Shown here: positions 1 through 64,000 of the stretch, piece by piece
Layout of the letters: each line of letters opens with the position of its first letter
Numbering within the stretch: position 1 is the stretch's first letter
Assembly (NCBI GenBank): GCA_938050045.1
Contig: CALLJS010000018.1
Span: 1 to 64,000 of the forward strand
Reading direction: 5' to 3'
Origin: an uncultured Sphingomonadaceae bacterium
GTDB taxonomy: Bacteria; Pseudomonadota; Alphaproteobacteria; Sphingomonadales; Sphingomonadaceae
Length of the DNA: 64,000 nt
The notes under the pieces: generated by a model
Database searches by the model: none
The model's input: the letters and a program-made list of their open reading frames with translations, nothing else
Told to the model about the DNA's origin: nothing
Translations under genes and position numbers: made by a program

Positions 1-2507
1 GCTGGTTTTTTAGCCGCTGTCTTTTTTGGTGCCGCTTTTTTGCGCTTTTTCGCAGGGCCTTTGGCCGCGCGTTCATCGATTAATTGCGCCGCTTCCTCAA
101 GCGTCAACTGATCTTTATCAACGCTCTTTGGAATGGTCGCATTGACATTCCCATCGGTGACATAGGGGCCATAGCGGCCATCCATCAGCTTAATTTCATC
201 TTCGCTGCGCGGATGCTTGCCCAAGATTTTAAGCGGCTCAGCCTTTGCACGGCCGCGCCCAGGGTTTTTGAGCGCATCGGCAATTTTGGCCACCGCTGCA
301 TTCATACCAATTTCAAAAACATCATTGGTATTATCAAGCTTAGCATATTTGCCATCGTGCAATAAATAGGGGCCATAGCGGCCAATGGCTGCGCTAATCT
401 CTTTACTGGTTTCAGGATGCTCACCAACCATGCGCGGCAGCGACAATAATTTCAAGGCCCATTCCAAACCAAAATCTTCCGCTAATATATCTTTAGGAAT
501 AGAAGCTCTTTTGGCTTCTTTGCCCTCACCCATTTGCACATAAGGGCCAAAACGGCCCGATTTGCGCATGACGGTTAAATCTGTCTCTGGGTGCACGCCC
601 AATTCGACATCTTCGCCGCCATCATCACCCGATGCGCCAGCCTGTCCAAATTTACGGGTAAATTTGCATTCTGGATAATTATTACAGGCGACAAAAGCAC
701 CATAACGCCCGCCGCGAAGGGCCAATTTTCCATCATCGCATTTGGGGCATTTACGCGGGTCGTTGCCGTCTTCTGTTTCTGGGAAAAGATAAGGGCTAAG
801 AAATTTATCCAATTCGGCGGTAATATCGGATGGTTTTTGCTCCATAACCTCGGCTGTTTTTGGCTTAAAATCATGCCAAAAATCGCCCAACACTTTTTTA
901 TACTCAGCCTTACCATCGCTCACTTCATCGAGCTTATCTTCGAGTGCTGCGGTAAATTCATAGGCTACATAACGTTCAAAAAACCGTTCTAGAAATGCTG
1001 TTAAAAGTCGCCCCGACTCCTCTGCAAAGAAACGCTTTTGTTCAATACGAACATAGTTGCGATCTTTCAAAACTTGCAGCGTCGCCGCATAGGTGGATGG
1101 ACGGCCAATGCCCAATTCCTCAAGACGTTTCACCAAGCTAGCCTCTGAATAACGCGGTGCGGGCTGGGTAAAATGTTGATGTTTTTCAACAAGCTTTTTA
1201 ACGGGCTTCTCACCAACAGACATGGGCGGTAAAATAGCAGCATCATCGCTTTTGCTGTCATCTCGGCCTTCTTCATAAAGCGCCATGAAACCAGGAAATT
1301 TAACTATTTGACCGTTTGCGCGCAATGTTAATTGACCTGTTGCATCGATAAAATCAACCGCCGTGCGTTCCAATCGCGCTGCGCTCATCTGGCTAGCCAT
1401 CGCGCGTTTGAATATCAGATCATATAATTTCCCATGATCGCCTGACCCCATTTTATCTTTTGAAAAGTTGGTTGGCCGTATGGCCTCGTGCGCCTCTTGC
1501 GCATTTTTAGCTTTGCTTTTGTATAGGCGCGGCTTGTCTGGAATATATCCGCCATCATAACGATCTGATATGGCTTTGCGCGCCTGCGATATTGCACTTG
1601 GATCCATTTGAACGCCATCGGTACGCATATATGTTATCGAACCATCTTCATAAAGCTGCTGAGCAATGCGCATAGTATGGCTGGCAGCAAAGCCTAATTT
1701 ACGCGCTGCCTCTTGCTGTAATGTAGATGTGGTGAAAGGAGGCTGTGGGTTGCGCGTTGTTGGTTTTGTTTCAACGCGATCAATCGCTAGGCTAGAATCT
1801 TTAACAGCAACCATGGCTTTTTGCGCCACTTTTTCATCACCAAGCGATAATTTCTCTAATTTCTCTCCATTATAATGCGTTAAACGCGATTGAAATTCTT
1901 GTCCCTTATGCTCCAATTGCGCTGTAATAGACCAATATTCATCGCTCTTAAACGATTCTATCTCTCTTTCACGCTCTACTATCAAACGCAAAGCAACAGA
2001 TTGCACACGGCCAGCAGATTTGGCACCAGGTAATTTGCGCCACAGCACAGGAGAGAGGGTAAAGCCAACCAAATAATCAAGCGCGCGCCGCGCCAAATAT
2101 GCCTCGATTAAATCCACATCCAATTCACGCGGATTAGCCATAGCTTCGCTCACAGCGGCTTTTGTAATTGCATTAAAAGTCACGCGCTGCACTTCATCGG
2201 GCAAGCGTTTTTTAGCTTTTAATACTTCCAAAACGTGCCAACTAATGGCTTCTCCCTCGCGGTCAGGGTCAGTCGCTAGGATCAATCGATCGGCTGTTTT
2301 TGCCAAATCAGCAATTGCTTTTAATTGCTTTGTCTTATCGGCATAGGGTTGCCACTTCATGGCAAAATCATCATCAGGATCAACCGAGCCATCTTTTGGC
2401 GGCAAGTCTCTAACATGGCCATAAGAGGCGAGAACTTTGAAATCTCCGCCCAAATATTTTTCAATGGTTTTGGCTTTTGCAGGTGATTCAACAATGACTA
2501 ATTGCAT
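1..2507 (-). CDS. topA: DNA topoisomerase I (type IA), 3' end outside window
   Basis: Relaxes negatively supercoiled DNA by cutting one strand through a 5'-phosphotyrosine. The reading frame starts at the ATG at 2507 with MQLVIVESPAKAKTIEK, the classic TopA N-terminus (Toprim domain). The active-site tyrosine lies in ITYMRTDGV at about residue 293. Cysteine-bearing zinc-ribbon segments occupy the C-terminal third, around positions 520-720. The last codons visible at the window edge are lysine- and alanine-rich (AAKKP), the usual basic tail. About 835 codons are visible, so only a short end is missing. It follows dprA on the same strand after a probable terminator, so it may have its own promoter in 2508-2640. 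The identification is firm; the stop codon is not seen. Confidence 0.96.
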   Translation of the reverse strand, partial: MQLVIVESPAKAKTIEKYLGGDFKVLASYGHVRDLPPKDGSVDPDDDFAMKWQPYADKTKQLKAIADLAKTADRLILATDPDREGEAISWHVLEVLKAKKRLPDEVQRVTFNAITKAAVSEAMANPRELDVDLIEAYLARRALDYLVGFTLSPVLWRKLPGAKSAGRVQSVALRLIVEREREIESFKSDEYWSITAQLEHKGQEFQSRLTHYNGEKLEKLSLGDEKVAQKAMVAVKDSSLAIDRVETKPTTRNPQPPFTTSTLQQEAARKLGFAASHTMRIAQQLYEDGSITYMRTDGVQMDPSAISQARKAISDRYDGGYIPDKPRLYKSKAKNAQEAHEAIRPTNFSKDKMGSGDHGKLYDLIFKRAMASQMSAARLERTAVDFIDATGQLTLRANGQIVKFPGFMALYEEGRDDSKSDDAAILPPMSVGEKPVKKLVEKHQHFTQPAPRYSEASLVKRLEELGIGRPSTYAATLQVLKDRNYVRIEQKRFFAEESGRLLTAFLERFFERYVAYEFTAALEDKLDEVSDGKAEYKKVLGDFWHDFKPKTAEVMEQKPSDITAELDKFLSPYLFPETEDGNDPRKCPKCDDGKLALRGGRYGAFVACNNYPECKFTRKFGQAGASGDDGGEDVELGVHPETDLTVMRKSGRFGPYVQMGEGKEAKRASIPKDILAEDFGLEWALKLLSLPRMVGEHPETSKEISAAIGRYGPYLLHDGKYAKLDNTNDVFEIGMNAAVAKIADALKNPGRGRAKAEPLKILGKHPRSEDEIKLMDGRYGPYVTDGNVNATIPKSVDKDQLTLEEAAQLIDERAAKGPAKKRKKAAPKKTAAKKP

Positions 2508-2640
2508 AATTTATCGTGTTCTTTTCTGTTTTAGATACGCTAAAAATGGCGTAACATTGCTGTTACATGGTCAACCCGCTGCACCTTAAAGCGCAAAATT
2601 TCAAGTCTAAAATTATCTGCCATTGTTTCTGAACTTAGGA

Positions 2641-2662
2641 AAAAGGCATGAAATGTCCTTTT
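2641..2662. terminator. Probable intrinsic terminator after dprA
   Basis: AAAAGG-CAT-GAA-ATG-T-CCTTTT folds into a stem with one bulged base. It is flanked by an A/T homopolymer of ten bases on one side and a run of A on the other. On the minus strand it lies just after dprA and ends in T6, so it most likely ends the plsY-dprA transcript before topA. Symmetric A and T flanks mean it could work in both directions. Confidence 0.55.
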
Positions 2663-2685
2663 TTTTTTGAATAGAGTATTATGCG

Positions 2686-3807
2686 CTAATGTAACATTCG
2701 AACCCTTGCACCAGCACCTCTCTCAAGCCTACCAGCCAGCTCTAATTCCAATAATATCATTTGCATATTTGCCGCGCTCAATGATGATTGCCTTACCAAT
2801 TCGTCCACCGAAACAAATGTCATTCCCAATAATGAAATGACATCTTCTCGCTCATCCTCATTGGGTTCGGCGTTGCTATCTTCTGCCCAATCATCATGAA
2901 TGTCTTCAAAACTCTGCCACTTTCCCTCTGAAACTTGACCCGTGAAACTTGTAAGCAGCTCGGCAATATCATCGGCACTTTGCACCAAATTTGCACCCTC
3001 TCTTATTAATTGATTACATCCACGCGATCTGGCGTCTAGCGGCGAACCTGGAATAGCCATCACCTCTCGGCCTAATTCCCCCGATAAGCGCGCTGTAATT
3101 AAGGAGCCGGACTTTGGCGCGGCCTCCACAACCACAGTACCCATCGATAAGCCAGCGATTATTCTGTTACGATTGGGGAAATGGCGCGCAATCGGCTTTG
3201 TACCATATATTTCTTCGGTTAGGACAATGTCTTTATCAGCCAAATTATTTTGTAAATCGGCATTTTCTGGCGGATAAGCGATATTTATTCCGCCCGCGAT
3301 AACAGCGGCAGTGCCGCCGCCGCCCGCCCCCATGTGCACCGCAGTATCGATACCGCGCGCCAACCCCGAAACGACGGTAAAACCTCTCTCTTTTAAATCA
3401 TAAGATAATGTCCTGGCAAATCGGCAAGCCGCTGCGGAAGCATTACGCGCGCCTACAATCGCCACCATAGGTTTTTGTAAACACTCTTTATTACCGCGAA
3501 CGATTAAACAAGCAGGTGCAGATTCCATTTGAGCCAGCAAAGTAGGATAATCATCGCTTCCCAAAAATATTAATTGCGCCCCTAAATTATGTGATTTTTT
3601 AATCTCATCTTCTATTCTTTTAGGATCAGCTAAGCTGATAGCTCGCCCTTTTCCGCGCGATGCTAATTCAGGCAAGGCATCAATCGCTTTTTGAGCACCG
3701 CCAAAACGCCCCAATAGTTGACGGAAAGTAACAGGGCCAATATTTTGCGAACGAATAAGACGCAGTCTTGCAAATGCCTCTTTATCGGTCAGTCCATTGG
3801 CGATCAC
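2686..3807 (-). CDS. dprA: DNA-processing protein DprA/Smf
   Basis: DprA loads RecA onto incoming single-stranded DNA during natural transformation. The 373-residue protein has an N-terminal helical region (LRLIRSQNIGPVTFRQLL). A Rossmann-like core follows, with VAIVGARNASAAACRFA and VVSGLARGIDTAVHMGA at about residues 113-160, and the conserved IPGSPLD segment near 250. A small winged-helix region lies at the C-terminus (VDELVRQSSLSAANMQMIL). Its first codon overlaps the end of plsY by four bases, so the two are translationally coupled. comEC, another competence gene, lies at 46-48 kb, so a DNA-uptake route may exist, although dprA and comEC persist in many species never shown to be competent. 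Confidence 0.95.
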   Translation of the reverse strand: MIANGLTDKEAFARLRLIRSQNIGPVTFRQLLGRFGGAQKAIDALPELASRGKGRAISLADPKRIEDEIKKSHNLGAQLIFLGSDDYPTLLAQMESAPACLIVRGNKECLQKPMVAIVGARNASAAACRFARTLSYDLKERGFTVVSGLARGIDTAVHMGAGGGGTAAVIAGGINIAYPPENADLQNNLADKDIVLTEEIYGTKPIARHFPNRNRIIAGLSMGTVVVEAAPKSGSLITARLSGELGREVMAIPGSPLDARSRGCNQLIREGANLVQSADDIAELLTSFTGQVSEGKWQSFEDIHDDWAEDSNAEPNEDEREDVISLLGMTFVSVDELVRQSSLSAANMQMILLELELAGRLERGAGARVRMLH

Positions 3808-4424
3808 GCGCTACCAACTTTTGGTTCATTTCCAGAGATAAGCCTAGCTATATTTTCGCGGTGTCGCCAAATGATAAATAGAGTGCATAGTGCTAAAATC
3901 AGAGCAATTTTGGGTCCACCTAAATAGAATGCCGCTATTGGCGCACTCAATGATGCCAATATCCCAGCCAGAGAAGAAATACGCGCTAAGGCCAATGTTC
4001 CAATCCAAAGAGCCGCGAATAACAATCCAACGGGCCAACAAAGTGCCAATGCGATACCAGCATAGGTGGCGACCCCTTTTCCGCCATTAAATTTAAGCCA
4101 TAGGGGGTAGAGATGCCCTAAAAATGCTCCTAGAGCAGCCATTAATCCTGCATCCAATGCATTGCCTATCCCATAGCTATCCGCAATAAATTGCGCAATC
4201 CAAACCGCCGCAGCCCCTTTGAGCAAATCCAATAATAATGTGGCTGCTGCTAATCCCTTACGTCCTGTTCTTAGAACATTGGTAGCACCAATATTACCCG
4301 AACCTATGGATCGTAAATCCCCAGCTCCTGTGATCCGCGTCAACACTATACCAAATGCTATAGACCCAATAGCATATCCCACGAGCAAAAAAGGCCAATG
4401 TTCTGCAATATTAAATTCCATCAT
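3804..4424 (-). CDS. plsY: Glycerol-3-phosphate acyltransferase PlsY
   Basis: Inner-membrane enzyme that moves an acyl group from acyl phosphate to glycerol-3-phosphate, the first step of phospholipid synthesis. At 206 residues it is the usual size, with about five hydrophobic segments. All three family motifs are visible: SIGSGNIGATNVLRTGRKG near residue 40, GHLYPLWLKFNGGKGVAT near 103-120, and the C-terminal IIWRHRENIARL. It overlaps dprA by four bases. The promoter should lie in the 126-bp gap shared with the divergent murI. Confidence 0.95.
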   Translation of the reverse strand: MMEFNIAEHWPFLLVGYAIGSIAFGIVLTRITGAGDLRSIGSGNIGATNVLRTGRKGLAAATLLLDLLKGAAAVWIAQFIADSYGIGNALDAGLMAALGAFLGHLYPLWLKFNGGKGVATYAGIALALCWPVGLLFAALWIGTLALARISSLAGILASLSAPIAAFYLGGPKIALILALCTLFIIWRHRENIARLISGNEPKVGSA

Positions 4425-4550
4425 CTTGTCCTCTCAAAATAATATAACCTAGCCTATCGCCAATATCTAATTGCTGCAAGAGTTTCACTATTTATTCATA
4501 ATGATAAATCAAACTTGCGGCGCGGCGATTAGCAACCTAGATGATATGGA

Positions 4551-5357
4551 ATGAGCAATGCGCAATCACCCATATTATTTTTGGACAGCGGTATCGGCGG
4601 TCTATCTGTCATGCAGGCCGCCGCAAAAATTATGCCGCATCAAAAATTTCTCTATGCTGCGGATTATGCCGGCGCGCCTTATGGGACAAAAAGCGAAGCT
4701 GAAATAGCATCGCGCGTTCCTGCTTTGCTTGGCCGCTTAGCTGAACGGTATAAGCCCAGCCTTATCACCATTGCTTGCAATACAGCTTGCACCATTGCGT
4801 TACCCCATGTTCGCGCGGCGCTTAATTTGCCAATTGTAGGCACAGTTCCAGCGATTAAACCCGCCTCGTTGATGACCAAAACAGGTGTTATCGGATTGCT
4901 CGGAACGAACGCCACCATTCGCCAACCCTATATTGTTCGATTGAAAGATCGTTTTGCGCCCGATTATATCATGCTAAATCATGGTGCTCCTGAATTGGTC
5001 AATGCTGCTGAAGCCAAATTACGCGGTGATACAGTTAATCTCGACATTTTAGCACAAGCATTATCTGGTTTAACGAACCAGAAGCATGGCGATAAATTAG
5101 ATCATATCATATTAGGGTGCACGCATTTTCCTTTGCTGATGGAAGAATTGAAACATCTGATGCCAGAGATGGTATTTTTGGATGGTGCAGATGGAATTGC
5201 AAGGCAAATTGAGCGTTTAATGATCGATAATAAAACACCGCCAGCGCAAGATGGCATTCCTAAACATCATTTCATAACGAGTGGTAATTTAGAAGGTATC
5301 AGCGCCTATAAGCCAGCTCTCAAAGGGTATGGTTTTGCTGAATATGCTCAGATTTAA
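4551..5357 (+). CDS. murI: Glutamate racemase
   Basis: Makes D-glutamate for peptidoglycan by a two-cysteine, cofactor-free racemisation. The 268-residue protein shows FLDSGIGGLSVM at the N-terminus, the first catalytic cysteine in TIACNTACTIALPHVR at about residue 75-80, and the second in HIILGCTHFPLLMEEL at about residue 185. Length and motif spacing are normal. It is divergent from plsY and followed by a 134-bp AT-rich gap before hemA, so the two may be transcribed separately. Confidence 0.95.
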   Translation: MSNAQSPILFLDSGIGGLSVMQAAAKIMPHQKFLYAADYAGAPYGTKSEAEIASRVPALLGRLAERYKPSLITIACNTACTIALPHVRAALNLPIVGTVPAIKPASLMTKTGVIGLLGTNATIRQPYIVRLKDRFAPDYIMLNHGAPELVNAAEAKLRGDTVNLDILAQALSGLTNQKHGDKLDHIILGCTHFPLLMEELKHLMPEMVFLDGADGIARQIERLMIDNKTPPAQDGIPKHHFITSGNLEGISAYKPALKGYGFAEYAQI

Positions 5358-5471
5358 CGAGGATATTATTTTTTCAATCACTGTTAATAATATAATGAAT
5401 TGGTCTGTTTCGATTAAATAAATTAATTAATCTGTTAATTTTATCGTGCAAATGTTGAAATTTATCAACGA

Positions 5472-5491
5472 TTGCAGCATAGGGGCTGCAA
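5472..5491 (+). promoter_or_regulatory. Hairpin presenting the hemA ribosome-binding site
   Basis: TTGCAGC (5472-5478) and GCTGCAA (5485-5491) are perfect 7-bp inverted repeats. The six-base loop ATAGGG carries most of the Shine-Dalgarno AGGGG (5481-5485). The last base of the stem touches the ATG at 5492. Formation of the stem would place the ribosome-binding site in a tight loop, so it could modulate hemA translation. This is seen in the sequence; the regulatory role is inference. Confidence 0.45.
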
Positions 5492-6766
5492 ATGAACACA
5501 ATAGTGAGTCTTAACAAAGCCAATGTTATGAATGAAAAAACTATTCTAAATTACGACCATATTTTTGATAAAGCCATTGATCGCTTGCATAGCGAGGGAC
5601 GCTATCGGATTTTTATCGATATATTACGCAATAAGGGAAAATTCCCCAATGCGCGCTGTTTTGCTGGTCATAATGGCCCTAAAGAGATTACCGTTTGGTG
5701 TTCCAACGATTATTTGTGCATGGGCCAACACCCCAAAGTCATCGAAGCGATGGAAGCCGCCTTGCATGACGTTGGTGCTGGCTCTGGTGGTACGCGAAAC
5801 ATTGGCGGCAATACCCATATTCATGTTCAACTAGAGCGTGAGTTAGCCGAGCTGCATAACAAAGATGGCGCATTATTATTCACATCAGGCTATGTTTCCA
5901 ACGAGGCGACATTATCAACACTCGCCAAATTATTGCCTGAATGCGAAATATTCTCTGACGAATTAAACCATGCGTCTATGATTGCGGGAATAAGAAATTC
6001 TGGTTGCCCCAAACATGTGTTTCGGCATAATGATCTCAAACATCTCGAAACATTATTAGCGGCGACTGATCCCAATGTTCCAAAATTAATCGCCTTTGAA
6101 AGCGTTTATTCGATGGATGGCGATATTGCGCCTATCAAGGCGATTTGCGACTTAGCCGATACATATAATGCTATCACCTATTGCGATGAAGTGCATGCCG
6201 TCGGAATGTATGGCGCGCATGGCGGCGGCATTACCGAACGTGATGATGTGGCAAAGCGCGTCACGATCATAGAAGGTACATTGGGTAAAGCCTATGGCGT
6301 AATGGGCGGTTATATTGCAGCCGATCAGAATATTATCGATGTCGTACGCAGCTATGCGCCTGGGTTCATCTTCACCACATCATTGTCTCCCGTTCTTGCC
6401 GCTGGCGTGCTCGCGGCGGTTAAGCATCTTAAGCAAAGCAATGAAGAGCGTGATGCGCAGCAAAAAAATGCGCAATCGCTGAAAGAGAAATTATCAAATG
6501 CTGGCCTTCCAGTGCTGATGAGCAATACACATATTGTTCCATTGATGGTTGGTGATCCAATAAAAGCCAAAAAAATTAGCGATATATTATTAGCCGAATA
6601 TGGCATATATGTTCAGCCGATAAATTATCCAACGGTGCCGCGCGGCACAGAAAGATTACGCTTCACACCTGGGCCTCAGCATGATGAGGCTATGATGGTG
6701 GACCTGACACAAGCATTGATCGAAATCTGGGATCGCTTGGAATTAGAATTAGAAAAAGCGGCTTAA
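5492..6766 (+). CDS. hemA: 5-aminolevulinate synthase
   Basis: PLP enzyme joining glycine and succinyl-CoA to give 5-aminolevulinate, the first haem precursor in the C4 (Shemin) pathway typical of alphaproteobacteria. The protein is 424 residues. Key regions are [36 protein letters not shown], the [14 protein letters not shown] and [12 protein letters not shown] aspartate region, and the PLP lysine in [14 protein letters not shown] near residue 266. The start at 5492 has AGGGG six bases upstream. Family members often begin nearer the internal ATG at 5528, which would shorten the protein by about 12 residues. A 7-bp hairpin surrounds the ribosome-binding site. Confidence 0.96.
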
Positions 6767-6787
6767 AATAGAAGCTAGAGCCAGTTC

Positions 6788-7798
6788 CTAGCGACGCTTG
6801 CCGATAATTTTTGCATAGCTGGCCTTATCCACATTTCCGCCCGATAAGATTAGCACTATAGTGTTCACATCATCGGAGAAATTGACTCTACCGCTCAGCA
6901 CCGCCGCCAAAGCTGCCGCACCGCCTGGTTCGACCACGACGCGCAATCTGTCATAGGCAAAGCGCATCGCATTTTCGACTTCTACTTCTGATACTGAAAC
7001 AGCATCAGCATTGCATTCATCTAATATCTCAAATGTTTTTTCTGAAACCCGCATAGTTTGCAGCGCATCACAAGCTGTATTGGGCGGTTTATCACCGACA
7101 GGCACTATATAACCAGCACGCAATGAATTGCCCATATCATCCCAGCCTTCTGGTTCGACAATCGTAATTTTAGCATCTGGAATAGCCAATTTTGAGCCGG
7201 CTGCTAGCCCGCCCCCGCCGCAACAGGCGATAATATGACCGATAGATCCCTTACCCATAGCCGCCAATTGTGCCGAGGCCTCTAGCATAGCGCTGCCCTG
7301 TCCCTCTATGATCCATGGGTCATCAAAGCTAGGAACAATGCGCGCGCCTGTATCGCTGGAAATCTGCGCCGCAATCTCTTCGCGGCTTTCACCTATCCGA
7401 TTATAGCCGATGATTGTAGCGCCCAAAGCCGTCGTATTATCCAGTTTCGCCGTTGGCGCATCTTCTGGCATTATGATGATAGCATTTATACCAAGCTTTT
7501 TCGCAGCCCAAGCAACGCCTTGCGCATGATTGCCGCTAGAGAATGCTACGACCCCTTTGGCGCGATCTTTAGCATTCAAATCGCTTAAACGATGCCATGC
7601 TCCACGGATTTTGAATGCCCCTATCGGTTGCAAACACTCCGCTTTGCACCAAATCATGCGACCATCAATTTCGATGGGCAATAGCGGCGTTGGCGGCAAT
7701 ATTTTGGTAATTTTAGTCGCTGCGCGTTGCACACCTGCTCTACTGGCTTTGCGATTAGGGTCGATTAACTGTAAAGGCATCTCTTGCTCTATGGTCAT
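6788..7798 (-). CDS. Threonine/serine dehydratase (PLP, fold type II)
   Basis: Probably deaminates threonine or serine to 2-oxobutyrate or pyruvate. The 336-residue protein has the PLP lysine in PIGAFKIRGAWHRL near residue 52, the asparagine loop SSGNHAQGVAWAA, the phosphate-binding glycine loop CCGGGGLAAG near 195, and the C-terminal ILSGGNVD. There is no C-terminal ACT regulatory domain, so it resembles the catabolic (TdcB-like) or serine racemase-like group rather than isoleucine-feedback-inhibited IlvA. It converges with hemA and diverges from the polyamine genes with only 47 bp between. Substrate is inferred from the family and remains open among threonine, serine and hydroxyaspartate. 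Confidence 0.85.
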   Translation of the reverse strand: MTIEQEMPLQLIDPNRKASRAGVQRAATKITKILPPTPLLPIEIDGRMIWCKAECLQPIGAFKIRGAWHRLSDLNAKDRAKGVVAFSSGNHAQGVAWAAKKLGINAIIIMPEDAPTAKLDNTTALGATIIGYNRIGESREEIAAQISSDTGARIVPSFDDPWIIEGQGSAMLEASAQLAAMGKGSIGHIIACCGGGGLAAGSKLAIPDAKITIVEPEGWDDMGNSLRAGYIVPVGDKPPNTACDALQTMRVSEKTFEILDECNADAVSVSEVEVENAMRFAYDRLRVVVEPGGAAALAAVLSGRVNFSDDVNTIVLILSGGNVDKASYAKIIGKRR

Positions 7799-7845
7799 TG
7801 CGCTTTATAGGATAATAAAGAATCTTCATCAAGTAAGGCACAATA

Positions 7846-9081
7846 ATGGGCGATATAATAATCATTGGGGCTGGCGGCGTGGCATCAGTTGCGGCGCATA
7901 AAATGGCACAATTACAAATAACCGAAGAAGGTTTGTTCGATAAAATCTCTATCGCAAGCCGCACGATAAGCAAATGCCATGCTATTGCGGAATCGGTTTT
8001 GGAACGGCACGATGTTATAATTGATTGCTATCAAATAGATGCCGACAATGTATCCGAAACAACCAAATTATTGCAAAATATCAAACCCGATTTGCTGGTT
8101 AATCTGGCTCTTCCTTACCAAGATTTGCACCTGATGGAGGCCTGTCTTGCAGCGGGCGTACATTATATAGATACCGCGAATTATGAACCTTTGGACGTCG
8201 CTAAATTTGAATATCATTGGCAATGGGATTATCATGATAGGTTCAAAAAAGCTGGCCTAACCGCTTTATTAGGCAGCGGATTTGATCCTGGTGTCACCAG
8301 CGTTTTCACGACATATTTGCGCAAACATCATTTTGATCGCATCGACACATTGGATATATTGGACTGTAATGGCGGCGAAAATGACCAAGCCTTTGCCACC
8401 AATTTTAACCCGGAAATCAATATCCGCGAAGTGACCGCTGTTGCGCGACACTGGGAAAAGAAAGACGGTAAAAATGGTGATTGGGTCGAAACGCCGCCCA
8501 TGTCCGTCAGACAAGAGTTTGATTTTGAAGGCGTTGGCCCAAAAAATATGTATCTGATGTACCATGAGGAAATAGAGAGCCTTAAAACCCATCTGCCAGA
8601 AATCAACCGCATAAGATTTTGGATGACCTTTGGCGATGAATATATCAAACATCTCACCGTGCTGCAAAATGTTGGGATGACGCGCATTGATCCTATCATC
8701 TATGAAGGCAAAGAAATTATCCCGCTGCAATTTTTGAAATCGGTTCTTCCCGAACCCGCATCATTGGGTGATAGCACCAAAGGCAAGACCAATATCGGCT
8801 GCATCGCAACGGGAATTGGCAAAGACGGTAAAGAAAAAACTATCTATATCAATAATATATGCGATCATGAAGATGCTTATCGTGAGACTGGCAATCAAGC
8901 GGTCAGCTATACCACGGGCGTTCCCGCAATGATTGGCGCGGCAATGCTAATCAGCGGTCAATGGTCTGGTGATGGCGTGTTCAACATCGAACAATTTGAT
9001 CCCGATCCCTTTATGGATATGCTAAACCGTCATGGCTTACCTTGGCAGATAAAAGAACTCGGCGGGCCATTGGATTTTTAA
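7846..9081 (+). CDS. Carboxynorspermidine/carboxyspermidine dehydrogenase (saccharopine dehydrogenase family)
   Basis: Condenses aspartate semialdehyde with a diamine (putrescine or diaminopropane) and reduces the imine with NADPH to give carboxyspermidine or carboxynorspermidine. The 411-residue protein starts with a Rossmann dinucleotide site, IIIIGAGGVASVAAHKMAQ. It carries SRTISKCHAIAESV and later GSGFDPGVTSVFTTYLRK, typical of this branch rather than of lysine-pathway saccharopine enzymes. The next gene, 11 bp downstream, is the matching decarboxylase, and ornithine decarboxylase follows. That context argues strongly for the S-adenosylmethionine-independent spermidine route. Whether spermidine or norspermidine is made cannot be told from sequence. 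Confidence 0.9.
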   Translation: MGDIIIIGAGGVASVAAHKMAQLQITEEGLFDKISIASRTISKCHAIAESVLERHDVIIDCYQIDADNVSETTKLLQNIKPDLLVNLALPYQDLHLMEACLAAGVHYIDTANYEPLDVAKFEYHWQWDYHDRFKKAGLTALLGSGFDPGVTSVFTTYLRKHHFDRIDTLDILDCNGGENDQAFATNFNPEINIREVTAVARHWEKKDGKNGDWVETPPMSVRQEFDFEGVGPKNMYLMYHEEIESLKTHLPEINRIRFWMTFGDEYIKHLTVLQNVGMTRIDPIIYEGKEIIPLQFLKSVLPEPASLGDSTKGKTNIGCIATGIGKDGKEKTIYINNICDHEDAYRETGNQAVSYTTGVPAMIGAAMLISGQWSGDGVFNIEQFDPDPFMDMLNRHGLPWQIKELGGPLDF

Positions 9082-9092
9082 GGCGCAGATGA

Positions 9093-10259
9093 ATGCAAAC
9101 GCAAGCAGGTGATCCCGGCGCATTTGCGCATTTCGACCTATCGCGCGTCGATAGTCCTGCATTTGTGGTCGATTCTGCAAAAATCCGTCATAACCTTGAA
9201 ATCTTAGAGGATATAAAAAAGCGTAGCGGCGTCAAAATATTATCCGCGATGAAAGCTTTTTCGATGTGGGAGCTTGCCCCGCTCATCGGCCAAACCCTTG
9301 ATGGGTGCTGCACCTCTGGCTTGTGGGAAGCGCGGCTCGCCAAAGAGAAATATAGCGGCGAAATTTCTACTTATTGCGCAGCCTTCAAAGAGGCAGACTT
9401 GGTTGAGATTATTGAAATATCCGATCATATTATCTTTAACACCCCTATGCAATATCAGCGGTACAAACATATTTTGCCTGATAGCGTTGATGTAGGCCTG
9501 CGCATCAATCCGCTGCATAGCGAGGGGGAAGTCGAGAAATATGATCCTTGCCAGCCCCATTCGCGACTAGGTTTTCCAATCGATCAATTGCGACCAGAGT
9601 ATTTAGAAGGCATGGATGGTCTTCATTTTCATACTTTGTGCGAACACGGTTTTGCACCCTTAGAGCGCACATGGAATATAATAGAATCAAAATTAGATAT
9701 AGATTATAATATATTAAAATGGATTAATTTTGGTGGCGGTCACCATATTACACGTGATGATTATGATCGCGATGCGCTGGTCAAATTTTTGATCGAAGTT
9801 CAATCAAAAACAGGATGTCAAATCTATCTAGAGCCTGGCGAAGCCATTGCCCTAGACGCTGGTATATTGGTGGGTGAAATATTGGATATTTTTGACAATG
9901 GCATGAAAGTCGGCATCACCGATATTAGCGCGACATGCCATATGCCCGATGTCATAGAAGCCCCCTATCGCCCTGCTATGCTCCATGAAAGTGATAATAA
10001 TGACATTATCAGATTGGGCGGGCAATCCTGTCTCGCAGGCGATATTATCGGTGATTACCGCCTGCCCGCGCCGCTCAATGGAAAAACCAACATTGGCCAG
10101 CGCATCGCCTTTTTGGATCAGGCCCATTATTCGATGGTTAAAACCAACACATTTAACGGCGTACCGCTGCCATCAATATGGTTATGGGATAGCGAGTCCG
10201 ATGCTTTGAAATGCGTTCGGCAATTTGCTTGGAGCGAATTTCGCAATCGATTGAGCTGA
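9093..10259 (+). CDS. nspC: Carboxynorspermidine decarboxylase
   Basis: PLP-dependent, alanine-racemase-fold decarboxylase that finishes (nor)spermidine synthesis by removing CO2 from the carboxy precursor. Of 388 residues, the N-terminal part shows SPAFVVDSAKIRHNLEIL and the PLP-lysine segment VKILSAMKAFSMWEL (lysine near residue 54). INFGGGHHITRDDYD near 210 is the glycine-rich phosphate-binding loop. LEPGEAIALDAG and the C-terminal aspartate and cysteine region (GGQSCLAGDIIGDY) match the nspC group. It sits 11 bp after the dehydrogenase and is surely co-transcribed with it. An AT-rich perfect 9-bp inverted repeat (10270-10290) lies just after its stop. Confidence 0.92.
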   Translation: MQTQAGDPGAFAHFDLSRVDSPAFVVDSAKIRHNLEILEDIKKRSGVKILSAMKAFSMWELAPLIGQTLDGCCTSGLWEARLAKEKYSGEISTYCAAFKEADLVEIIEISDHIIFNTPMQYQRYKHILPDSVDVGLRINPLHSEGEVEKYDPCQPHSRLGFPIDQLRPEYLEGMDGLHFHTLCEHGFAPLERTWNIIESKLDIDYNILKWINFGGGHHITRDDYDRDALVKFLIEVQSKTGCQIYLEPGEAIALDAGILVGEILDIFDNGMKVGITDISATCHMPDVIEAPYRPAMLHESDNNDIIRLGGQSCLAGDIIGDYRLPAPLNGKTNIGQRIAFLDQAHYSMVKTNTFNGVPLPSIWLWDSESDALKCVRQFAWSEFRNRLS

Positions 10260-10361
10260 TATACGCAAAATATAAATGAGGCATTTATATCATTTAATAT
10301 ATAAATTTCATTTTTTCAGCTTTACAGCCAAGCAACTCATTATTAGAGGGATTTATCAACG

Positions 10362-10427
10362 CCCCAAGGGACTTTAACCGCAAGGCAAGTTTAACAATCA
10401 CTTAGCGATTATTGGAGGTCCCTTGAG
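10362..10427 (+). promoter_or_regulatory. speF-type leader RNA upstream of ornithine decarboxylase
   Basis: CAAGGGAC (10365-10372) pairs perfectly with GTCCCTTG (10418-10425), closing a long hairpin. Inside are a GNRA mini-hairpin CC-GCAA-GG in the ACTTTAACCGCAAGG stretch and an imperfect stem around AATC-ACTTAGC-GATT. The Shine-Dalgarno GGAGG (10414-10418) sits at the base of the closing stem, which ends two bases before the TTG start. The speF motif is a known structured leader of alphaproteobacterial ornithine decarboxylase genes. Position and stem placement match it, but I could not run a covariance model. The 5' limit is uncertain; an AT-rich hairpin at 10270-10290 may belong to it. Confidence 0.72.
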
Positions 10428-11627
10428 TTGCACAAATATAATGATGCTAAGGCTCTAATAGAAGCCATACAGCCAGACGAATCCGTTACTTTAGTCCGCC
10501 CCCATGCTGCAAAGCGAGCGGCGCGCTATTTTGTCGATAATTTTCCAGGCAAATCGCTCTATGCGGTCAAAGCAAACCCCTCGCCCGATTTACTCCAAAT
10601 CTTGTGGGATGAAGGCATTCATCATTTTGATGTCGCATCGATTGGCGAAGTGCGTTTGGTCAAATCGCTCCTGCCCGATGCTATTTTATGTTTCATGCAT
10701 CCCGTTAAATCTGAGAGGATGATAAAAGAAGCTTATTTCAAACATGGTGTTCGTACTTTTTCGCTCGATACAATGGAAGAGCTAGAGAAAATCAAACGCG
10801 CTACCGATAATGCGGATGATCTAAACCTGTGCGTACGCATCAGAGTATCCAGTAAATATGCCGAAATTAGCTTAGCCGCTAAATTTGGTGCAGACCCCGC
10901 CGAAATTGCCGATTTATTGATGGCCGCTCGGCAATGCTCGTTACAATTAGGGATATGTTTTCATGTTGGCAGTCAAGCGATGACCCCTATCGCCTATAGC
11001 GATGCGATGGACCATGTTAGAGCCGCCATTATAGAAGCCTCTATCACCGTTGACATAATCAATGTAGGCGGCGGCTTTCCATCCTCTTACCCAGGAATGG
11101 AACCGCCCTCTTTAGCGCATTATTTTGATGTTATTGACCGCAGCTTTGAAGACCTGCCTATAAGCTATAGCGCCGAATTATGGTGCGAACCAGGCCGCGC
11201 ATTATGTGCAGAATATGCATCTTTAATCGTGAAAGTTGAAAAACGGCGCGGTAGCGAATTATTCATAAATGATGGTGCTTATGGTGCCTTATTTGATGCA
11301 GCCCATATTGGGTGGCGTTTCCCCGTTCAACATATTGCCCAGCGGCCCGCAGATGCTGCTGGTGTAGAGCCCTTTAGCTTTTATGGGCCTACTTGTGATG
11401 ATATGGATCATATGACAGGGCCGTTTCATTTGCCCAATATTATTGCGGTCGGTGATTATATCGAAATTGGCCTATTAGGAGCTTATGGCTGCGCAATGCG
11501 CTCTGGCTTTAATGGATTTGAAGCTGGTGATATATATATAGTGCATGATGACCCTATGACCACATTATATGGCAATCAAAACGATGTTAATCGCCATAAT
11601 GTTATATCCATACAGCATAGCCAATAA
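10428..11627 (+). CDS. Ornithine/lysine decarboxylase, alanine-racemase-fold
   Basis: Makes putrescine (or cadaverine) from ornithine (or lysine) with PLP, supplying the diamine for the two upstream enzymes. The 399-residue protein carries the PLP lysine in LYAVKANPSPDLLQILW near residue 44, the glycine loop INVGGGFPSSYPGMEPPS near 208, CEPGRALCAEYA near 248, and the catalytic cysteine in FYGPTCDDMDHM near 323. The start is TTG at 10428, chosen because GGAGG lies nine bases upstream and no ATG fits. Translation is probably controlled by the structured leader at 10362-10427. No distinct terminator is evident after the gene. Confidence 0.92.
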   Translation: MHKYNDAKALIEAIQPDESVTLVRPHAAKRAARYFVDNFPGKSLYAVKANPSPDLLQILWDEGIHHFDVASIGEVRLVKSLLPDAILCFMHPVKSERMIKEAYFKHGVRTFSLDTMEELEKIKRATDNADDLNLCVRIRVSSKYAEISLAAKFGADPAEIADLLMAARQCSLQLGICFHVGSQAMTPIAYSDAMDHVRAAIIEASITVDIINVGGGFPSSYPGMEPPSLAHYFDVIDRSFEDLPISYSAELWCEPGRALCAEYASLIVKVEKRRGSELFINDGAYGALFDAAHIGWRFPVQHIAQRPADAAGVEPFSFYGPTCDDMDHMTGPFHLPNIIAVGDYIEIGLLGAYGCAMRSGFNGFEAGDIYIVHDDPMTTLYGNQNDVNRHNVISIQHSQ

Positions 11628-11663
11628 AATTGGCTTAATTAAGTTGCAATTAACAATCTAATT

Positions 11664-11692
11664 CCTCTATAATTCTCCTTTTAGAGGAGAAT
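11664..11692 (+). promoter_or_regulatory. Hairpin overlapping the MAPEG gene ribosome-binding site
   Basis: ATTCTCC (11672-11678) and GGAGAAT (11686-11692) are perfect inverted repeats. A competing pairing, CCTCT (11664-11668) with AGAGG (11683-11687), uses the same bases. Both sequester the Shine-Dalgarno GAGGAG just before the ATG at 11696. Two mutually exclusive stems over one ribosome-binding site could be a simple translational switch, but a chance pyrimidine tract opposite a purine-rich site is also possible. Confidence 0.35.
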
Positions 11693-11695
11693 GTT

Positions 11696-12133
11696 ATGAA
11701 CGAAGGAACAGCAATTTTAGGCCCAATGATAGCATTGGTGATTTGGTCAACCATCATGTGGTTCTGGATGTACGCGACACGGCTTCCTGCTATGGGAAAG
11801 GTTGAGGGACTTGATGCGGCCAATATGGTAGGCGGCAAAGGCAGCGATTTAGACAAAGTCTTACCGCCAAAAATTCAATGGATTGCGCATAATTATAATC
11901 ATTTGATGGAGCAACCGACATTATTTTATGCTCTGTGCGCTGCATTGGCTATTATTGGTGCAGGTAGCGGGTTAAACCTTACATTAGCATGGGCTTATGT
12001 CGGCATAAGAGTGGTGCACAGTTTGATACAAGCCCTGGTCAACCGCGTGGTCATTAGATTTGCAATATTCTTTATATCAGGCCTTGTTTTGATCTGGCTT
12101 ACTATCAATACCGCCCTGATTGTTTTTGCTTAA
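11696..12133 (+). CDS. MAPEG family membrane protein
   Basis: A 145-residue protein of the membrane-associated eicosanoid and glutathione metabolism family, with four predicted transmembrane helices: about residues 5-27, 70-88, 95-110 and 118-144. The family hallmark is NYNHLMEQPTLFYAL near residue 65, followed by RVVHSLIQALVNRV near 104. Family members in animals act on glutathione conjugates and lipid peroxides. Bacterial members are largely uncharacterised, so the substrate is unknown. The start at 11696 has a strong GAGGAG, which lies inside a hairpin. Confidence 0.85.
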   Translation: MNEGTAILGPMIALVIWSTIMWFWMYATRLPAMGKVEGLDAANMVGGKGSDLDKVLPPKIQWIAHNYNHLMEQPTLFYALCAALAIIGAGSGLNLTLAWAYVGIRVVHSLIQALVNRVVIRFAIFFISGLVLIWLTINTALIVFA

Positions 12134-12220
12134 TTTTGAGGGATATTACATAATTAGCATAGCGTAAAATCGCAATAATAGAAATAAAACTGATATTATA
12201 ATCAACAGTGGAAATATAAT

Positions 12221-12257
12221 TATAGGTTTGGCATATAACAATTATGCCAAACCTATA
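12221..12257. promoter_or_regulatory. Perfect 15-bp inverted repeat spanning the nitrilase start codon
   Basis: TATAGGTTTGGCATA (12221-12235) and TATGCCAAACCTATA (12243-12257) are exact reverse complements, separated by TAACAAT. The ATG of the nitrilase gene (12244) lies inside the right arm, and no normal ribosome-binding site is visible upstream of it. As DNA this could be an operator for a dimeric repressor. As RNA it would be a very stable hairpin hiding the start codon. Confidence 0.7.
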
Positions 12258-13215
12258 TAATGCAGCCATCGTCCAAGACGCCCCAATCACCCTAGATATA
12301 AGCAGCGGTATTGCCCAAGCTGCAAAACGCGCCGAAGAAGCCTTCAAACAAGGGGCGCAGCTCGTAGCATTTGGAGAGACATTCCTTGGCGGCTACCCAA
12401 TATGGCTCGATGAAGCCCAAGGGGCTGCTCTTTGGAATCATCCTGGCACGCGCGCAATGCATAAATTAATGCTCAAACATGCGGTGCGCGAAAATGACGA
12501 ACGCCTCATTATTTTGCAAGATTTGGCTGATAGATATAAAGGCAATATTTCCATTGGCGCGCATGAACGGCGGCGTTCCAGCCTCTATAATAACCAGATA
12601 CTCATCAGAGCCAATAGCCCCCCTTTGAACCACCGTAAATTAGTGCCTACCCATGGTGAACGCTTGATATGGATGCGCGGTGATGGCTCAACTCTTGGGG
12701 TTCATCAAGATGGTGATGTCACAATCGGCAGCCTAATCTGTTGGGAACATTGGATGCCTGCTGCTCGGGCAGCTATGCATAATCAGGGGGAAATGATGCA
12801 TATTGCAGCATGGCCAACCGTGCGCGATATTCATGTCATAGCATCGCGCCATTATGCTTTTGAGGGCAGATGTTTTGTTTTGGCAGCGGGTACCGTGCAG
12901 TCAAAAGCAAATGTGCTTGATGGCTTAGAACGTGTTGGTGGTGATGATGATGCGCAATCATTAATTGAGAGCATTGATGATGGTCAGTTACAATTTGGCA
13001 ATAGCTTTATCTGCGGCCCCGATACAAAGATTATTGCGCAAGCTGGCGATGGCAAAGAAATTATCTATGCCCAGTGCGATTTAGATAGGATTGGCGAAGG
13101 GCTAACATCGCTCGATAGTGATGGCCATTATTCGCGGCCCGATGTGTTTAATCTCAATATTGATATGCGAGCCAAAGATGGGGTTAATTGGGTCGATGGC
13201 CCAATCAATGAATAG
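12244..13215 (+). CDS. Nitrilase/carbon-nitrogen hydrolase
   Basis: Hydrolyses a nitrile or amide C-N bond with a Glu-Lys-Cys triad. The 323-residue protein shows all three: glutamate in VAFGETFLGGYPIW near residue 44, lysine in NHRKLVPTHGERLIW near 128, and cysteine in LICWEHWMPAARAAMH near 162. The Cys-Trp-Glu signature is typical of true nitrilases rather than amidases. The physiological nitrile is unknown. Only one in-frame ATG fits the start of the domain (MPNLYNAAIVQDAPITLD), and it lies within a perfect inverted repeat without an obvious Shine-Dalgarno. The gene converges with the rlmD-like gene. Confidence 0.88.
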   Translation: MPNLYNAAIVQDAPITLDISSGIAQAAKRAEEAFKQGAQLVAFGETFLGGYPIWLDEAQGAALWNHPGTRAMHKLMLKHAVRENDERLIILQDLADRYKGNISIGAHERRRSSLYNNQILIRANSPPLNHRKLVPTHGERLIWMRGDGSTLGVHQDGDVTIGSLICWEHWMPAARAAMHNQGEMMHIAAWPTVRDIHVIASRHYAFEGRCFVLAAGTVQSKANVLDGLERVGGDDDAQSLIESIDDGQLQFGNSFICGPDTKIIAQAGDGKEIIYAQCDLDRIGEGLTSLDSDGHYSRPDVFNLNIDMRAKDGVNWVDGPINE

Positions 13216-13259
13216 TATAAAGTAAATGAATAAATTAGAAATAATCTATATTTTATATA

Positions 13260-14498
13260 TTATGCATTGCTTTTAATGAATTTTGATACTAATTCAACAT
13301 GTGTAGACCAACGAAATTGCCCTATGGGCCATATTTTTTCTAAACTATAGCCACCCGCAATTAATCGCTTCGCATCGCGGGCAAAGCTAGAGGGGTTACA
13401 ACTTACATAGGCAATAGAATTTACCTTAGATGGTGCCAGCAGATCCACCTGTTCGCGCGCGCCTGCCCTTGGCGGATCTAAAACCACTGCATCAAAACGG
13501 TTTAATTCTTCTGTAGTTAGCGGCCTGCGGTACAAATCACGATGCTCGGTGAATATTTGTTTTTGCGCTTTGTCTGCTGCTGATTTGAGAGCCAATAAGG
13601 AATTGCGCTCTCCTTCCGCTGCATAAACTTTTTGGTTTTGCTGCATAGATAAAGCAAAAGTACCCAATCCCGCGAATAAATCTGCTATTTTATCTGCCTT
13701 TTGCGTAATATCGCGTACAGCCGCAACAAGCATATCTTCCCCATCTCTTGTCGGTTGCAGAAAAGCAAAATGCGGATAGGGAACGATAACACCAGACACG
13801 CTAATAGTCACAGGCTCTGGTTCCCATTGGGTTACTGGCCCTAATCCATCATCAACCGATAGCCGCGCTAATTGATTGTTGCGGGCAAAATCGATTAGGC
13901 CCTCGATTTGCTCTAACCCCTCGGGTGTCCAATTTTCGATTAATAAATCTATTCCTTGATCAATCTGCGCCATCTTAATCTGCACATTGCGGCGCCTATC
14001 GATGAGGGGTTTTAGAAATTCTCTCAACGGATTAATCAATGAAAATAGTTTTGATGTCATGACGTCGCATTGTTTAAGATTCAATATTCTATGACTTTTC
14101 TCACTGTTAAAGCCCAATTGAAACATTGTCCCAGCCCAAGATGAACGCAGCGATACACGGCGCCGACTGTTTGATGGGGAAATATGACTATCTGTAAACA
14201 CAGGTAATCCAATATCTTGCCCATGCAGAGCATTCTCAATACGTTGCTTCACAAATTTATTGAGAGTGAAATCATCCACATGTTGTAATTGACAACCACC
14301 GCATAAATTAAAGTGCGGACAAATTGGTTCAATATGATGATCGCCATGCAATAATCCGCCGCCGCTTTCAATAATGTCACCAGGCGCAGATAAGGCCACA
14401 TGCCGACCATCAACCGTAACACCATCACCGCGCGCGGCAATCCTGACGATCGTATCTTTATGCGATTCTGGCATATTTTTATCTGATTCTGGGTTCAT
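13260..14498 (-). CDS. Class I RNA (uracil-C5) methyltransferase, RlmD/TrmA family
   Basis: Methylates C5 of a uracil in 23S rRNA or tRNA using S-adenosylmethionine. The 412-residue protein has a short TRAM-like N-terminus and an iron-sulphur cysteine set, with CPHFNLCGGCQLQHV near residue 60. The methyl-donor motif is IADLFAGLGTFALSM near 272. VVLDPPRAGAREQVDLL near 345 and the catalytic cysteine in IAYVSCNPSSFARDAKRL near 372 follow. Family and chemistry are clear. Assignment to 23S U1939 (RlmD) rather than another uracil is likely but not proven. Confidence 0.88.
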   Translation of the reverse strand: MNPESDKNMPESHKDTIVRIAARGDGVTVDGRHVALSAPGDIIESGGGLLHGDHHIEPICPHFNLCGGCQLQHVDDFTLNKFVKQRIENALHGQDIGLPVFTDSHISPSNSRRRVSLRSSWAGTMFQLGFNSEKSHRILNLKQCDVMTSKLFSLINPLREFLKPLIDRRRNVQIKMAQIDQGIDLLIENWTPEGLEQIEGLIDFARNNQLARLSVDDGLGPVTQWEPEPVTISVSGVIVPYPHFAFLQPTRDGEDMLVAAVRDITQKADKIADLFAGLGTFALSMQQNQKVYAAEGERNSLLALKSAADKAQKQIFTEHRDLYRRPLTTEELNRFDAVVLDPPRAGAREQVDLLAPSKVNSIAYVSCNPSSFARDAKRLIAGGYSLEKIWPIGQFRWSTHVELVSKFIKSNA

Positions 14499-14553
14499 AA
14501 TCAGCCGATAGCAAATAGGGCCTCGCTATCCTATCGCTAATATATAAGAGATA

Positions 14554-15108
14554 TTATTGCGGTACTTGATAGGGCACACCAGGCGATCCTATCGGGCCTA
14601 CTTCTTTGTCGGCAATATCATTTTGCTCTGCAGCATTATTTTCTGGCGAATTGGCTTGCGCATCCTCGGCTCTTGAATTTTCTTCGAGAGGCCATGTATC
14701 TGATGGTGCTAAGCCTCCTTTGAATTGTGCTTGCAATTTATATTTATCATTACCAGAAGATAGGATAATATAGGTTTCATCAATAATTTCAATATGAGTA
14801 TCATTAAAACCTTCTGCTACTTCTAGCCCTCGACCATCGGTTAATATGCGAAATCTTTTGAACCCCCCATCGCTATGGCGAATCATTAATATCGTGCCAT
14901 CTTCGGCCGAAACACGTTCCGTTGCGCATATTTTGGAAAACATATCGGCACCATTCAAGGCACATTCAATCTTATTGCCAACCAAAGCAGCATTCTGAGC
15001 GGCCGCTAATTTCGCTTCATCATCCCCGCAAGCTGCCAATAAGGGCAAGCATAAGAGAGGGATGGTTAATTTAGGTCTCTTAAATATCTGAATAAATATG
15101 GGTTTCAC
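14554..15108 (-). CDS. Putative lipoprotein of unknown function
   Basis: A 184-residue protein with a lipoprotein signal peptide: basic start, hydrophobic stretch [11 protein letters not shown] and lipobox LAAC with cysteine near residue 27. The middle (about 45-125) looks like a small beta-rich domain. The C-terminal 55 residues are acidic, asparagine- and alanine-rich and probably disordered, ending in VPYQVPQ. The start is GTG at 15108, chosen for GGGAG six bases upstream. This overlaps the last 29 bases of ilvD, so the two are co-transcribed. I recognise no family; comparable lipoproteins next to ilvD are seen in related bacteria as far as I recall. The function is unknown. Confidence 0.7.
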
Positions 15109-16801
15109 CTTGAGCTCCCGGATGCGTTATAGCCCCCTTATAAGCAGGTCCAACATTTTGTGCATAGCGCCATAATGCACCTGCCCCATAATTGGTCACA
15201 TTGGCTTGCCAATCTTTACGCCTCCGTTCGAGCGTTTCTTCATCAACCAGCAAATCAATCGTCCCTTTGTTTGCATCAATAGAGATTTGATCGCCATCCT
15301 CTACCAGAGCGATAGGCCCACCAGCGGCTGCTTCTGGCCCAACATGCCCAATACAAAAACCGCGCGTACCACCAGAAAAACGGCCATCGGTTATCAATGC
15401 GACTTTTTCGCCCATACCCTGTCCATAGAGTGCAGCCGTTGTCGAGAGCATCTCGCGCATTCCAGGACCACCTCTTGGCCCTTCATAGCGTATGACAACC
15501 ACTGTTCCATCGACTATTTCTCGGCGTTCAACCGCTGCGAATGCATCTTCCTCGCATTCAAAGACGCGCGCAGTGCCTGTAAAGCTTAACCGCTCCATAC
15601 CTGCAACTTTCACAATAGCACCTTCGGGTGCTAATGTCCCTCTAAGACCCACTACCCCACCGGTTTCAGTGATGGGTGTCTTGACATCATAAATGACTTT
15701 TTGGTCTGGGTTCCATGTGATTTCATCAATATTCTCGCCCAAAGTTTTGCCGCTCACCGTCCTGCAATTTCCATGCAAATATCCACCATCCAACATCGTT
15801 TTCATCAGCATATATACGCCGCCTGCTTCATGCATATCCTTGGCAACATATTTTCCACCAGGTTTCAAATCTGCAATATAGGGCGTAGATTTGAAAGTTT
15901 CAGCGACGTCAAAAAGATTATAATCTATCCCGCATTCATGCGCCATAGCAGGCAAATGAAGCGCAGCATTAGTCGAACCGCCCGTTGCCGCCACTACGCG
16001 GGCTGCATTTTCAAAGGCTTCTTTGGTACAAATATCGCGCGGTTTTAGATCAAGTTCGAGCAAGGTCATAACCTGCTTACCTGCGGCTGTGGCTATATCT
16101 GCACGGCTCTTATAAGGCGCAGGGGCCATATTGCTATTGGGTAGCGACAAACCAATAGCCTCTCCAACGCAAGCCATCGTATTGGCGGTAAATTGGCCAC
16201 CGCAAGCGCCATGTCCAGGGCAAGCGACTTTTTCGAGTTCGATCAATTCCTGTAAAGGGCAATTATTGGCGGCATATTGGCCCACCGCTTCGAACACATC
16301 AACCACGGTGACATCTTCACCCTTATGCGATCCAGGCAATATAGAGCCGCCATAAACAAAGATAGAAGGCACATTCAAACGCAACATTGCCATCATCATA
16401 CCAGGCAGAGATTTATCGCATCCAGCAAAGGTTACGAGCGCGTCATAGCAATGGCCTCGCACGCTTAATTCGACAGAATCGGCAATTACTTCGCGGCTCA
16501 CGAGCGAACTTTTCATTCCCTGATGGCCCATAGCGATGCCATCTGTCACCGTTATAGTGTTAAACCGAAAAGGCGTACCGCCCGCTGCAATAACGCCTTC
16601 ACGGGCGATATCCGCTTGCGCATTCAAAGTCGTGTTGCATGGAGCGCTATCATTACCAGCAGAAGCTACGCCCACAAAAGGCTTAGCAATATCCTCTTCT
16701 TCCCATCCCATGGCATAATAATAGCTGCGATGAGGAGCGCGTTCGGGCCCAACGGATACATGGCGGCTAGGTAGTTTAGATTTATCGAATCTATTGCTCA
16801 T
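15080..16801 (-). CDS. ilvD: Dihydroxy-acid dehydratase
   Basis: Iron-sulphur enzyme of valine, leucine and isoleucine synthesis that turns 2,3-dihydroxy acids into 2-keto acids. The Fe-S cysteines are in [10 protein letters not shown] (near residue 50), [14 protein letters not shown] (near 123) and [15 protein letters not shown] (near 195). The C-terminal [21 protein letters not shown] is complete. I start it at [14 protein letters not shown] (ATG 16801), with GGAG six bases upstream. A reading frame open to a GTG ten codons earlier exists but has no family support. Length of 573 matches the family. It overlaps the downstream lipoprotein gene. Confidence 0.96.
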
Positions 16802-16853
16802 TATGCGCTCCGTTCGTCTTAATTTCTTCACAAGCCCTAACGTTCAAGTCTCA

Positions 16854-17594
16854 TCATGCAAGCATTTTTGTAATTTTCAGACATGTTTTACCCAATATTT
16901 GTGCAAATCTTTCACAGCCTTGCCGATCCGCAACCAAATCCTGTCGCATTTCAACTCCAAAATATGGAATTTGGAGGGTTTCTGCGTGGCGGTCCATAGT
17001 ATAATTTAACATTTTTCCAGAATAAGGTAATTGATCGCCAACACACAGCCCATATTCCTCTAATATGCCGATGGCTTGTTTGGACGTCTCGTCATGCTCG
17101 CCATATAAAACGCCAATTTCCCAAGGCCGATGAACATTAGGGTTGCTTTTCAAGCAATGCGTGAAACTGTGCAGCGACAAGATAAGCTTTGGTCTCTTAT
17201 TTTGCAAAATTTGCTCTATTTTTCTGTGATAAGGCCTATGAAAGCGTTCAACTCGGGCCATGCGCTGTGCATCATCTATACGATTGCCAGCAATTATATG
17301 CATATCGCTTATTTTTGGAATAGCATCGGGGTTAGCCTCTTCTCGATTAAGATCGATTATCAAGCGAGATTGCCGCGCCATAATAGCAGAAACAGGATAT
17401 TTTTGAACCAAAATTTCGCTTACTTCTCTAACACCAATATCAAGCGCGATATGAGTATGAAGCAGTTTTTTATCGATACCCAAATCTATATCAAAAGGCA
17501 CATGGTTCGATGCATGGTCGGCGATAATTAATATATTATCAAATTCAATATCGCCTATTATTTCATAAGGATATGATTGACTATCGCTATTCAT
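16854..17594 (-). CDS. N-formylglutamate amidohydrolase family protein
   Basis: Predicted zinc hydrolase removing a formyl group from N-formylglutamate or a related amide. The 246-residue protein contains ILIIADHASNHVPFD near residue 25, HIALDIGVREVSEIL, SRLIIDLNREEANPDAIP near 95, and LILSLHSFTHCL near 140, all family features. The ATG at 17594 overlaps the TGA of ispE as ATGA, which fixes the start and shows translational coupling; the longer open frame to 17621 is unlikely. Members outside histidine degradation operons are common in this lineage, and no hut genes are here, so the true substrate is unknown. Confidence 0.88.
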   Translation of the reverse strand: MNSDSQSYPYEIIGDIEFDNILIIADHASNHVPFDIDLGIDKKLLHTHIALDIGVREVSEILVQKYPVSAIMARQSRLIIDLNREEANPDAIPKISDMHIIAGNRIDDAQRMARVERFHRPYHRKIEQILQNKRPKLILSLHSFTHCLKSNPNVHRPWEIGVLYGEHDETSKQAIGILEEYGLCVGDQLPYSGKMLNYTMDRHAETLQIPYFGVEMRQDLVADRQGCERFAQILGKTCLKITKMLA

Positions 17595-18430
17595 TTTAAC
17601 TTTCCGCTCATGCACCACCAATCGCCATGATGCTGTTCGATATATGCCTTGACGCTATCCCTTTGGCTTATGCTATCATATAGGGCAAAGCAGCTAGCCC
17701 CCGAACCCGACATACGGCATAATATTGGGTTTTCGCGTTGCAATATGTTCAAAACTTCAGAAATTTTCGGGAATAGCGCAATAGCCGCTCTTTCCATATC
17801 ATTACCACAATGATCCACGATCGATTGCAGATCAATTTGATCTATTTTACCGCCAGAATGGCCATCCCAAGCAGAGAATATTGGCCCAGTTGACACGGCA
17901 ATCCTCGGATTTACGAGCAAGATTGGAATATCCTGAACTTGCAAATCATCCAATATTGCAATAGCATTACCAATCCCCTCTCCTCGGCAGGTTCTGCTAT
18001 ATATACAAGCTGCTATGTCTGCACCCAACCCCCCAATAACTGTGCATAATTCTGCTGGAGACTGGTTCAACCCCCAAAATCTATTTAAGAGTCTAGCCGC
18101 CGCCGCCGCATCAGCAGAACCGCCGCCAATACCCGATGCGATGGGTAAATTCTTTGTCAGAATGATGCGCGCACCGTTTTTTATGCCATGATGCTCGCGC
18201 AAGCTAGATGCGGTTTTTAGGACTAAATTATTCTGCATGTCGCAATCAATATCCGCTGCAAACGGGCCAATTATGTCAAGCTCTAATGTATCGCTTTGCT
18301 TGACAGACAGTGCATCTCCATCGTCCATAAAGGCAAATATTGTATCAATATCATGATAGCCATCGTCTCTGCGCGCTAATATGTGCAAAGCAAGATTTAT
18401 CTTGGCGTAGGCGGTTTCGCTCTTATTCAT
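17591..18430 (-). CDS. ispE: 4-diphosphocytidyl-2-C-methyl-D-erythritol kinase
   Basis: GHMP-family kinase of the non-mevalonate (MEP) isoprenoid pathway. The 279-residue protein begins ETAYAKINLALHILARRDDGYHDI, carries the glycine-rich ATP loop in LPIASGIGGGSADAAAAARLL near residue 92-105, and the C-terminal CRMSGSGASCFALYD. Length is normal. The start codon lies two bases after the stop of the upstream TPR gene and the stop overlaps the next gene, so the three form an operon. Confidence 0.95.
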   Translation of the reverse strand: MNKSETAYAKINLALHILARRDDGYHDIDTIFAFMDDGDALSVKQSDTLELDIIGPFAADIDCDMQNNLVLKTASSLREHHGIKNGARIILTKNLPIASGIGGGSADAAAAARLLNRFWGLNQSPAELCTVIGGLGADIAACIYSRTCRGEGIGNAIAILDDLQVQDIPILLVNPRIAVSTGPIFSAWDGHSGGKIDQIDLQSIVDHCGNDMERAAIALFPKISEVLNILQRENPILCRMSGSGASCFALYDSISQRDSVKAYIEQHHGDWWCMSGKLK

Positions 18431-18432
18431 AT

Positions 18433-20076
18433 TTAAGAATAAGGAACATCAAGGCCAAATTCGGCTTTATGATCGAGCCGTTTTTTATCATCGTCTTTGG
18501 CAATCAAGGCGGCTATTCGCCATATATAGCGCGCATCAATGCGCCGTCCTGCGCTCCAATAGGCATCGCCAAGATGCTCTTTAATTTCACCATCATCTGC
18601 GCTGGCTTGCGCTGCTTTTTCAAGCAGCGGCAAGGCTTTGTCCAAATCGCCTTTTAAGTAATAACCCCATCCTAAACTATCGGTAATATCAGGCGAATTA
18701 GGCTCAATATCATATGCTTTTTTTATCATGTCAAAACCGCGATCATAATCCTCGCCTCTTTCAACTAGACTATAGCCATAGAAATTGAGCAAAAACGGAT
18801 TATCTTCTTGATATTCCAATCCCTTTTCAAGAGCTTTAATTGCTTTTTTCCATTGCCCCGCCTTTGTAAGGCTGCGTGCATGATAGAGGGAGAAATAAGA
18901 TTGGCGACGCTTTTGCTCATCGCGGGTTATTTTGATAAGCAATTTATAGGCTTGTGCTGCCTCATCATATTGCTTTGTCATGTCGAGCGTTTGGGCCATT
19001 AATAACAATAGCGATTGTGATTTTGGGAGCAAGCTACTCGACTTTTGGGCAATTTTAACAGCATCTTGATCGCGCCCTGCATCCAATAAAATCCGAATAT
19101 TTTGCCCCGTATAAAGCGAAAAATACGGATCGGTTGATTTGATCTTGTTGAGCATCGCACTGGCTTCATCGACCTGCTTATTAGCGGCTAAGCTTGCGCC
19201 TAAATATAAATCAACGGCACGGTCATTAGGGGCAAGCCATTTTGCTGTACGTGCAAAAAACACCGATAAATCAAACAATTCCTGCTCCACCAAAGTAAAT
19301 GCAACACGCCCGTAAAGCCGCGCAATGCCTATCTCGGGCGATATGTCAAAGAAAGTTGATGGAATATTTTTACCGCTATTCAAAATTTCTAATGTGGAGA
19401 TAGCCGCACCACTGCCTTGCGAATTTAATATAGTATCTGCAAAATCATCTTGCCCATTTTGGTGCAAAATTGGGCCAGCCTTCAAAATTAAATCACGCGC
19501 AAACACTTCCGTAAATGGTCTAACCGAAATTATATTTTTACGGGCTTTATCATATTGTTTTCTATATAAATATTGATAAGCAATTTGGTCTCTACCATAA
19601 AAATTACTAAGGCCACTATTGCCCGATGCCTTCAAAAAAACGGTCCCATCATTGCCCTTTGCTGTCTCCACCCAAGAGGTCATGATGGGGACCATAAAAC
19701 CAAAAACAGCGTCTTCGGAAATTGGCTTTAATGCTTGCATTGCCGCCGCCCAATCTCGATTTTTCAGCGCGGCACTATAGCGCAATATATGCGCTTGCGC
19801 TGGCAAATCTTCTGACTGTTCGTTAGCATCAAGTGTTTTTAGAGCAGCTTCTATATCGCCCGTTTTCAGGGATATTTCGAACAATCTATCGGCCAATATC
19901 TGGCTATCTGATTGTTGCCGTATCAGATATTTATAAGATTTAAGCGCAGATTGGTTTTTATTTTCAATCTCAAATAAGCGCGCTTCGACATAGTCTTGCA
20001 ATAATCGTTCATTTGCATGCGCAAAATTTGCGGATATAAAATATGCTAAAGCCAAAATGAGAGATATTTTTTTCAT
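18433..20076 (-). CDS. Exported TPR-repeat protein
   Basis: A 547-residue protein with a cleavable signal peptide (MKKISLILALAYFISANFAHA). The rest is mostly alpha-helical TPR repeats, clearest between about residues 370 and 530, for example LNFYGYSLVERGEDYDRG followed by PDITDSLGWGYYLKGDLDKA. Such proteins are periplasmic or outer-membrane-associated scaffolds in alphaproteobacteria, often encoded just before ispE. No catalytic motif is seen. It is likely co-transcribed with ispE; ETF-QO is 43 bp upstream on the same strand. Confidence 0.85.
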   Translation of the reverse strand: MKKISLILALAYFISANFAHANERLLQDYVEARLFEIENKNQSALKSYKYLIRQQSDSQILADRLFEISLKTGDIEAALKTLDANEQSEDLPAQAHILRYSAALKNRDWAAAMQALKPISEDAVFGFMVPIMTSWVETAKGNDGTVFLKASGNSGLSNFYGRDQIAYQYLYRKQYDKARKNIISVRPFTEVFARDLILKAGPILHQNGQDDFADTILNSQGSGAAISTLEILNSGKNIPSTFFDISPEIGIARLYGRVAFTLVEQELFDLSVFFARTAKWLAPNDRAVDLYLGASLAANKQVDEASAMLNKIKSTDPYFSLYTGQNIRILLDAGRDQDAVKIAQKSSSLLPKSQSLLLLMAQTLDMTKQYDEAAQAYKLLIKITRDEQKRRQSYFSLYHARSLTKAGQWKKAIKALEKGLEYQEDNPFLLNFYGYSLVERGEDYDRGFDMIKKAYDIEPNSPDITDSLGWGYYLKGDLDKALPLLEKAAQASADDGEIKEHLGDAYWSAGRRIDARYIWRIAALIAKDDDKKRLDHKAEFGLDVPYS

Positions 20077-20119
20077 AATCTATACTCTATCCCCCATTAT
20101 TTTAATTTCAATTACGAAA

Positions 20120-21754
20120 TCACATATTGGGATAATTAGGCCCGCCGCCACCTTCTGGCGTCACCCAATTGATATTTTGGGTCGGATCCTTAATATCGCA
20201 AGTTTTACAATGCACACAATTTTGGGCATTAATTTGTAATCGAGGTTCATCTTCGCCTACAATCTCATAAACCCCTGCTGGGCAATATCGCTGCGCAGGC
20301 TCATCATAAAGCGCAAGATTAACCGCAATAGGCACATTTTTGTCTTTTAATTGCAAATGAACGGGCTGATCTTCTTCGTGATTGGTATTCGATAAAAACA
20401 CCGAGGAAAGCCGATCAAAGCTGATAACAGCATCGGGTTTAGGATATTCAATTTTGGTTGAAATATCAGAGCGCACCAAGGTCGTGTGATCGGGATGATG
20501 TTTCATTGTAAAAGGTAAGCCAATTTTCAATGTTCGCATCCACACATCAATACCAGATAATATTGTACCCAATCCACCACCAAATTTGGCTACCAGTGGT
20601 TGCGCGTTTTTCACCAATTTTAACTCATCAACAATCCAGCTATTATCCACGCCGCTCTGATAGTCGCTTAATTCATCATGACTGCGCTGTTGCGCCATTG
20701 CAGCAATTATCGAATCGGCGGCTATCATGCCAGATTTCATGGCGTTATGGCTGCCTTTGAGTCGCGGAACATTGACGAAACCAGCACTGCATCCAATCAG
20801 CGCGCCGCCTGGAAAGGCTAATTTAGGAATGGATTGCAAACCGCCTTCGTTGATGACGCGCGCGCCATAAGACACGCGCTTGCCGCCTTCTAATATTTTA
20901 CGAATTTCGGGATGTTGTTTCCATCGCTGAAATTCCTCAAATGGATAAAGATGAGGATTTTTATAATCCAAAGCCACAACAAAACCCAATGCCACTTGAT
21001 TATTGGCTTGATGGTATAAGAACCCCCCGCCCCACGCATCATCAAGAGGCCAAGCTTGCGTATGGATAACGCGGCCTGCCTCATGCTTATCGGGATTAAT
21101 ATCCCATAATTCTTTCATACCAAGGCCATAGACCTGTGGTTCACAATCGGCTTCCAGGTCAAATTTTATGCGCAATATTTTGGTCAGACTCCCGCGCGCG
21201 CCTTCGGCAAATAATGTATATTTTCCATGCAATTCCATGCCTGGTTGATAATCGTCCTTATGGCTTCCATCAGCGGCAATCCCCATATCACCCGTGGCAA
21301 CGCCCTTAACCGAGCCATCTTCATTGTATAAAATTTCGGCTGCTGGAAAACCAGGGAAAATTTCAACGCCCATTTCTTCGGCGCGTTCACCTAGCCATCG
21401 GCACAAATTCCCAAGGCTCACAGTATAAGTGCCCTTATTGTGCATCCATCGCGGCGTAAAGAGATGCGGAATTGCAAATTTGCCTTTTTTGCTCAGTACC
21501 CAATGATGATTTTCTGTCACTGGCGTTTCAGATAATGGGCAATTTTGTTCGCGCCATTCTGGAATAAGTTCATCCATAGCCTTAGGATCTACGACGGCAC
21601 CCGATAATATATGCGCTCCGATTTCAGAGCCTTTTTCCAATATACATACTTCAATATCGGGATTGCTTTGCTTTAGACGAATCGCCGCGCTCAAACCCGC
21701 TGGCCCGCCACCCACAATAACAACGTCATAAGGCATGGATTCGCGTTCACTCAT
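20120..21754 (-). CDS. Electron transfer flavoprotein-ubiquinone oxidoreductase
   Basis: Peripheral inner-membrane flavoprotein passing electrons from ETF (fatty-acid and amino-acid oxidation) to ubiquinone. The N-terminus has the FAD-binding site DVVIVGGGPAGLSAAIRLKQ. The C-terminus has the 4Fe-4S cysteines in RYCPAGVYEIV and NAQNCVHCKTCDIKDPTQN. About 544 residues, normal for the family. I start at MSERESMPYD (21754), with AAGGA eight bases upstream; an in-frame ATG five codons earlier lacks a ribosome-binding site. An acyl-CoA ligase at 26 kb fits an active beta-oxidation route. Confidence 0.95.
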   Translation of the reverse strand: MSERESMPYDVVIVGGGPAGLSAAIRLKQSNPDIEVCILEKGSEIGAHILSGAVVDPKAMDELIPEWREQNCPLSETPVTENHHWVLSKKGKFAIPHLFTPRWMHNKGTYTVSLGNLCRWLGERAEEMGVEIFPGFPAAEILYNEDGSVKGVATGDMGIAADGSHKDDYQPGMELHGKYTLFAEGARGSLTKILRIKFDLEADCEPQVYGLGMKELWDINPDKHEAGRVIHTQAWPLDDAWGGGFLYHQANNQVALGFVVALDYKNPHLYPFEEFQRWKQHPEIRKILEGGKRVSYGARVINEGGLQSIPKLAFPGGALIGCSAGFVNVPRLKGSHNAMKSGMIAADSIIAAMAQQRSHDELSDYQSGVDNSWIVDELKLVKNAQPLVAKFGGGLGTILSGIDVWMRTLKIGLPFTMKHHPDHTTLVRSDISTKIEYPKPDAVISFDRLSSVFLSNTNHEEDQPVHLQLKDKNVPIAVNLALYDEPAQRYCPAGVYEIVGEDEPRLQINAQNCVHCKTCDIKDPTQNINWVTPEGGGGPNYPNM

Positions 21755-21871
21755 AATCTGTTCCTTCATTGGTAGCGCAAATATTACGCTCTAGCCGTTA
21801 TATATCTCATCATAACGGCTTTTATTCCATTGTTTATATACTTCATTATCAATCTATACAATATAGAAGCT

Positions 21872-22717
21872 ATGCAAATGCAAAGAGATGATATTTTAAG
21901 CGATACAGAAGGCGCATTGACCCTAGTGCAATCCTATGTTGCATGGTGGGATATGGCAGGCGTGGATCAAGCCGTTGATAGCTTGAAGGTCAATTGGTTA
22001 ACAGAAAAAACCCAAGAAATATCGTCACAAAACGATTCTAAACGCAAACTTCAAATTTCTGCTGCAACGGGCAAACCTAGCAATAGTCCTGCGCAATCAC
22101 AAAAAATTACGTCCGCTCATATCGCTCATAATAGCTGGCCTAAAACACTCGCTGCATTGCACAAGGCGATCGAAAATGGCGACCCATTGCCGGGCAATAT
22201 TTATGGGAATGAATTTATTACGCCGCACTATTTACAGTTAGACAATGAAAAAACGCATCATAATCAAAAAACAATAATGCTTATTAGTGACTATCCGAAT
22301 GCGAATGATTTACGAGCAAAATCTCTATTATCGGGGAAAGAAAATCAATTAATCGTCAATATGTTGGCGGCCGCTGGTTTTGAAAAACACAATATTTATT
22401 GCGCTAGTTTGGCCAGTACTCGGCCTGTTTATGATGAAATACCAGATCAAGATTTACCGCTAATTCATACATTTATCCGCTATCATATAGAGATTGCTGA
22501 CCCTGATATACTCATTACCCTCGGTTCAGCGGCTTGCAATGCACTACTCAACGCAGAACTGATGAAATCTAGAGAGAGTTTACATTATTTTAACCTTAAT
22601 AATAAAGACAAGGAATTGTTAACCACGTTTCATCCCAAAACTCTCTTAGCCAGTCCTAAATTAAAAGAAAAAGCTTGGAGAGATTTGCAGCTATTAATGA
22701 AGAAAGAAATTTTGTGA
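21872..22717 (+). CDS. Uracil-DNA glycosylase superfamily protein, degenerate family 4-like
   Basis: The C-terminal half resembles family 4 uracil-DNA glycosylases. QLIVNMLAAAGFEKHNIYCASL matches the helix after the active site, DPDILITLGSAACNALL matches the core strand, and TFHPKTLLASPKLKEKAWRDLQLL is the HPxxLL motif. The catalytic GEAPG-type loop is replaced by LISDYPNAND, and the paired iron-sulphur cysteines of family 4 are not seen. An N-terminal 120-residue part is helical and low in conservation. An upstream open frame begins at 21830; the ATGs at 21872 and 21878 are preceded by GAAG, so I use 21872. Its stop overlaps the GTG of the next gene. Activity on uracil is doubtful. Confidence 0.75.
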   Translation: MQMQRDDILSDTEGALTLVQSYVAWWDMAGVDQAVDSLKVNWLTEKTQEISSQNDSKRKLQISAATGKPSNSPAQSQKITSAHIAHNSWPKTLAALHKAIENGDPLPGNIYGNEFITPHYLQLDNEKTHHNQKTIMLISDYPNANDLRAKSLLSGKENQLIVNMLAAAGFEKHNIYCASLASTRPVYDEIPDQDLPLIHTFIRYHIEIADPDILITLGSAACNALLNAELMKSRESLHYFNLNNKDKELLTTFHPKTLLASPKLKEKAWRDLQLLMKKEIL

Positions 22718-24531
22718 AATTCTCAGCGATTCCAGTTTTACCAGCTCTTATCATTATTGGATCAGTATCTCAGGCCAATGCATCGGTTACCGCGAATGAA
22801 GATGGAAACACCGATATGTCTAACACTGGAGTTTCAAGTGCTGCATCCGTTTGGGTCCATAAAAAAGTAAATATCATCCCCTCTTTATTGAGCAATAAAG
22901 ATAGGCAAAAATTTGAGGATATTTTCGCATATATTGAAAATGAAAAATGGGAAGAAGCCAAAAACGCCATTGCAAAAGCACCAAATGGGCCGCTTAGAAA
23001 TATGGCAAAAGCTGAATTATTTCTAGCATCTGGAAGCCCCCGTATTGAGCGTGATGATTTGCTAAAACTAATCAGCGATGCACCCTATTTACCGCAAGCC
23101 GATCAGCTAAGCCGATTAGCAGCGCGCCGAGGTGCCGAGAGCTTACCTGCTTTACCAGGCCGCCAAAAATTATCCTATACGGGCAGCTCACCGAGCCGTC
23201 ATTTACCAAAATCAGTGGAAGAAAATGGGGCTAGCAAGATACGCAATATCATTGTGCGCTATATTAAAGATGATGCCCCTAGCTCTGCCGAAGATGTGCT
23301 TAACAATGTCAGCACTGATATATCCAATGCTTTGCGCACCGAATTACAATATCGTATTGCATGGTCTTATTATATTGAAAATAATGATGTAAAGGCCCTG
23401 CATTTAGCATCAATTGCTAGCCAAAACTCTGGTGAATGGGCCGTTCAAGCGCATTGGGTTAAAGGTCTAGCGCATTGGAGATTAGGACAATTTGCCCAAG
23501 CCCTATCCTCTTTCGATCATGTCGCTAGCTTTGCACATAACGAAGATTTACGCAGCGCGGGTTATTATTGGAGCGCGCGCGCCGCCATGTCGTCAAAGCG
23601 TCCTGATTTGTCGCAATCGCGTCTTCAAAACGCCGCCGTTTTCCAAGAAACTTTTTACGGACTTTTATCGCGCGAAGCTCTGGGCATGAAAATCGCCAAA
23701 ATCCAAAATACTAAGCTCAATAAAGAGGATTGGAAAAAAATCCGCAGCGAAGAAAATGTTCAAATTACACTGGCCCTATCTGAACTAGGCCGCGCCTCTT
23801 TGGCAAAAGAAACATTGCAATTCCAAGCGCGCGTCGCAGGAAAAAATCATCATAATGAATTGGGTAAATTGGCAAGCGAACTTGGCCTTCCCGAAACGCA
23901 ACTATGGTTATCACAATATAGCCCATCCAATGCAAAGACCTCTATTTCTTTGCGCTATCCAACGCCCAATTGGGCACCAAAAAATGGGTGGCGTATTGAT
24001 AGTGCCTTGGCATTTGCGCATACGCTTCAAGAATCGGCTTGGAGAAAGGGCGTTGTCAGTCCCGCCAATGCGCGCGGCCTGATGCAAGTTTTGCCTGGTA
24101 CCGCCCGCGACATTGCGCGAGCATCTGGATATACATTCAATTCAAGTGATTTGAATAAACCCGAGGTCAATTTAGAATATGGCCAATCTTTCCTCGAGCA
24201 TTTGCGCGATAGCAGGGCTACAGAAGGGCTTTTGCCCAAAGTTATTGCCGCCTATAATGCTGGCTTAACGCCGATAACACGTTGGAATCATGAAGTTAAA
24301 GATGGCGGCGATCCCTTATTATACATTGAATCCATTCCTTATTGGGAAACGCGCGGATATGTCGCTACTATTTTGCGTAATTATTGGGTTTATGAGCAAA
24401 AAAATAACAGCGATAGCGGATCAAAAACTGGTTTAGCCCAAAATCTATGGCCTAGTTTCCCCAATGCGGCCAATGGTAATCGTGTAACTTTGGTCAATAA
24501 GAATAAGAGCCCTACCCTTGCCGCTCGATGA
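22714..24531 (+). CDS. Soluble lytic murein transglycosylase
   Basis: Cleaves peptidoglycan glycan strands in the periplasm, leaving 1,6-anhydro ends. The 605-residue protein starts at a GTG overlapping the previous stop (GTGA) and has a signal peptide (VLPALIIIGSVSQANA). A long superhelical domain of TPR-like helices spans residues 60-430. A C-terminal SLT domain follows, with the catalytic glutamate in HTLQESAWRKGVVS near residue 440, NARGLMQVLPGTARDIA, and AYNAGLTPITRW near 515. Domain order matches the Slt70 type. The end overlaps moaB by 14 bases in another frame. Confidence 0.92.
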   Translation: MKFSAIPVLPALIIIGSVSQANASVTANEDGNTDMSNTGVSSAASVWVHKKVNIIPSLLSNKDRQKFEDIFAYIENEKWEEAKNAIAKAPNGPLRNMAKAELFLASGSPRIERDDLLKLISDAPYLPQADQLSRLAARRGAESLPALPGRQKLSYTGSSPSRHLPKSVEENGASKIRNIIVRYIKDDAPSSAEDVLNNVSTDISNALRTELQYRIAWSYYIENNDVKALHLASIASQNSGEWAVQAHWVKGLAHWRLGQFAQALSSFDHVASFAHNEDLRSAGYYWSARAAMSSKRPDLSQSRLQNAAVFQETFYGLLSREALGMKIAKIQNTKLNKEDWKKIRSEENVQITLALSELGRASLAKETLQFQARVAGKNHHNELGKLASELGLPETQLWLSQYSPSNAKTSISLRYPTPNWAPKNGWRIDSALAFAHTLQESAWRKGVVSPANARGLMQVLPGTARDIARASGYTFNSSDLNKPEVNLEYGQSFLEHLRDSRATEGLLPKVIAAYNAGLTPITRWNHEVKDGGDPLLYIESIPYWETRGYVATILRNYWVYEQKNNSDSGSKTGLAQNLWPSFPNAANGNRVTLVNKNKSPTLAAR

Positions 24532-25045
24532 CAGCAAAGCCTTCAAACCCATAAATATAGCGCTCTTGACGCTATCGGATACGCGCACAAAAGCGGATGA
24601 TAGCAGCGGCGATATATTGAATCAGCGTATCATTGATGCGGGTCATAATGTCATTGAGCGTAAAATCTGCAAAGAAGATGTATCGACCATGACCATGCAA
24701 TTGCGTGCTTGGGTTGATGATGGCAATATCGACAGCATCATTACAACGGGCGGAACGGGCTTAACAGGACGCGATTTAACCCCCGAAGCATTAGACGCGG
24801 TTAAAACGCGCGACATTCCGGGTTTTGGCGAATATTTCCGCTATATCAGCATAGCCTCCATTGGTACATCTACCATCCAATCGCGTGCTTGCGCAGTGGT
24901 CGCGGATGGCACTTATATATTCGCGCTCCCTGGTTCCAATGGCGCGGTCAAAGATGGTTGGGATCAAATATTAGTGCATCAGCTCGATAATCGCCATAAG
25001 CCGTGTAACTTTGTGCAGATTATGCCGCGTTTAATGGACGCTTAA
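24518..25045 (+). CDS. moaB: Molybdenum cofactor biosynthesis protein B
   Basis: Adenylyltransferase-like protein of molybdopterin synthesis. The 175-residue sequence shows IALLTLSDTRTKADDSSGDIL near residue 14, IITTGGTGLTGRDLTPEAL near 78 and FALPGSNGAVKDGWDQIL near 135, all MoaB/MogA hallmarks. No in-frame ATG precedes the domain, so the start is TTG at 24518 inside the end of the transglycosylase gene. moaC and moeA lie at 43.6-45.3 kb, so three steps of cofactor assembly are encoded in this window. Confidence 0.92.
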   Translation: MPLDDSKAFKPINIALLTLSDTRTKADDSSGDILNQRIIDAGHNVIERKICKEDVSTMTMQLRAWVDDGNIDSIITTGGTGLTGRDLTPEALDAVKTRDIPGFGEYFRYISIASIGTSTIQSRACAVVADGTYIFALPGSNGAVKDGWDQILVHQLDNRHKPCNFVQIMPRLMDA

Positions 25046-25075
25046 CCCTATTACTCATTCCAATTAATTGGCTAT

Positions 25076-25379
25076 ATGCTTATTAGAGAATTTTATCCCG
25101 ATGATGCTGAACAGATTTCACAGCTATTTCAACATTCTGTCCTTGAATTAGGCCGTATATTCTCTTCCAGAAGCTGCAAGAAAAAATATCGTTTCCGCAC
25201 TATATGATGAAATTGAAACATTAGCGCGCAATAGAAAATAAAAAAAACTCTACACCAAAGCAAGTGAGGGCGCACACAGATTCTTCTTAAAAAAAGACTT
25301 TACCACTTTGGATCGCATAGATTTTGAAATTGAAGGTGTCACAATCCATAATTATAATATGGAAAAACTTATTTCATGA
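25076..25379 (+). pseudogene. Decayed GNAT acetyltransferase gene
   Basis: An ATG at 25076 opens with MLIREFYPDDAEQISQLFQHSVLELG, a typical GNAT N-terminus, then runs out of frame and stops after about 43 codons. In another frame, from about 25161, the C-terminal part continues as LPEAARKNIVSALYDEIE and LARNRK, hits an in-frame TAA (25239-25241), then resumes as KKLYTKASEGAHRFFLKKDF and ends FEIEGVTIHNYNMEKLIS before TGA at 25377. The acetyl-CoA loop and most of the central sheet are missing; about 300 bp remain of an expected 450-480. So it shows a frameshift, a nonsense codon and an internal deletion. Confidence 0.85.
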
Positions 25380-25413
25380 TCTATCCCTATTATAATTTAG
25401 GACTCAATTCTCA

Positions 25414-25848
25414 CTATCCAAAACTATTATCAGTTAATGCAATCGGCTTCATACGTATCAATCTACTCGTTTGTACAGCAGCTTGTCTATTAACGACGGC
25501 GATTTGATAGGCAGGATCGGTAACCATTTCAAGGAATGCCCCGCTATTGGGATAGCGCGCGATAAAACAAGCATCCCAACTCTCATCGGATGGGCCAATC
25601 AGCAATGCTTCCATTTTCCCGCGCCATATTATCGAGCCGCCAACGCGCTCAAATATAGGACCGCTCTCTTTTCCATATTCAGCATAGGCTTCAAAACCGC
25701 TCAACCCTCTTTTCGCATGAGCATGGCTATCGGGATAGGTTGCTCTTTGTTTGAAACGAATTAAATTTAGCATTTCTATGGGCGTATCGCGCGGCAGAGA
25801 TTTGAAATGGTCAAAATTTTCGCGTTCTGGATCGACATGATTTTCCAT
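25414..25848 (-). CDS. DUF1330 family protein
   Basis: A 144-residue protein of the dimeric alpha-beta barrel DUF1330 type. Recognisable parts are PIEMLNLIRFKQRATYP near residue 23, GLSGFEAYAEYGKESGPIFERVGG near 48, and WDACFIARYPNSGAFLEMVTDPAYQIAV near 90. No function is established for the family, though its fold resembles small monooxygenases. It sits three bases after the acyl-CoA ligase stop on the same strand, so the two are surely one transcript, suggesting a link to acyl-CoA metabolism. Confidence 0.82.
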   Translation of the reverse strand: MENHVDPERENFDHFKSLPRDTPIEMLNLIRFKQRATYPDSHAHAKRGLSGFEAYAEYGKESGPIFERVGGSIIWRGKMEALLIGPSDESWDACFIARYPNSGAFLEMVTDPAYQIAVVNRQAAVQTSRLIRMKPIALTDNSFG

Positions 25849-25851
25849 GAT

Positions 25852-27444
25852 TTACGCCGTTAATTTATAGTCAGCAAATTGCTTGCGTAATTGCGTTTTA
25901 AGAATTTTTCCTGTTGCCGTATGTGGTATTTCATCAACAAATTCAATAGCATCTGGCATCCACCATTTGGCAATCTTATCGTTCATATAGGCTTTTATCT
26001 CATCAACACTAACAGTAGAATCGGGGCTTCGAACAATGGCGAGCAAGGGCCGTTCATCCCATTTGGGGTGATATATCCCAATGGCCGCAGCTTCGGCCAC
26101 ACCTGGGCAGCCAACGGCAACATTTTCCAATTCAACCGAGCTAATCCACTCGCCACCCGATTTAATCACATCCTTAGAACGATCGGTAATTTGCAATGTG
26201 CCATCAGGATGCAGCGTTGCAACATCACCCGTATCGAACCAACCATTTTCATCGCAAGCATCTGCATCGGCCTTGAAATAGCGTTTTATTATCCACGGGC
26301 CGCGTATCAACAATCTGCCCGAAGTCTCGCCATCGCGCGGCAGCAGATTATCATCATCATCCACTGTACACAGTTCAACGCCAAATATCGGGCGGCCTTG
26401 CTTACACACTTGGTCGACTTGCGCGTCAAAGCTAAGATCGTCCCAATCGCTGCTGGGTGATCCCACCGTACCGATCGGCGATGTTTCGGTCATACCCCAA
26501 GCATGACCCACACGAACACCAGCCTTCATCAATCGCTCAATCATAGAGCGCGGCGCGGCCGACCCACCTATCGTCGCCATGCGCAAAGCTCCTAAATCCA
26601 CGCCTGTCTGGTCTTGATATTGGAACATACCAAGCCAAACCGTTGGCACGCCAGCACTATGCGTTACTTTTTCTTTCATCATCAAATCGTGCAATATTTT
26701 GGGTTCATTCACCGCGCTATAGACGAATTTTACGCCGCAAGCGGCCCCTGCCCAGGGCAACCCCCAGCTTGCCGCATGAAACATAGGCACAATTGGTAGC
26801 ATGACCGTTTGCGCATCAAAATCAAACGCAGCAGGTTGCAATCCTGAAATAGCATGGAGCGTTGTTGAACGATGTTCGTAAATAACGCCCTTTGGATTGC
26901 CAGTGGTGCCGCTGGTATAGCAGAGCATACAAGGGTCTTGCTCATCGCACTGCGCCCATTCAACATTGCCATCGTGCGGCGCAATCCATTCTTCAAAACC
27001 ATCCGTCCCCTCAGGCGGGTCATAGCAGATATAATGTTCAATGCTGGTCCATTGGTCTTTTAACCGGTCAATGATTGGCTGAAATGCGGCATCATAGAAC
27101 ATCACCTTATCTTCGGCATGATTGGCAATATAGACTAATTGCTCATCAAACAAACGTGGGTTGATGGTGTGCAATATACCGCCGACCCCAACAGCCCCAT
27201 ACCAGCTCACCAAATGGCGGCTATGGTTCATCGCCAAAGTGGCTATTCTATCGCCTTTAGATACACCAAGAGCCTGCAAAGCCTGCGTCATTTTCAGCGC
27301 ATCTGCTCTAATGCCCGCCCAATGGGTGCGCGTCTCTTGACCGTTAGCCCAATAAGAGACAATTTCCCTATTCCCATGTTCGCGCGCTGCATGGTCAATT
27401 AAGTTACTGACCTGCATGGGTTGCCGCTGCATTTCACCTGTCAT
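25852..27444 (-). CDS. Medium/long-chain acyl-CoA ligase (AMP-forming)
   Basis: Activates a carboxylic acid with ATP and CoA for beta-oxidation or related routes. The 530-residue protein has the AMP-binding P-loop [22 protein letters not shown] near residue 172, the [11 protein letters not shown] motif near 318, the [15 protein letters not shown] adenylate motif near 405, and the C-terminal lysine in [16 protein letters not shown]. The mobile C-terminal domain is complete. Chain-length preference cannot be judged. It is coupled with the DUF1330 gene, and ETF-QO at 20-22 kb would take electrons from the same pathway. Confidence 0.9.
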
Positions 27445-27482
27445 AGCTCTCTCCTATATTTAATTGTCTGATTAATGACGAA

Positions 27483-30400
27483 TTATAAGCCCGCACGCAA
27501 GGGGGCAATTATAACATTTTCTATACCCTCTATTTCGGCCACTTGTGCGGCAAGATCACCATCTAGTTTAGAATATTTTCCCAATATGATGGGAATATGA
27601 TTATCATTATATTCAACAAGAGCGACCAAACGTCCTTTGCCATTGGAATATGGGGCCATAAGATTGGCAAGCGAATGAAAAGCATCTGCTTTTGTGACAT
27701 TAAGCACCATTTCTATCCGTGCGTTTTGCACCATCTTTGATAGAGGCCTCGTGTTTTTGATAGAAAGCCTTGGCGTTTCATCGCCCTCTTTCATATCCAT
27801 CTCAACATTCAGCAGCGCGCATTCTGCTATTTTAGCATGTTCGGCTAAATCATTAGCAATATCTTCTTCGAAACAAGAGGCAGAAAATTGGCCGCTGCTA
27901 TCCGATAAATCCACCAGCACAAAACGTTTGCCGCGCTTAGATTCGCGCCAACGCACTCCCTCGATTAAAGCTGCAATGACTGCGGGTTTGCGCGTTCCCT
28001 CTGCTATTGGGCCGCTGAGCATTAATTCGCTGTAACTGCGCGCTCCGTTTGATCGGGCCACCGCTTCAAATTGGGTGACAGGATGCGCCGAGAAATAAAA
28101 GCCGTAAGCATCTTTCTCTTTCATCATACGCTCAGCCAAAGACCAAGAAGCCGATTTATTCAGCCGCAAAGAGGCAGCATCGCCGCTACCGTCACCAAAT
28201 AATCCGCCTTGCCCGCTCTCGCGCGATTCTTTAGCGGATTGCGCGGCTGAGATGAGTGTATCTGCGGCCTCAAACACGGCCGCACGGTTTGGCTCTATAC
28301 TATCAAAAGCCCCGCCCGATGCCAGATTCTCTAACTGGCGGCGATTAATCATAGTGGGATCGATGCGATTAGCAAAATCATCTATGCTTTTATAAATACC
28401 AGCAGAATTTCGCTCAGCCACCAGAGATTCCATCGCTTTTTCGCCAACATTTTTCACACCAGCCAGCGCGAATAGCACAGACAAATCTCCATTATCATCT
28501 TGCGCTACGGTAAAATTGGCCTCGCTCTTATTGACACAAGGTGCCAGATATTTGACATCAAGCTTGCGCATATCATCAATGAATATGCCCAATTTATCGG
28601 TTTGATGCATATCAAATCGCATCGAAGCGGCATAAAATTCGTGGGGATAATATGCCTTAAACCAAGCAGTATGATAGGCCAGTAAAGCATAGGCCGCCGC
28701 GTGGCTTTTGTTAAATCCATAGCCTGCAAATTTATCAATTAAATCAAATAACTCATTCGCCTTAGCAGCGGCTATATCATTATGCTCTTTGCAGCCTTTA
28801 ACAAATATCTCGCGCTGCGTGTCCATCTCGGCTTGAATTTTCTTGCCCATGGCGCGGCGCAACAAATCAGCACCGCCCAATGTATAGCCTGCCAAAATTT
28901 GTGCCGCTTGCATCACTTGTTCTTGATAGACAAAAATACCATAAGTTTCTTTGAGAATAGTTTCTAGCAAATTATGCGGATAGGATATTTCTTCTTCGCC
29001 ATTTTTGCGGCGGCCAAACATAGGAATATTATCCATTGGCCCAGGGCGATACAGCGAAACCAGTGCAATAATATCTCCAAAATTGGTCGGTTTTACCGCC
29101 GACAATGTGCGGCGCATGCCTTCGGATTCTAGCTGAAACACACCCACAGTATTGCCGCTTTGCAGCAGCTCATATACTTTGGGATCATCCACGGGTAAAC
29201 TTGCTAAATCGACCTTAATCCCGCGCGAAGCTAATAATTGTTCGGCGCGCTGCAAGACCGATAAAGTTTTTAATCCCAAAAAGTCAAACTTCACAAGGCC
29301 TGCAATCTCGACAAATTTCATATCAAATTGCGTAACGGGTATTTCAGAGCGCGGATCACGATAAAGCGGCACAAGATGCGATAAATTTCTATCCCCAATC
29401 ACAACACCCGCTGCATGGGTTGAGCTATGGCGCGGCAATCCCTCTAATTTCATCGCCAAATCAAACAAACGTTTTACATCTTTTTCACGGCGATATTCTT
29501 CGCGCAATTCAGCAACGCCGCTCAGAGCTCTTTTCAAATCCCAAGGATCGGTAGGATGATTGGGCACTAATTTACACAGCCGATCCACTTGGCCATAGCT
29601 CATTTGCAATACGCGCCCAGTGTCACGCAAAACGGCGCGCGCTTTTAGCTTACCAAAGGTAATAATCTGCGCCACTTGATCGCGACCATATTTTTGCTGC
29701 ACATAGTGGATGACTTCGGTGCGGCGCGTCTCGCAAAAATCAATATCGAAATCGGGCATCGACACGCGATCAGGGTTCAAAAATCTCTCAAACAAGAGCC
29801 CCAGTTCGATCGGGTCTAAATCGGTAATTGTCAGCGACCAAGCGACCACACTGCCCGCGCCCGAGCCACGCCCAGGGCCAACGGCTATGCCATTATCTTT
29901 GGCCCATTTGATGAAATCGGCAACGATCAAAAAATAACCAGGAAACCCCATGTCCGTGATAACTTTGGTCTCAAAATCGAGCCGGTCATAATATATCTGC
30001 CTCTGCGCATCGCTCATATCGGCATATTTTGACAAGCGATCGTCAAGCCCTTTGCGCGCATCATCGCGCAATTGCTTTATTTCGGCCTCTATATCGCCAG
30101 CGATACTCGGCAATATCGGTGCGCGCCTTGGCGAGCCTACTCCGCAGCGTTGAGCGATAATGAGCGTATTGGATAAAGCTTCGGGAATATCCGCAAATAT
30201 CTCGCGCATCTGCGGCCCAGATTTTATCCAAGCCTCACGCGAACTCTGTTTGCGATCTTCGCTCTCTATATATGCCCCTTGCGCAATGCAGAGCATCGCA
30301 TCATGAGCCTCAAAAAAATCAGGTTCGGCAAAACAGCTCGGGTTTGTGGCCACCAGAGCAATATTGCGTTCATAAGCCAAATCTATCAGCCTATTTTCGG

Positions 30401-30953
30401 CCGCCTCTTCAATCTTATCGCCGCGCCGGCACAGCTCAATATAGAGCCTATCACCAAAAGCGTTTTGCAGCCTATCCAGATAGGCATGGGCTTCATCCAC
30501 TTGTCGTTCGGCGATAAGGCGCGTTAAAGCACCCTCGCCGCCAGCGGTAAGAGCAATCAAGCCTTCATTATGATCGCAAATATCGTTTATACTGACATGC
30601 GCATCATCGCTAATCGGCCGATCCAAATGCGACGCAGAAACCAATTTGCACAGATTTTCATAACCAATTTCATTTTGCGCATATAGGGCAAGCCAATCAT
30701 ATTGTAGCGCGCTTCGCGGTTGCTGTTTCTCCCGCGCGACAGATATTAATGTCCCCAATATGGGCTGAACACCCGTTGCGCGGCAACCATCTTCAAATGC
30801 CATGACACCATATAGCCCATTACGATCGCTAATCGCTATCGCTGGAAACCCACGGTTTTTTGCATATTTTCCGATGGCTTTGGGTTCCATAGCACCATCG
30901 AGCATTGTATATGCAGAGAAAATACGGAGCGGAACAAAGGGCACATAAGACAT
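27483..30953 (-). CDS. dnaE: DNA polymerase III alpha subunit
   Basis: Replicative polymerase catalytic subunit. The 1156-residue protein begins with the PHP domain (FVPLRIFSAYTMLDGAMEP). Next is the polymerase core with GPGRGSGAGSVVAWSLTITD near residue 358 and the catalytic aspartates in PDFDIDFCETRR near 400. KFDFLGLKTLSVLQ and the fingers region IYRPGPM-like SLYRPGPMDNIP follow. An OB-fold and C-terminal region end the protein. Length is normal for DnaE1. The 110 bp upstream holds its promoter; the adjacent upstream gene is glutathione peroxidase on the same strand. Confidence 0.97.
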   Translation of the reverse strand: MSYVPFVPLRIFSAYTMLDGAMEPKAIGKYAKNRGFPAIAISDRNGLYGVMAFEDGCRATGVQPILGTLISVAREKQQPRSALQYDWLALYAQNEIGYENLCKLVSASHLDRPISDDAHVSINDICDHNEGLIALTAGGEGALTRLIAERQVDEAHAYLDRLQNAFGDRLYIELCRRGDKIEEAAENRLIDLAYERNIALVATNPSCFAEPDFFEAHDAMLCIAQGAYIESEDRKQSSREAWIKSGPQMREIFADIPEALSNTLIIAQRCGVGSPRRAPILPSIAGDIEAEIKQLRDDARKGLDDRLSKYADMSDAQRQIYYDRLDFETKVITDMGFPGYFLIVADFIKWAKDNGIAVGPGRGSGAGSVVAWSLTITDLDPIELGLLFERFLNPDRVSMPDFDIDFCETRRTEVIHYVQQKYGRDQVAQIITFGKLKARAVLRDTGRVLQMSYGQVDRLCKLVPNHPTDPWDLKRALSGVAELREEYRREKDVKRLFDLAMKLEGLPRHSSTHAAGVVIGDRNLSHLVPLYRDPRSEIPVTQFDMKFVEIAGLVKFDFLGLKTLSVLQRAEQLLASRGIKVDLASLPVDDPKVYELLQSGNTVGVFQLESEGMRRTLSAVKPTNFGDIIALVSLYRPGPMDNIPMFGRRKNGEEEISYPHNLLETILKETYGIFVYQEQVMQAAQILAGYTLGGADLLRRAMGKKIQAEMDTQREIFVKGCKEHNDIAAAKANELFDLIDKFAGYGFNKSHAAAYALLAYHTAWFKAYYPHEFYAASMRFDMHQTDKLGIFIDDMRKLDVKYLAPCVNKSEANFTVAQDDNGDLSVLFALAGVKNVGEKAMESLVAERNSAGIYKSIDDFANRIDPTMINRRQLENLASGGAFDSIEPNRAAVFEAADTLISAAQSAKESRESGQGGLFGDGSGDAASLRLNKSASWSLAERMMKEKDAYGFYFSAHPVTQFEAVARSNGARSYSELMLSGPIAEGTRKPAVIAALIEGVRWRESKRGKRFVLVDLSDSSGQFSASCFEEDIANDLAEHAKIAECALLNVEMDMKEGDETPRLSIKNTRPLSKMVQNARIEMVLNVTKADAFHSLANLMAPYSNGKGRLVALVEYNDNHIPIILGKYSKLDGDLAAQVAEIEGIENVIIAPLRAGL

Positions 30954-31063
30954 ATTAAAATCTTATGCGAGAGCAGCTAAATGTCAAAAGACACAACCGC
31001 AAAATCTGTGGACAAGGAGAGTTATTTGAACCGCTTATTCATACTATAATATTTAGCAAAAGA

Positions 31064-31543
31064 TCATGGCGCCAACAAGGCTTCAATATCTTTTTTAAGC
31101 GTCAATGGTTTAACCTGCGGGCCATGCCGTGCCACCACATTTCCTTGCTTATCAATCAGAAATTTTGTAAAATTCCATTTGATTTTGCGCGATCCTAATA
31201 AACCCGCTTGTTTAGATTTTAGATGCTCCCAAAATGGGTCCGCATTATCGCCATTGACCTCTATTTTTTGCATCAAGGGAAAGCTGACATCATAATTCAA
31301 AGTGCAAAAATTCTTAATCTGCTCGGCATCACCAGGTTCTTGCGCACCAAATTGATTGCATGGAAAGGCTAATATTTCCAAGCCCTTATCTTTATACTCT
31401 TGATATAATTCTTCCAGCCCTTCATATTGGGGTGTAAACCCGCATTTTGAAGCCGTATTCACCACCAAGATCACTTTGCCCCGATACGCATCAAAAGATG
31501 CAGATGACCCATCGGCTTGTTTTAAGATAAAATTATCTGCCAT
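31064..31543 (-). CDS. Glutathione peroxidase
   Basis: Thiol peroxidase of 159 residues that reduces peroxides using glutathione or thioredoxin. The peroxidatic cysteine (not selenocysteine) is in VNTASKCGFTPQYEGLEELY near residue 36. FPCNQFGAQEPG near 72 and the tryptophan-asparagine pair in IKWNFTKFLID near 122 complete the catalytic tetrad. It follows lolD by 23 bp on the same strand and is probably read from the lolCD transcript. Electron donor is not deducible. Confidence 0.93.
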   Translation of the reverse strand: MADNFILKQADGSSASFDAYRGKVILVVNTASKCGFTPQYEGLEELYQEYKDKGLEILAFPCNQFGAQEPGDAEQIKNFCTLNYDVSFPLMQKIEVNGDNADPFWEHLKSKQAGLLGSRKIKWNFTKFLIDKQGNVVARHGPQVKPLTLKKDIEALLAP

Positions 31544-31566
31544 TATATCTATGCCTTTTTTGCGGT

Positions 31567-32244
31567 TTAATCTTCGTGCAATATTCCATCTTTTAATCTT
31601 ACCACTCGATCCATCTTGCGGGCCAAACGCTCATTATGCGTGGCAATGAGCGATGCAGAACCTTCTAAACGCACCAAATCGATAAATTCTTGCAGCACCA
31701 AATCCGCCGTATGCTCATCCAAATTGCCCGTCGGTTCATCGGCTAGCACCAATTTTGGGGCATTGGCCAGTGCACGCGCCACAGCAACGCGCTGTTGCTC
31801 TCCGCCCGATAATTTAGATGGACGATGCTTGATACGTTTACCAAGACCCAATTTATTGAGCAATTCTATCGCACGTTTTTCCGCATCTTTCTTATGAACG
31901 CCTGCTACAATTTGCGGCAACATGATATTTTCCATCGCATCAAAATCGGCCAATAAATGATGGAATTGATAAACAAAGCCTAATGTATCACGCCTAATGC
32001 GCGTACGCACGTCGCTTGTCACATCATAGGTTTCTTCGCCATCGATTTTAATCGACCCTTCAAAGCCGCCCTCAAGCAAGCCCACCGCTTGCAATAAAGT
32101 AGATTTACCCGAACCCGATGGCCCCAATAAAGCAACTATCTCGCCAGGCTTAATCGTCAAATTCACGCCCAACAATACTTCTATTAGGGTCTCACCTTGT
32201 TCAAAACTGCGCTTTAGATTTTTGAGTTCAATAATATTATTCAT
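31567..32244 (-). CDS. lolD: Lipoprotein-releasing ABC transporter ATPase LolD
   Basis: ATPase powering release of outer-membrane lipoproteins from the inner membrane. The 225-residue protein shows Walker [19 protein letters not shown] near residue 40, Q-loop [22 protein letters not shown] near 95 (the Lol-type signature), the ABC signature [18 protein letters not shown] near 145, and Walker [16 protein letters not shown]. Its start overlaps the end of lolC/E by eight bases, so the subunits are translated together. Confidence 0.95.
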
Positions 32245-33487
32245 AGCGCAACACCTGCACAGGATCTGTATTGGCCGCCTTAAATGCGGGATATAATGTT
32301 GCTAAGAAGCTCAATAATATTGTTAATGCACAGATACCTATCACTTCGGCAGCTTCTGTTTTTGATGGCAGCTCGATCAATACGCGAATAGAGGGATCCC
32401 AGAGATTTTGCCCTGTTGCCCATTCGACGAAATTCACAATATTTTGGCGGAAATAGAGAAAGATAAACCCTATTGCTGTTCCCGCAGCAACGCCCAAAGT
32501 GCCTATTAATGTGCCCACTGTGATGAATATTTTCAGCAAAGAACGGCGCGATGCCCCCATAGTACGCAATATGGCAATGTCACGGGTTTTAGCGCGCACC
32601 AACATGATGAGCGATGATAATATATTAAAAGCAGCGTTTAATATGATAATCGATAAAATCACAAACATCACCACGCGCTCAACGGCTAAAGCTTCGAATA
32701 AAGAGGAATTAAGCGTTTTCCAATTTACGATTTGTGCTTCATTGATAAATTTTTCTGCCAGCGGTTTTATAATTTCATCGACATTGTCGGCATCATTGGT
32801 TTTGATTTCTATCAAACCCACATCATCCCCCATCAATAGTAATAGCTGCGCATCTTTCATGGGTAATATGACCATAGCTTTATCATAATCATAAATGCCA
32901 ATTTCAAATATGGCACCTATTTGATAGGATATTTCGCGCGGTACTGTACCAAATGGCGTTGGGCGACCTTGCGGATTGATAATTGTAATGCTTTGCCCAA
33001 CGGTCGCACCAATGCTGCGGGCAAGGCCAGCACCAATAGCTATCCTCTCGCTGTCTTCGGTAATATCATGCATATCACCAACTAATGTTTTACCCTTTAA
33101 GCTGGGGTTATTACGAATATTTTCGACCGTCATGCCGCGCACTAAAACCGCTTGCGCTCGTCCATTAAAGGTTGATAATAAGGGCTGGTCAATAAGCGGA
33201 GTAGCATCGACAACACCTGGCGTCTTTTTCGCTTCTTTTAATATTGCGCGCCAATCAGAGAGCCTACCATCATAACCTTGAACGATAGCATGACCATTTA
33301 AGCCAACGCTTTTTTCAAATAATTCTGCGCGAAAACCATTCATCACACTCATCACCACTATCAACGCAGCTACACCAAGCATGACGGCGACAAGGCTGAT
33401 CCCTGCTACCATAGTGATGAAACGCTCGCCCTTTCCGGGCAAGAGATAACGCTTTGCCATCATATATTCGAGCGGGGACAAAATCAT
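32237..33487 (-). CDS. Lipoprotein-releasing ABC transporter permease LolC/LolE
   Basis: Membrane subunit of the LolCDE complex. Of 416 residues, four transmembrane segments are visible: one at 22-50 ([23 protein letters not shown] starts the family motif), then three near 270-300, 320-350 and 380-405. A large periplasmic domain lies between the first and second. [19 protein letters not shown] and the C-terminal [22 protein letters not shown] are hallmarks. Only one permease gene precedes lolD, so the complex is probably a homodimer of a LolF-like permease, as in many alphaproteobacteria. Confidence 0.93.
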
Positions 33488-33607
33488 TATATATTTATAA
33501 TCCTACAGATAATTTATTCTCTTTCCATTTGTAGCCTTGCCAGCCATTGGTCAAGCATCATCTGATAGAGCAACCAGCAAAATATACTATAAATTGTAAT
33601 TTCACCT

Positions 33608-33634
33608 CTTGAAATTAGAAACGGCGATATTATC
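33608..33634 (+). promoter_or_regulatory. Candidate heat-shock (RpoH) promoter for hsp20
   Basis: CTTGAAAT (33608-33615) matches the RpoH -35 element. An AT-rich GATATTAT block (33626-33633) lies at about the right distance for -10 and would place the transcript start near 33641, exactly where the first leader hairpin begins. The -10 is not the canonical CCATAT-like form, so this rests mainly on the -35 and its position. Confidence 0.4.
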
Positions 33635-33640
33635 TTTTTA

Positions 33641-33737
33641 TAGGGTGCTGCATAAGCAGGCCCTAAACAAAAATTAAATTTATGCCGAAGCGCCAATTTT
33701 GGGCTTCATCAATAACATTGCTCAACAGGAGAATATT
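33641..33737 (+). promoter_or_regulatory. ROSE-like RNA thermometer in the hsp20 leader
   Basis: Three hairpins follow in order. TAGGG..CTGC-ATAA-GCAG..CCCTA lies at 33641-33665. GAAGCgCC-AATTTT-GG-GCTTC lies at 33687-33707. A short one, TTGCT (33718-33722), faces the Shine-Dalgarno AGGAG (33727-33731) across a CAAC loop. UUGCU against GAGGA, with a G-G mismatch in the middle, is the defining 3' element of ROSE thermometers before alphaproteobacterial small heat-shock genes. Melting at high temperature would free the ribosome-binding site. The assignment is by eye from motif, order and position. Confidence 0.72.
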
Positions 33738-34235
33738 ATGAATCGTCTTGATTTTACCCCCTATCGCCGAACCACAGTAGGCTTTGATCGTTTGTTTGAC
33801 TTGCTAGAAAATAGCGCGCGCAGCGGTCAGAATGAAAATTACCCCCCATTTAACATAGAGCGATTATCCGAAGATGATTTTGTCATCACCATCGCCGTTG
33901 CAGGTTTCAAAGACAATGAAATCGATATTACCGCCCAGCAAAATTTGCTCACCGTCGTTGGTAAAAAAGACATTGATGGCAATGATAATCGGGATTTCTT
34001 GCACGTTGGTATCGCCAACCGCAATTTTGAACGCCGTTTTCAATTGGCCGATTATGTCCATGTCACCGAAGCCAATATGGCCGATGGATTATTGACCGTT
34101 AAATTATTGCGCGAAGTACCCGATGCGCTCAAGCCGCGTAAGATTGAAGTGGGCTCAAAGCTGAAAACAATAGAGCAAAGCGGCGATGATAATGTAACAA
34201 AAATACCGTCCAAAAAATCTAAAAAAATAGGCTAA
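33738..34235 (+). CDS. Small heat-shock protein, Hsp20/IbpA family
   Basis: ATP-independent holdase chaperone. The 165-residue protein begins MNRLDFTPYRRTTVGFDRLF, the IbpA-type start. An alpha-crystallin domain runs from about residue 36 (NYPPFNIERLSEDDFVITIAVAG as two strands) to 135, with ANRNFERRFQLADYV and ADGLLTVKL. The C-terminal I-x-V-like motif KIEV near 137 is followed by a lysine-rich tail. The open frame continues upstream to 33699, but the ATG at 33738 has AGGAG six bases before it and lies directly after the thermometer leader, so I start there. Confidence 0.93.
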   Translation: MNRLDFTPYRRTTVGFDRLFDLLENSARSGQNENYPPFNIERLSEDDFVITIAVAGFKDNEIDITAQQNLLTVVGKKDIDGNDNRDFLHVGIANRNFERRFQLADYVHVTEANMADGLLTVKLLREVPDALKPRKIEVGSKLKTIEQSGDDNVTKIPSKKSKKIG

Positions 34236-34314
34236 ATTTCCCTCCCCTAATTCTTGGATTAAGCCTCTTGCTTATAGAATGGGCAGCCTAGCAGAAAAAA
34301 TAGGCTTATATATT

Positions 34315-34340
34315 GGGCAGCGCGTTGGGGCTGCCCTTTT
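34315..34340 (+). terminator. Rho-independent terminator after hsp20
   Basis: GGGCAGC (34315-34321) pairs with GCTGCCC (34330-34336) and is followed by TTTT. It ends the single-gene hsp20 transcript about 80 bp after its stop codon and 64 bp before the convergent pyrG end. A second copy of GGGCAGCC occurs at about 34281. Confidence 0.75.
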
Positions 34341-34403
34341 ACTATATTGTGTGAAATATAATTATTTTGCTGGCTGATAGCCACAGCTTAATAGTAGACA
34401 GCC

Positions 34404-36035
34404 TCACACTAAACGGCTTTGTTTAAGCGCAGCACCAATAAAACTCGCAAATAATGGGTGCGGATCAAATGGCCGCGATTTAAGCTCTGGGTGGAATTGC
34501 ACACCTATGAACCAAGGATGATCGGGACGCTCCACTATCTCGGGCAAGCGACCATCAGGCGACATGCCAGAGAATATTAACCCGCCCGATTCCAACATAT
34601 CTTTATAAGCCAAATTGACTTCAAATCTGTGCCGATGCCGCTCTTCGATATTCTGCGCCTCATAAACCGATGCGACATGGCTATTATCACTGAGTTTCGC
34701 CCGATAAGCCCCCAATCGCATCGTCCCGCCTAAATCGCTATCATCATCGCGTAGCTGCGTGCCGTCTTTGCTTTGCCATTCGGTTATGAGGCCAATCACA
34801 GGGTTATCGGTTGATCCAAATTCGCTGGTCGATGCATTTTCAATACCGCTAACATTACGCGCGCCATCGAGGCAAGCCATTTGCATCCCAAGACAAATAC
34901 CAAAGAAAGGTATATTACGTTCACGCGCAAATTTTATGCTCGCAATTTTACCTTCGCTGCCCCGCTCACCAAATCCGCCAGGCACCAATATAGCGTGCAT
35001 TGGTTCTAATTTCGTCACCAAATCATCTTCATTTTCAAACAATTCGGCATCGAGCCATTTGATATTCACGCGCGTTTTATGGGCCATACCGCCATGCACC
35101 AAAGCTTCGTGCAATGATTTATAGGCATCTTGCAACCCAACATATTTGCCAATTACGCCAACAGTCACTTCGCCTTCGGGGTTATGATAGCGATTAACAA
35201 TGTCATACCAGCGCGATAGATCGGGTTCTTTGCTGTCGGTAATGCCAAACCCGCGCAGCACCTCATCATCGAGCCCTTCGGCATGATATTGCAATGGAAC
35301 TGCATAAATACTCTCCGCATCCAATGCAGGGATAACCGCCTCTTTGCGCACATTACAAAAAGCTGCGATTTTTGCGCGTTCATTATCTGGCAAAATATGC
35401 TCACAGCGGCACAGCAATACATCGGGTTGAATCCCCAAGGAAGTGAGCTCTCTAACGCTATGCTGAGTTGGTTTCGTCTTTAATTCGCCAGCCGCCGTCA
35501 CATAAGGGACCAATGTCACATGAATGGATAAAGTTTGATCGCGCCCTAGTTCGTTGCGTAATTGGCGAATAGCCTCCATAAAGGGGAGCGATTCAATATC
35601 GCCAACCGTACCGCCAATTTCGCACAAGATGAAATCAAGATCATCGCTCTCATCCAATGCAAAGGCTTTGATAGCATCGGTAACATGCGGAATCACTTGT
35701 ACTGTCGCACCCAGATAATCACCGCGTCTTTCTTTGGCGATAATATCTCGATAGATTCGACCAGAAGTCACATTGTCAGATTGCCGCGCCGAAACGCCGC
35801 TAAAGCGTTCATAATGCCCCAAATCAAGATCGGTCTCTGCGCCATCATCGGTGACATAGACTTCGCCGTGCTGATAAGGCGACATTGTACCTGGATCAAC
35901 GTTCAAATAAGGGTCAAATTTGCGTATCCGTACCTTATAACCACGTGCTTGTAGCAAAGCCGCAAGACTTGCTGCCATAAGACCTTTTCCAAGCGAGGAG
36001 ACCACGCCGCCAGTAATAAAAATATATCGCGCCAT
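34404..36035 (-). CDS. pyrG: CTP synthase
   Basis: Makes CTP from UTP, ATP and glutamine. The 543-residue protein has the synthetase domain first ([26 protein letters not shown], then [30 protein letters not shown]). The glutamine amidotransferase domain follows, with the nucleophile cysteine in [17 protein letters not shown] near residue 378 and the histidine-glutamate pair in [14 protein letters not shown] near 515. Normal length. The 241-bp gap before secG (36036-36276) has only a weak CCG/CGG pairing next to a T7 run and no clear gene. Confidence 0.97.
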
Positions 36036-36276
36036 GGGAGTAGAGGGTTAAGGGGATAGGGTGGGGTTTGACAAGCGAAATAATCCAAAATCTCAAAAAA
36101 ACTATGGATAACTTTTTCACCTATCCCATATCATGCTTTCCTAACGCACTTAAGAGGCCAGACCCATATTATGAACGGGTATAAAGATAATAAACGGATA
36201 TAGAATGAAAGAACCGCTCATAATAAGAACGGCCCTTTTTTTACCCATAAGAATTGGTTCATTCTAAATGAGAGGT

Positions 36277-36675
36277 TTATTCGCGGCTGCCCTGACTATC
36301 TTCTTCAGAAGCCGCCGCCGCCGCCGCTGCCGCTTCTAGCGGATCATCGCTCGTTGGAGGCGCGATAGGGTTTTGCGTTGGAGCCAGTTCAGAGGTTGGT
36401 TCAGGAGCTGTCCGTTCGAAACTATCATCAATGGTTGAACCAGAGCTTTGCTTTGCTGCTACAAAAGCAAGTGCCACCGACAATGATATGAATAAAATCG
36501 CCAAGAAAGACGTCAAGCGGGTCATAAAATCAGCAGCTCCGCGCGCAGACATCAGGCCCGATGGACTGCCGCCAACGCCAAGACCGCCGCCTTCTGATCG
36601 CTGCATTAAAATTGCAACGACCAAACCAAAAGCAACGGTGCCTTGTAGAATGATTAAAAATTGAAAGAGACCCAT
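36277..36675 (-). CDS. secG: Preprotein translocase subunit SecG
   Basis: Small integral membrane subunit of the Sec translocon. The 132-residue protein has two hydrophobic helices (about 4-24 and 52-75) around the family segment MQRSEGGGLGVGGSPSGLMSARGAADFMTRLT, which I recognise as SecG. The last 55 residues are proline-, threonine-, alanine- and glutamate-rich and end in a run of alanines, a disordered tail common in alphaproteobacterial SecG. It lies between tpiA and pyrG on the same strand, a common arrangement. Confidence 0.9.
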   Translation of the reverse strand: MGLFQFLIILQGTVAFGLVVAILMQRSEGGGLGVGGSPSGLMSARGAADFMTRLTSFLAILFISLSVALAFVAAKQSSGSTIDDSFERTAPEPTSELAPTQNPIAPPTSDDPLEAAAAAAAASEEDSQGSRE

Positions 36676-36795
36676 TTAATGTTCCAATGAATATTTATTT
36701 ATGTTGAAGTCCACATAGCGATTGAAATTCGAATCTTCAATTGATTTACGACATTATATTATCAGAATCACGCACTATCGATAGAATAATATTAT

Positions 36796-37545
36796 TTAGG
36801 CCCTCGACGCCGCTGCAATTACGGGTGTAAATTTTGTTGCTCTCAGGCTAGCTCCGCCAACTAACCCGCCATCAACATGCGCTATACTCAGGAGTTCCTG
36901 GGCATTATCGCCATTCATCGAGCCGCCATATAGGATATGAATATCATGCGCGCTTTCACCATATTTTATGATTAAGGCCTGCCTTATAGCGAGATGCATT
37001 TCGGCAACTTCATCCATATTTGGTATGCGGCCCGTTCCTATCGCCCAAATCGGTTCATAAGCAATACATAATGCTCCATCAATATTATCAACATCGGGTA
37101 ATGACAGATTTAATTGCTCTATCACTATAGCAATAGCATTTCCGCTATTTCTCTGATCCTCTGATTCACCGATGCACACTATAGCGCACATATTTCTGGC
37201 CATAACGGCTTGCGCCTTAGCCTTCACATCGGCATTGCTCTCGCCTTGGTCAGTCCTGCGTTCGCTATGGCCAACGATAACATATCGCGCACCGCATTCT
37301 GCTACCATAGTAGCTGACACACAGCCAGTATGCGCCCCATCATTATGCGCATGACAGTCTTGCGCACCGATAGCCACATAATTAGAAATTTTACCCGCAG
37401 CCTCGATTAATGTCGTTGGCACGCACAAGGCCACATCTGCATTTGGATGCGCAGCCGCATGCTCTGATATGTCTATAATATGGACAAGATCAGATTTCAA
37501 ACCATTCATTTTCCAATTACCGACAATCAATTTCTTGCGCTTCAT
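36796..37545 (-). CDS. tpiA: Triosephosphate isomerase
   Basis: Glycolytic enzyme interconverting dihydroxyacetone phosphate and glyceraldehyde-3-phosphate. The 249-residue protein shows LIVGNWKMNG (substrate-binding asparagine and lysine), YVIVGHSERR with the electrophilic histidine near residue 93, CIAYEPIWAIGTGRIP with the catalytic glutamate near 163, and the phosphate-binding ILYGGSMNGDNAQELL and GGLVGGASL. Full length. It is divergent from the ppiD-like gene across a 236-bp gap that should contain both promoters. Confidence 0.97.
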   Translation of the reverse strand: MKRKKLIVGNWKMNGLKSDLVHIIDISEHAAAHPNADVALCVPTTLIEAAGKISNYVAIGAQDCHAHNDGAHTGCVSATMVAECGARYVIVGHSERRTDQGESNADVKAKAQAVMARNMCAIVCIGESEDQRNSGNAIAIVIEQLNLSLPDVDNIDGALCIAYEPIWAIGTGRIPNMDEVAEMHLAIRQALIIKYGESAHDIHILYGGSMNGDNAQELLSIAHVDGGLVGGASLRATKFTPVIAAASRA

Positions 37546-37781
37546 ATCATTCCCTAATTATTTGCCCTTACCCCACCGAAAAGACAGCCAAAACCGCCCA
37601 ATCATTATTTATTGTGATGCTTAATATTGCACGAAAAACCCTTGGCCGCAATGATTTCAAACATTAGGCCCCAAATTTCATTCTACAGATAAATGACAAC
37701 TTATGGTATGAATGCTTGATTGTAGACGCATAGCTACCTAAAGCTTTGTTCAATATTTTTAATAGGAAGTTACTGACTAAT

Positions 37782-39722
37782 ATGTTTGCCAAAATACGTT
37801 CATTATTTAGCTCTAAATTTGGTGCTTTTTTCGCGCTTATCTTTATCGGTATCATTGCGGTTGCTTTTGCCCTTGGTGATGTCACTGGCTCTGGAACTTT
37901 TGGTGGCGTTTCCGCTGGCAATGCTGCAAAAGTTGGTAATCAAGACATTAGCGTTGCTGAATTGCGCGATATGACCGATAATCGTCTGCGCAATGAACGG
38001 CAAAGAAACCCCAATCTCGACATTTCTCAATTTGTAGAAGCTGGAGGTTTAGATACCACTTTAGAGCAAATCATAAATCGTTATGTATTGGCTGTATTTG
38101 GTGCCGATCATGGCATAGGCGTGAGCCAAGCGATGGTTGATGCAGAAATTCGTGACATCCCAGGGGCCAAAGGCGTTGATGGCAAATTCACAACCGAAAG
38201 CTTGCGCGCATTATTGGCGAGGATAAAAATTTCCGAGGCCGCCATTCGCAAAGATTTCACCCAAAATCTCTACGCGCAACAGATTTTCCCAATCGCTAAT
38301 AAGGGCACTGTTTCGCCCAAATCACTTGTTCTGCCTTATGCTTCGCTAGTATTAGAGCGGCGCGAGGGGCAATTTGCCATCGTACCATCCTCTTTGTTTT
38401 TACCCGAAAAGCCGCCCAGCGATGACGAATTAGCGGCTTATTACAAAGAAAATGCGACCCAATATATCATTCCTGAAAGACGCTCAATTAGCTATGCACT
38501 CTTCAATAGCGATATAGTGGATGCAGATGCGAAACCTACCGATGCAGACATCAAAGCTCATTATGATAATAATAAAGAAAATTTTGCAGCAAGCGAAACG
38601 CGCAGCTTTGAACAAATTATTGTTTCAACCGAAGACGCCGCCAATCAAATCATTAGCAACGCCAAAGCAGGTGCTACGTTGCAAGAAGCGTCTAAAGAAA
38701 CCGGTCTGTCCGTCACAGAAAAAAGCGCAATTAGTGCAAAGCAATTAACCGACAGTGCTTCAAAAGCCGTCAGCGATGCAATATTTGCGGCCGATAATGG
38801 CGCATATGCAAAACCAGCAAAAGCACCACTAGGCTGGTTTGTCGTCAGAATAACTGATATTTCTAAGAGAGATGCGCGCACTTTAGAGCAAGCGCGCTCT
38901 GAAATTACCGATATAGTACGCGCTGAGAAGAAAGACGAATTATTAGCCGAATTTACCACCGAGATCGAAGATGCGCTAGCCGATGGCGCAAGCTTGGCAG
39001 ACGTTGCCAAAGAACGGTCTCTCAAAGTAGAAACAAGCCCTTCCCTGATTATTACGGGCCAAAACCCAGAGGACCCAGCCTACCAACCCATTGCTGAAAT
39101 GGCCGCTATATTACCCAAAGCATTCCAAATGGATAATGATGGCCAAGGCCAATTGATTGAAGTTGAGCAAGGCCGCAAATTCGCCATTTTAACCGTGGCA
39201 AAATTATCCGAAGCCGCGCCTCCTGCGCTCAGCAAAGTCAAGAAAGGCATTGCGCAAAAATGGGCGATTTCAAAAGGCGCTGCTCAAGCTAAAATTGAAG
39301 CTGAAAAAATATTAAAAGCCGTTGAGAGCGGAACTAATTTCAAAAAAGCTGTTGCAGATAGTGGATTGAAATTACCCCCTACGCAGGATTTAAAGGCCAG
39401 TCGTTTTGAACTATCGCAACAAGGCCGTGAAGTTCCCGAAGCTCTAGCCCTTATGTTTGCAATGCCTGCTGAAAGCATCAAAAAGCTCGAAGCTCCCGAC
39501 GAACAAGGCTGGATTTTAGTCAATTTAGACACAATCACGCGCGGGGATGCTAATAAAAGAAAAAATCTATTGGATCAAACCCAAGAGCAGTTTAAAAATG
39601 TCTTTGGCCAAGAGCATATGGCACAATTCATCAATGCAGCGCGCGCAGAAGTAGGCGTTGAGAAGAGCGAGAATGATATTGAATCTCTGCGCTCATCTCT
39701 ATCGGCTATCGCTGCAAATTAA
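37782..39722 (+). CDS. PpiD-like periplasmic peptidyl-prolyl isomerase/chaperone
   Basis: Membrane-anchored folding factor for exported proteins. The protein has one N-terminal transmembrane anchor (FGAFFALIFIGIIAVAFALGDV) with the rest periplasmic. A SurA_N-like helical domain spans about 40-170. A parvulin-type domain lies at about 255-360, where RSFEQIIVSTEDAANQI and APLGWFVVRITDI match its edges, and helical linkers follow. The parvulin core looks degenerate, so it may act mainly as a chaperone. I use the ATG at 37782 (646 residues), preceded by AGGAAG at a long spacing; an upstream TTG frame start at 37746 is unlikely. It heads the trp operon, 21 bp before trpE. Confidence 0.88.
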   Translation: MFAKIRSLFSSKFGAFFALIFIGIIAVAFALGDVTGSGTFGGVSAGNAAKVGNQDISVAELRDMTDNRLRNERQRNPNLDISQFVEAGGLDTTLEQIINRYVLAVFGADHGIGVSQAMVDAEIRDIPGAKGVDGKFTTESLRALLARIKISEAAIRKDFTQNLYAQQIFPIANKGTVSPKSLVLPYASLVLERREGQFAIVPSSLFLPEKPPSDDELAAYYKENATQYIIPERRSISYALFNSDIVDADAKPTDADIKAHYDNNKENFAASETRSFEQIIVSTEDAANQIISNAKAGATLQEASKETGLSVTEKSAISAKQLTDSASKAVSDAIFAADNGAYAKPAKAPLGWFVVRITDISKRDARTLEQARSEITDIVRAEKKDELLAEFTTEIEDALADGASLADVAKERSLKVETSPSLIITGQNPEDPAYQPIAEMAAILPKAFQMDNDGQGQLIEVEQGRKFAILTVAKLSEAAPPALSKVKKGIAQKWAISKGAAQAKIEAEKILKAVESGTNFKKAVADSGLKLPPTQDLKASRFELSQQGREVPEALALMFAMPAESIKKLEAPDEQGWILVNLDTITRGDANKRKNLLDQTQEQFKNVFGQEHMAQFINAARAEVGVEKSENDIESLRSSLSAIAAN

Positions 39723-39743
39723 TGGATAGGCCGTTTCATAATC

Positions 39744-41288
39744 ATGGCCTATTCGAATAATATTGATGATAATATAACCGAGAGTGCCTTATCGCAGCTC
39801 AATAAAGGCCGCGCATCGCTTATATGGAAACGCATAATTGCGGATACAGAAACGCCTGTTTCGGCCGCATTAAAATTAATGCAATCATACCGTGGTGATT
39901 TCCTGCTCGAATCTGTCGAAGGCGGTGAAACACGCGGACGCCATAGCCTTATCGGCCTCGCCCCCGATCTCATCTTTCGGGCCAAGGGTGACAATGCAGA
40001 AATAAACCGAAATTGGGCCTATGACCGTGCTGATTTCAAAACTCTAGAAGTTGATAGCCTAAGCGCGCTCAGGCAATTAGTGGCATCGTGCCATATGGAT
40101 GTTCCACAAGAATTACCCGATGCCTTGGCTTGTTTGGTCGGTTATTTTGGCTATGAAACCATTGGACTGGTTGAAAAATTACCGCGCAGCGCGCAATCTG
40201 ATCTTCAAACCCCAGATATGTTATTTGTGCGCCCTACTCTTGTGTTGATATTTGACCGTTTGAGCGATGAGCTGTTCATCATTGCGCCGTTATGGCCCGA
40301 AACATCTGCAGAGTCCAAAACTACTGGAGAAAATGAACAAAAAATATGCGCTGCATTAGAGAAAATTGACGCTATTGAACGTCAATTAAATCAAGCTACG
40401 CCAGCACCAGCATCCGATGTGCAATCCGCAAATATTGTTTTCACGCCCTATGTCGCGCCTGATGATTATAAAAATATGGTACGCCGCGCCAAAGATTATA
40501 TCACCGCTGGCGATATATTTCAGATTGTATTAGCGCAGCGTTTCACAACGCCCTTTGCCTTACCGCCGATTGAATTATACCGCGCATTGCGGCGGATAAA
40601 CCCCTCACCTTTCTTGTTTTTCCTTGACCTACCCGAATTTGCATTGATCGGTTCGAGCCCTGAAATATTGGTGCGCTCTAAAAATGGTGAAATCACGATA
40701 CGCCCTATTGCTGGAACGCGCCCGCGCGGTAAAAATACCGCCGAAGATGCGGCGAATAAAGCGAGCTTGCTCGCCGATCCTAAAGAATGCGCCGAACATT
40801 TAATGCTGCTTGATCTGGGCCGTAATGATGTGGGCCGCGTGGCCAAAGCCAATAGCGTGAGCGTCACCGATAGCTATATGGTCGAATTTTACAGCCATGT
40901 CATGCACATTGTATCCAATGTTACGGGCGATCTCGATGATAAATATGATGCGATAGATGCATTATTTGCAGGCTTTCCTGCTGGCACGGTTAGCGGCGCA
41001 CCCAAAGTTCGAGCTTGTGAAATAATCGCAGAATTAGAGCCCGAAACGCGCGGAGCCTATGCGGGCGGCGTTGGATATTTCTCACCCAATGGTGATATGG
41101 ATAGCTGCATTGTTTTGCGCACTGGCATCGTCAAGGATGGGCAATTACACGTTCAAGCGGGCGCAGGGATTGTCGCCGATAGCGATCCTGATTATGAATT
41201 GCGCGAATGCGAGGCCAAATCGGGCGCATTATTAGCCGCTGCAAAAGAAGCAGTGCGCCGCGCCCATAACGCGAGGTTCGGACAGTGA
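39744..41288 (+). CDS. trpE: Anthranilate synthase component I
   Basis: Converts chorismate to anthranilate with ammonia from TrpG. Of 514 residues, the N-terminal domain holds the tryptophan-binding LLESVEGGETRGRHSLIG. The chorismate-binding domain carries ITAGDIFQIVLAQRF near residue 252, PSPFLFFLDLPEFALIGSSPEILVR, RPIAGTRPRGK, HLMLLDLGRNDVGRVAK near 353, and AGFPAGTVSGAPKVRA. The feedback site therefore looks intact. It is followed 10 bp later by trpG. Confidence 0.96.
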   Translation: MAYSNNIDDNITESALSQLNKGRASLIWKRIIADTETPVSAALKLMQSYRGDFLLESVEGGETRGRHSLIGLAPDLIFRAKGDNAEINRNWAYDRADFKTLEVDSLSALRQLVASCHMDVPQELPDALACLVGYFGYETIGLVEKLPRSAQSDLQTPDMLFVRPTLVLIFDRLSDELFIIAPLWPETSAESKTTGENEQKICAALEKIDAIERQLNQATPAPASDVQSANIVFTPYVAPDDYKNMVRRAKDYITAGDIFQIVLAQRFTTPFALPPIELYRALRRINPSPFLFFLDLPEFALIGSSPEILVRSKNGEITIRPIAGTRPRGKNTAEDAANKASLLADPKECAEHLMLLDLGRNDVGRVAKANSVSVTDSYMVEFYSHVMHIVSNVTGDLDDKYDAIDALFAGFPAGTVSGAPKVRACEIIAELEPETRGAYAGGVGYFSPNGDMDSCIVLRTGIVKDGQLHVQAGAGIVADSDPDYELRECEAKSGALLAAAKEAVRRAHNARFGQ

Positions 41289-41298
41289 AGGTAATATC

Positions 41299-41883
41299 AT
41301 GATCCTTGTTATCGATAATTATGACAGCTTTACCTTTAATCTTGTCCATTATTTGATGGAATTGGGTGCGCAGGTGTGTGTCGAACGTAATGATGCCATG
41401 ACCGCTCAAGAAGCTATGCAAAGCGGCGCCGATGCTTTTTTAATCTCGCCTGGCCCTTGTACGCCGAACGAAGCAGGTATTTCGCTTGATCTGGTCGCGG
41501 CCTGTTCAGAGGCGCGAAAACCGCTAATGGGGGTTTGTTTGGGGCATCAATCCATCGGTCAGCATTTTGGGGCCAAGGTTGTTAAAGGCGGCCTTATGCA
41601 TGGTAAGACATCTCCAATAACGCATGATGGCAGCGGCTTATTTGCTAATATTCCCTCACCTTTTACAGCGACCCGCTATCACTCGCTCATTGTCGAGGAT
41701 ATTCCAAAATGTCTGAACATCACCGCTAGCAGCGATGATGGCAGCGTGATGGGCTATGCGCATGAGAGCCTGCCGATTCATAGCGTGCAATTTCACCCCG
41801 AGAGCATAGCCACCGAGCATGGCCATCGCTTGCTGGCCAATTTCATGCGTATCGCTGGGCTAGGGCCAAAGGATATATTATGA
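41299..41883 (+). CDS. trpG: Anthranilate synthase component II (glutamine amidotransferase)
   Basis: Class I amidotransferase supplying ammonia to TrpE. The 194-residue protein begins MILVIDNYDSFTFNLVHYL. It has ISPGPCTPNEAGIS, the nucleophile cysteine in PLMGVCLGHQSIGQHFG near residue 79, and the catalytic histidine in HSVQFHPESIATEHG near 168. It may also serve folate synthesis as PabA, which is common when no second copy exists. Its stop overlaps trpD as ATGA. Confidence 0.95.
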   Translation: MILVIDNYDSFTFNLVHYLMELGAQVCVERNDAMTAQEAMQSGADAFLISPGPCTPNEAGISLDLVAACSEARKPLMGVCLGHQSIGQHFGAKVVKGGLMHGKTSPITHDGSGLFANIPSPFTATRYHSLIVEDIPKCLNITASSDDGSVMGYAHESLPIHSVQFHPESIATEHGHRLLANFMRIAGLGPKDIL

Positions 41884-42818
41884 ACACTCTTTTCGATGAT
41901 ATGCTCGATGGGGCATTATCGGCTAATGAAATCTCTGATGCGCTAACCCAAATGGCCGATCGCGGCGAAAGTGCTGATGAAATAGCATCCGCCGCCAAAG
42001 CCATGCGCAGCCGTATGCTCAGTATCGATGCGCCCAGACATGCTATCGATGTGTGCGGCACGGGCGGCGATGGCAGCCATAGCCTGAATATATCCACGGC
42101 GACTGCTTTGGTGGTGGCGGCTTGCGATGTCCCTATGGCCAAACATGGCAATCGCGCGGCTTCGAGTAAATCGGGTGCTGCAGATACATTGGAAGCTCTT
42201 GGCCTAAATCTTCACAAGGCCGATGCTGCAAAATCCCTGCGCGAGATTGGCATTGGTTTTTTCTTTGCACCCAATCATCATCCTGCCCTTGGCCCCATTG
42301 CACCGATTCGCACAGCATTAGGCCGCCGCACCATTTTTAATTTACTCGGCCCGCTGTGCAACCCTGCGCGCGTCAAACGCCAGCTTATCGGGGTTGCATC
42401 GCCCGATTTAGTCGAAAAATATGCGCACGCAGCTTCGCAATTAGATTATGAAAAAGTGATGATCGTCTCGGGCATGGAGGGATTGGACGAAATTAGCATT
42501 TCAGGCCCCACCAAAATAGCTATCATCGAGGGAACAAATATCCAATATTCGTCGCTATCCCCCGAAGATATTGACCTACCGCGCCATGATGTTGATGCCT
42601 TACTCGGTGGCGATGCACAATATAATGCGGCGGCTTTGCGCAAAATATTAACAGGTGAGAAATCCGCCTATCGTGATGCGGTGATATTGAATAGTGCAGC
42701 AGCTTTGATGGTCGCTGGCGAAGTGGATAGTCTTGAAGAGGGAGCAGAAGAAGCCGCTGAAGCCATCGACAAAGGGCTTGCAAATACGCTTCTCGACTGC
42801 TGGATTACGCACCAATGA
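41880..42818 (+). CDS. trpD: Anthranilate phosphoribosyltransferase
   Basis: Transfers phosphoribose from PRPP to anthranilate. The 312-residue protein shows [23 protein letters not shown] near residue 57 (PRPP loop), [23 protein letters not shown] near 92, [11 protein letters not shown] and [16 protein letters not shown]. It is slightly shorter at the N-terminus than the usual 330-340 residues but all catalytic parts are present. It overlaps trpG and trpC by four bases each. Confidence 0.96.
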
Positions 42819-43606
42819 GCGATAAATTAACCGAGATTTGCGATGCAAAACGCGCGCATGTAGCAAGCCGAAAAATGCAGCTTAGCGATACGAAAATCCA
42901 TGATTCTATAGCCCAGCAAAGCGCGCCGCGCGGCTTTATCCAATCCCTCGAGCAAAAATCATTGGATGGTTTTGCATTGATTGCTGAGATTAAAAAAGCC
43001 AGCCCTTCCAAAGGATTAATCCGTACAAATTTCGATCCGCCAGCGCACGCCAAAGCCTATGAAGATGGCGGAGCGGCTTGTTTATCGATACTCACCGATA
43101 TGCCTTATTTCCAAGGCGATGATCGATATTTAATCGAAGCCCGCGCGGCAACGAACCTGCCGTGTTTACGCAAAGATTTTATGGTCGATCCGTGGCAAGT
43201 GGCAGAATCGCGCAGCCTTGGTGCCGATGCGATATTGATTATCATGGCCGCTTTGGATGTTAGTCTAGCCGCCGAAATAGAAGATGCAGCCGTTCATTAT
43301 GGCATGGATGTGCTGATTGAGGTGCATGATGATGTGGAATTAGAGCGCGCGCTAACATTAAAATCGCGGCTGATCGGGATTAACAATCGCAATCTCAAAA
43401 CCTTTGAAACAAGCCTCTCAATGACCGAGAGACTCTCCAAAATAGTCCCCCATGATCGTATCATGGTTTCCGAGAGCGGTATATTCACCCATGAGGATTG
43501 TTTGCGATTATCGCAATCGGGCGCGCGCTGTTTTCTGGTTGGTGAATCGCTTATGCGCCAAGAAGATGTCAGTGCCGCAACTAGGGAATTATTGTCAGGA
43601 CCATGA
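42815..43606 (+). CDS. trpC: Indole-3-glycerol phosphate synthase
   Basis: Barrel enzyme closing the indole ring. The 263-residue protein has the catalytic lysines and glutamates in [18 protein letters not shown] near residue 52, [13 protein letters not shown] near 113, [16 protein letters not shown] near 185 and [12 protein letters not shown]. There is no fused TrpF. Normal length. It overlaps moaC by four bases, so molybdenum cofactor genes are translationally linked to tryptophan synthesis here. trpF, trpB and trpA are not in the window. Confidence 0.96.
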
Positions 43607-44070
43607 GCAAATTAACCCACATAGACGCCGATGGCGCAGCCCATATGGTCGATGTTAGCGGCAAAGATGATACGCGCCGCGACGCCATAGCATCGGGACA
43701 CATCTCTATGCATGCCGATACTCTGCAAGCCATAAAAGATAATGCTCTTAAAAAAGGCGATGTGCTCTCTATTGCCCGTATTGCGGCTATTATGGCGGCC
43801 AAGAAAACAAGCGAATTAATCCCGCTATGCCATCCGCTGATGCTGAATAAAATATCGGTTGATTTTGAATATTTGGATGATGGAATATTGGTCACATCGC
43901 TGGTGCGTATAAATGGCAAAACAGGCGTTGAAATGGAAGCACTCACTGCGGTTAATATTGCGCTTCTCACTATTTATGACATGGCCAAGGCTGTGCAAAA
44001 AGATATGGTGATTAATGATGTTAAATTGATAAAAAAGACGGGTGGAAAATCGGGAGAATGGAACGCTTAA
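43603..44070 (+). CDS. moaC: Cyclic pyranopterin monophosphate synthase
   Basis: Second step of molybdopterin synthesis, turning 3',8-cyclo-GTP (the MoaA product) into cyclic pyranopterin monophosphate. The 155-residue protein carries [39 protein letters not shown] near residue 68 and [19 protein letters not shown] near 105, all MoaC signatures. The stop TAA shares a base with the ATG of moeA (TAATG). Confidence 0.96.
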
Positions 44071-45257
44071 TGGCTGATTTATTGCCCTTAGCAGATGCGC
44101 AAAAAGCATTAATCGGCGCAGCGCATAGATTAGACACAGAAATAATAGATTTAGACGCCGCATTGGGGCGCATAACCGCGCAAAATATCCTCTCCCTGCG
44201 AAATCAGCCTGCTGCTGATATGTCGGCTATGGATGGTTATGCTATTCGCTATGACACAAATATCACATCATGGGACATCACTGGCGAATGTAAGGCAGGT
44301 ACGCCTGCTTGCGATGCTATTCAATCCGCACAAGCAGCGCGCATATTCACGGGTGCATTATTACCAGAAGGCAGCGATACTGTCATCATTCAAGAAAATA
44401 GCGTGCGCCATAATAGCGTCCTAACCCATAGAACAGATACACCGATAATAAGGGGGCAAAATATCAGGCGCAAAGGCAGCGATTTTAGCAAAAATGATAT
44501 AATCATTGAAGCCGGAACGCTTATTAATCCTGCGCATATTGGATATATAGCAGCCGCTGGATATGATAAAATTTGCGTTTATCGCATAGCGAAAATTGCC
44601 ATCATATCAACGGGCGATGAACTGCGCGCAGCAGGAGTGGATTGCGACCTTTATCAAATCCCCGCCAGCAATGGGCCTATGATTGCAGCATTGTTGAATG
44701 ATTATGACATCATCTATAATGACATTATAAATGATAATTTACAGAGCATTAAAACCATCATTTCCAATCATCACCATTGTGATGTGATTGTCACCATTGG
44801 CGGGGCATCTGTGGGCCATCATGATCTTATTTTGCCCGCATTAGAGGATTTGGGTGCTGATATAAGCTTTATGAAAGCGGCGATTAAACCAGGCAAACCC
44901 ATAATGGCTGGACGATTGGGACGCAGCCATATCATTGCTCTGCCTGGCAATCCATCAAGCGCCTATGTAACGGCTCTCTTATTTTTGCTACCGCTTTTAC
45001 GCTATATCAGCGGTTTAGATGATTATCTACCGCCTGTCCGCAAATCTATATCGACAGAGGCATTAGCCCAAATAGGAGCCCGTGCTGAATTTGTGCGCGC
45101 GATAGAAAGCGGCGGCACAATCACAGCTTTGGCATCGCAAGATAGTGGTAAATTATCAACATTAGCAGCCGCCAATGCGCTCATCATTAGAAATAGTGAG
45201 AGCGAGGCAGTGAAAGCTGGTGACGATATATATTATATACCAATCAATCATTTATGA
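44070..45257 (+). CDS. moeA: Molybdopterin molybdenumtransferase
   Basis: Inserts molybdate into adenylated molybdopterin. About 395 residues. MSAMDGYAIRYD near residue 49, RIFTGALLPEGSDTVIIQE near 90, IISTGDELRAAG near 177 and VTIGGASVGHHDLI near 240 are family motifs. IIALPGNPSSAYVTALLFLLPLL near 290 marks the catalytic domain. I start at the ATG coupled to the moaC stop (44070). An in-frame ATG four codons earlier (44058) is too close to GGGAG and less likely. Confidence 0.95.
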   Translation: MADLLPLADAQKALIGAAHRLDTEIIDLDAALGRITAQNILSLRNQPAADMSAMDGYAIRYDTNITSWDITGECKAGTPACDAIQSAQAARIFTGALLPEGSDTVIIQENSVRHNSVLTHRTDTPIIRGQNIRRKGSDFSKNDIIIEAGTLINPAHIGYIAAAGYDKICVYRIAKIAIISTGDELRAAGVDCDLYQIPASNGPMIAALLNDYDIIYNDIINDNLQSIKTIISNHHHCDVIVTIGGASVGHHDLILPALEDLGADISFMKAAIKPGKPIMAGRLGRSHIIALPGNPSSAYVTALLFLLPLLRYISGLDDYLPPVRKSISTEALAQIGARAEFVRAIESGGTITALASQDSGKLSTLAAANALIIRNSESEAVKAGDDIYYIPINHL

Positions 45258-45274
45258 TTAATGCTGAAAATAGC

Positions 45275-45317
45275 TTGACATAACCCCTTTTGTTTCTTAA
45301 TTGTTCTTTATTCGTTC
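45275..45317 (+). promoter_or_regulatory. lexA promoter with LexA operator
   Basis: A near-ideal -35 TTGACA (45275-45280) is followed after 17 bp by TAATTG (45298-45303). GTTC (45303-45306), seven bases, then GTTC (45314-45317) is exactly the direct-repeat SOS box of alphaproteobacteria, GTTC-N7-GTTC. It overlaps the transcription start, so LexA should repress its own gene. It also means lexA has a promoter of its own despite lying behind the trp-moa run. Confidence 0.85.
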
Positions 45318-45336
45318 CGATAAAAGGACACATAAA

Positions 45337-46035
45337 ATGCTGACTGCAAAACAATTTGAACTATTAAATTTCATTCACCAACGCTTAGAAGAAACTGGTA
45401 TTTCTCCTTCTTTCGAAGAAATGAAAGATGCGCTCGGGCTAAAGTCGAAATCTGGTATTCACAGGCTTATTTCAGCTCTTGAGGAACGTAGTTTTCTGCG
45501 GCGCCTTCCCAATCGCGCCCGCGCTTTAGAAGTGATAAAATTACCCGATATGGGCCAAGATGCGCCTGTCAATAACAATCAAAGCGTCTTGGAAGCTATG
45601 CAGAAAAAAAGCCCTGACCTTCCGCACAATGCTATGCCTGTGGCGGCCAATGATGTCATTGAAATACCTTTGCATGGTAAAATTGCGGCGGGTGTGCCTA
45701 TCGAAGCGATGGAAGGCAATAACAGCCTTGCTGTCCCGCTTGCCTTGCTCGGATCTGGCGAACATTATGCCCTAGAGGTATCGGGCGATTCCATGATCGA
45801 AGCAGGCATTTTTGACGGCGACTATGCTTTAATTCAGCGCACGCAAATCGCGCGCGATGGTGAAATTGTTGTTGCCTTGGTGCGCAATGAAGAGGCCACC
45901 CTCAAATATTTGCGCAAAAATGGCCCAAATATCCAATTGGATCCCGCCAATGCAGCCTATGAACCGCAAGTTTATCCGGCGGAGGAAGTCACGATTCAAG
46001 GGAAATTGGCTGGCTTGCTGCGCCGCTACCATTGA
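45337..46035 (+). CDS. lexA: LexA repressor
   Basis: SOS regulator that cleaves itself on contact with RecA filaments. The protein is 232 residues. The winged-helix DNA-binding domain is at 1-65 ([35 protein letters not shown]). The cleavage site Ala-Gly is in [15 protein letters not shown] near residue 120. The catalytic serine is in [19 protein letters not shown] near 153 and the lysine in EATLKYLRK near 191. The start at ATG 45337 has AAAGGA seven bases upstream; the open frame to 45301 would run through the operator and is rejected. Confidence 0.96.
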
Positions 46036-46072
46036 GCCTTGCTGCGCCGCCATCTTTGAATAGCGCACAATC

Positions 46073-46109
46073 ATAAAATAATGCTAACACGCGCTAAGCA
46101 TTATTTTAT
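46073..46109. terminator. Bidirectional terminator between lexA and comEC
   Basis: ATAAAATAATGCT (46073-46085) and AGCATTATTTTAT (46097-46109) form a perfect 13-bp stem with an 11-base loop. The AT-rich outer stem doubles as T tracts in both directions, a classic convergent-gene terminator. It lies 38 bp after lexA and 20 bp after the end of comEC. Confidence 0.8.
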
Positions 46110-46128
46110 TCTTTCCAAAGCCAGCTTA

Positions 46129-48363
46129 TCACTTTTGAGGAGGATAGGTTGTCGGTCGATTTTCATTATATTCTGACCATGGCAAATGACCATTTTCAGA
46201 CGCAACATTTCTAATCCTGCCCGATGATAAATATATTGCAACACCGCCGCTTTTATCATGAAAGGCGCGATCAATTTTCAATCTTTTGGGTTTGCAATCA
46301 TAAGGTAAATAGCGGTTACTAATGGCAATATCGACTCTTTTGCACGCAGCGGCTAGCTCAAGACGCGGCACAAAATGGTTGGATGTCGTCGCTAATATTG
46401 TCCATGGGCCTTGCTCGTTATTCCTTTGCTTGCTGCCCCCTTGCTTGCTGCCCCTTTGCTCGCTCTCGCTTTGCTTGCTGGCCCCTTGCTCTTTTTCCAA
46501 TGCGATGATGCAAATATCTGGCGAACATTGCGCCCCTGGCCAATTGGCTATATCGGATGCTTCTCCGTCAAAGCCTGCATTTTCATTGAGCAATTCGCGT
46601 ATATATCTTCCAGCTCTGGTGCGCAGCAATAGCATCGCATCCTCTTTGCCCCTACCGCCTGCTTTTTTGACTGCTAAATGCTGGCCATCGCCTGTTATCA
46701 CTATATCGGGTGATGGTGTACGCAGCAAGAAGAAGAATGCTATTGCAAGCGGCCCAAGAGCGAGCAATTTATAATTAGATTTAACGATCATTATCGCCAG
46801 CCCTGATATTATTATAATCGCATAATGCGTTATATCTATGGTTGCGACGGTTGTAATGGCGGCGGGTAAATTGCTCACATAATGCGCTAATGTTAATATG
46901 ATTTCGATGGATTGACCGCATATCCACCAAAAAAATGTCCCTAATCCAACCATATCAAAAACAAAGGCTGCAATCCCCGATGGAATGATAATGAAAGTGG
47001 TCAATGGAATCGCTAACATATTAGCTAATGCGCCATAAATTCCTGTTTTTTGAAAATGATAGAGCGCAATGGGCGCGAGGGCTATTTCGATAAAAAGCCC
47101 CGTAATAAACAGCGATAGTAAAAACCGCCCTAATGCTTTGAGCCATATCTCTTCTCTTCGGTGGACAAGTTTTTGCATAAATGTCGTTTCATGCAATGTG
47201 ATAATCGTGGCAACCGCTGCAAAACTTAATTGAAAGCTAGGCCCCACCAATACTTCGGGCATGATGAGCAGGATGAACAAAGCCCCAAATGCCACCAATC
47301 GCAATGTAAGAGGGTCGCGCCCCATTATCAAGGCTGCGAGCACCAAGCATGCTGCGATACAAGCTCTTATCGTTGGCACCTGCATGCCCGTTAAAATGGT
47401 ATAAAATATTGCAATTAAAGCCGCGATTGAGGCCGCGAAAATCGGCACTCTATGGCGCAACGCAAAAGATGGAAATAAGGATAATATTTTAGCGATGATA
47501 AAAAAACTCATCATCACAACAGCCGTTACATGCAGGCCGCTAATGGCGAGCAAGTGAGCCATACCGCTGCGGCGCATCGCCTCTGCATCTTCCATAGCAA
47601 TTGCGCCTCTGTCGCCCGATGCTAATGTCGCACCAATAGCCCCTGCCCTTCCTTTAATTTTCGCTCTTACCTGCGTGGCTATTTGGTCGCGAATATTGGA
47701 TATAGTGACATTGGATTGCGCAGCATTGACCATTGTCACCTCACCCAAAGCAGACCCTGTCGCCCCCAAACTATCAAACCAAGCGCGCTGTGCAAAGTCA
47801 TAAGCACCCGGAACAGCAGGCCCAGCAGGCGGTAATAACCTAACCTTTGCCTTTAGGATTGAACCTATTGTAAAAGCATCATCATATTGCGCATTAGATA
47901 AATTTATGCGTATTTTTTCGGGAAGCGACTGCTGGCCTTCGGTCTCTAAAATTAGGCGCACAATCGAGCGTGCTGGCAATTTTTCTATTCTGTCAATTCG
48001 ACCATATATATGGCCAATCCAGGGTTTTTCTAATATAGGGGCCGCTATAGAATAAGATCGTATCGATATAGCCGACCAACCAATAATGACCGATAATCCA
48101 ACCATCAACGTGACAAGGTTTAAGCGAAATTTAAGCTTTGCGGATAAACCCACTGCAATCAAAATTAAAGCGGGAAATATGATATATGGCCAATTTTCTG
48201 ACCCTAGAGTAAACCAAGCGGCAATGCCCATACCAACGCAAATTGGGATATAAAGCGGTAATTGTGTTGCTTCTTTTTCAAGCCCTAATTCTATCTGTGA
48301 CAGCAATAAGCGAGACTGTGCCAATGCATTTTTTTGCCAATCATGAACAGAAAAATATATCAT
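46129..48363 (-). CDS. comEC: ComEC/Rec2 family competence membrane protein
   Basis: Inner-membrane channel for single-stranded DNA uptake. The 744-residue protein has N-terminal helices plus the DUF4131-like soluble domain (about 120-215), then the competence domain with many transmembrane helices. HLLAISGLHVTAVVMMSFF near residue 270 and MQVPTIRACIAACLVLAALIMGRDPLTLRL near 320-350 are the signatures. The C-terminal region (from about 560) is a short soluble remnant. It lacks a recognisable complete metallo-beta-lactamase domain and contains a pentapeptide repeat insert encoded by 46411-46485. dprA at 2.7 kb is the other competence gene. Confidence 0.9.
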   Translation of the reverse strand: MIYFSVHDWQKNALAQSRLLLSQIELGLEKEATQLPLYIPICVGMGIAAWFTLGSENWPYIIFPALILIAVGLSAKLKFRLNLVTLMVGLSVIIGWSAISIRSYSIAAPILEKPWIGHIYGRIDRIEKLPARSIVRLILETEGQQSLPEKIRINLSNAQYDDAFTIGSILKAKVRLLPPAGPAVPGAYDFAQRAWFDSLGATGSALGEVTMVNAAQSNVTISNIRDQIATQVRAKIKGRAGAIGATLASGDRGAIAMEDAEAMRRSGMAHLLAISGLHVTAVVMMSFFIIAKILSLFPSFALRHRVPIFAASIAALIAIFYTILTGMQVPTIRACIAACLVLAALIMGRDPLTLRLVAFGALFILLIMPEVLVGPSFQLSFAAVATIITLHETTFMQKLVHRREEIWLKALGRFLLSLFITGLFIEIALAPIALYHFQKTGIYGALANMLAIPLTTFIIIPSGIAAFVFDMVGLGTFFWWICGQSIEIILTLAHYVSNLPAAITTVATIDITHYAIIIISGLAIMIVKSNYKLLALGPLAIAFFFLLRTPSPDIVITGDGQHLAVKKAGGRGKEDAMLLLRTRAGRYIRELLNENAGFDGEASDIANWPGAQCSPDICIIALEKEQGASKQSESEQRGSKQGGSKQRNNEQGPWTILATTSNHFVPRLELAAACKRVDIAISNRYLPYDCKPKRLKIDRAFHDKSGGVAIYLSSGRIRNVASENGHLPWSEYNENRPTTYPPQK
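46411..46485. repeat. Five tandem 15-bp repeats inside comEC
   Basis: Units start at 46411, 46426, 46441, 46456 and 46471 with consensus TTGCTTGCTGCCCCT; a partial sixth follows. On the coding strand they give pentapeptides of the form (G/R)(G/A)SK Q: GASKQ, SESEQ, RGSKQ, GGSKQ, RNNEQ. The 15-bp unit keeps the reading frame, so copy-number change lengthens or shortens a hydrophilic linker without breaking the gene. Confidence 0.85.
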
Positions 48364-48686
48364 AAAGTGCTTTTATAGTAATAAACCAAAGTCGGCTATG
48401 CGTCATTTTCACCTTATATTATGTTAATATTTGCTGGTAAATATTGAGTTTTACCTTGACCTTATGGCCAAATTCTTCCATGTAAAATAAGCATCAAATG
48501 ACGATCTTCCCCAAGATAAATATCGTAAATGATGGATATATTATTCATAGATATATGATTATTATGCAGCCACTTCATGCTATTAAGCGGCAAAGCAAAA
48601 AATGGTAGAGATTGCCCTGATGGGTCTAAAATTTTGAATTAACATTTGCGAGAGTGATACATCTCTCGTTTATCTGGAGATTATGT
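48364..48686. other. Intergenic region between divergent comEC and gltA
   Basis: This 323-bp gap contains no convincing gene. Two dyads stand out. AATATTT-GCTGGT-AAATATT near 48427 could be a protein-binding site. CGAGAG (48649-48654) with CTCTCG (48663-48668) forms a 6-bp hairpin eight bases before the gltA Shine-Dalgarno GGAG (48676-48679). In related sphingomonads I recall gltX lying between comEC and gltA; it is not here. Confidence 0.5.
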
Positions 48687-49973
48687 ATGTCGAATGAAAC
48701 AGCCAAAATGTCATTAGGTGGCAAAGACTATGAATTCCCTGTCTTAAAAGCAACAACTGGCCCAGATGTAATTGATATAAGAAAATTATACGCGCAAACC
48801 AATAATTTCACACTTGATCCAGGCTTCACCTCAACGGCTAGCTGTGAATCCAATCTTACCTTTATCGATGGCGGTGAAGGCGTTTTGCTGCACGGTGGTT
48901 ATCCCATTGGGCAATTGGCCGAGCATTCTTCTTTTATGGAAACATCTTATTTGCTGCTCAATGGTACTTTGCCGAGCAAAAACGAATTAAAAGAATTTAA
49001 GACGACCATCACAAACCATACGATGTTGCACGAACAATTGGCAAAATTCTTTAGCGGATTTCGCCGCGATGCCCACCCTATGGCTATTATGTGTGGTGTC
49101 GTAGGTGCGCTCAGTGCATTTTACCATGATAGCACCGATATTAATGATCCAGAGCATCGCAGAATTTCTAGCCACCGCCTCATTGCCAAAATGCCAACAA
49201 TCGCGGCCATGGCTTATAAATATTCTATCGGCCAACCCTTTGTATATCCAGATAATACGCTTTCTTATCCTGGTAATTTCTTGCGCATGACATTTGGCGT
49301 GCCCGCAGAAGAATATGAGGTTGATCCTGTTATTGAACGCGCTATGGATCGTATTTTCATTTTACATGCCGACCATGAACAAAATGCATCCACATCAACC
49401 GTGCGTTTGGCGGGATCTTCTGGTGCGAACCCATTTGCCTGTATTGCTGCAGGTATCGCTTGTTTGTGGGGTCCTGCTCATGGTGGTGCTAATGAAGCGG
49501 CGCTCAATATGTTGCGTGAAATTGGCACTGTTGATCGTATTCCAGAATATATTGCCCGCGCAAAAGATAAGAATGACCCTTTCCGTTTGATGGGCTTTGG
49601 TCATCGCGTGTATAAAAATTACGATCCGCGTGCGACTGTTATGCAAAAAACGGCTGACGAAGTTTTGAGCAAATTAGGGGTTACCGATCCTATTTTTGAT
49701 GTGGCCAGAGAATTAGAGCAAATTGCTCTTAACGACCCTTATTTTGTAGAGAAGAAACTCTATCCCAATGTTGATTTTTATTCTGGGATAATTTTATCCG
49801 CAATCGGTTTCCCAACCGAAATGTTTACTGTGCTATTTGCACTAGCGCGCACCGTAGGTTGGGTTGCACAATGGAATGAAATGATTTCCGATCCTGGCCA
49901 AAAAATTGGCCGGCCGCGCCAACTCTACACTGGCCCAGCGCAGCGCGATTATATTCCTATTGATAAACGCTAA
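48687..49973 (+). CDS. gltA: Citrate synthase (type II)
   Basis: Condenses oxaloacetate and acetyl-CoA at the start of the TCA cycle. The 428-residue protein shows [28 protein letters not shown] near residue 48, catalytic histidines in [20 protein letters not shown] near 225 and [12 protein letters not shown] near 263, and catalytic aspartate near 360 ([13 protein letters not shown]). [13 protein letters not shown] is the family signature. I start at ATG 48687 with GGAG seven bases upstream rather than at the open-frame start at 48654. Confidence 0.96.
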
Positions 49974-49990
49974 ATCGCAAGCATAATAAT

Positions 49991-50019
49991 AAGGGGGTAT
50001 CTGATGATGCCCCTTTTAT
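49991..50019. terminator. Terminator after gltA, overlapping the end of the convergent gene
   Basis: AAGGGG (49991-49996) pairs with CCCCTT (50010-50015), followed by TTATT. It ends gltA transcription. The stop codon of the convergent kinase-like gene lies at 50016-50018, so that gene's transcripts may also fold the hairpin. Confidence 0.7.
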
Positions 50020-51404
50020 TCCCTTGGCAACACAAGCGTAAAACAAGTGCCCCTGCCAATATCGCTGTCAATCATAAGGTCGCCGCCCATAGCTTTTGCG
50101 AGACGATGAGATATATATAATCCAAGGCCGCTTCCGCCGTCCCCGGTGCGCCCCAATCTCTCAAATTTTTCAAATATTTTATCCTGATGCTGTTTATCTA
50201 TGCCAGGGCCCTCATCATGCACCGAGAGAAACGCCTTATCGCCTTCATAACCAATAGCAATTTTTACGCTTGTTCCTGTTGGCGAATAGCGAATTGCATT
50301 GGTCAATATATTAATCCCAATTTGCAATACACGCCTAAATTCGCCAACGGCATTAACAATATTATCCTCATCTGGCATAATAATCTCAATGGATTTTTCA
50401 TTGGCTTTCAGCGCCAATAAACCCGTCAATCTATTGGCAATATCTTGTAATTCCAAATCATCTTTAGCGATATTAAAATCTGGTTTTTCAATAGCCTCTA
50501 AATCACCGAGATCGTCAATTATTTCAATCAAATGGCGCGCGGCTCTTGCAATATCTTTTGCATAATTGGCATAATTTTCTCTGATAGGCCCATTCAATTT
50601 ACTACCTATAGTATCTGCATTCGCGATGATACGGCCCAAGGGCTGCCGTATTGCAGGGGCTAATTGAGAAGCCACCATTGTTTGATAAATGACATCGCTA
50701 TCTTTTTGAGATGCGGTATCTTGCGTTTTATCGCTCGGCTTATCGGCGATAAATTCATTGTTCAACGGGCTTATATAGCATTCATAGCCCAAAAATTCAT
50801 CCCGATCGTTCAATCGGGCTATCGCAGAAAAATCATAAAGCTGATTAAATTGAGATATGTTGACTATCGCATTCTCAACCATATCATGACGCTCAAATGC
50901 TTGCGCGATTAATGCGCTCATATCTGTATCAAGATCCAATATATCAAATATATATTTGCCCAAAAATTTACTAAATGTCTCTGTGTTAAGCTTTCCAGCT
51001 TGGAATGAAATAATATCATGATTCCTATCGGTCAAAAATAATATATCTTCTCCCAAATCATTGAACATAAGAGCATCGCCTTTGGGGGCTTCTAATTGTT
51101 CAATCGGTTTTTCATTCCAAGATAATATCGACAATATAGCAATATCATTCTTTAATTCGCTATCTACCCATAATGATATGTCAAAACCATCATCGGCGAC
51201 CTGAACCATTCTTGATAATGGCAAGCCAATTTTATGCGTTAATTGAGCTATTTGCGCCAATGCAGGTATCGCTATTATAGCTCCATCTCTGCCGCCTGCT
51301 TGGACGTGCAATCTGCGTAATGCAGGATCAGCAAAAAGCAGTTTCCCGTCCGCATCGACATGCGCTGCTATAATGTCAGGGGAGGAATTATCGATATTAT
51401 CCAT
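50016..51404 (-). CDS. Histidine kinase-like protein without the phosphoacceptor histidine
   Basis: A soluble 462-residue protein with no transmembrane segment. The N-terminal 215 residues look like one or two PAS-like sensor regions. A dimerisation helix pair follows (about 240-305; GPIRENYANYAKDIARAARHLIEIIDDLGDLEAIE would be its second helix, in pieces). In place of the canonical S-H-E-L-R-x-P-L stands APAIRQPL at 249-256, so proline 250 occupies the histidine position. The ATPase domain is intact: N box with INILTNAIRYSP near 364-375, G1 HDEGPGIDKQ near 396, F box FEKFERLG, and G2 GSGLGLYISHRL near 424. It probably binds ATP but cannot autophosphorylate in the usual way. It overlaps the upstream DUF2336-like gene by eight bases. 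Confidence 0.82.
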   Translation of the reverse strand: MDNIDNSSPDIIAAHVDADGKLLFADPALRRLHVQAGGRDGAIIAIPALAQIAQLTHKIGLPLSRMVQVADDGFDISLWVDSELKNDIAILSILSWNEKPIEQLEAPKGDALMFNDLGEDILFLTDRNHDIISFQAGKLNTETFSKFLGKYIFDILDLDTDMSALIAQAFERHDMVENAIVNISQFNQLYDFSAIARLNDRDEFLGYECYISPLNNEFIADKPSDKTQDTASQKDSDVIYQTMVASQLAPAIRQPLGRIIANADTIGSKLNGPIRENYANYAKDIARAARHLIEIIDDLGDLEAIEKPDFNIAKDDLELQDIANRLTGLLALKANEKSIEIIMPDEDNIVNAVGEFRRVLQIGINILTNAIRYSPTGTSVKIAIGYEGDKAFLSVHDEGPGIDKQHQDKIFEKFERLGRTGDGGSGLGLYISHRLAKAMGGDLMIDSDIGRGTCFTLVLPRE

Positions 51405-52380
51405 GCGCCCCCCCCATCAAATCAGACCATTTGCGCAAATGCTGTAAAGCTGTTTGGGGGCTAATCGAGATATATTCATCAGAAATTTGAGCCAATATAG
51501 AGCTATTCATGGCCTCTTGTTTCTCAAATATAATGGCTAGATTTTCCAGTGCTAATTTTATATCCATATCCAGCGCTCGGAATAATATAGCGCATAATAA
51601 GGGCGATCTATCGGTGAGTATGCTCAAAATAGCCGTCCGATTGAGCGATGTTTGCTGCTCTAATAAAGCAATAAATACAGGCGCATTTATGGGAGTATAT
51701 GTCCAAAAATCTTCTATATTAAATTTAGAATCATTATGCAGTAAATATATAAATTTACCAGAGGCTGCGGCTATTGTTTCCGCCTCATTATAACGCCCTA
51801 ACCAATCTTGGGTCATATCCATTAATGTGGGATCAATAGCCCCGTCAATAATCTCAAATGTTGCCAATACCCGCCACGTCAGTTGATGCAAATTCTCTGG
51901 CGAAAGTTCATAAAAATTCCCAAGTTTAAGAGATTTTGCGCGACTTAATCCCAATGACAAAGTTTGCAAACATTCTTTAATTACTCCAGAAAATTTTGTG
52001 ACATTGGCTTCATAACGCCAATTATCCGATATATGCTCGCCATCATTGCTGTTGGATATTAAATTTTGAAAGCGATAAAGCGATAATATTTCGTCTAAAA
52101 CCAATGGATCATTCAACAGGCCCGATTCCATCAATATCGGATAAGATTTTGATCTTTCTGATATTTTATCATGTAATTGAGCATGTTGTAAAATTGAGCA
52201 TTCAATATTGAATATTATTTTATACAGGCTATTTTTTACATTCGATAATAGAAATTCGTCGATAGTAAAGCTGCTCTGAGGAAAAATAAGGTGCGGTAAT
52301 GTTTGACGTGCAGCGGCAATGCTGCGTGCTCGCAGCATCGCATTTTCCACAAAAGATGTTGGCTCAAAATACTGAGACAC
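51397..52380 (-). CDS. DUF2336-like alpha-helical protein
   Basis: A 327-residue, almost entirely alpha-helical soluble protein. Overall pattern and neighbours fit the DUF2336 family of alphaproteobacteria, whose role is unknown. Repeated helical pairs in the C-terminal half (for example LLEQQTSLNRTAILSILTDR and LLCAILFRALDMDIKLALEN) are HEAT- or Hpt-like in spacing. No catalytic motif is visible. The gene ends in a G8 tract (51408-51415) that also forms the purine-rich site before the kinase-like gene; the coding ends overlap by eight bases. Loss of one G would fuse the two frames. Family assignment is tentative. Confidence 0.6.
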   Translation of the reverse strand: MSQYFEPTSFVENAMLRARSIAAARQTLPHLIFPQSSFTIDEFLLSNVKNSLYKIIFNIECSILQHAQLHDKISERSKSYPILMESGLLNDPLVLDEILSLYRFQNLISNSNDGEHISDNWRYEANVTKFSGVIKECLQTLSLGLSRAKSLKLGNFYELSPENLHQLTWRVLATFEIIDGAIDPTLMDMTQDWLGRYNEAETIAAASGKFIYLLHNDSKFNIEDFWTYTPINAPVFIALLEQQTSLNRTAILSILTDRSPLLCAILFRALDMDIKLALENLAIIFEKQEAMNSSILAQISDEYISISPQTALQHLRKWSDLMGGAHG

Positions 52381-52484
52381 AAAATTTCCTATAATTACCT
52401 ATCACTTCATTAGAGCAGTAAAGTTAATTTCGTTTTAAGCTTGATAAGAAGAAATAATGATGATGGTTTATGAATAGTTGAACA

Positions 52485-53660
52485 TCAAGGCCTCTGAGAG
52501 CCCAACAAGATTATCCCGCCAAATATCCATAGCGCATAGAGTATAGCTATTGCCATTATTGCATATATTTGAACGCCCAATAATGTGGCCAATATCAAGA
52601 CGCACAATATATCTGAGAATGAAAAAACCAAACGATCATAATGCGAATGAAAATTGAGCTCTCTGATAGAATATCCTAATAAAAATATAATGATCGCACC
52701 AACTATGCTCCACAAATCATACCCATGATAGGCTGTGATAAATATGATAAGCAATAGGCTCATATTTATGATTATATGCGCAAATAAAGTATCGGTTGCG
52801 GGCTTTATATGTTGTTCAACTTGTTTGAAAAACGCACTAAAACACCCAATTATGCCCAATATATAAGATGTAATATTGAAATTAAATACTGCAAAAACAA
52901 TAGCCAATGCAAAAAATAATAAATAATTATATTTAATAATATAGCCAAGAGCAGGTTGAGTTTCTCTCTTTTTCCATACATAGCGCATCATATAATTTGC
53001 AAGTGCGCAAAATAGGGTATTTTCTAAAAAACCTCGCTTATTCGTCGTTTCTAGAGAAAGTCTAATATAGTCTTCATTTACAATATTAGCGTCCGATTGT
53101 TCGGTGATTTTTGACAATGATGATGGCGCATATTCTATGACTTTTAATGCATAATCATGCTGCAGAGCCAAACGCAGCAAAGTCGAATGAATAGCCGAAT
53201 CTTCGGGTAAGCTCTCAACCGAGGATAATAATTCTCCGTTCAGCTTTGCCAAACCGCTCCATCGATACTTCAAATCTATCAATTCGAATTTTGATAATTT
53301 TTCATCATTTTCAAATACCACTAATTCTGGAGCGTTCGCATTCATTATATCCTCAATATGCTTATCGCTGCTCCATAGTCCATCTGATACCATCAAAAAT
53401 ATATCATCGCGACCAAAGCTATCGCTCAAGGCAGCTAAACGGCTAATAAATTCAATCTCTATCCCCTCGCCCCTCAGATATGTCGCGACATGAAGCGCAC
53501 GGGCGTCCACTTTTTCTATTGCGACAATAAAATCTTTTATCCCAAAATTTCTAAGCTGAACAATCTGATGGTATAAAATAGGCTCCCCAGCTACTTTTAG
53601 CAGCGCATTGGTGGTTTCATCATAAGCCTGTTCAATCATTAACAAAGCAATGCTGACCAA
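52485..53660 (-). CDS. Degenerate nucleotidyltransferase domain fused to a membrane domain
   Basis: Residues 1-200 resemble a sugar-phosphate nucleotidyltransferase: NALLKVAGEPILYHQIVQL corresponds to the LPVAGKPLI region and DIFLMVSDGLW to the metal-site strand. The N-terminal glycine-rich GGxGTR loop is missing. Residues about 205-235 (NKRGFLENTLFCALANYMMRYVWKK in part) resemble the linker of nucleotidyltransferase-CDP-alcohol phosphotransferase fusions. After this come roughly six transmembrane helices (245-390) with no D-G-x2-A-R-x8-G-x3-D-x3-D motif. So both catalytic signatures appear lost. It lies between the Hpt-like and DUF2336-like genes on the same strand. The function is unknown. 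Confidence 0.6.
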   Translation of the reverse strand: MVSIALLMIEQAYDETTNALLKVAGEPILYHQIVQLRNFGIKDFIVAIEKVDARALHVATYLRGEGIEIEFISRLAALSDSFGRDDIFLMVSDGLWSSDKHIEDIMNANAPELVVFENDEKLSKFELIDLKYRWSGLAKLNGELLSSVESLPEDSAIHSTLLRLALQHDYALKVIEYAPSSLSKITEQSDANIVNEDYIRLSLETTNKRGFLENTLFCALANYMMRYVWKKRETQPALGYIIKYNYLLFFALAIVFAVFNFNITSYILGIIGCFSAFFKQVEQHIKPATDTLFAHIIINMSLLLIIFITAYHGYDLWSIVGAIIIFLLGYSIRELNFHSHYDRLVFSFSDILCVLILATLLGVQIYAIMAIAILYALWIFGGIILLGSQRP

Positions 53661-53761
53661 TGCTCTAATCCTTCAATCGCCTATAATATTCATTCAATAC
53701 CATGGTTATTGGGAAATTGGAATTTTATTCTTTTGGTTTTAGGGGCAAGCCCAAGAGCGAC

Positions 53762-53859
53762 TGATGCCCTATGCTTGATGCCCTCTGCTTGATGCTCTGT
53801 GCTTGATGCCCTCTGCTTGATGTTCTGTGCTTGATGCCATCTGCTTGATGTTCTGTGCT
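53762..53859. repeat. Seven tandem 14-bp repeats (minisatellite)
   Basis: Seven 14-bp units, consensus TGATGCCCTCTGCT, run from 53762, with a partial eighth reaching the Hpt-like gene's stop codon (53866-53868). Units alternate between TGATGCCCTCTGCT-like and TGATG(C/T)TCTGTGCT-like, giving a 28-bp higher-order period, as expected when pairs of units duplicated. It lies between the Hpt-like gene and the nucleotidyltransferase-like gene. Confidence 0.9.
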
Positions 53860-53865
53860 TGATGC

Positions 53866-54168
53866 TCAAGAATCTCTAATCTCATTTAATGCTGTGCGCA
53901 ATTCACGGATGATAACGGGATCGCCTGGCGCACCAGTAACCGCTATATGCGCTAAATCCTTAATATCCTCTGCACCAAAACTTGCTGCTAAGCTCTGCAA
54001 TCTCCAGGCGGAATATTGCCAATTAGCATCGCAGCGCGAGCGACTAAGCAAGTCAATTTGGCGATCAGCACTCTCAAAAAATGCAACGCGAAGCTCTGAC
54101 ATTAGAACAATATCATCGCCAGCAGCCTCTTTAATAGCTGTTGTAAAAGAACCATAATCTGCGGACAT
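53866..54168 (-). CDS. Hpt-like protein with tryptophan in place of the phosphohistidine
   Basis: A 100-residue, fully helical protein resembling a histidine phosphotransfer domain. GDDIVLMSELRVAFFESADRQ is the first helix pair. AWRLQSLAASFGAEDIKDLA near residues 54-73 aligns with the A-H-x-L-K-G-S-A-x-x-F-G-A core. Tryptophan 55 sits where the phosphorylated histidine should be and glutamine 58 replaces the lysine. It is therefore probably a binding module rather than a phosphocarrier. The start at 54168 is 231 bp from the divergent coiled-coil gene. The stop codon touches a 14-bp minisatellite. Confidence 0.72.
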   Translation of the reverse strand: MSADYGSFTTAIKEAAGDDIVLMSELRVAFFESADRQIDLLSRSRCDANWQYSAWRLQSLAASFGAEDIKDLAHIAVTGAPGDPVIIRELRTALNEIRDS

Positions 54169-54399
54169 ATTGAAAGAAATAGCGTCAACATGTTAACTTT
54201 ACGTTTCTAAGCGCGAAAAATATGGTAAACAGATAATATGACTGGGGTAAAGAAAAATATTATTGAGAAATCAATTCCCAAAGGAAATGGGACAGAGGAT
54301 TATCTTTTTACAGATAAATCAATATCTTATAATAATAAGGAGAAACCAGCCTATCGTAAAGGTATCGATTTTCTCTCTTATAATAATGGGGAGAATTTT

Positions 54400-56733
54400 A
54401 TGGCTTATGCACCAGAAAAAGCCGTTCCTTTGAACACTGATCGCCATTTAGACGCTGTTCAAGATGGTTTAATCGAAGATAAAACCCCTGAAAATGATGA
54501 TAAAAACCCTGAAAATGAAGATATTGAGTCAGAGGATTATCATGCAGAAGAAAGCGAAGCAGAAGCAAATGAATGGGACTATTATGACGATGATAATGAC
54601 AGCAGATCGATGCTCGCTTATGTGATACCAACTATCTTTATTATCCTTGCTCTAAGCTGGAGCGCATTTTTCATTGTCTCAAATCTTGATATTTTAACGC
54701 CAACTATCACCCTATCGCAAATTTCATCGCTCATCATTAGCTGGACATCACCCACAATTTTAATCGCGCTTGGCTGGCTATTGTTCATGCGCAGCAGCAC
54801 AGCAGAGGCGTTGCGCTTTGGCGATGTTGCAAACAATCTTCGAAGCGAGGCCTATAATGTTGAGGGAAAAATGCGCGAGGTTAATCAAGAAATAGCTCTG
54901 GCCAGAGACTTTCTCGCTCAATATAGCCAAGACCTTGAGCATATTGGCCGCCACACCGCCGATAATATTCTAAATGCATCGCAGAAATTAGAAACATCGC
55001 TGCATGATAGCACTGAAAAAGCCGAAATTTTAGAAAAGGTTAGTGCATCAACCAATAAGAATTTGGAATTATTGCGCAAAAACCTTCCTGTTGTGAACAG
55101 CGCCGCCAAACAAGCCACCAATTTAATTGGCAAGACTGGAATGGAAGCGGTTGAGCAAGTTCGTTCTTTGGAGCTTGCCATTAAAGATAGTAGCGAAGCC
55201 AGCGTCAATAATCGCCAAGAGCTAGAGAAATTATCCTTACAAAACAAGCAAGTTTCAGATGATATTTTGGCTCAAACAAAAGATGTTAAAGCGTTTAGCG
55301 AAGCGATGTTAGATAAAACCAAGCATGAAATAGCTGACATTGCCGCAACTATTAAATCAGAATATAATAATTTTGATCAATCTGTCAGCGAAACGAGCAA
55401 AAAACTAGACACCCAAAGCAAAGAGATTACCGATCATCTAAATCAAAATGTCGAAAAACTATCGAGTGCTATGCAAAACTTAATCGATAGTAATCATGAA
55501 GAAGATAATCATATCAATGATATGATGGAAAAAATCCAAGAACATATTGATAATAGCCAAAAGCAAATCGATGTCATTAGCGATAAGGCAACCGATCAAG
55601 CAGCCAAAATGGCCTTTGCCTTAAAGGCCTTAAGAGAAAATAGCGACAATGTGGGACAAGGCCTCTCCGATAATTATACGCAAGCAGAAATGCTGATAGA
55701 ACGCTCTGAAAAATTATTATTGCTATTAGATAGCAATTCGCGTGAATTAGAGGAAACCGTGCCAACCTCTATCAAACGGCTTGATGACTTATTTAAGCTT
55801 GTTGAAAATCGTTTCAAATCTACATTTTCCAATATTAAAAAAATATCAGATCATAGCGATAAGATTCACAAGAAAAATACTGCGATAGAGCGACAATTAT
55901 CGGTTTCAAAAGGGCTAATAGGGGCTTTGCTGGAAAAGCAAAATGATGGCGCCGATTTGAATAATGACAAGATAAGCAAAATATTATCGACCCTGCACGA
56001 GAGTAAAGCGGCGTTAGAAGATATAACGCAAAATGCTAATGGCGCATTTACGGAACAGATTAAAAATGTGAACAATCAAATAATGGAAAGCTTGGAATTT
56101 TCTCGCGAAACAATTAGCAAAAAAATAGATTTTAGTTCTCAAAAAATTGCCGATAATGGTAGTGCTATCATCAAAGAAACCATCGACAAGCAAGTCGCTG
56201 CCATTGAGAATAATCTGCAAATATCGCTCGATGTTCATGTCAAAGCGGCCAGCGAAAATGTCGCAAAATTGCAATCGCAATTGATGGTGATAGAAGAAAT
56301 GACCGATAATTTGGAAAAACGCCTCGAGGAAAACTCTCAAGAATTTTCTAATGTGGGCGAGGAGAGTTTCTCGCGTCAAATGGCACTGCTAACAGAATCG
56401 CTCAATTCAACAGCGATTGATGTCGCAAAAATTATATCCAATGATGTCACAGACACAGCTTGGGCATCCTATCTCAAAGGCGATAGGGGCGTATTTACGC
56501 GCCGCGCTGTCAAATTACTGACCGCTGGCGAGGCAAGATTAATAGCCACGCATTATGATGAGGATATGGAATTTCGCGATCATGTGAACCGATATATCCA
56601 TGATTTTGAAGCCATGATGCGCGTCTTACTCAGCACCCGTGATGGCAATGCTATTGGCGTTACAATCTTATCCTCTGACGTTGGTAAATTATATGTTGCG
56701 CTGGCACAGGCCATCGAACGTTTGCGCCATTAA
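54400..56733 (+). CDS. Large coiled-coil membrane protein of unknown function
   Basis: About 777 residues. An acidic, disordered N-terminal 70 residues precede two transmembrane helices (VIPTIFIILALSWSAFFIV and IISWTSPTILIALGWLLFM). About 480 residues of coiled coil with repeated glutamine, asparagine, serine and aspartate heptads follow, then a conserved-looking globular end (YLKGDRGVFTRRAVKLLTAGEARLI). The layout suggests a membrane-anchored filament, like chemoreceptor or RmuC-type coiled coils, but no signalling tip is recognisable. The open frame extends to 54238; I choose ATG 54400 because GGGGAG lies six bases upstream and MAY-type starts fit related proteins as I recall them. Confidence 0.75.
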   Translation: MAYAPEKAVPLNTDRHLDAVQDGLIEDKTPENDDKNPENEDIESEDYHAEESEAEANEWDYYDDDNDSRSMLAYVIPTIFIILALSWSAFFIVSNLDILTPTITLSQISSLIISWTSPTILIALGWLLFMRSSTAEALRFGDVANNLRSEAYNVEGKMREVNQEIALARDFLAQYSQDLEHIGRHTADNILNASQKLETSLHDSTEKAEILEKVSASTNKNLELLRKNLPVVNSAAKQATNLIGKTGMEAVEQVRSLELAIKDSSEASVNNRQELEKLSLQNKQVSDDILAQTKDVKAFSEAMLDKTKHEIADIAATIKSEYNNFDQSVSETSKKLDTQSKEITDHLNQNVEKLSSAMQNLIDSNHEEDNHINDMMEKIQEHIDNSQKQIDVISDKATDQAAKMAFALKALRENSDNVGQGLSDNYTQAEMLIERSEKLLLLLDSNSRELEETVPTSIKRLDDLFKLVENRFKSTFSNIKKISDHSDKIHKKNTAIERQLSVSKGLIGALLEKQNDGADLNNDKISKILSTLHESKAALEDITQNANGAFTEQIKNVNNQIMESLEFSRETISKKIDFSSQKIADNGSAIIKETIDKQVAAIENNLQISLDVHVKAASENVAKLQSQLMVIEEMTDNLEKRLEENSQEFSNVGEESFSRQMALLTESLNSTAIDVAKIISNDVTDTAWASYLKGDRGVFTRRAVKLLTAGEARLIATHYDEDMEFRDHVNRYIHDFEAMMRVLLSTRDGNAIGVTILSSDVGKLYVALAQAIERLRH

Positions 56734-56783
56734 ATAGCAGGGATGTAACTTTTCAGCTTAATTTTATACTCTGGAATCAGCCC

Positions 56784-57044
56784 CTAGCTATCCCATGCAA
56801 ATGTTTCAGCCGTAATCCAACCAAATATATAATTGGCGTAAAATAATGCGAATAATGCACTCGCTAATAGAGTTGCTCTTACTAAAACTATCTTGGGCCT
56901 AAAATTAGCAGGCGCGCTATCCGCCTGACCTTTAATTTTGGCTTCACCCATTTCGTCATGCGTTCGTATTCCGATGGGCAACATGATAAATGCTGAAATG
57001 ACCCAAAATAATATATAAATAGCAATGATAGATGATATTTGCAT
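56784..57044 (-). CDS. DUF1467 family membrane protein
   Basis: An 86-residue protein with two transmembrane helices (about 4-24 and 56-76) around the family core MLPIGIRTHDEMGEAKIKGQADSAP (shown in part). It is a conserved alphaproteobacterial family usually encoded right after the rnj gene. Here its start overlaps the rnj stop by one base, so they are translated together. No function is known. Confidence 0.88.
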   Translation of the reverse strand: MQISSIIAIYILFWVISAFIMLPIGIRTHDEMGEAKIKGQADSAPANFRPKIVLVRATLLASALFALFYANYIFGWITAETFAWDS

Positions 57045-58681
57045 TACAGTTCCAAGATCAAAACATTAACAATCGGTTTTTTACCTGTCCAGCGGTGGGC
57101 ACATCGCCTAACGGCCAAACGTACATTTTCGCGCAATTTCTCTATATCAGAAGACCAATCACGCAGAGCGGCTATCGCATCTTCCTTAGCTTCTTCTAAA
57201 AATGCATCTAAATCTTCATCAAGCGGCACCCCATTACAATGAATATCGACTGTTTTTTCAGCGTCGCCATCTTTGTTTAAGGCTAGAGCCACAGATATTT
57301 GACCATGTATAGAAATTTTGCGGCGTTCATTCATAGTGCCGCCGTCGGCATCAATCAAAATATCACCATCCAGCACCAAACGCCCTGAACGTTCAAAGCC
57401 GATATGCTCTGGCCCATTGGGCGCGAGGCGAATAAGATCGCCATTTTTTTGCACAATTTGTTTTTCAATACCGCATTGCGCTCCAAACCGCGCTTGTTCT
57501 TTCATATGGCGCATTTCACCATGTACAGGCAGCAAAATTTTGGGCCTAATCCAATCATACATTTTAGCAAGCTCGGGCTTGCCTGGATGACCAGAGACAT
57601 GGATATGCGCCTGTTTTTCGGTAATCATATTGATATTTTGTTCGGCCAATGCATTTTGTATGCGGCCTATGGCCAATTCATTTCCTGGTATTTGCTTGGA
57701 TGAAAATATAACATAATCGCCTTCATCCAATGAAATTTTATGATTCTCGCCAGCAATTCTTGCCAAGGCAGCGCGAGGTTCACCCTGCCCGCCTGTGGCA
57801 ATAATCATAACCTCTGATCGCGGCAGTTGCATCGCTGTATGAAAATCAACGGTTTGCGGAAAATCTTTGAAATAGCCATTGTCTTTACCAATTTCGAGCA
57901 TTCTTTCGAGCGAGCGTCCCGCAACGCATAAAGTCCTATTGGTCGCTATGGCAACTTCGCCCAATGTTTGCAAACGGGCCGCGTTGGATGCAAAAGTCGT
58001 CACCAATATTCGGTTGTTCAGCTCCTTGGTAACGTCAATCAAATTGCGTTTCACATCCCCTTCGGAACCCGATTCCCTATCATTGAATATATTGGTGCTA
58101 TCACACACTAATGCTAAAATATCTTTATCGCCAATCGCACTAAGCTCTTCAGGAGACGTCGGCGTGCCAATCAAGGGTTCCTTATCAAGCTTCCAATCAC
58201 CGGTATGAAATATATTGCCATGCGGTGTCTCGATCAGCACGCCATTGCCTTCTGCAATGCTATGCGCAAGCGGCTTATAGCTGATCGTGAAGGGATCAAG
58301 CTCGACCACGCCGCCTTCATCAACCACATGCAAATCAAGGCTATTGATTCCATTTTCTTCCAATTTATGACGGATAAGAGATGCGGTAAATGCGGTGGCA
58401 TAGAGCGGCACATCTAATTCTTCGGCTAAATAGGGCAATGCGCCAATATGATCCTCATGGCCGTGGGTTAATATGATGCCCAACAGGTCATCGGCATTTT
58501 TTTCGATAAATTCTAAATCGGGAAGAACCAGTTCGACGCCAGGGTAATAAGGATCAGAAAAGCTAATCCCCATATCGACCATCAACCATTTACCATTACA
58601 GCAATATAGGTTCACATTCATGCCAATTTCACCCGAACCGCCAAGCGCGAGGAACAATAATTCATTTTTGGATTCGTTCAT
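57044..58681 (-). CDS. rnj: Ribonuclease J
   Basis: Metallo-beta-lactamase-fold ribonuclease with endo- and 5'-exonuclease activity in RNA maturation. The 545-residue protein starts LLFLALGGSGEIGMNVNLY. It has the zinc motif GIILTHGHEDHIGALPYLAE near residue 72, HTGDWKLDKEP near 165, the beta-CASP region with PVHGEMRHMKEQARFG near 388, and HVSGHPGKPELAKM. Length matches the family. It lies 20 bp after coaX on the same strand. Confidence 0.95.
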   Translation of the reverse strand: MNESKNELLFLALGGSGEIGMNVNLYCCNGKWLMVDMGISFSDPYYPGVELVLPDLEFIEKNADDLLGIILTHGHEDHIGALPYLAEELDVPLYATAFTASLIRHKLEENGINSLDLHVVDEGGVVELDPFTISYKPLAHSIAEGNGVLIETPHGNIFHTGDWKLDKEPLIGTPTSPEELSAIGDKDILALVCDSTNIFNDRESGSEGDVKRNLIDVTKELNNRILVTTFASNAARLQTLGEVAIATNRTLCVAGRSLERMLEIGKDNGYFKDFPQTVDFHTAMQLPRSEVMIIATGGQGEPRAALARIAGENHKISLDEGDYVIFSSKQIPGNELAIGRIQNALAEQNINMITEKQAHIHVSGHPGKPELAKMYDWIRPKILLPVHGEMRHMKEQARFGAQCGIEKQIVQKNGDLIRLAPNGPEHIGFERSGRLVLDGDILIDADGGTMNERRKISIHGQISVALALNKDGDAEKTVDIHCNGVPLDEDLDAFLEEAKEDAIAALRDWSSDIEKLRENVRLAVRRCAHRWTGKKPIVNVLILEL

Positions 58682-58701
58682 GAAATCCTCTTAGCCTATT
58701 T

Positions 58702-59463
58702 TTAGGGCTGGCGGTTATATAAAATGGCTAAACCTTTCAAAGTTAGGTTAAAATCAAGTGTATCGAACACAGTATCATCGCGTTCAAACAGAGCAGATAA
58801 GCCTCCGGTTGCGATTACCGTCAGCGGTTTATCAATTTCAGCCTTCATTCTATTTACCAATCCTTCTATGAGCGCAAAATAACCCCAATAGAGGCCTGTC
58901 AAAATTTGTTCTTCGGTATTTTTACCTATCACATTTTTATGCAGGGGTCGTTTTAATTCAATATAAGGTAATTGCGCAGCGGCGGCGGCCAGTGCATCGC
59001 GCGATAAAGCCATGCCAGCGGCGATTAAACCGCCATTATAGCTGCCATCATCCCCAATATGATCGATAGTGGTTGCCGTTCCTAAGCTCACAATGATTAA
59101 ATCGCCGTCATATTCTTCATGCGCGCCAATAGCATTTACAAGCCTATCGCTGCCTACACTTTCAGGATTATCTACATTAACCGCGATACCCCAATTTACC
59201 GCTCCATTGCGGGCAATGATAGGGTCAACCCTAAAATAGTCGCGCCCCAGCTTTTGCAAATGCCCCAATATATTGGGAACCACGGTCGATATTATCATAG
59301 CGTCAACCGCTTCATATTCTCTCAAAAGCGGTAAAAGCCATTGCGCATAGGCATCGCTGGTGCGGTTTACATCGCTGTCAATTTTCCACCGCGCAATCAG
59401 AGTGCGGCCATCGAGCAGCGCAAATTTCACATTACTATTTCCGACATCAACCGCGAGCAACAT
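58702..59463 (-). CDS. coaX: Type III pantothenate kinase
   Basis: First step of coenzyme A synthesis, phosphorylating pantothenate. The 253-residue protein begins MLLAVDVGNSNVKFALLDG (phosphate-binding loop) and has VDNPESVGSDRLVNAIGAH near residue 98-115, IVSLGTATTIDHIGDDGSYNGGLIAAG near 125-150 and the C-terminal VIATGGLSALF. No classical PanK (CoaA) was seen in the window. It lies 13 bp after birA in the same transcript. Confidence 0.95.
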   Translation of the reverse strand: MLLAVDVGNSNVKFALLDGRTLIARWKIDSDVNRTSDAYAQWLLPLLREYEAVDAMIISTVVPNILGHLQKLGRDYFRVDPIIARNGAVNWGIAVNVDNPESVGSDRLVNAIGAHEEYDGDLIIVSLGTATTIDHIGDDGSYNGGLIAAGMALSRDALAAAAAQLPYIELKRPLHKNVIGKNTEEQILTGLYWGYFALIEGLVNRMKAEIDKPLTVIATGGLSALFERDDTVFDTLDFNLTLKGLAILYNRQP

Positions 59464-59476
59464 ATAAAATCCCTAT

Positions 59477-60181
59477 TCAATCCAGCATGAATATATCGCC
59501 AGCATATATGGTGATAATTTCGTCATTAGCCAAGCGCAACAAACAAGCACCATCATCGGCGATACCATCAAAGCCTCCCACATGATTTTTATGGGCTATT
59601 TTTTGCCCTTGCCTATGCGCATTATGGAGCCAATAATCGCGCACTATTGCAAAACCACTATCCCGCCAAAGCCGCAGCCAGTGCGCAAAATTTTCTGCTA
59701 AAATACACATAAATTCATCTGGGTCTGGCGCATCTATTCCCAGCTCGGCCATGCTCGTGGCCGCGCGATCAATATTTTGCGGGCTATGCACCAAATTCAC
59801 CCCCGTTCCCATAATGATAGCATCCTCATTAGCTTCCAATAATATACCACAGATTTTGGCATCATCGACCAATATGTCATTGGGCCATTTAATTATCACA
59901 TTCTTATTGGGTAGAAATTTTGCAATGCTCTGATGCAAAGCATTCGCCGCTACAAATGCAAGATTAGTCGCGGGTGGATCATTGGGCGATAATCTTATGA
60001 TGGTGCTGGTATAGATATTACCACTATCGGAGACCCAGTCGCGTGCGCTGCGGCCGCGCCCTGCCCCTTGCGATTTAGCACGTAACCATAGAGCTTCGGG
60101 TGCGCCTTGCGTTGCGCGCTCTAATAAATCGCTGTTGGTAGAGCCTGTAAAATCAACCGTCTCTATGTTCGGACAGGCCAA
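59477..60181 (-). CDS. birA: Biotin-[acetyl-CoA carboxylase] ligase
   Basis: Attaches biotin to carboxylase carrier domains. The 234-residue protein has the catalytic loop AKSQGAGRGRSARDWVSDSGNIYTS near residue 37-60, IIKWPNDILVDDAKICGIL near 98 and IIMGTGVNLVHSP near 122. There is no N-terminal helix-turn-helix domain, so it is a plain ligase and not the BirA repressor type. It follows nuoN by three bases, so it is read from the end of the nuo operon. Confidence 0.94.
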   Translation of the reverse strand: MACPNIETVDFTGSTNSDLLERATQGAPEALWLRAKSQGAGRGRSARDWVSDSGNIYTSTIIRLSPNDPPATNLAFVAANALHQSIAKFLPNKNVIIKWPNDILVDDAKICGILLEANEDAIIMGTGVNLVHSPQNIDRAATSMAELGIDAPDPDEFMCILAENFAHWLRLWRDSGFAIVRDYWLHNAHRQGQKIAHKNHVGGFDGIADDGACLLRLANDEIITIYAGDIFMLD

Positions 60182-60184
60182 AGC

Positions 60185-61645
60185 CTAACCTCCATTGACG
60201 AATAAAAAGGCCCCTGCAACTGCGCTCCATTTGCCCAATATTGATATGCTCAAATACCCAAGAGGCGAAACAAATAATGCCAATATACCGCCAATCCAGA
60301 CCAATGTACGGCTATTGGAATCGGCAATCACATTAACCTGTTTATCAAAATACATGACCTTAATGACCTTTAGATAATAGAATGCACCAATCACCGAAGC
60401 TGCGATACCGATAACCGCAAGCGGAAATAAATCGGCAGCTATAGCGGCTTGGAATATTTGTAATTTGCCCCAGAAACCAAACATTGGCGGAATACCAGCG
60501 AGCGAGAACATGAAGATCATAAACACAGCGGCCAGCACAGGGCGGTGTTTGGATAGGCCTGCAATATCATCAATATCATCGCGCATAGTGCCATCTTTAT
60601 CTTCGAATTGCATCAAACAGATAAATCCGCCCAGCGTCATCGCTACATAAATAGCCAGATACACCAACAAAGCGGCGACACCAATTTGCGAAGCGGCAGC
60701 AAGACCAATTAAGATGAAACCAATATTGTTAATCGAACTATAGGCTAAGAGACGTTTGAGGCTTTTTTGCCCAATTGCCCCTAAAGCACCGACTACAATC
60801 GACATCAGCGCGACGATGATAATGATTTGCTGCCAAGCATCGACCTGATTGGTAAAGGCTTCGCCGACAATGCGCACCAATAATGCGGTGGCCGCTACTT
60901 TGGGTGCGCTAGCAAAAAAGGCCGTGATCGGCGTAGGCGCACCTTCATAAACATCGGGCGTCCACATATGAAAAGGCGCTGCGCTGATTTTGAACGCCAT
61001 TCCAGCAAGCATGAAGACGATACCAAAGGTCGCTCCCATGCTTAATTCGCCCGATAGAGCAGCATTAATCGTCAAAAAGCTGGTCGAACCAGTAAATCCA
61101 TAGACCAATGAAATACCGAATAATAATATACCGCTCGCGAGCGCACCAAGGATAAAATATTTAAGCCCTGCTTCGCTCGATTTGACATCATTGCGCGCAA
61201 AACTTGCCAACACATAAGCCGCCAATGAGTTTAATTCCAAGCCGATATAAAGCGACAAAAGATCCACCGCCGATACCATTATCCCCATACCAACAGCGGC
61301 AAAGAGGATTAATACTGGAAATTCTGCCTTCATCACGCCCTTTTTCTCTAAGAAGCGCGGGGCTATCAATAATGTAATAGCGGATGCGAGATAGATAAGC
61401 AATTTGCTGAAGCTGCTAAATCCATCAGCGCGATATTGTCCGAAAAAGGCATCGCCGCCAAATTCAAAAGCCTCATTGGTCATTATAACCCAAGCATAAT
61501 AGCTCGCTGCGATTAAGGGTGCGATAGAGATATAGCAAATTAAACGGCCCCAATTGGGTCGCCAGGCAGCCAGAAGCAAAAGCAATAATCCGCTAAAGCT
61601 TAATATGAGCTCTGGGCGCGTGTAGAATAGATCATTCTCGGTCAT
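60185..61645 (-). CDS. nuoN: NADH-quinone oxidoreductase subunit N
   Basis: Antiporter-like membrane subunit of respiratory complex I. The 486-residue protein has about 14 transmembrane helices. SLYIGLELNSLAAYVLASFARND near residue 132 carries the conserved glutamate. FKISAAPFHMWTPDVYEGAPTPITAFFASAPKVAA near 215-250 (in pieces) has the proton-path lysine and histidine. LKRLLAYSSINNIGFILIG near 295 follows. Start and nuoM stop share a base (TAATG). Confidence 0.96.
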   Translation of the reverse strand: MTENDLFYTRPELILSFSGLLLLLLAAWRPNWGRLICYISIAPLIAASYYAWVIMTNEAFEFGGDAFFGQYRADGFSSFSKLLIYLASAITLLIAPRFLEKKGVMKAEFPVLILFAAVGMGIMVSAVDLLSLYIGLELNSLAAYVLASFARNDVKSSEAGLKYFILGALASGILLFGISLVYGFTGSTSFLTINAALSGELSMGATFGIVFMLAGMAFKISAAPFHMWTPDVYEGAPTPITAFFASAPKVAATALLVRIVGEAFTNQVDAWQQIIIIVALMSIVVGALGAIGQKSLKRLLAYSSINNIGFILIGLAAASQIGVAALLVYLAIYVAMTLGGFICLMQFEDKDGTMRDDIDDIAGLSKHRPVLAAVFMIFMFSLAGIPPMFGFWGKLQIFQAAIAADLFPLAVIGIAASVIGAFYYLKVIKVMYFDKQVNVIADSNSRTLVWIGGILALFVSPLGYLSISILGKWSAVAGAFLFVNGG

Positions 61646-63222
61646 TACTGCGTGCTCCCTGATGCATCTGACTCAATTATTCTGCTATCAACCTCTGATT
61701 CATTGCCAACCCTATATTGTTCTGTGCTAGGGTCATTGGCTATGAATTTACCATCCAATGCTGGGGTTGCATATTCGATACGTTGCACGATTTTGCTGAC
61801 ATCATCGCGAATAGGCGCGATAAAACTCTCAGGATATATACCCATCCACATAACGGCCGCAGCGATAGGCGCCAGCAACCAAAATTCGCGCATGTCTAAA
61901 TCTTCCATAGCTGCTGCGTCGATATTTTTTTGAGTACCAAAGGCAATGCGGCGATAAAGATAGAGCATATAAGCCGCACCAAGGATAATCCCTGTGGTGC
62001 AAATTAACGCCGCCCAAGTGGAGACTTTATACACACCCGTTAAGGCCAAAAATTCACCGACAAAACCGCTCGTCCCTGGCAGACCAATAGAAGCCATAGT
62101 GAATAATAAAAAGAAGGTCGCATAAATCGGCATATTGATCGATAATCCCCCATAACGGTCAATCTCGCGCGTATGCAGCCGATCATAAATCACGCCAACA
62201 CACAGAAATAATGCGCCCGATACAAGGCCATGACTTAGCATGACAATGATAGCACCTTCTATGCCTTGTTGGTTAAACGTAAACAAACCCACGGTGACGA
62301 TCGCCATGTGGGCAACCGATGAATAAGCGATAAGCTTTTTCATATCCTGTTGCACCAAAGCAACCAAAGATGTGTAAATCACCGCCACCATTGAAAGACC
62401 AAATATCAACCAGATAAAGTGCGCAGATGCATCGGGGAACATTGGCATAGAGAAACGCAAGAAGCCATAACCGCCCATTTTCAGCAACACACCAGCCAAA
62501 ATAACGCTGCCTGCTGTTGGTGCCTGAACATGCGCATCGGGCAGCCAAGTATGCACGGGCCACATCGGCATTTTCACAGCGAAACTAGCAAAAAATGCCA
62601 GCCATAACCATGTTTGCGCTTCTTTGCTAAAATCATAGTGTAGCAATGTTGGAATATCCGCAGTGCCTGCTTCTTGGATCATCCAAATCATCGCAATCAG
62701 CATCAAAACAGAGCCCAACAATGTATATAGGAAGAATTTATAGCTGGCATAAATACGATTTGTACCGCCCCAAATACCGATAATTAAATACATGGGGATA
62801 AGGCCAGCTTCGAAGAAAATATAGAATAGCATCAAATCTTGGGCTGCAAAAACGCCAATCATCAATACTTCCATCAACAAAAAGGCCGCCATATACTCGC
62901 TTACACGGTCCTTTATCGCCCGCCAGCTTGCACCAATACAGATAGGCATTAAAAATACCGATAGCATAATCAGCATGAGCGAAATACCATCAATACCGAG
63001 TTTCCAACCAATAGGCCCGAATAGATTAGCACTTTCGGTGAATTGCCATTGCGCACCACCAATTTCATAGCGAGACCAAAGCCAAATACCGAATAATAAA
63101 TTAATCAGCGTTGCCCCCAGGGCCAAGAAACGCGCGCTATGGGCACTGGCAACCAAACAAAGCATTGCTGCGGCCAATGGCACCGCCAGCATCATCGATA
63201 AAATAGGAAAATCTGCGTTCAT
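61645..63222 (-). CDS. nuoM: NADH-quinone oxidoreductase subunit M
   Basis: Antiporter-like membrane subunit of complex I. The 525-residue protein has about 14 helices. LMLFYIFFEAGLIPMYLIIGIWGG near residue 128-150 contains the key glutamate, KMPMWPVHTWLPDAHVQAPT near 218 has the lysine and histidine, and KKLIAYSSVAHMAIVTVG near 295 follows. The last 40 residues are polar and serine-rich, somewhat longer than usual. Overlaps nuoN by one base and follows nuoL by two. Confidence 0.96.
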   Translation of the reverse strand: MNADFPILSMMLAVPLAAAMLCLVASAHSARFLALGATLINLLFGIWLWSRYEIGGAQWQFTESANLFGPIGWKLGIDGISLMLIMLSVFLMPICIGASWRAIKDRVSEYMAAFLLMEVLMIGVFAAQDLMLFYIFFEAGLIPMYLIIGIWGGTNRIYASYKFFLYTLLGSVLMLIAMIWMIQEAGTADIPTLLHYDFSKEAQTWLWLAFFASFAVKMPMWPVHTWLPDAHVQAPTAGSVILAGVLLKMGGYGFLRFSMPMFPDASAHFIWLIFGLSMVAVIYTSLVALVQQDMKKLIAYSSVAHMAIVTVGLFTFNQQGIEGAIIVMLSHGLVSGALFLCVGVIYDRLHTREIDRYGGLSINMPIYATFFLLFTMASIGLPGTSGFVGEFLALTGVYKVSTWAALICTTGIILGAAYMLYLYRRIAFGTQKNIDAAAMEDLDMREFWLLAPIAAAVMWMGIYPESFIAPIRDDVSKIVQRIEYATPALDGKFIANDPSTEQYRVGNESEVDSRIIESDASGSTQ

Positions 63223-63224
63223 AA

Positions 63225-64000
63225 TTATCGTACCATCATCCAGCTAATTGCAGCAACTAAGCCAAGTAACATGACCAGCGCATAGGTATAAATATATCCT
63301 GATTGGAGGCGCACAGCGAGCGCGCTGCCATATTTCACGACGCTAGCAGCACCATTGGGGCCAAAGCGGTCAATGATACCAATATCGCCAATCTTCCAAA
63401 ATTGCTTACCAAGCCAAAAAGATGGTTTGATAAATAAAAAATTATATATCGCGTCAAAATACCATTTGTTGAGAAAAAATTGATAGAGCGGTTTGAACGT
63501 CGCCGCCAATCTTTGCGGTGCATCGTTAGAGAATATATACATATAAACAGCAATCAATAGCCCCGTTAGCATCGCTACCGAAGATGATAATTTCACCCAC
63601 AGCGGCACTTGGTGCAAAGCGTTGACCAAATCGACATTGAAATAGAGCGTGCTTTCTTGCCAAAATGCTATCCCGCCTTCTGCGGCATAAATAAATTCAT
63701 ATTTAAACATATAGCCAGCAGCCACTGCCCCCACGCTTAAAACCAATAAGGGAATCAGCATAGAAAAAGGGCTTTCATGCGGATGATAACCGCCCGTGCT
63801 ATCGTCGCCCGCTTGCTCTACTGTTTTATGCACATAGTGCTGAATATGCGCGCTATTGATCCAGCGCGGTTTGCCCCAGAAAGTTAGGAACATCAGCCGC
63901 CAGCTATAAAAGCTCGTAAGCAATGCTGCAAACACACCGATGAAAAAGGCATAGCCGCTATAAGTGCCATTGCTCGCAAAAGCGGCCTCGATAATCGCAT
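63225..64000 (-). CDS. nuoL: NADH-quinone oxidoreductase subunit L, 5' end outside window
   Basis: The C-terminal 257 residues of the largest antiporter-like subunit of complex I. The frame is open to the window edge (AIIEAAFASNGTYSGY at the first visible codons), so this is partial. TSFYSWRLMFLTFWGKPRW is the helix-15 region. The lateral helix and C-terminal anchor follow, with NKWYFDAIYNFLFIKPSFWLGK near the end and a last helix (YTYALVMLLGLVAAISWMMV). Gene order nuoL-nuoM-nuoN is standard. Confidence 0.95.
   Translation of the reverse strand, partial: AIIEAAFASNGTYSGYAFFIGVFAALLTSFYSWRLMFLTFWGKPRWINSAHIQHYVHKTVEQAGDDSTGGYHPHESPFSMLIPLLVLSVGAVAAGYMFKYEFIYAAEGGIAFWQESTLYFNVDLVNALHQVPLWVKLSSSVAMLTGLLIAVYMYIFSNDAPQRLAATFKPLYQFFLNKWYFDAIYNFLFIKPSFWLGKQFWKIGDIGIIDRFGPNGAASVVKYGSALAVRLQSGYIYTYALVMLLGLVAAISWMMVR

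Follow-up and report, generated by a model that had tools for sequence, protein, structure and literature searches.

DivL of Caulobacter has a HisKA-type fold in which the phosphoacceptor is replaced by Tyr550; it is reported to have no autokinase activity in vitro and to sense a phosphorylated receiver (PMC4211667). In plants, the pseudo-Hpt protein AHP6 has its conserved histidine mutated and is reported to inhibit a phosphorelay (PMC3572949). A pseudokinase variant of ChrS from Corynebacterium glutamicum is catalytically dead and is reported still to modulate a relay (PMC9491836). Pseudo-kinases of the histidine type are already known singly, as are pseudo-Hpt proteins. A search of PMC listings for His-less kinases or Hpt proteins in sphingomonads found nothing on the family described below.

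We analyzed a 64,000-nucleotide stretch of DNA from an uncultured Sphingomonadaceae bacterium (the window), in which four genes lie on the minus strand in the order Hpt-like (53866–54168), NTP-transferase-like (52485–53660), DUF2336-like (51397–52380) and kinase-like (50016–51404). The initial annotation had placed and ordered this cluster correctly. The NTP-transferase-like protein (391 amino acids) joins a degenerate nucleotidyltransferase-like domain, whose similarity to nucleotidyltransferases is weak, to a membrane domain, and the DUF2336-like gene (327 codons, product all-helical) shares 8 bp with the kinase gene. The citrate synthase gene gltA (48654–49973, plus strand) serves as a syntenic anchor on one flank. 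On the other, a gene for an 831-residue coiled-coil protein (54238–56733, plus strand) is transcribed divergently. The NTP-transferase-like and coiled-coil proteins are conserved neighbours, the latter outside the mechanism proposed below. The cluster encodes no receiver gene, and no Rfam family matched between 45000 and 59000. Promoter and terminator scans returned 26 sites (17.6 expected) and 3 sites (3.3 expected), respectively.

The kinase-like protein (462 amino acids) consists of a sensor-like N-terminal half, a His-less HisKA domain and an intact HATPase_c domain. Residues 249–256 read APAIRQPL, which puts P250 at the phosphoacceptor position, and the former H-box (codons 250–256, PAIRQPL) maps to 50637–50657 on the minus strand when codons are counted from the start of the gene (51404). 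Both this proline and the intact N, G1, F and G2 boxes had been reported in the initial annotation, and both hold: the Pfam HATPase_c model matches at 1.5e-25. The HisKA model stays below threshold (24.5 of 26.9 bits). By descent, the protein is a HisKA-type histidine kinase without the phosphoacceptor His-Glu/Asp pair (P250-A251). A sequencing or assembly error is ruled out because the nearest named relative (Sphingorhabdus sp., L031) has the identical substitutions in kinase and Hpt-like protein, with the same gene order, and because the substitutions recur through the family.

To count the state of the H-box, we left out kinase rows that scored less than 120 bits or were rich in gaps, and identical stretches counted once. 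The His-Glu/Asp pair is missing in 161 of 192 distinct sequences, all 161 from the window's family, and the histidine is followed by Glu or Asp in all 31 canonical relatives. The old histidine site is variable among the 161, with proline in 104 and eleven further non-His residues; three kinases show a lone histidine there (HSFK, HSFK and HALR). This variety looks like relaxed constraint at that site. Residue 251 is acidic in none of the 161, and Thr254 is retained in nine. In contrast, the ATP-site residues N365, N369, D397, G399, G401, G424, G426 and G428 are kept in 158–161 of 161. Three positions adjoining the old H-box are newly conserved: R258 (148/161, versus Ala in 31/31 canonical relatives), A261 (137/161, versus Gly in 30/31) and N262 (121/161, versus Phe in 31/31).

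The window kinase resembles DivL in combining a HisKA-type fold with a replaced phosphoacceptor, and the DivL chain 4q20 is its 13th best PDB match. However, the tyrosine is conserved in most DivL proteins, whereas the window's family shows proline or many other residues and never a tyrosine at residue 250 (0/161). DivL is also reported to bind TNP-ATP weakly, while the window's family retains its ATP residues. The absence of Tyr250 and the DUF2336 linkage of the nearest relatives rule out a DivL orthologue. The ChrS variant differs as well: it arose in the laboratory by a frameshift that hit the ATP domain, and this domain is the one that the window kinase has kept.

The Hpt-like protein (100 amino acids) carries a tryptophan at residue 55, where the phosphoacceptor histidine is expected, just as the initial annotation had it. 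The Pfam Hpt model (PF01627) matches it below threshold (16.8 of 24.6 bits), and all four His-bearing relatives that were scanned exceed the gathering score; PHROGs gave no match. Its AlphaFold2 model is confident and helical (pLDDT 94.6), and Hpt-type proteins lead its PDB matches (ShpA, TM 0.66; HptB, TM 0.77), with no match reaching E 0.001. On this model, the protein has the helical-bundle fold of Hpt proteins. It shares with AHP6 the missing histidine; AHP6 is a plant protein, and the inhibitory role is one reported for AHP6.

Among 132 Hpt sequences, 123 lack a histidine at this site and 9 have one. Three scattered main-family genomes (G179, G034 and G127) combine an Hpt-site histidine with a His-less kinase. 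With AHRLKG or AHRLQG at the site, the three main-family Hpt proteins that have the histidine (L262, L266 and L305) are potentially able to carry phosphate; their congeners show L, R, W or V. A 58-residue fragment from L023 also reads His and repeats L305. The cut Hpt of L032 has no residue 55, L230 has no Hpt frame, and orthology is uncertain for the Hpt match of G040 (L229, 37 bits, distant from the kinase). The canonical site is lost throughout the kinase clade (161/161) and in most Hpt proteins, and the identity of the replacing residue varies.

No Pfam family matches the window DUF2336-like protein at E≤1, and the gathering score of DUF2336 (PF10098) is not reached. Its structural model is moderate (pLDDT 77.3), with no PDB relative better than E 0.5. 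Three of five syntenic orthologues scanned do match DUF2336, one of them (L051) above the cut-off, and the L204 orthologue scores 178.6 bits, also above it. Outside the window's family, the gene after DUF2336 encodes a canonical kinase in 25 of 26 loci. The DUF2336 protein is likely a close partner of the kinase; one limited search found no paper on the domain.

The DUF2336-linked canonical kinases (in other Sphingomonadales families and in genera g85, g13, g41, g53, g57 and g8) share with the window the DUF2336-then-kinase order and homologous DHp and ATP domains, and those of g85 and g13 also share its gltA locus. Unlike the window kinase, they carry HE[L][RK]TPL with both His and Glu, and several adjoin flgK or flgL, which are not neighbours of the window cluster. 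The gltA-side kinases of L204, L205 and L200 have a canonical H-box; the L172 locus (G200) reaches a contig end and has no kinase. The kinase is canonical in seven family genomes; an Hpt match is present in three of these, each time with the histidine.

With the H-box excluded from the alignment, a tree of the kinases (118 rows, from which a completeness filter left out L198 of G007, with its canonical H-box) requires one change of state (support 89; FastTree 0.93). In genus g85 (L204 and L205), the kinase and the Hpt protein are both canonical at the window's own locus. Such orthologues had been named beforehand as evidence against a recast module; we read g85 as the ancestral state because it falls on the canonical side of the single change. 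Three genomes of g6 retain the Hpt histidine beside a His-less kinase. The initial proposal that both halves simply lost the residue together is not supported in that form: g6 speaks against it, and G179, G034 and G127 rule out a clean joint loss. The kinase histidine was likely lost first and the Hpt histidine second. We call this order likely rather than proven because of the three His-bearing Hpt proteins, the variation among their congeners and an Hpt tree that has long branches and needs five changes of state.

The cluster recurs in the family, as the initial annotation had stated, but its conservation has gaps: at E≤1e-55, a kinase match is missing from 40 of 199 genomes, a number that includes three genomes with short His-less kinases (G005, G099 and G161). 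A scan of genome contigs, queried with one protein, gave one locus. With kinship ignored, the DUF2336 gene occurs in 142 of 159 genomes with the kinase versus 4 of 40 without, and the Hpt in 125 of 159 versus 6 of 40. The remaining 34 of the 159 lack the Hpt. Of 21 regions read, 7 have a cluster with no Hpt in it, and in G186, G122 and G011 the Hpt lies far from the kinase. The NTP-transferase-like gene still adjoins gltA in 8 of 20 kinase-less loci read. Within the window's genus, the kinase of G137 is interrupted by an in-frame stop, and this genome has a cut Hpt and lacks the DUF2336 gene; G192 has a broken copy with 43 kinase codons left, and G329 has no kinase. The module is dispensable in several lineages, the window's genus among them.

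Both His-less proteins are kept in most related genomes examined, and their function therefore probably lies in binding, not in phosphate transfer. We propose that the ancestors of this cluster were a canonical histidine kinase linked to DUF2336 and an Hpt protein. The kinase would have lost its histidine and the neighbouring glutamate once, according to the best tree, within the window's family; the Hpt histidine would have gone later in the main lineage and reappeared or survived in three scattered genomes. The kinase would no longer phosphorylate itself at the canonical site, and phosphotransfer from it to a receiver or Hpt is predicted to be absent; it may still dimerise through its DHp helices and bind ATP. 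Kinase and pseudo-Hpt would then act through protein binding, in a manner likened to DivL and AHP6; what they would occupy is most likely the receiver domains or kinases of a live phosphorelay that other parts of the genome encode. We give a probability of about one half to this reading, in which an ATP-binding pseudo-kinase and a mostly pseudo-Hpt protein form a scaffold or decoy on such a relay. Candidate parts are present: one ChpT-family protein, three other Hpt domains above cut-off and 22 receivers. Of the recasting for ATP-dependent binding suggested initially, the missing histidines, the near-invariant ATP site and the low dN/dS fit, and the ATP dependence itself is an inference.

The alternative that fares best is that kinase and Hpt do not act on each other: they would have lost their histidines separately and serve different partners, and the Hpt of some species may still serve another kinase in phosphate transfer. 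The losses were not simultaneous, three main-family genomes have the Hpt-site histidine, and the kinase can occur without the Hpt or far from it. Strong co-occurrence, a shared locus and the two canonical partners in the single g85 locus count against it, and we regard it as possible but rather doubtful. More speculative is an elaborate form of the binding reading, a bacterial two-protein pseudo-phosphorelay in which first the kinase and then the Hpt were stripped of phosphoacceptors, the surface beside the lost H-box was rebuilt, and the pair signals by ATP-state-dependent binding. The pseudo-Hpt would be a soluble decoy carrying the kinase's conformational signal to receivers, and a regained Hpt histidine would reconnect a live relay in a few species. 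As a whole, we hold this to be improbable.

It is unlikely, more so than either of these, that the kinase domain remains catalytic and uses ATP on a partner residue, for instance in the DUF2336 protein or the Hpt. GHKL-fold serine kinases exist (SpoIIAB, PDK), the nucleotide-binding residues are retained, and three family members have an Hpt-site histidine; however, the acidic residue adjoining the histidine is gone in every His-less kinase, and new His, Asp, Ser, Thr or Tyr residues are lacking among the clade-specific columns conserved at 85% or above. Less likely again is ongoing decay, with a former phosphorelay under removal and its remaining copies drifting. Broken and missing copies and the varied residues at both former histidine sites would fit decay. 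Yet dN/dS for one genome pair is 0.125 for the kinase, 0.068 for the Hpt and 0.153 for DUF2336 (gltA, 0.026), the frames are open across many genera, and the ATP site and newly conserved residues hold across 161 sequences. The low values for kinase and Hpt argue against plain decay, though several lineages have lost the module. A replacement phosphoacceptor, the nearby histidine once thought able to overturn the reading, is very improbable, since H291 is found in 160 of 161 His-less kinases and equally in 29 of 31 canonical relatives with a normal H-box, which rules it out in that role.

Taken together, one former relay has lost the phosphoacceptor from both of its halves across most of a bacterial family. 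The stages survive in living relatives: both proteins canonical (g85), only the kinase histidine lost (g6 and three scattered genomes), and both lost. The cluster is also a lead on DUF2336. Ordinary laboratory sphingomonads thus allow a stepwise test of how a phosphorelay may become a binding module.

On the minus strand of the window, genes for an Hpt-like protein (53866-54168), a degenerate nucleotidyltransferase-like membrane protein (NTP, 52485-53660), a DUF2336-like protein (51397-52380) and a kinase-like protein (50016-51404) follow one another in the positions reported by the initial annotation, the last two sharing 8 bp. A 28-bp tandem repeat (53762-53865, 3.7 copies, 94% match) separates the Hpt-like and NTP genes, and a 15-bp repeat (46426-46490, 4.3 copies) lies within the comEC coding region. 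A genome search places the window in family f1, which we take to be the Sphingomonadaceae of GTDB; among named relatives, a Sphingorhabdus sp. (L031, order Sphingomonadales) is closest to the window. The recurring gene order, with gaps, is RNase J, DUF1467, a coiled-coil protein, Hpt, NTP, DUF2336, kinase, gltA (citrate synthase), comEC and lexA. Among 21 regions picked around a kinase match, NTP and gltA are each present in 20, DUF2336 adjoins the kinase in 20 (after profile searches), and Hpt is seen in 14, one of these cut.

The window kinase has a strong HATPase_c match (1.5e-25) and a HisKA match just under the cut-off. Its H-box reads LAPAIRQPL, with P250 at the phosphoacceptor position, as first noticed, followed by A251; the residue after the phosphoacceptor histidine is usually acidic. 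We compared 192 distinct sequences over residues 244-345. The His-Glu pair is found in 31 and absent from 161, all of the latter from f1. Position 250 of these 161 is variable (P 104, R 14, A 10, D 7, E 5, K 4, T 4, G 3, N 3, H 3, Q 2, S 1, V 1), and none has an acidic residue at 251: the three lone histidines precede Ser (L050, L127) or Ala (L122). The ATP site is intact, as had been claimed, each residue being kept in 158-161 of the 161 (N365 160, N369 161, D397 161, G399 161, G401 158, G424 158, G426 161, G428 161). Just past the old H-box, R258 (148/161 versus Ala in 31/31 canonical kinases), A261 (137/161 versus Gly in 30/31) and N262 (121/161 versus Phe in 31/31) may mark a reshaped DHp surface. 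Could another nearby histidine be the true phosphoacceptor? The alignment excludes H291 as a replacement: it is found in 160/161 His-less kinases, but 29/31 canonical sequences have it too.

The Hpt-like protein of the window reads AWRLQSLAASFGA, and W55 indeed stands where histidine is expected. Its AlphaFold2 model has a pLDDT of 94.6; the best PDB matches are Hpt-type proteins, although none reaches E 0.001. Among 132 distinct sequences that cover position 55, histidine is missing from 123 (M 31, L 29, Q 23, W 22, others 18). Six of the nine His-bearing proteins lie outside the main lineage, in genera g85 (L204, L205) and g6 (L211, L212, L228) and in genome G040 (L229, possibly not an orthologue). 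The remaining three (L262 in G179, L266 in G034, L305 in G127) are interspersed with ordinary His-less members of the family; the site is L, R, W or V in their congeners, and their own genomes carry His-less kinases. The proposed paired loss of histidine describes most kinases and Hpts in these two counts, but not g6, L262, L266 or L305, which have histidine at the Hpt site.

Where did the locus come from? We searched 26 genomes from other families of Sphingomonadales with a DUF2336 profile. DUF2336 is followed by a kinase with SHELRTPL or SHELKTPL in 25 of the 26 loci; the exception (L172) stops at a contig edge. Four of 12 longer regions from these families have flgL upstream (L184, L185, L187, L188), three of them with flgK too, and flagellar neighbours also occur in f1 genomes G040, G052 and G007 (L112, L202, L198). 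This proximity suggests that the ancestral pair had a function connected with the flagellum. Canonical kinases also occur on the window's own gltA side, in G085 and G150 (L204, L205) and G012 (L200). L204 and L205 carry a canonical Hpt (AHRLKGAAQ) that passes Pfam, and g6 (G099, G161, G005) combines a canonical Hpt with a short His-less kinase. An Hpt match exists in three of the seven f1 genomes whose kinase is canonical, and all three carry histidine. Between NTP and DUF2336, L204 (7949-11256) encodes inositol-1-phosphate synthase-like, MobA-like nucleotidyltransferase and Wzi-like proteins; frames at matching places in L205 and L201 start with sequence similar to these genes, the Pfam identities being read in L204. 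The window cluster may be what is left of an envelope-related locus after gene loss.

A 118-kinase tree from an alignment lacking the H-box columns needs exactly one canonical/His-less change (support 89; FastTree 0.93). A single origin of the His-less kinase is only likely, because the tree has long branches, flagged by the tool's own warning. The tree of the 132 Hpts without position 55, also with long branches, gives five changes of state. In the simplest history, the pair began as canonical, the kinase lost its histidine first and the Hpt second, and histidine later came back in a few Hpts.

In 199 f1 genomes, we found kinase matches in 159 (E<=1e-55; seven canonical: G007, G012, G040, G052, G056, G085, G150), DUF2336 in 146 (1e-10) and Hpt in 131 (1e-3). 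In a table that ignores kinship, DUF2336 occurs in 142/159 genomes with the kinase versus 4/40 without, and Hpt in 125/159 versus 6/40. G005, G099 and G161, counted among the 40, have short His-less kinases. In one genome pair (window versus L031; dS about 1 to 1.7), dN/dS values are 0.125 (kinase), 0.153 (DUF2336), 0.160 (NTP) and 0.068 (Hpt), compared with 0.026 for gltA and 0.096 for the coiled-coil gene. With values of 0.068-0.160, the cluster genes are under purifying selection. This favours the conserved function first proposed over decay, but in the window's own genus the module is broken or absent at L032, L082 and L136 (stop, 43-codon remnant, no kinase). In detail, G137 has a kinase with an in-frame stop, no DUF2336 and a cut Hpt; G192 has an intact Hpt and 43 codons of the kinase; G329 lacks the kinase. 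The module is dispensable. Selection therefore keeps it in most lineages, not all. Separately, NTP is still beside gltA in 8 of 20 gltA loci without a kinase at that place, with DUF2336 gone as well (L132-L134, L136-L138, L146, L151).

The observations of the initial annotation (P250, W55, the cluster) were confirmed, and its interpretation was supported in part. Loss of the histidine and its acidic neighbour would remove the normal autokinase site while the ATP site stays. Phosphatase activity is unlikely, judging from the sequence, because Thr254, the usual phosphatase residue, is lost (retained in 9/161). Most likely, the module would act by binding, gated by ATP in the kinase, to live partners of ChpT, Hpt or receiver type elsewhere in the genome, by analogy with DivL (PMC4211667) and AHP6 (PMC3572949). 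Possible partners in the window's genome are one ChpT-family protein, three further Hpt domains scoring above the cut-off and 22 receiver domains, none of them located on the window. The ChpT-family gene (L242, L238; G000:C10:253018-253847) immediately adjoins an 852-aa frame that contains an Hpt domain, and receiver domains follow about 3 kb further on; this region is perhaps a chemotaxis locus.

A literature search, with most subscription journals outside its coverage, found no prior description of staged histidine loss in such a locus. Each half has precedent; the staged loss within one locus is the unusual part.
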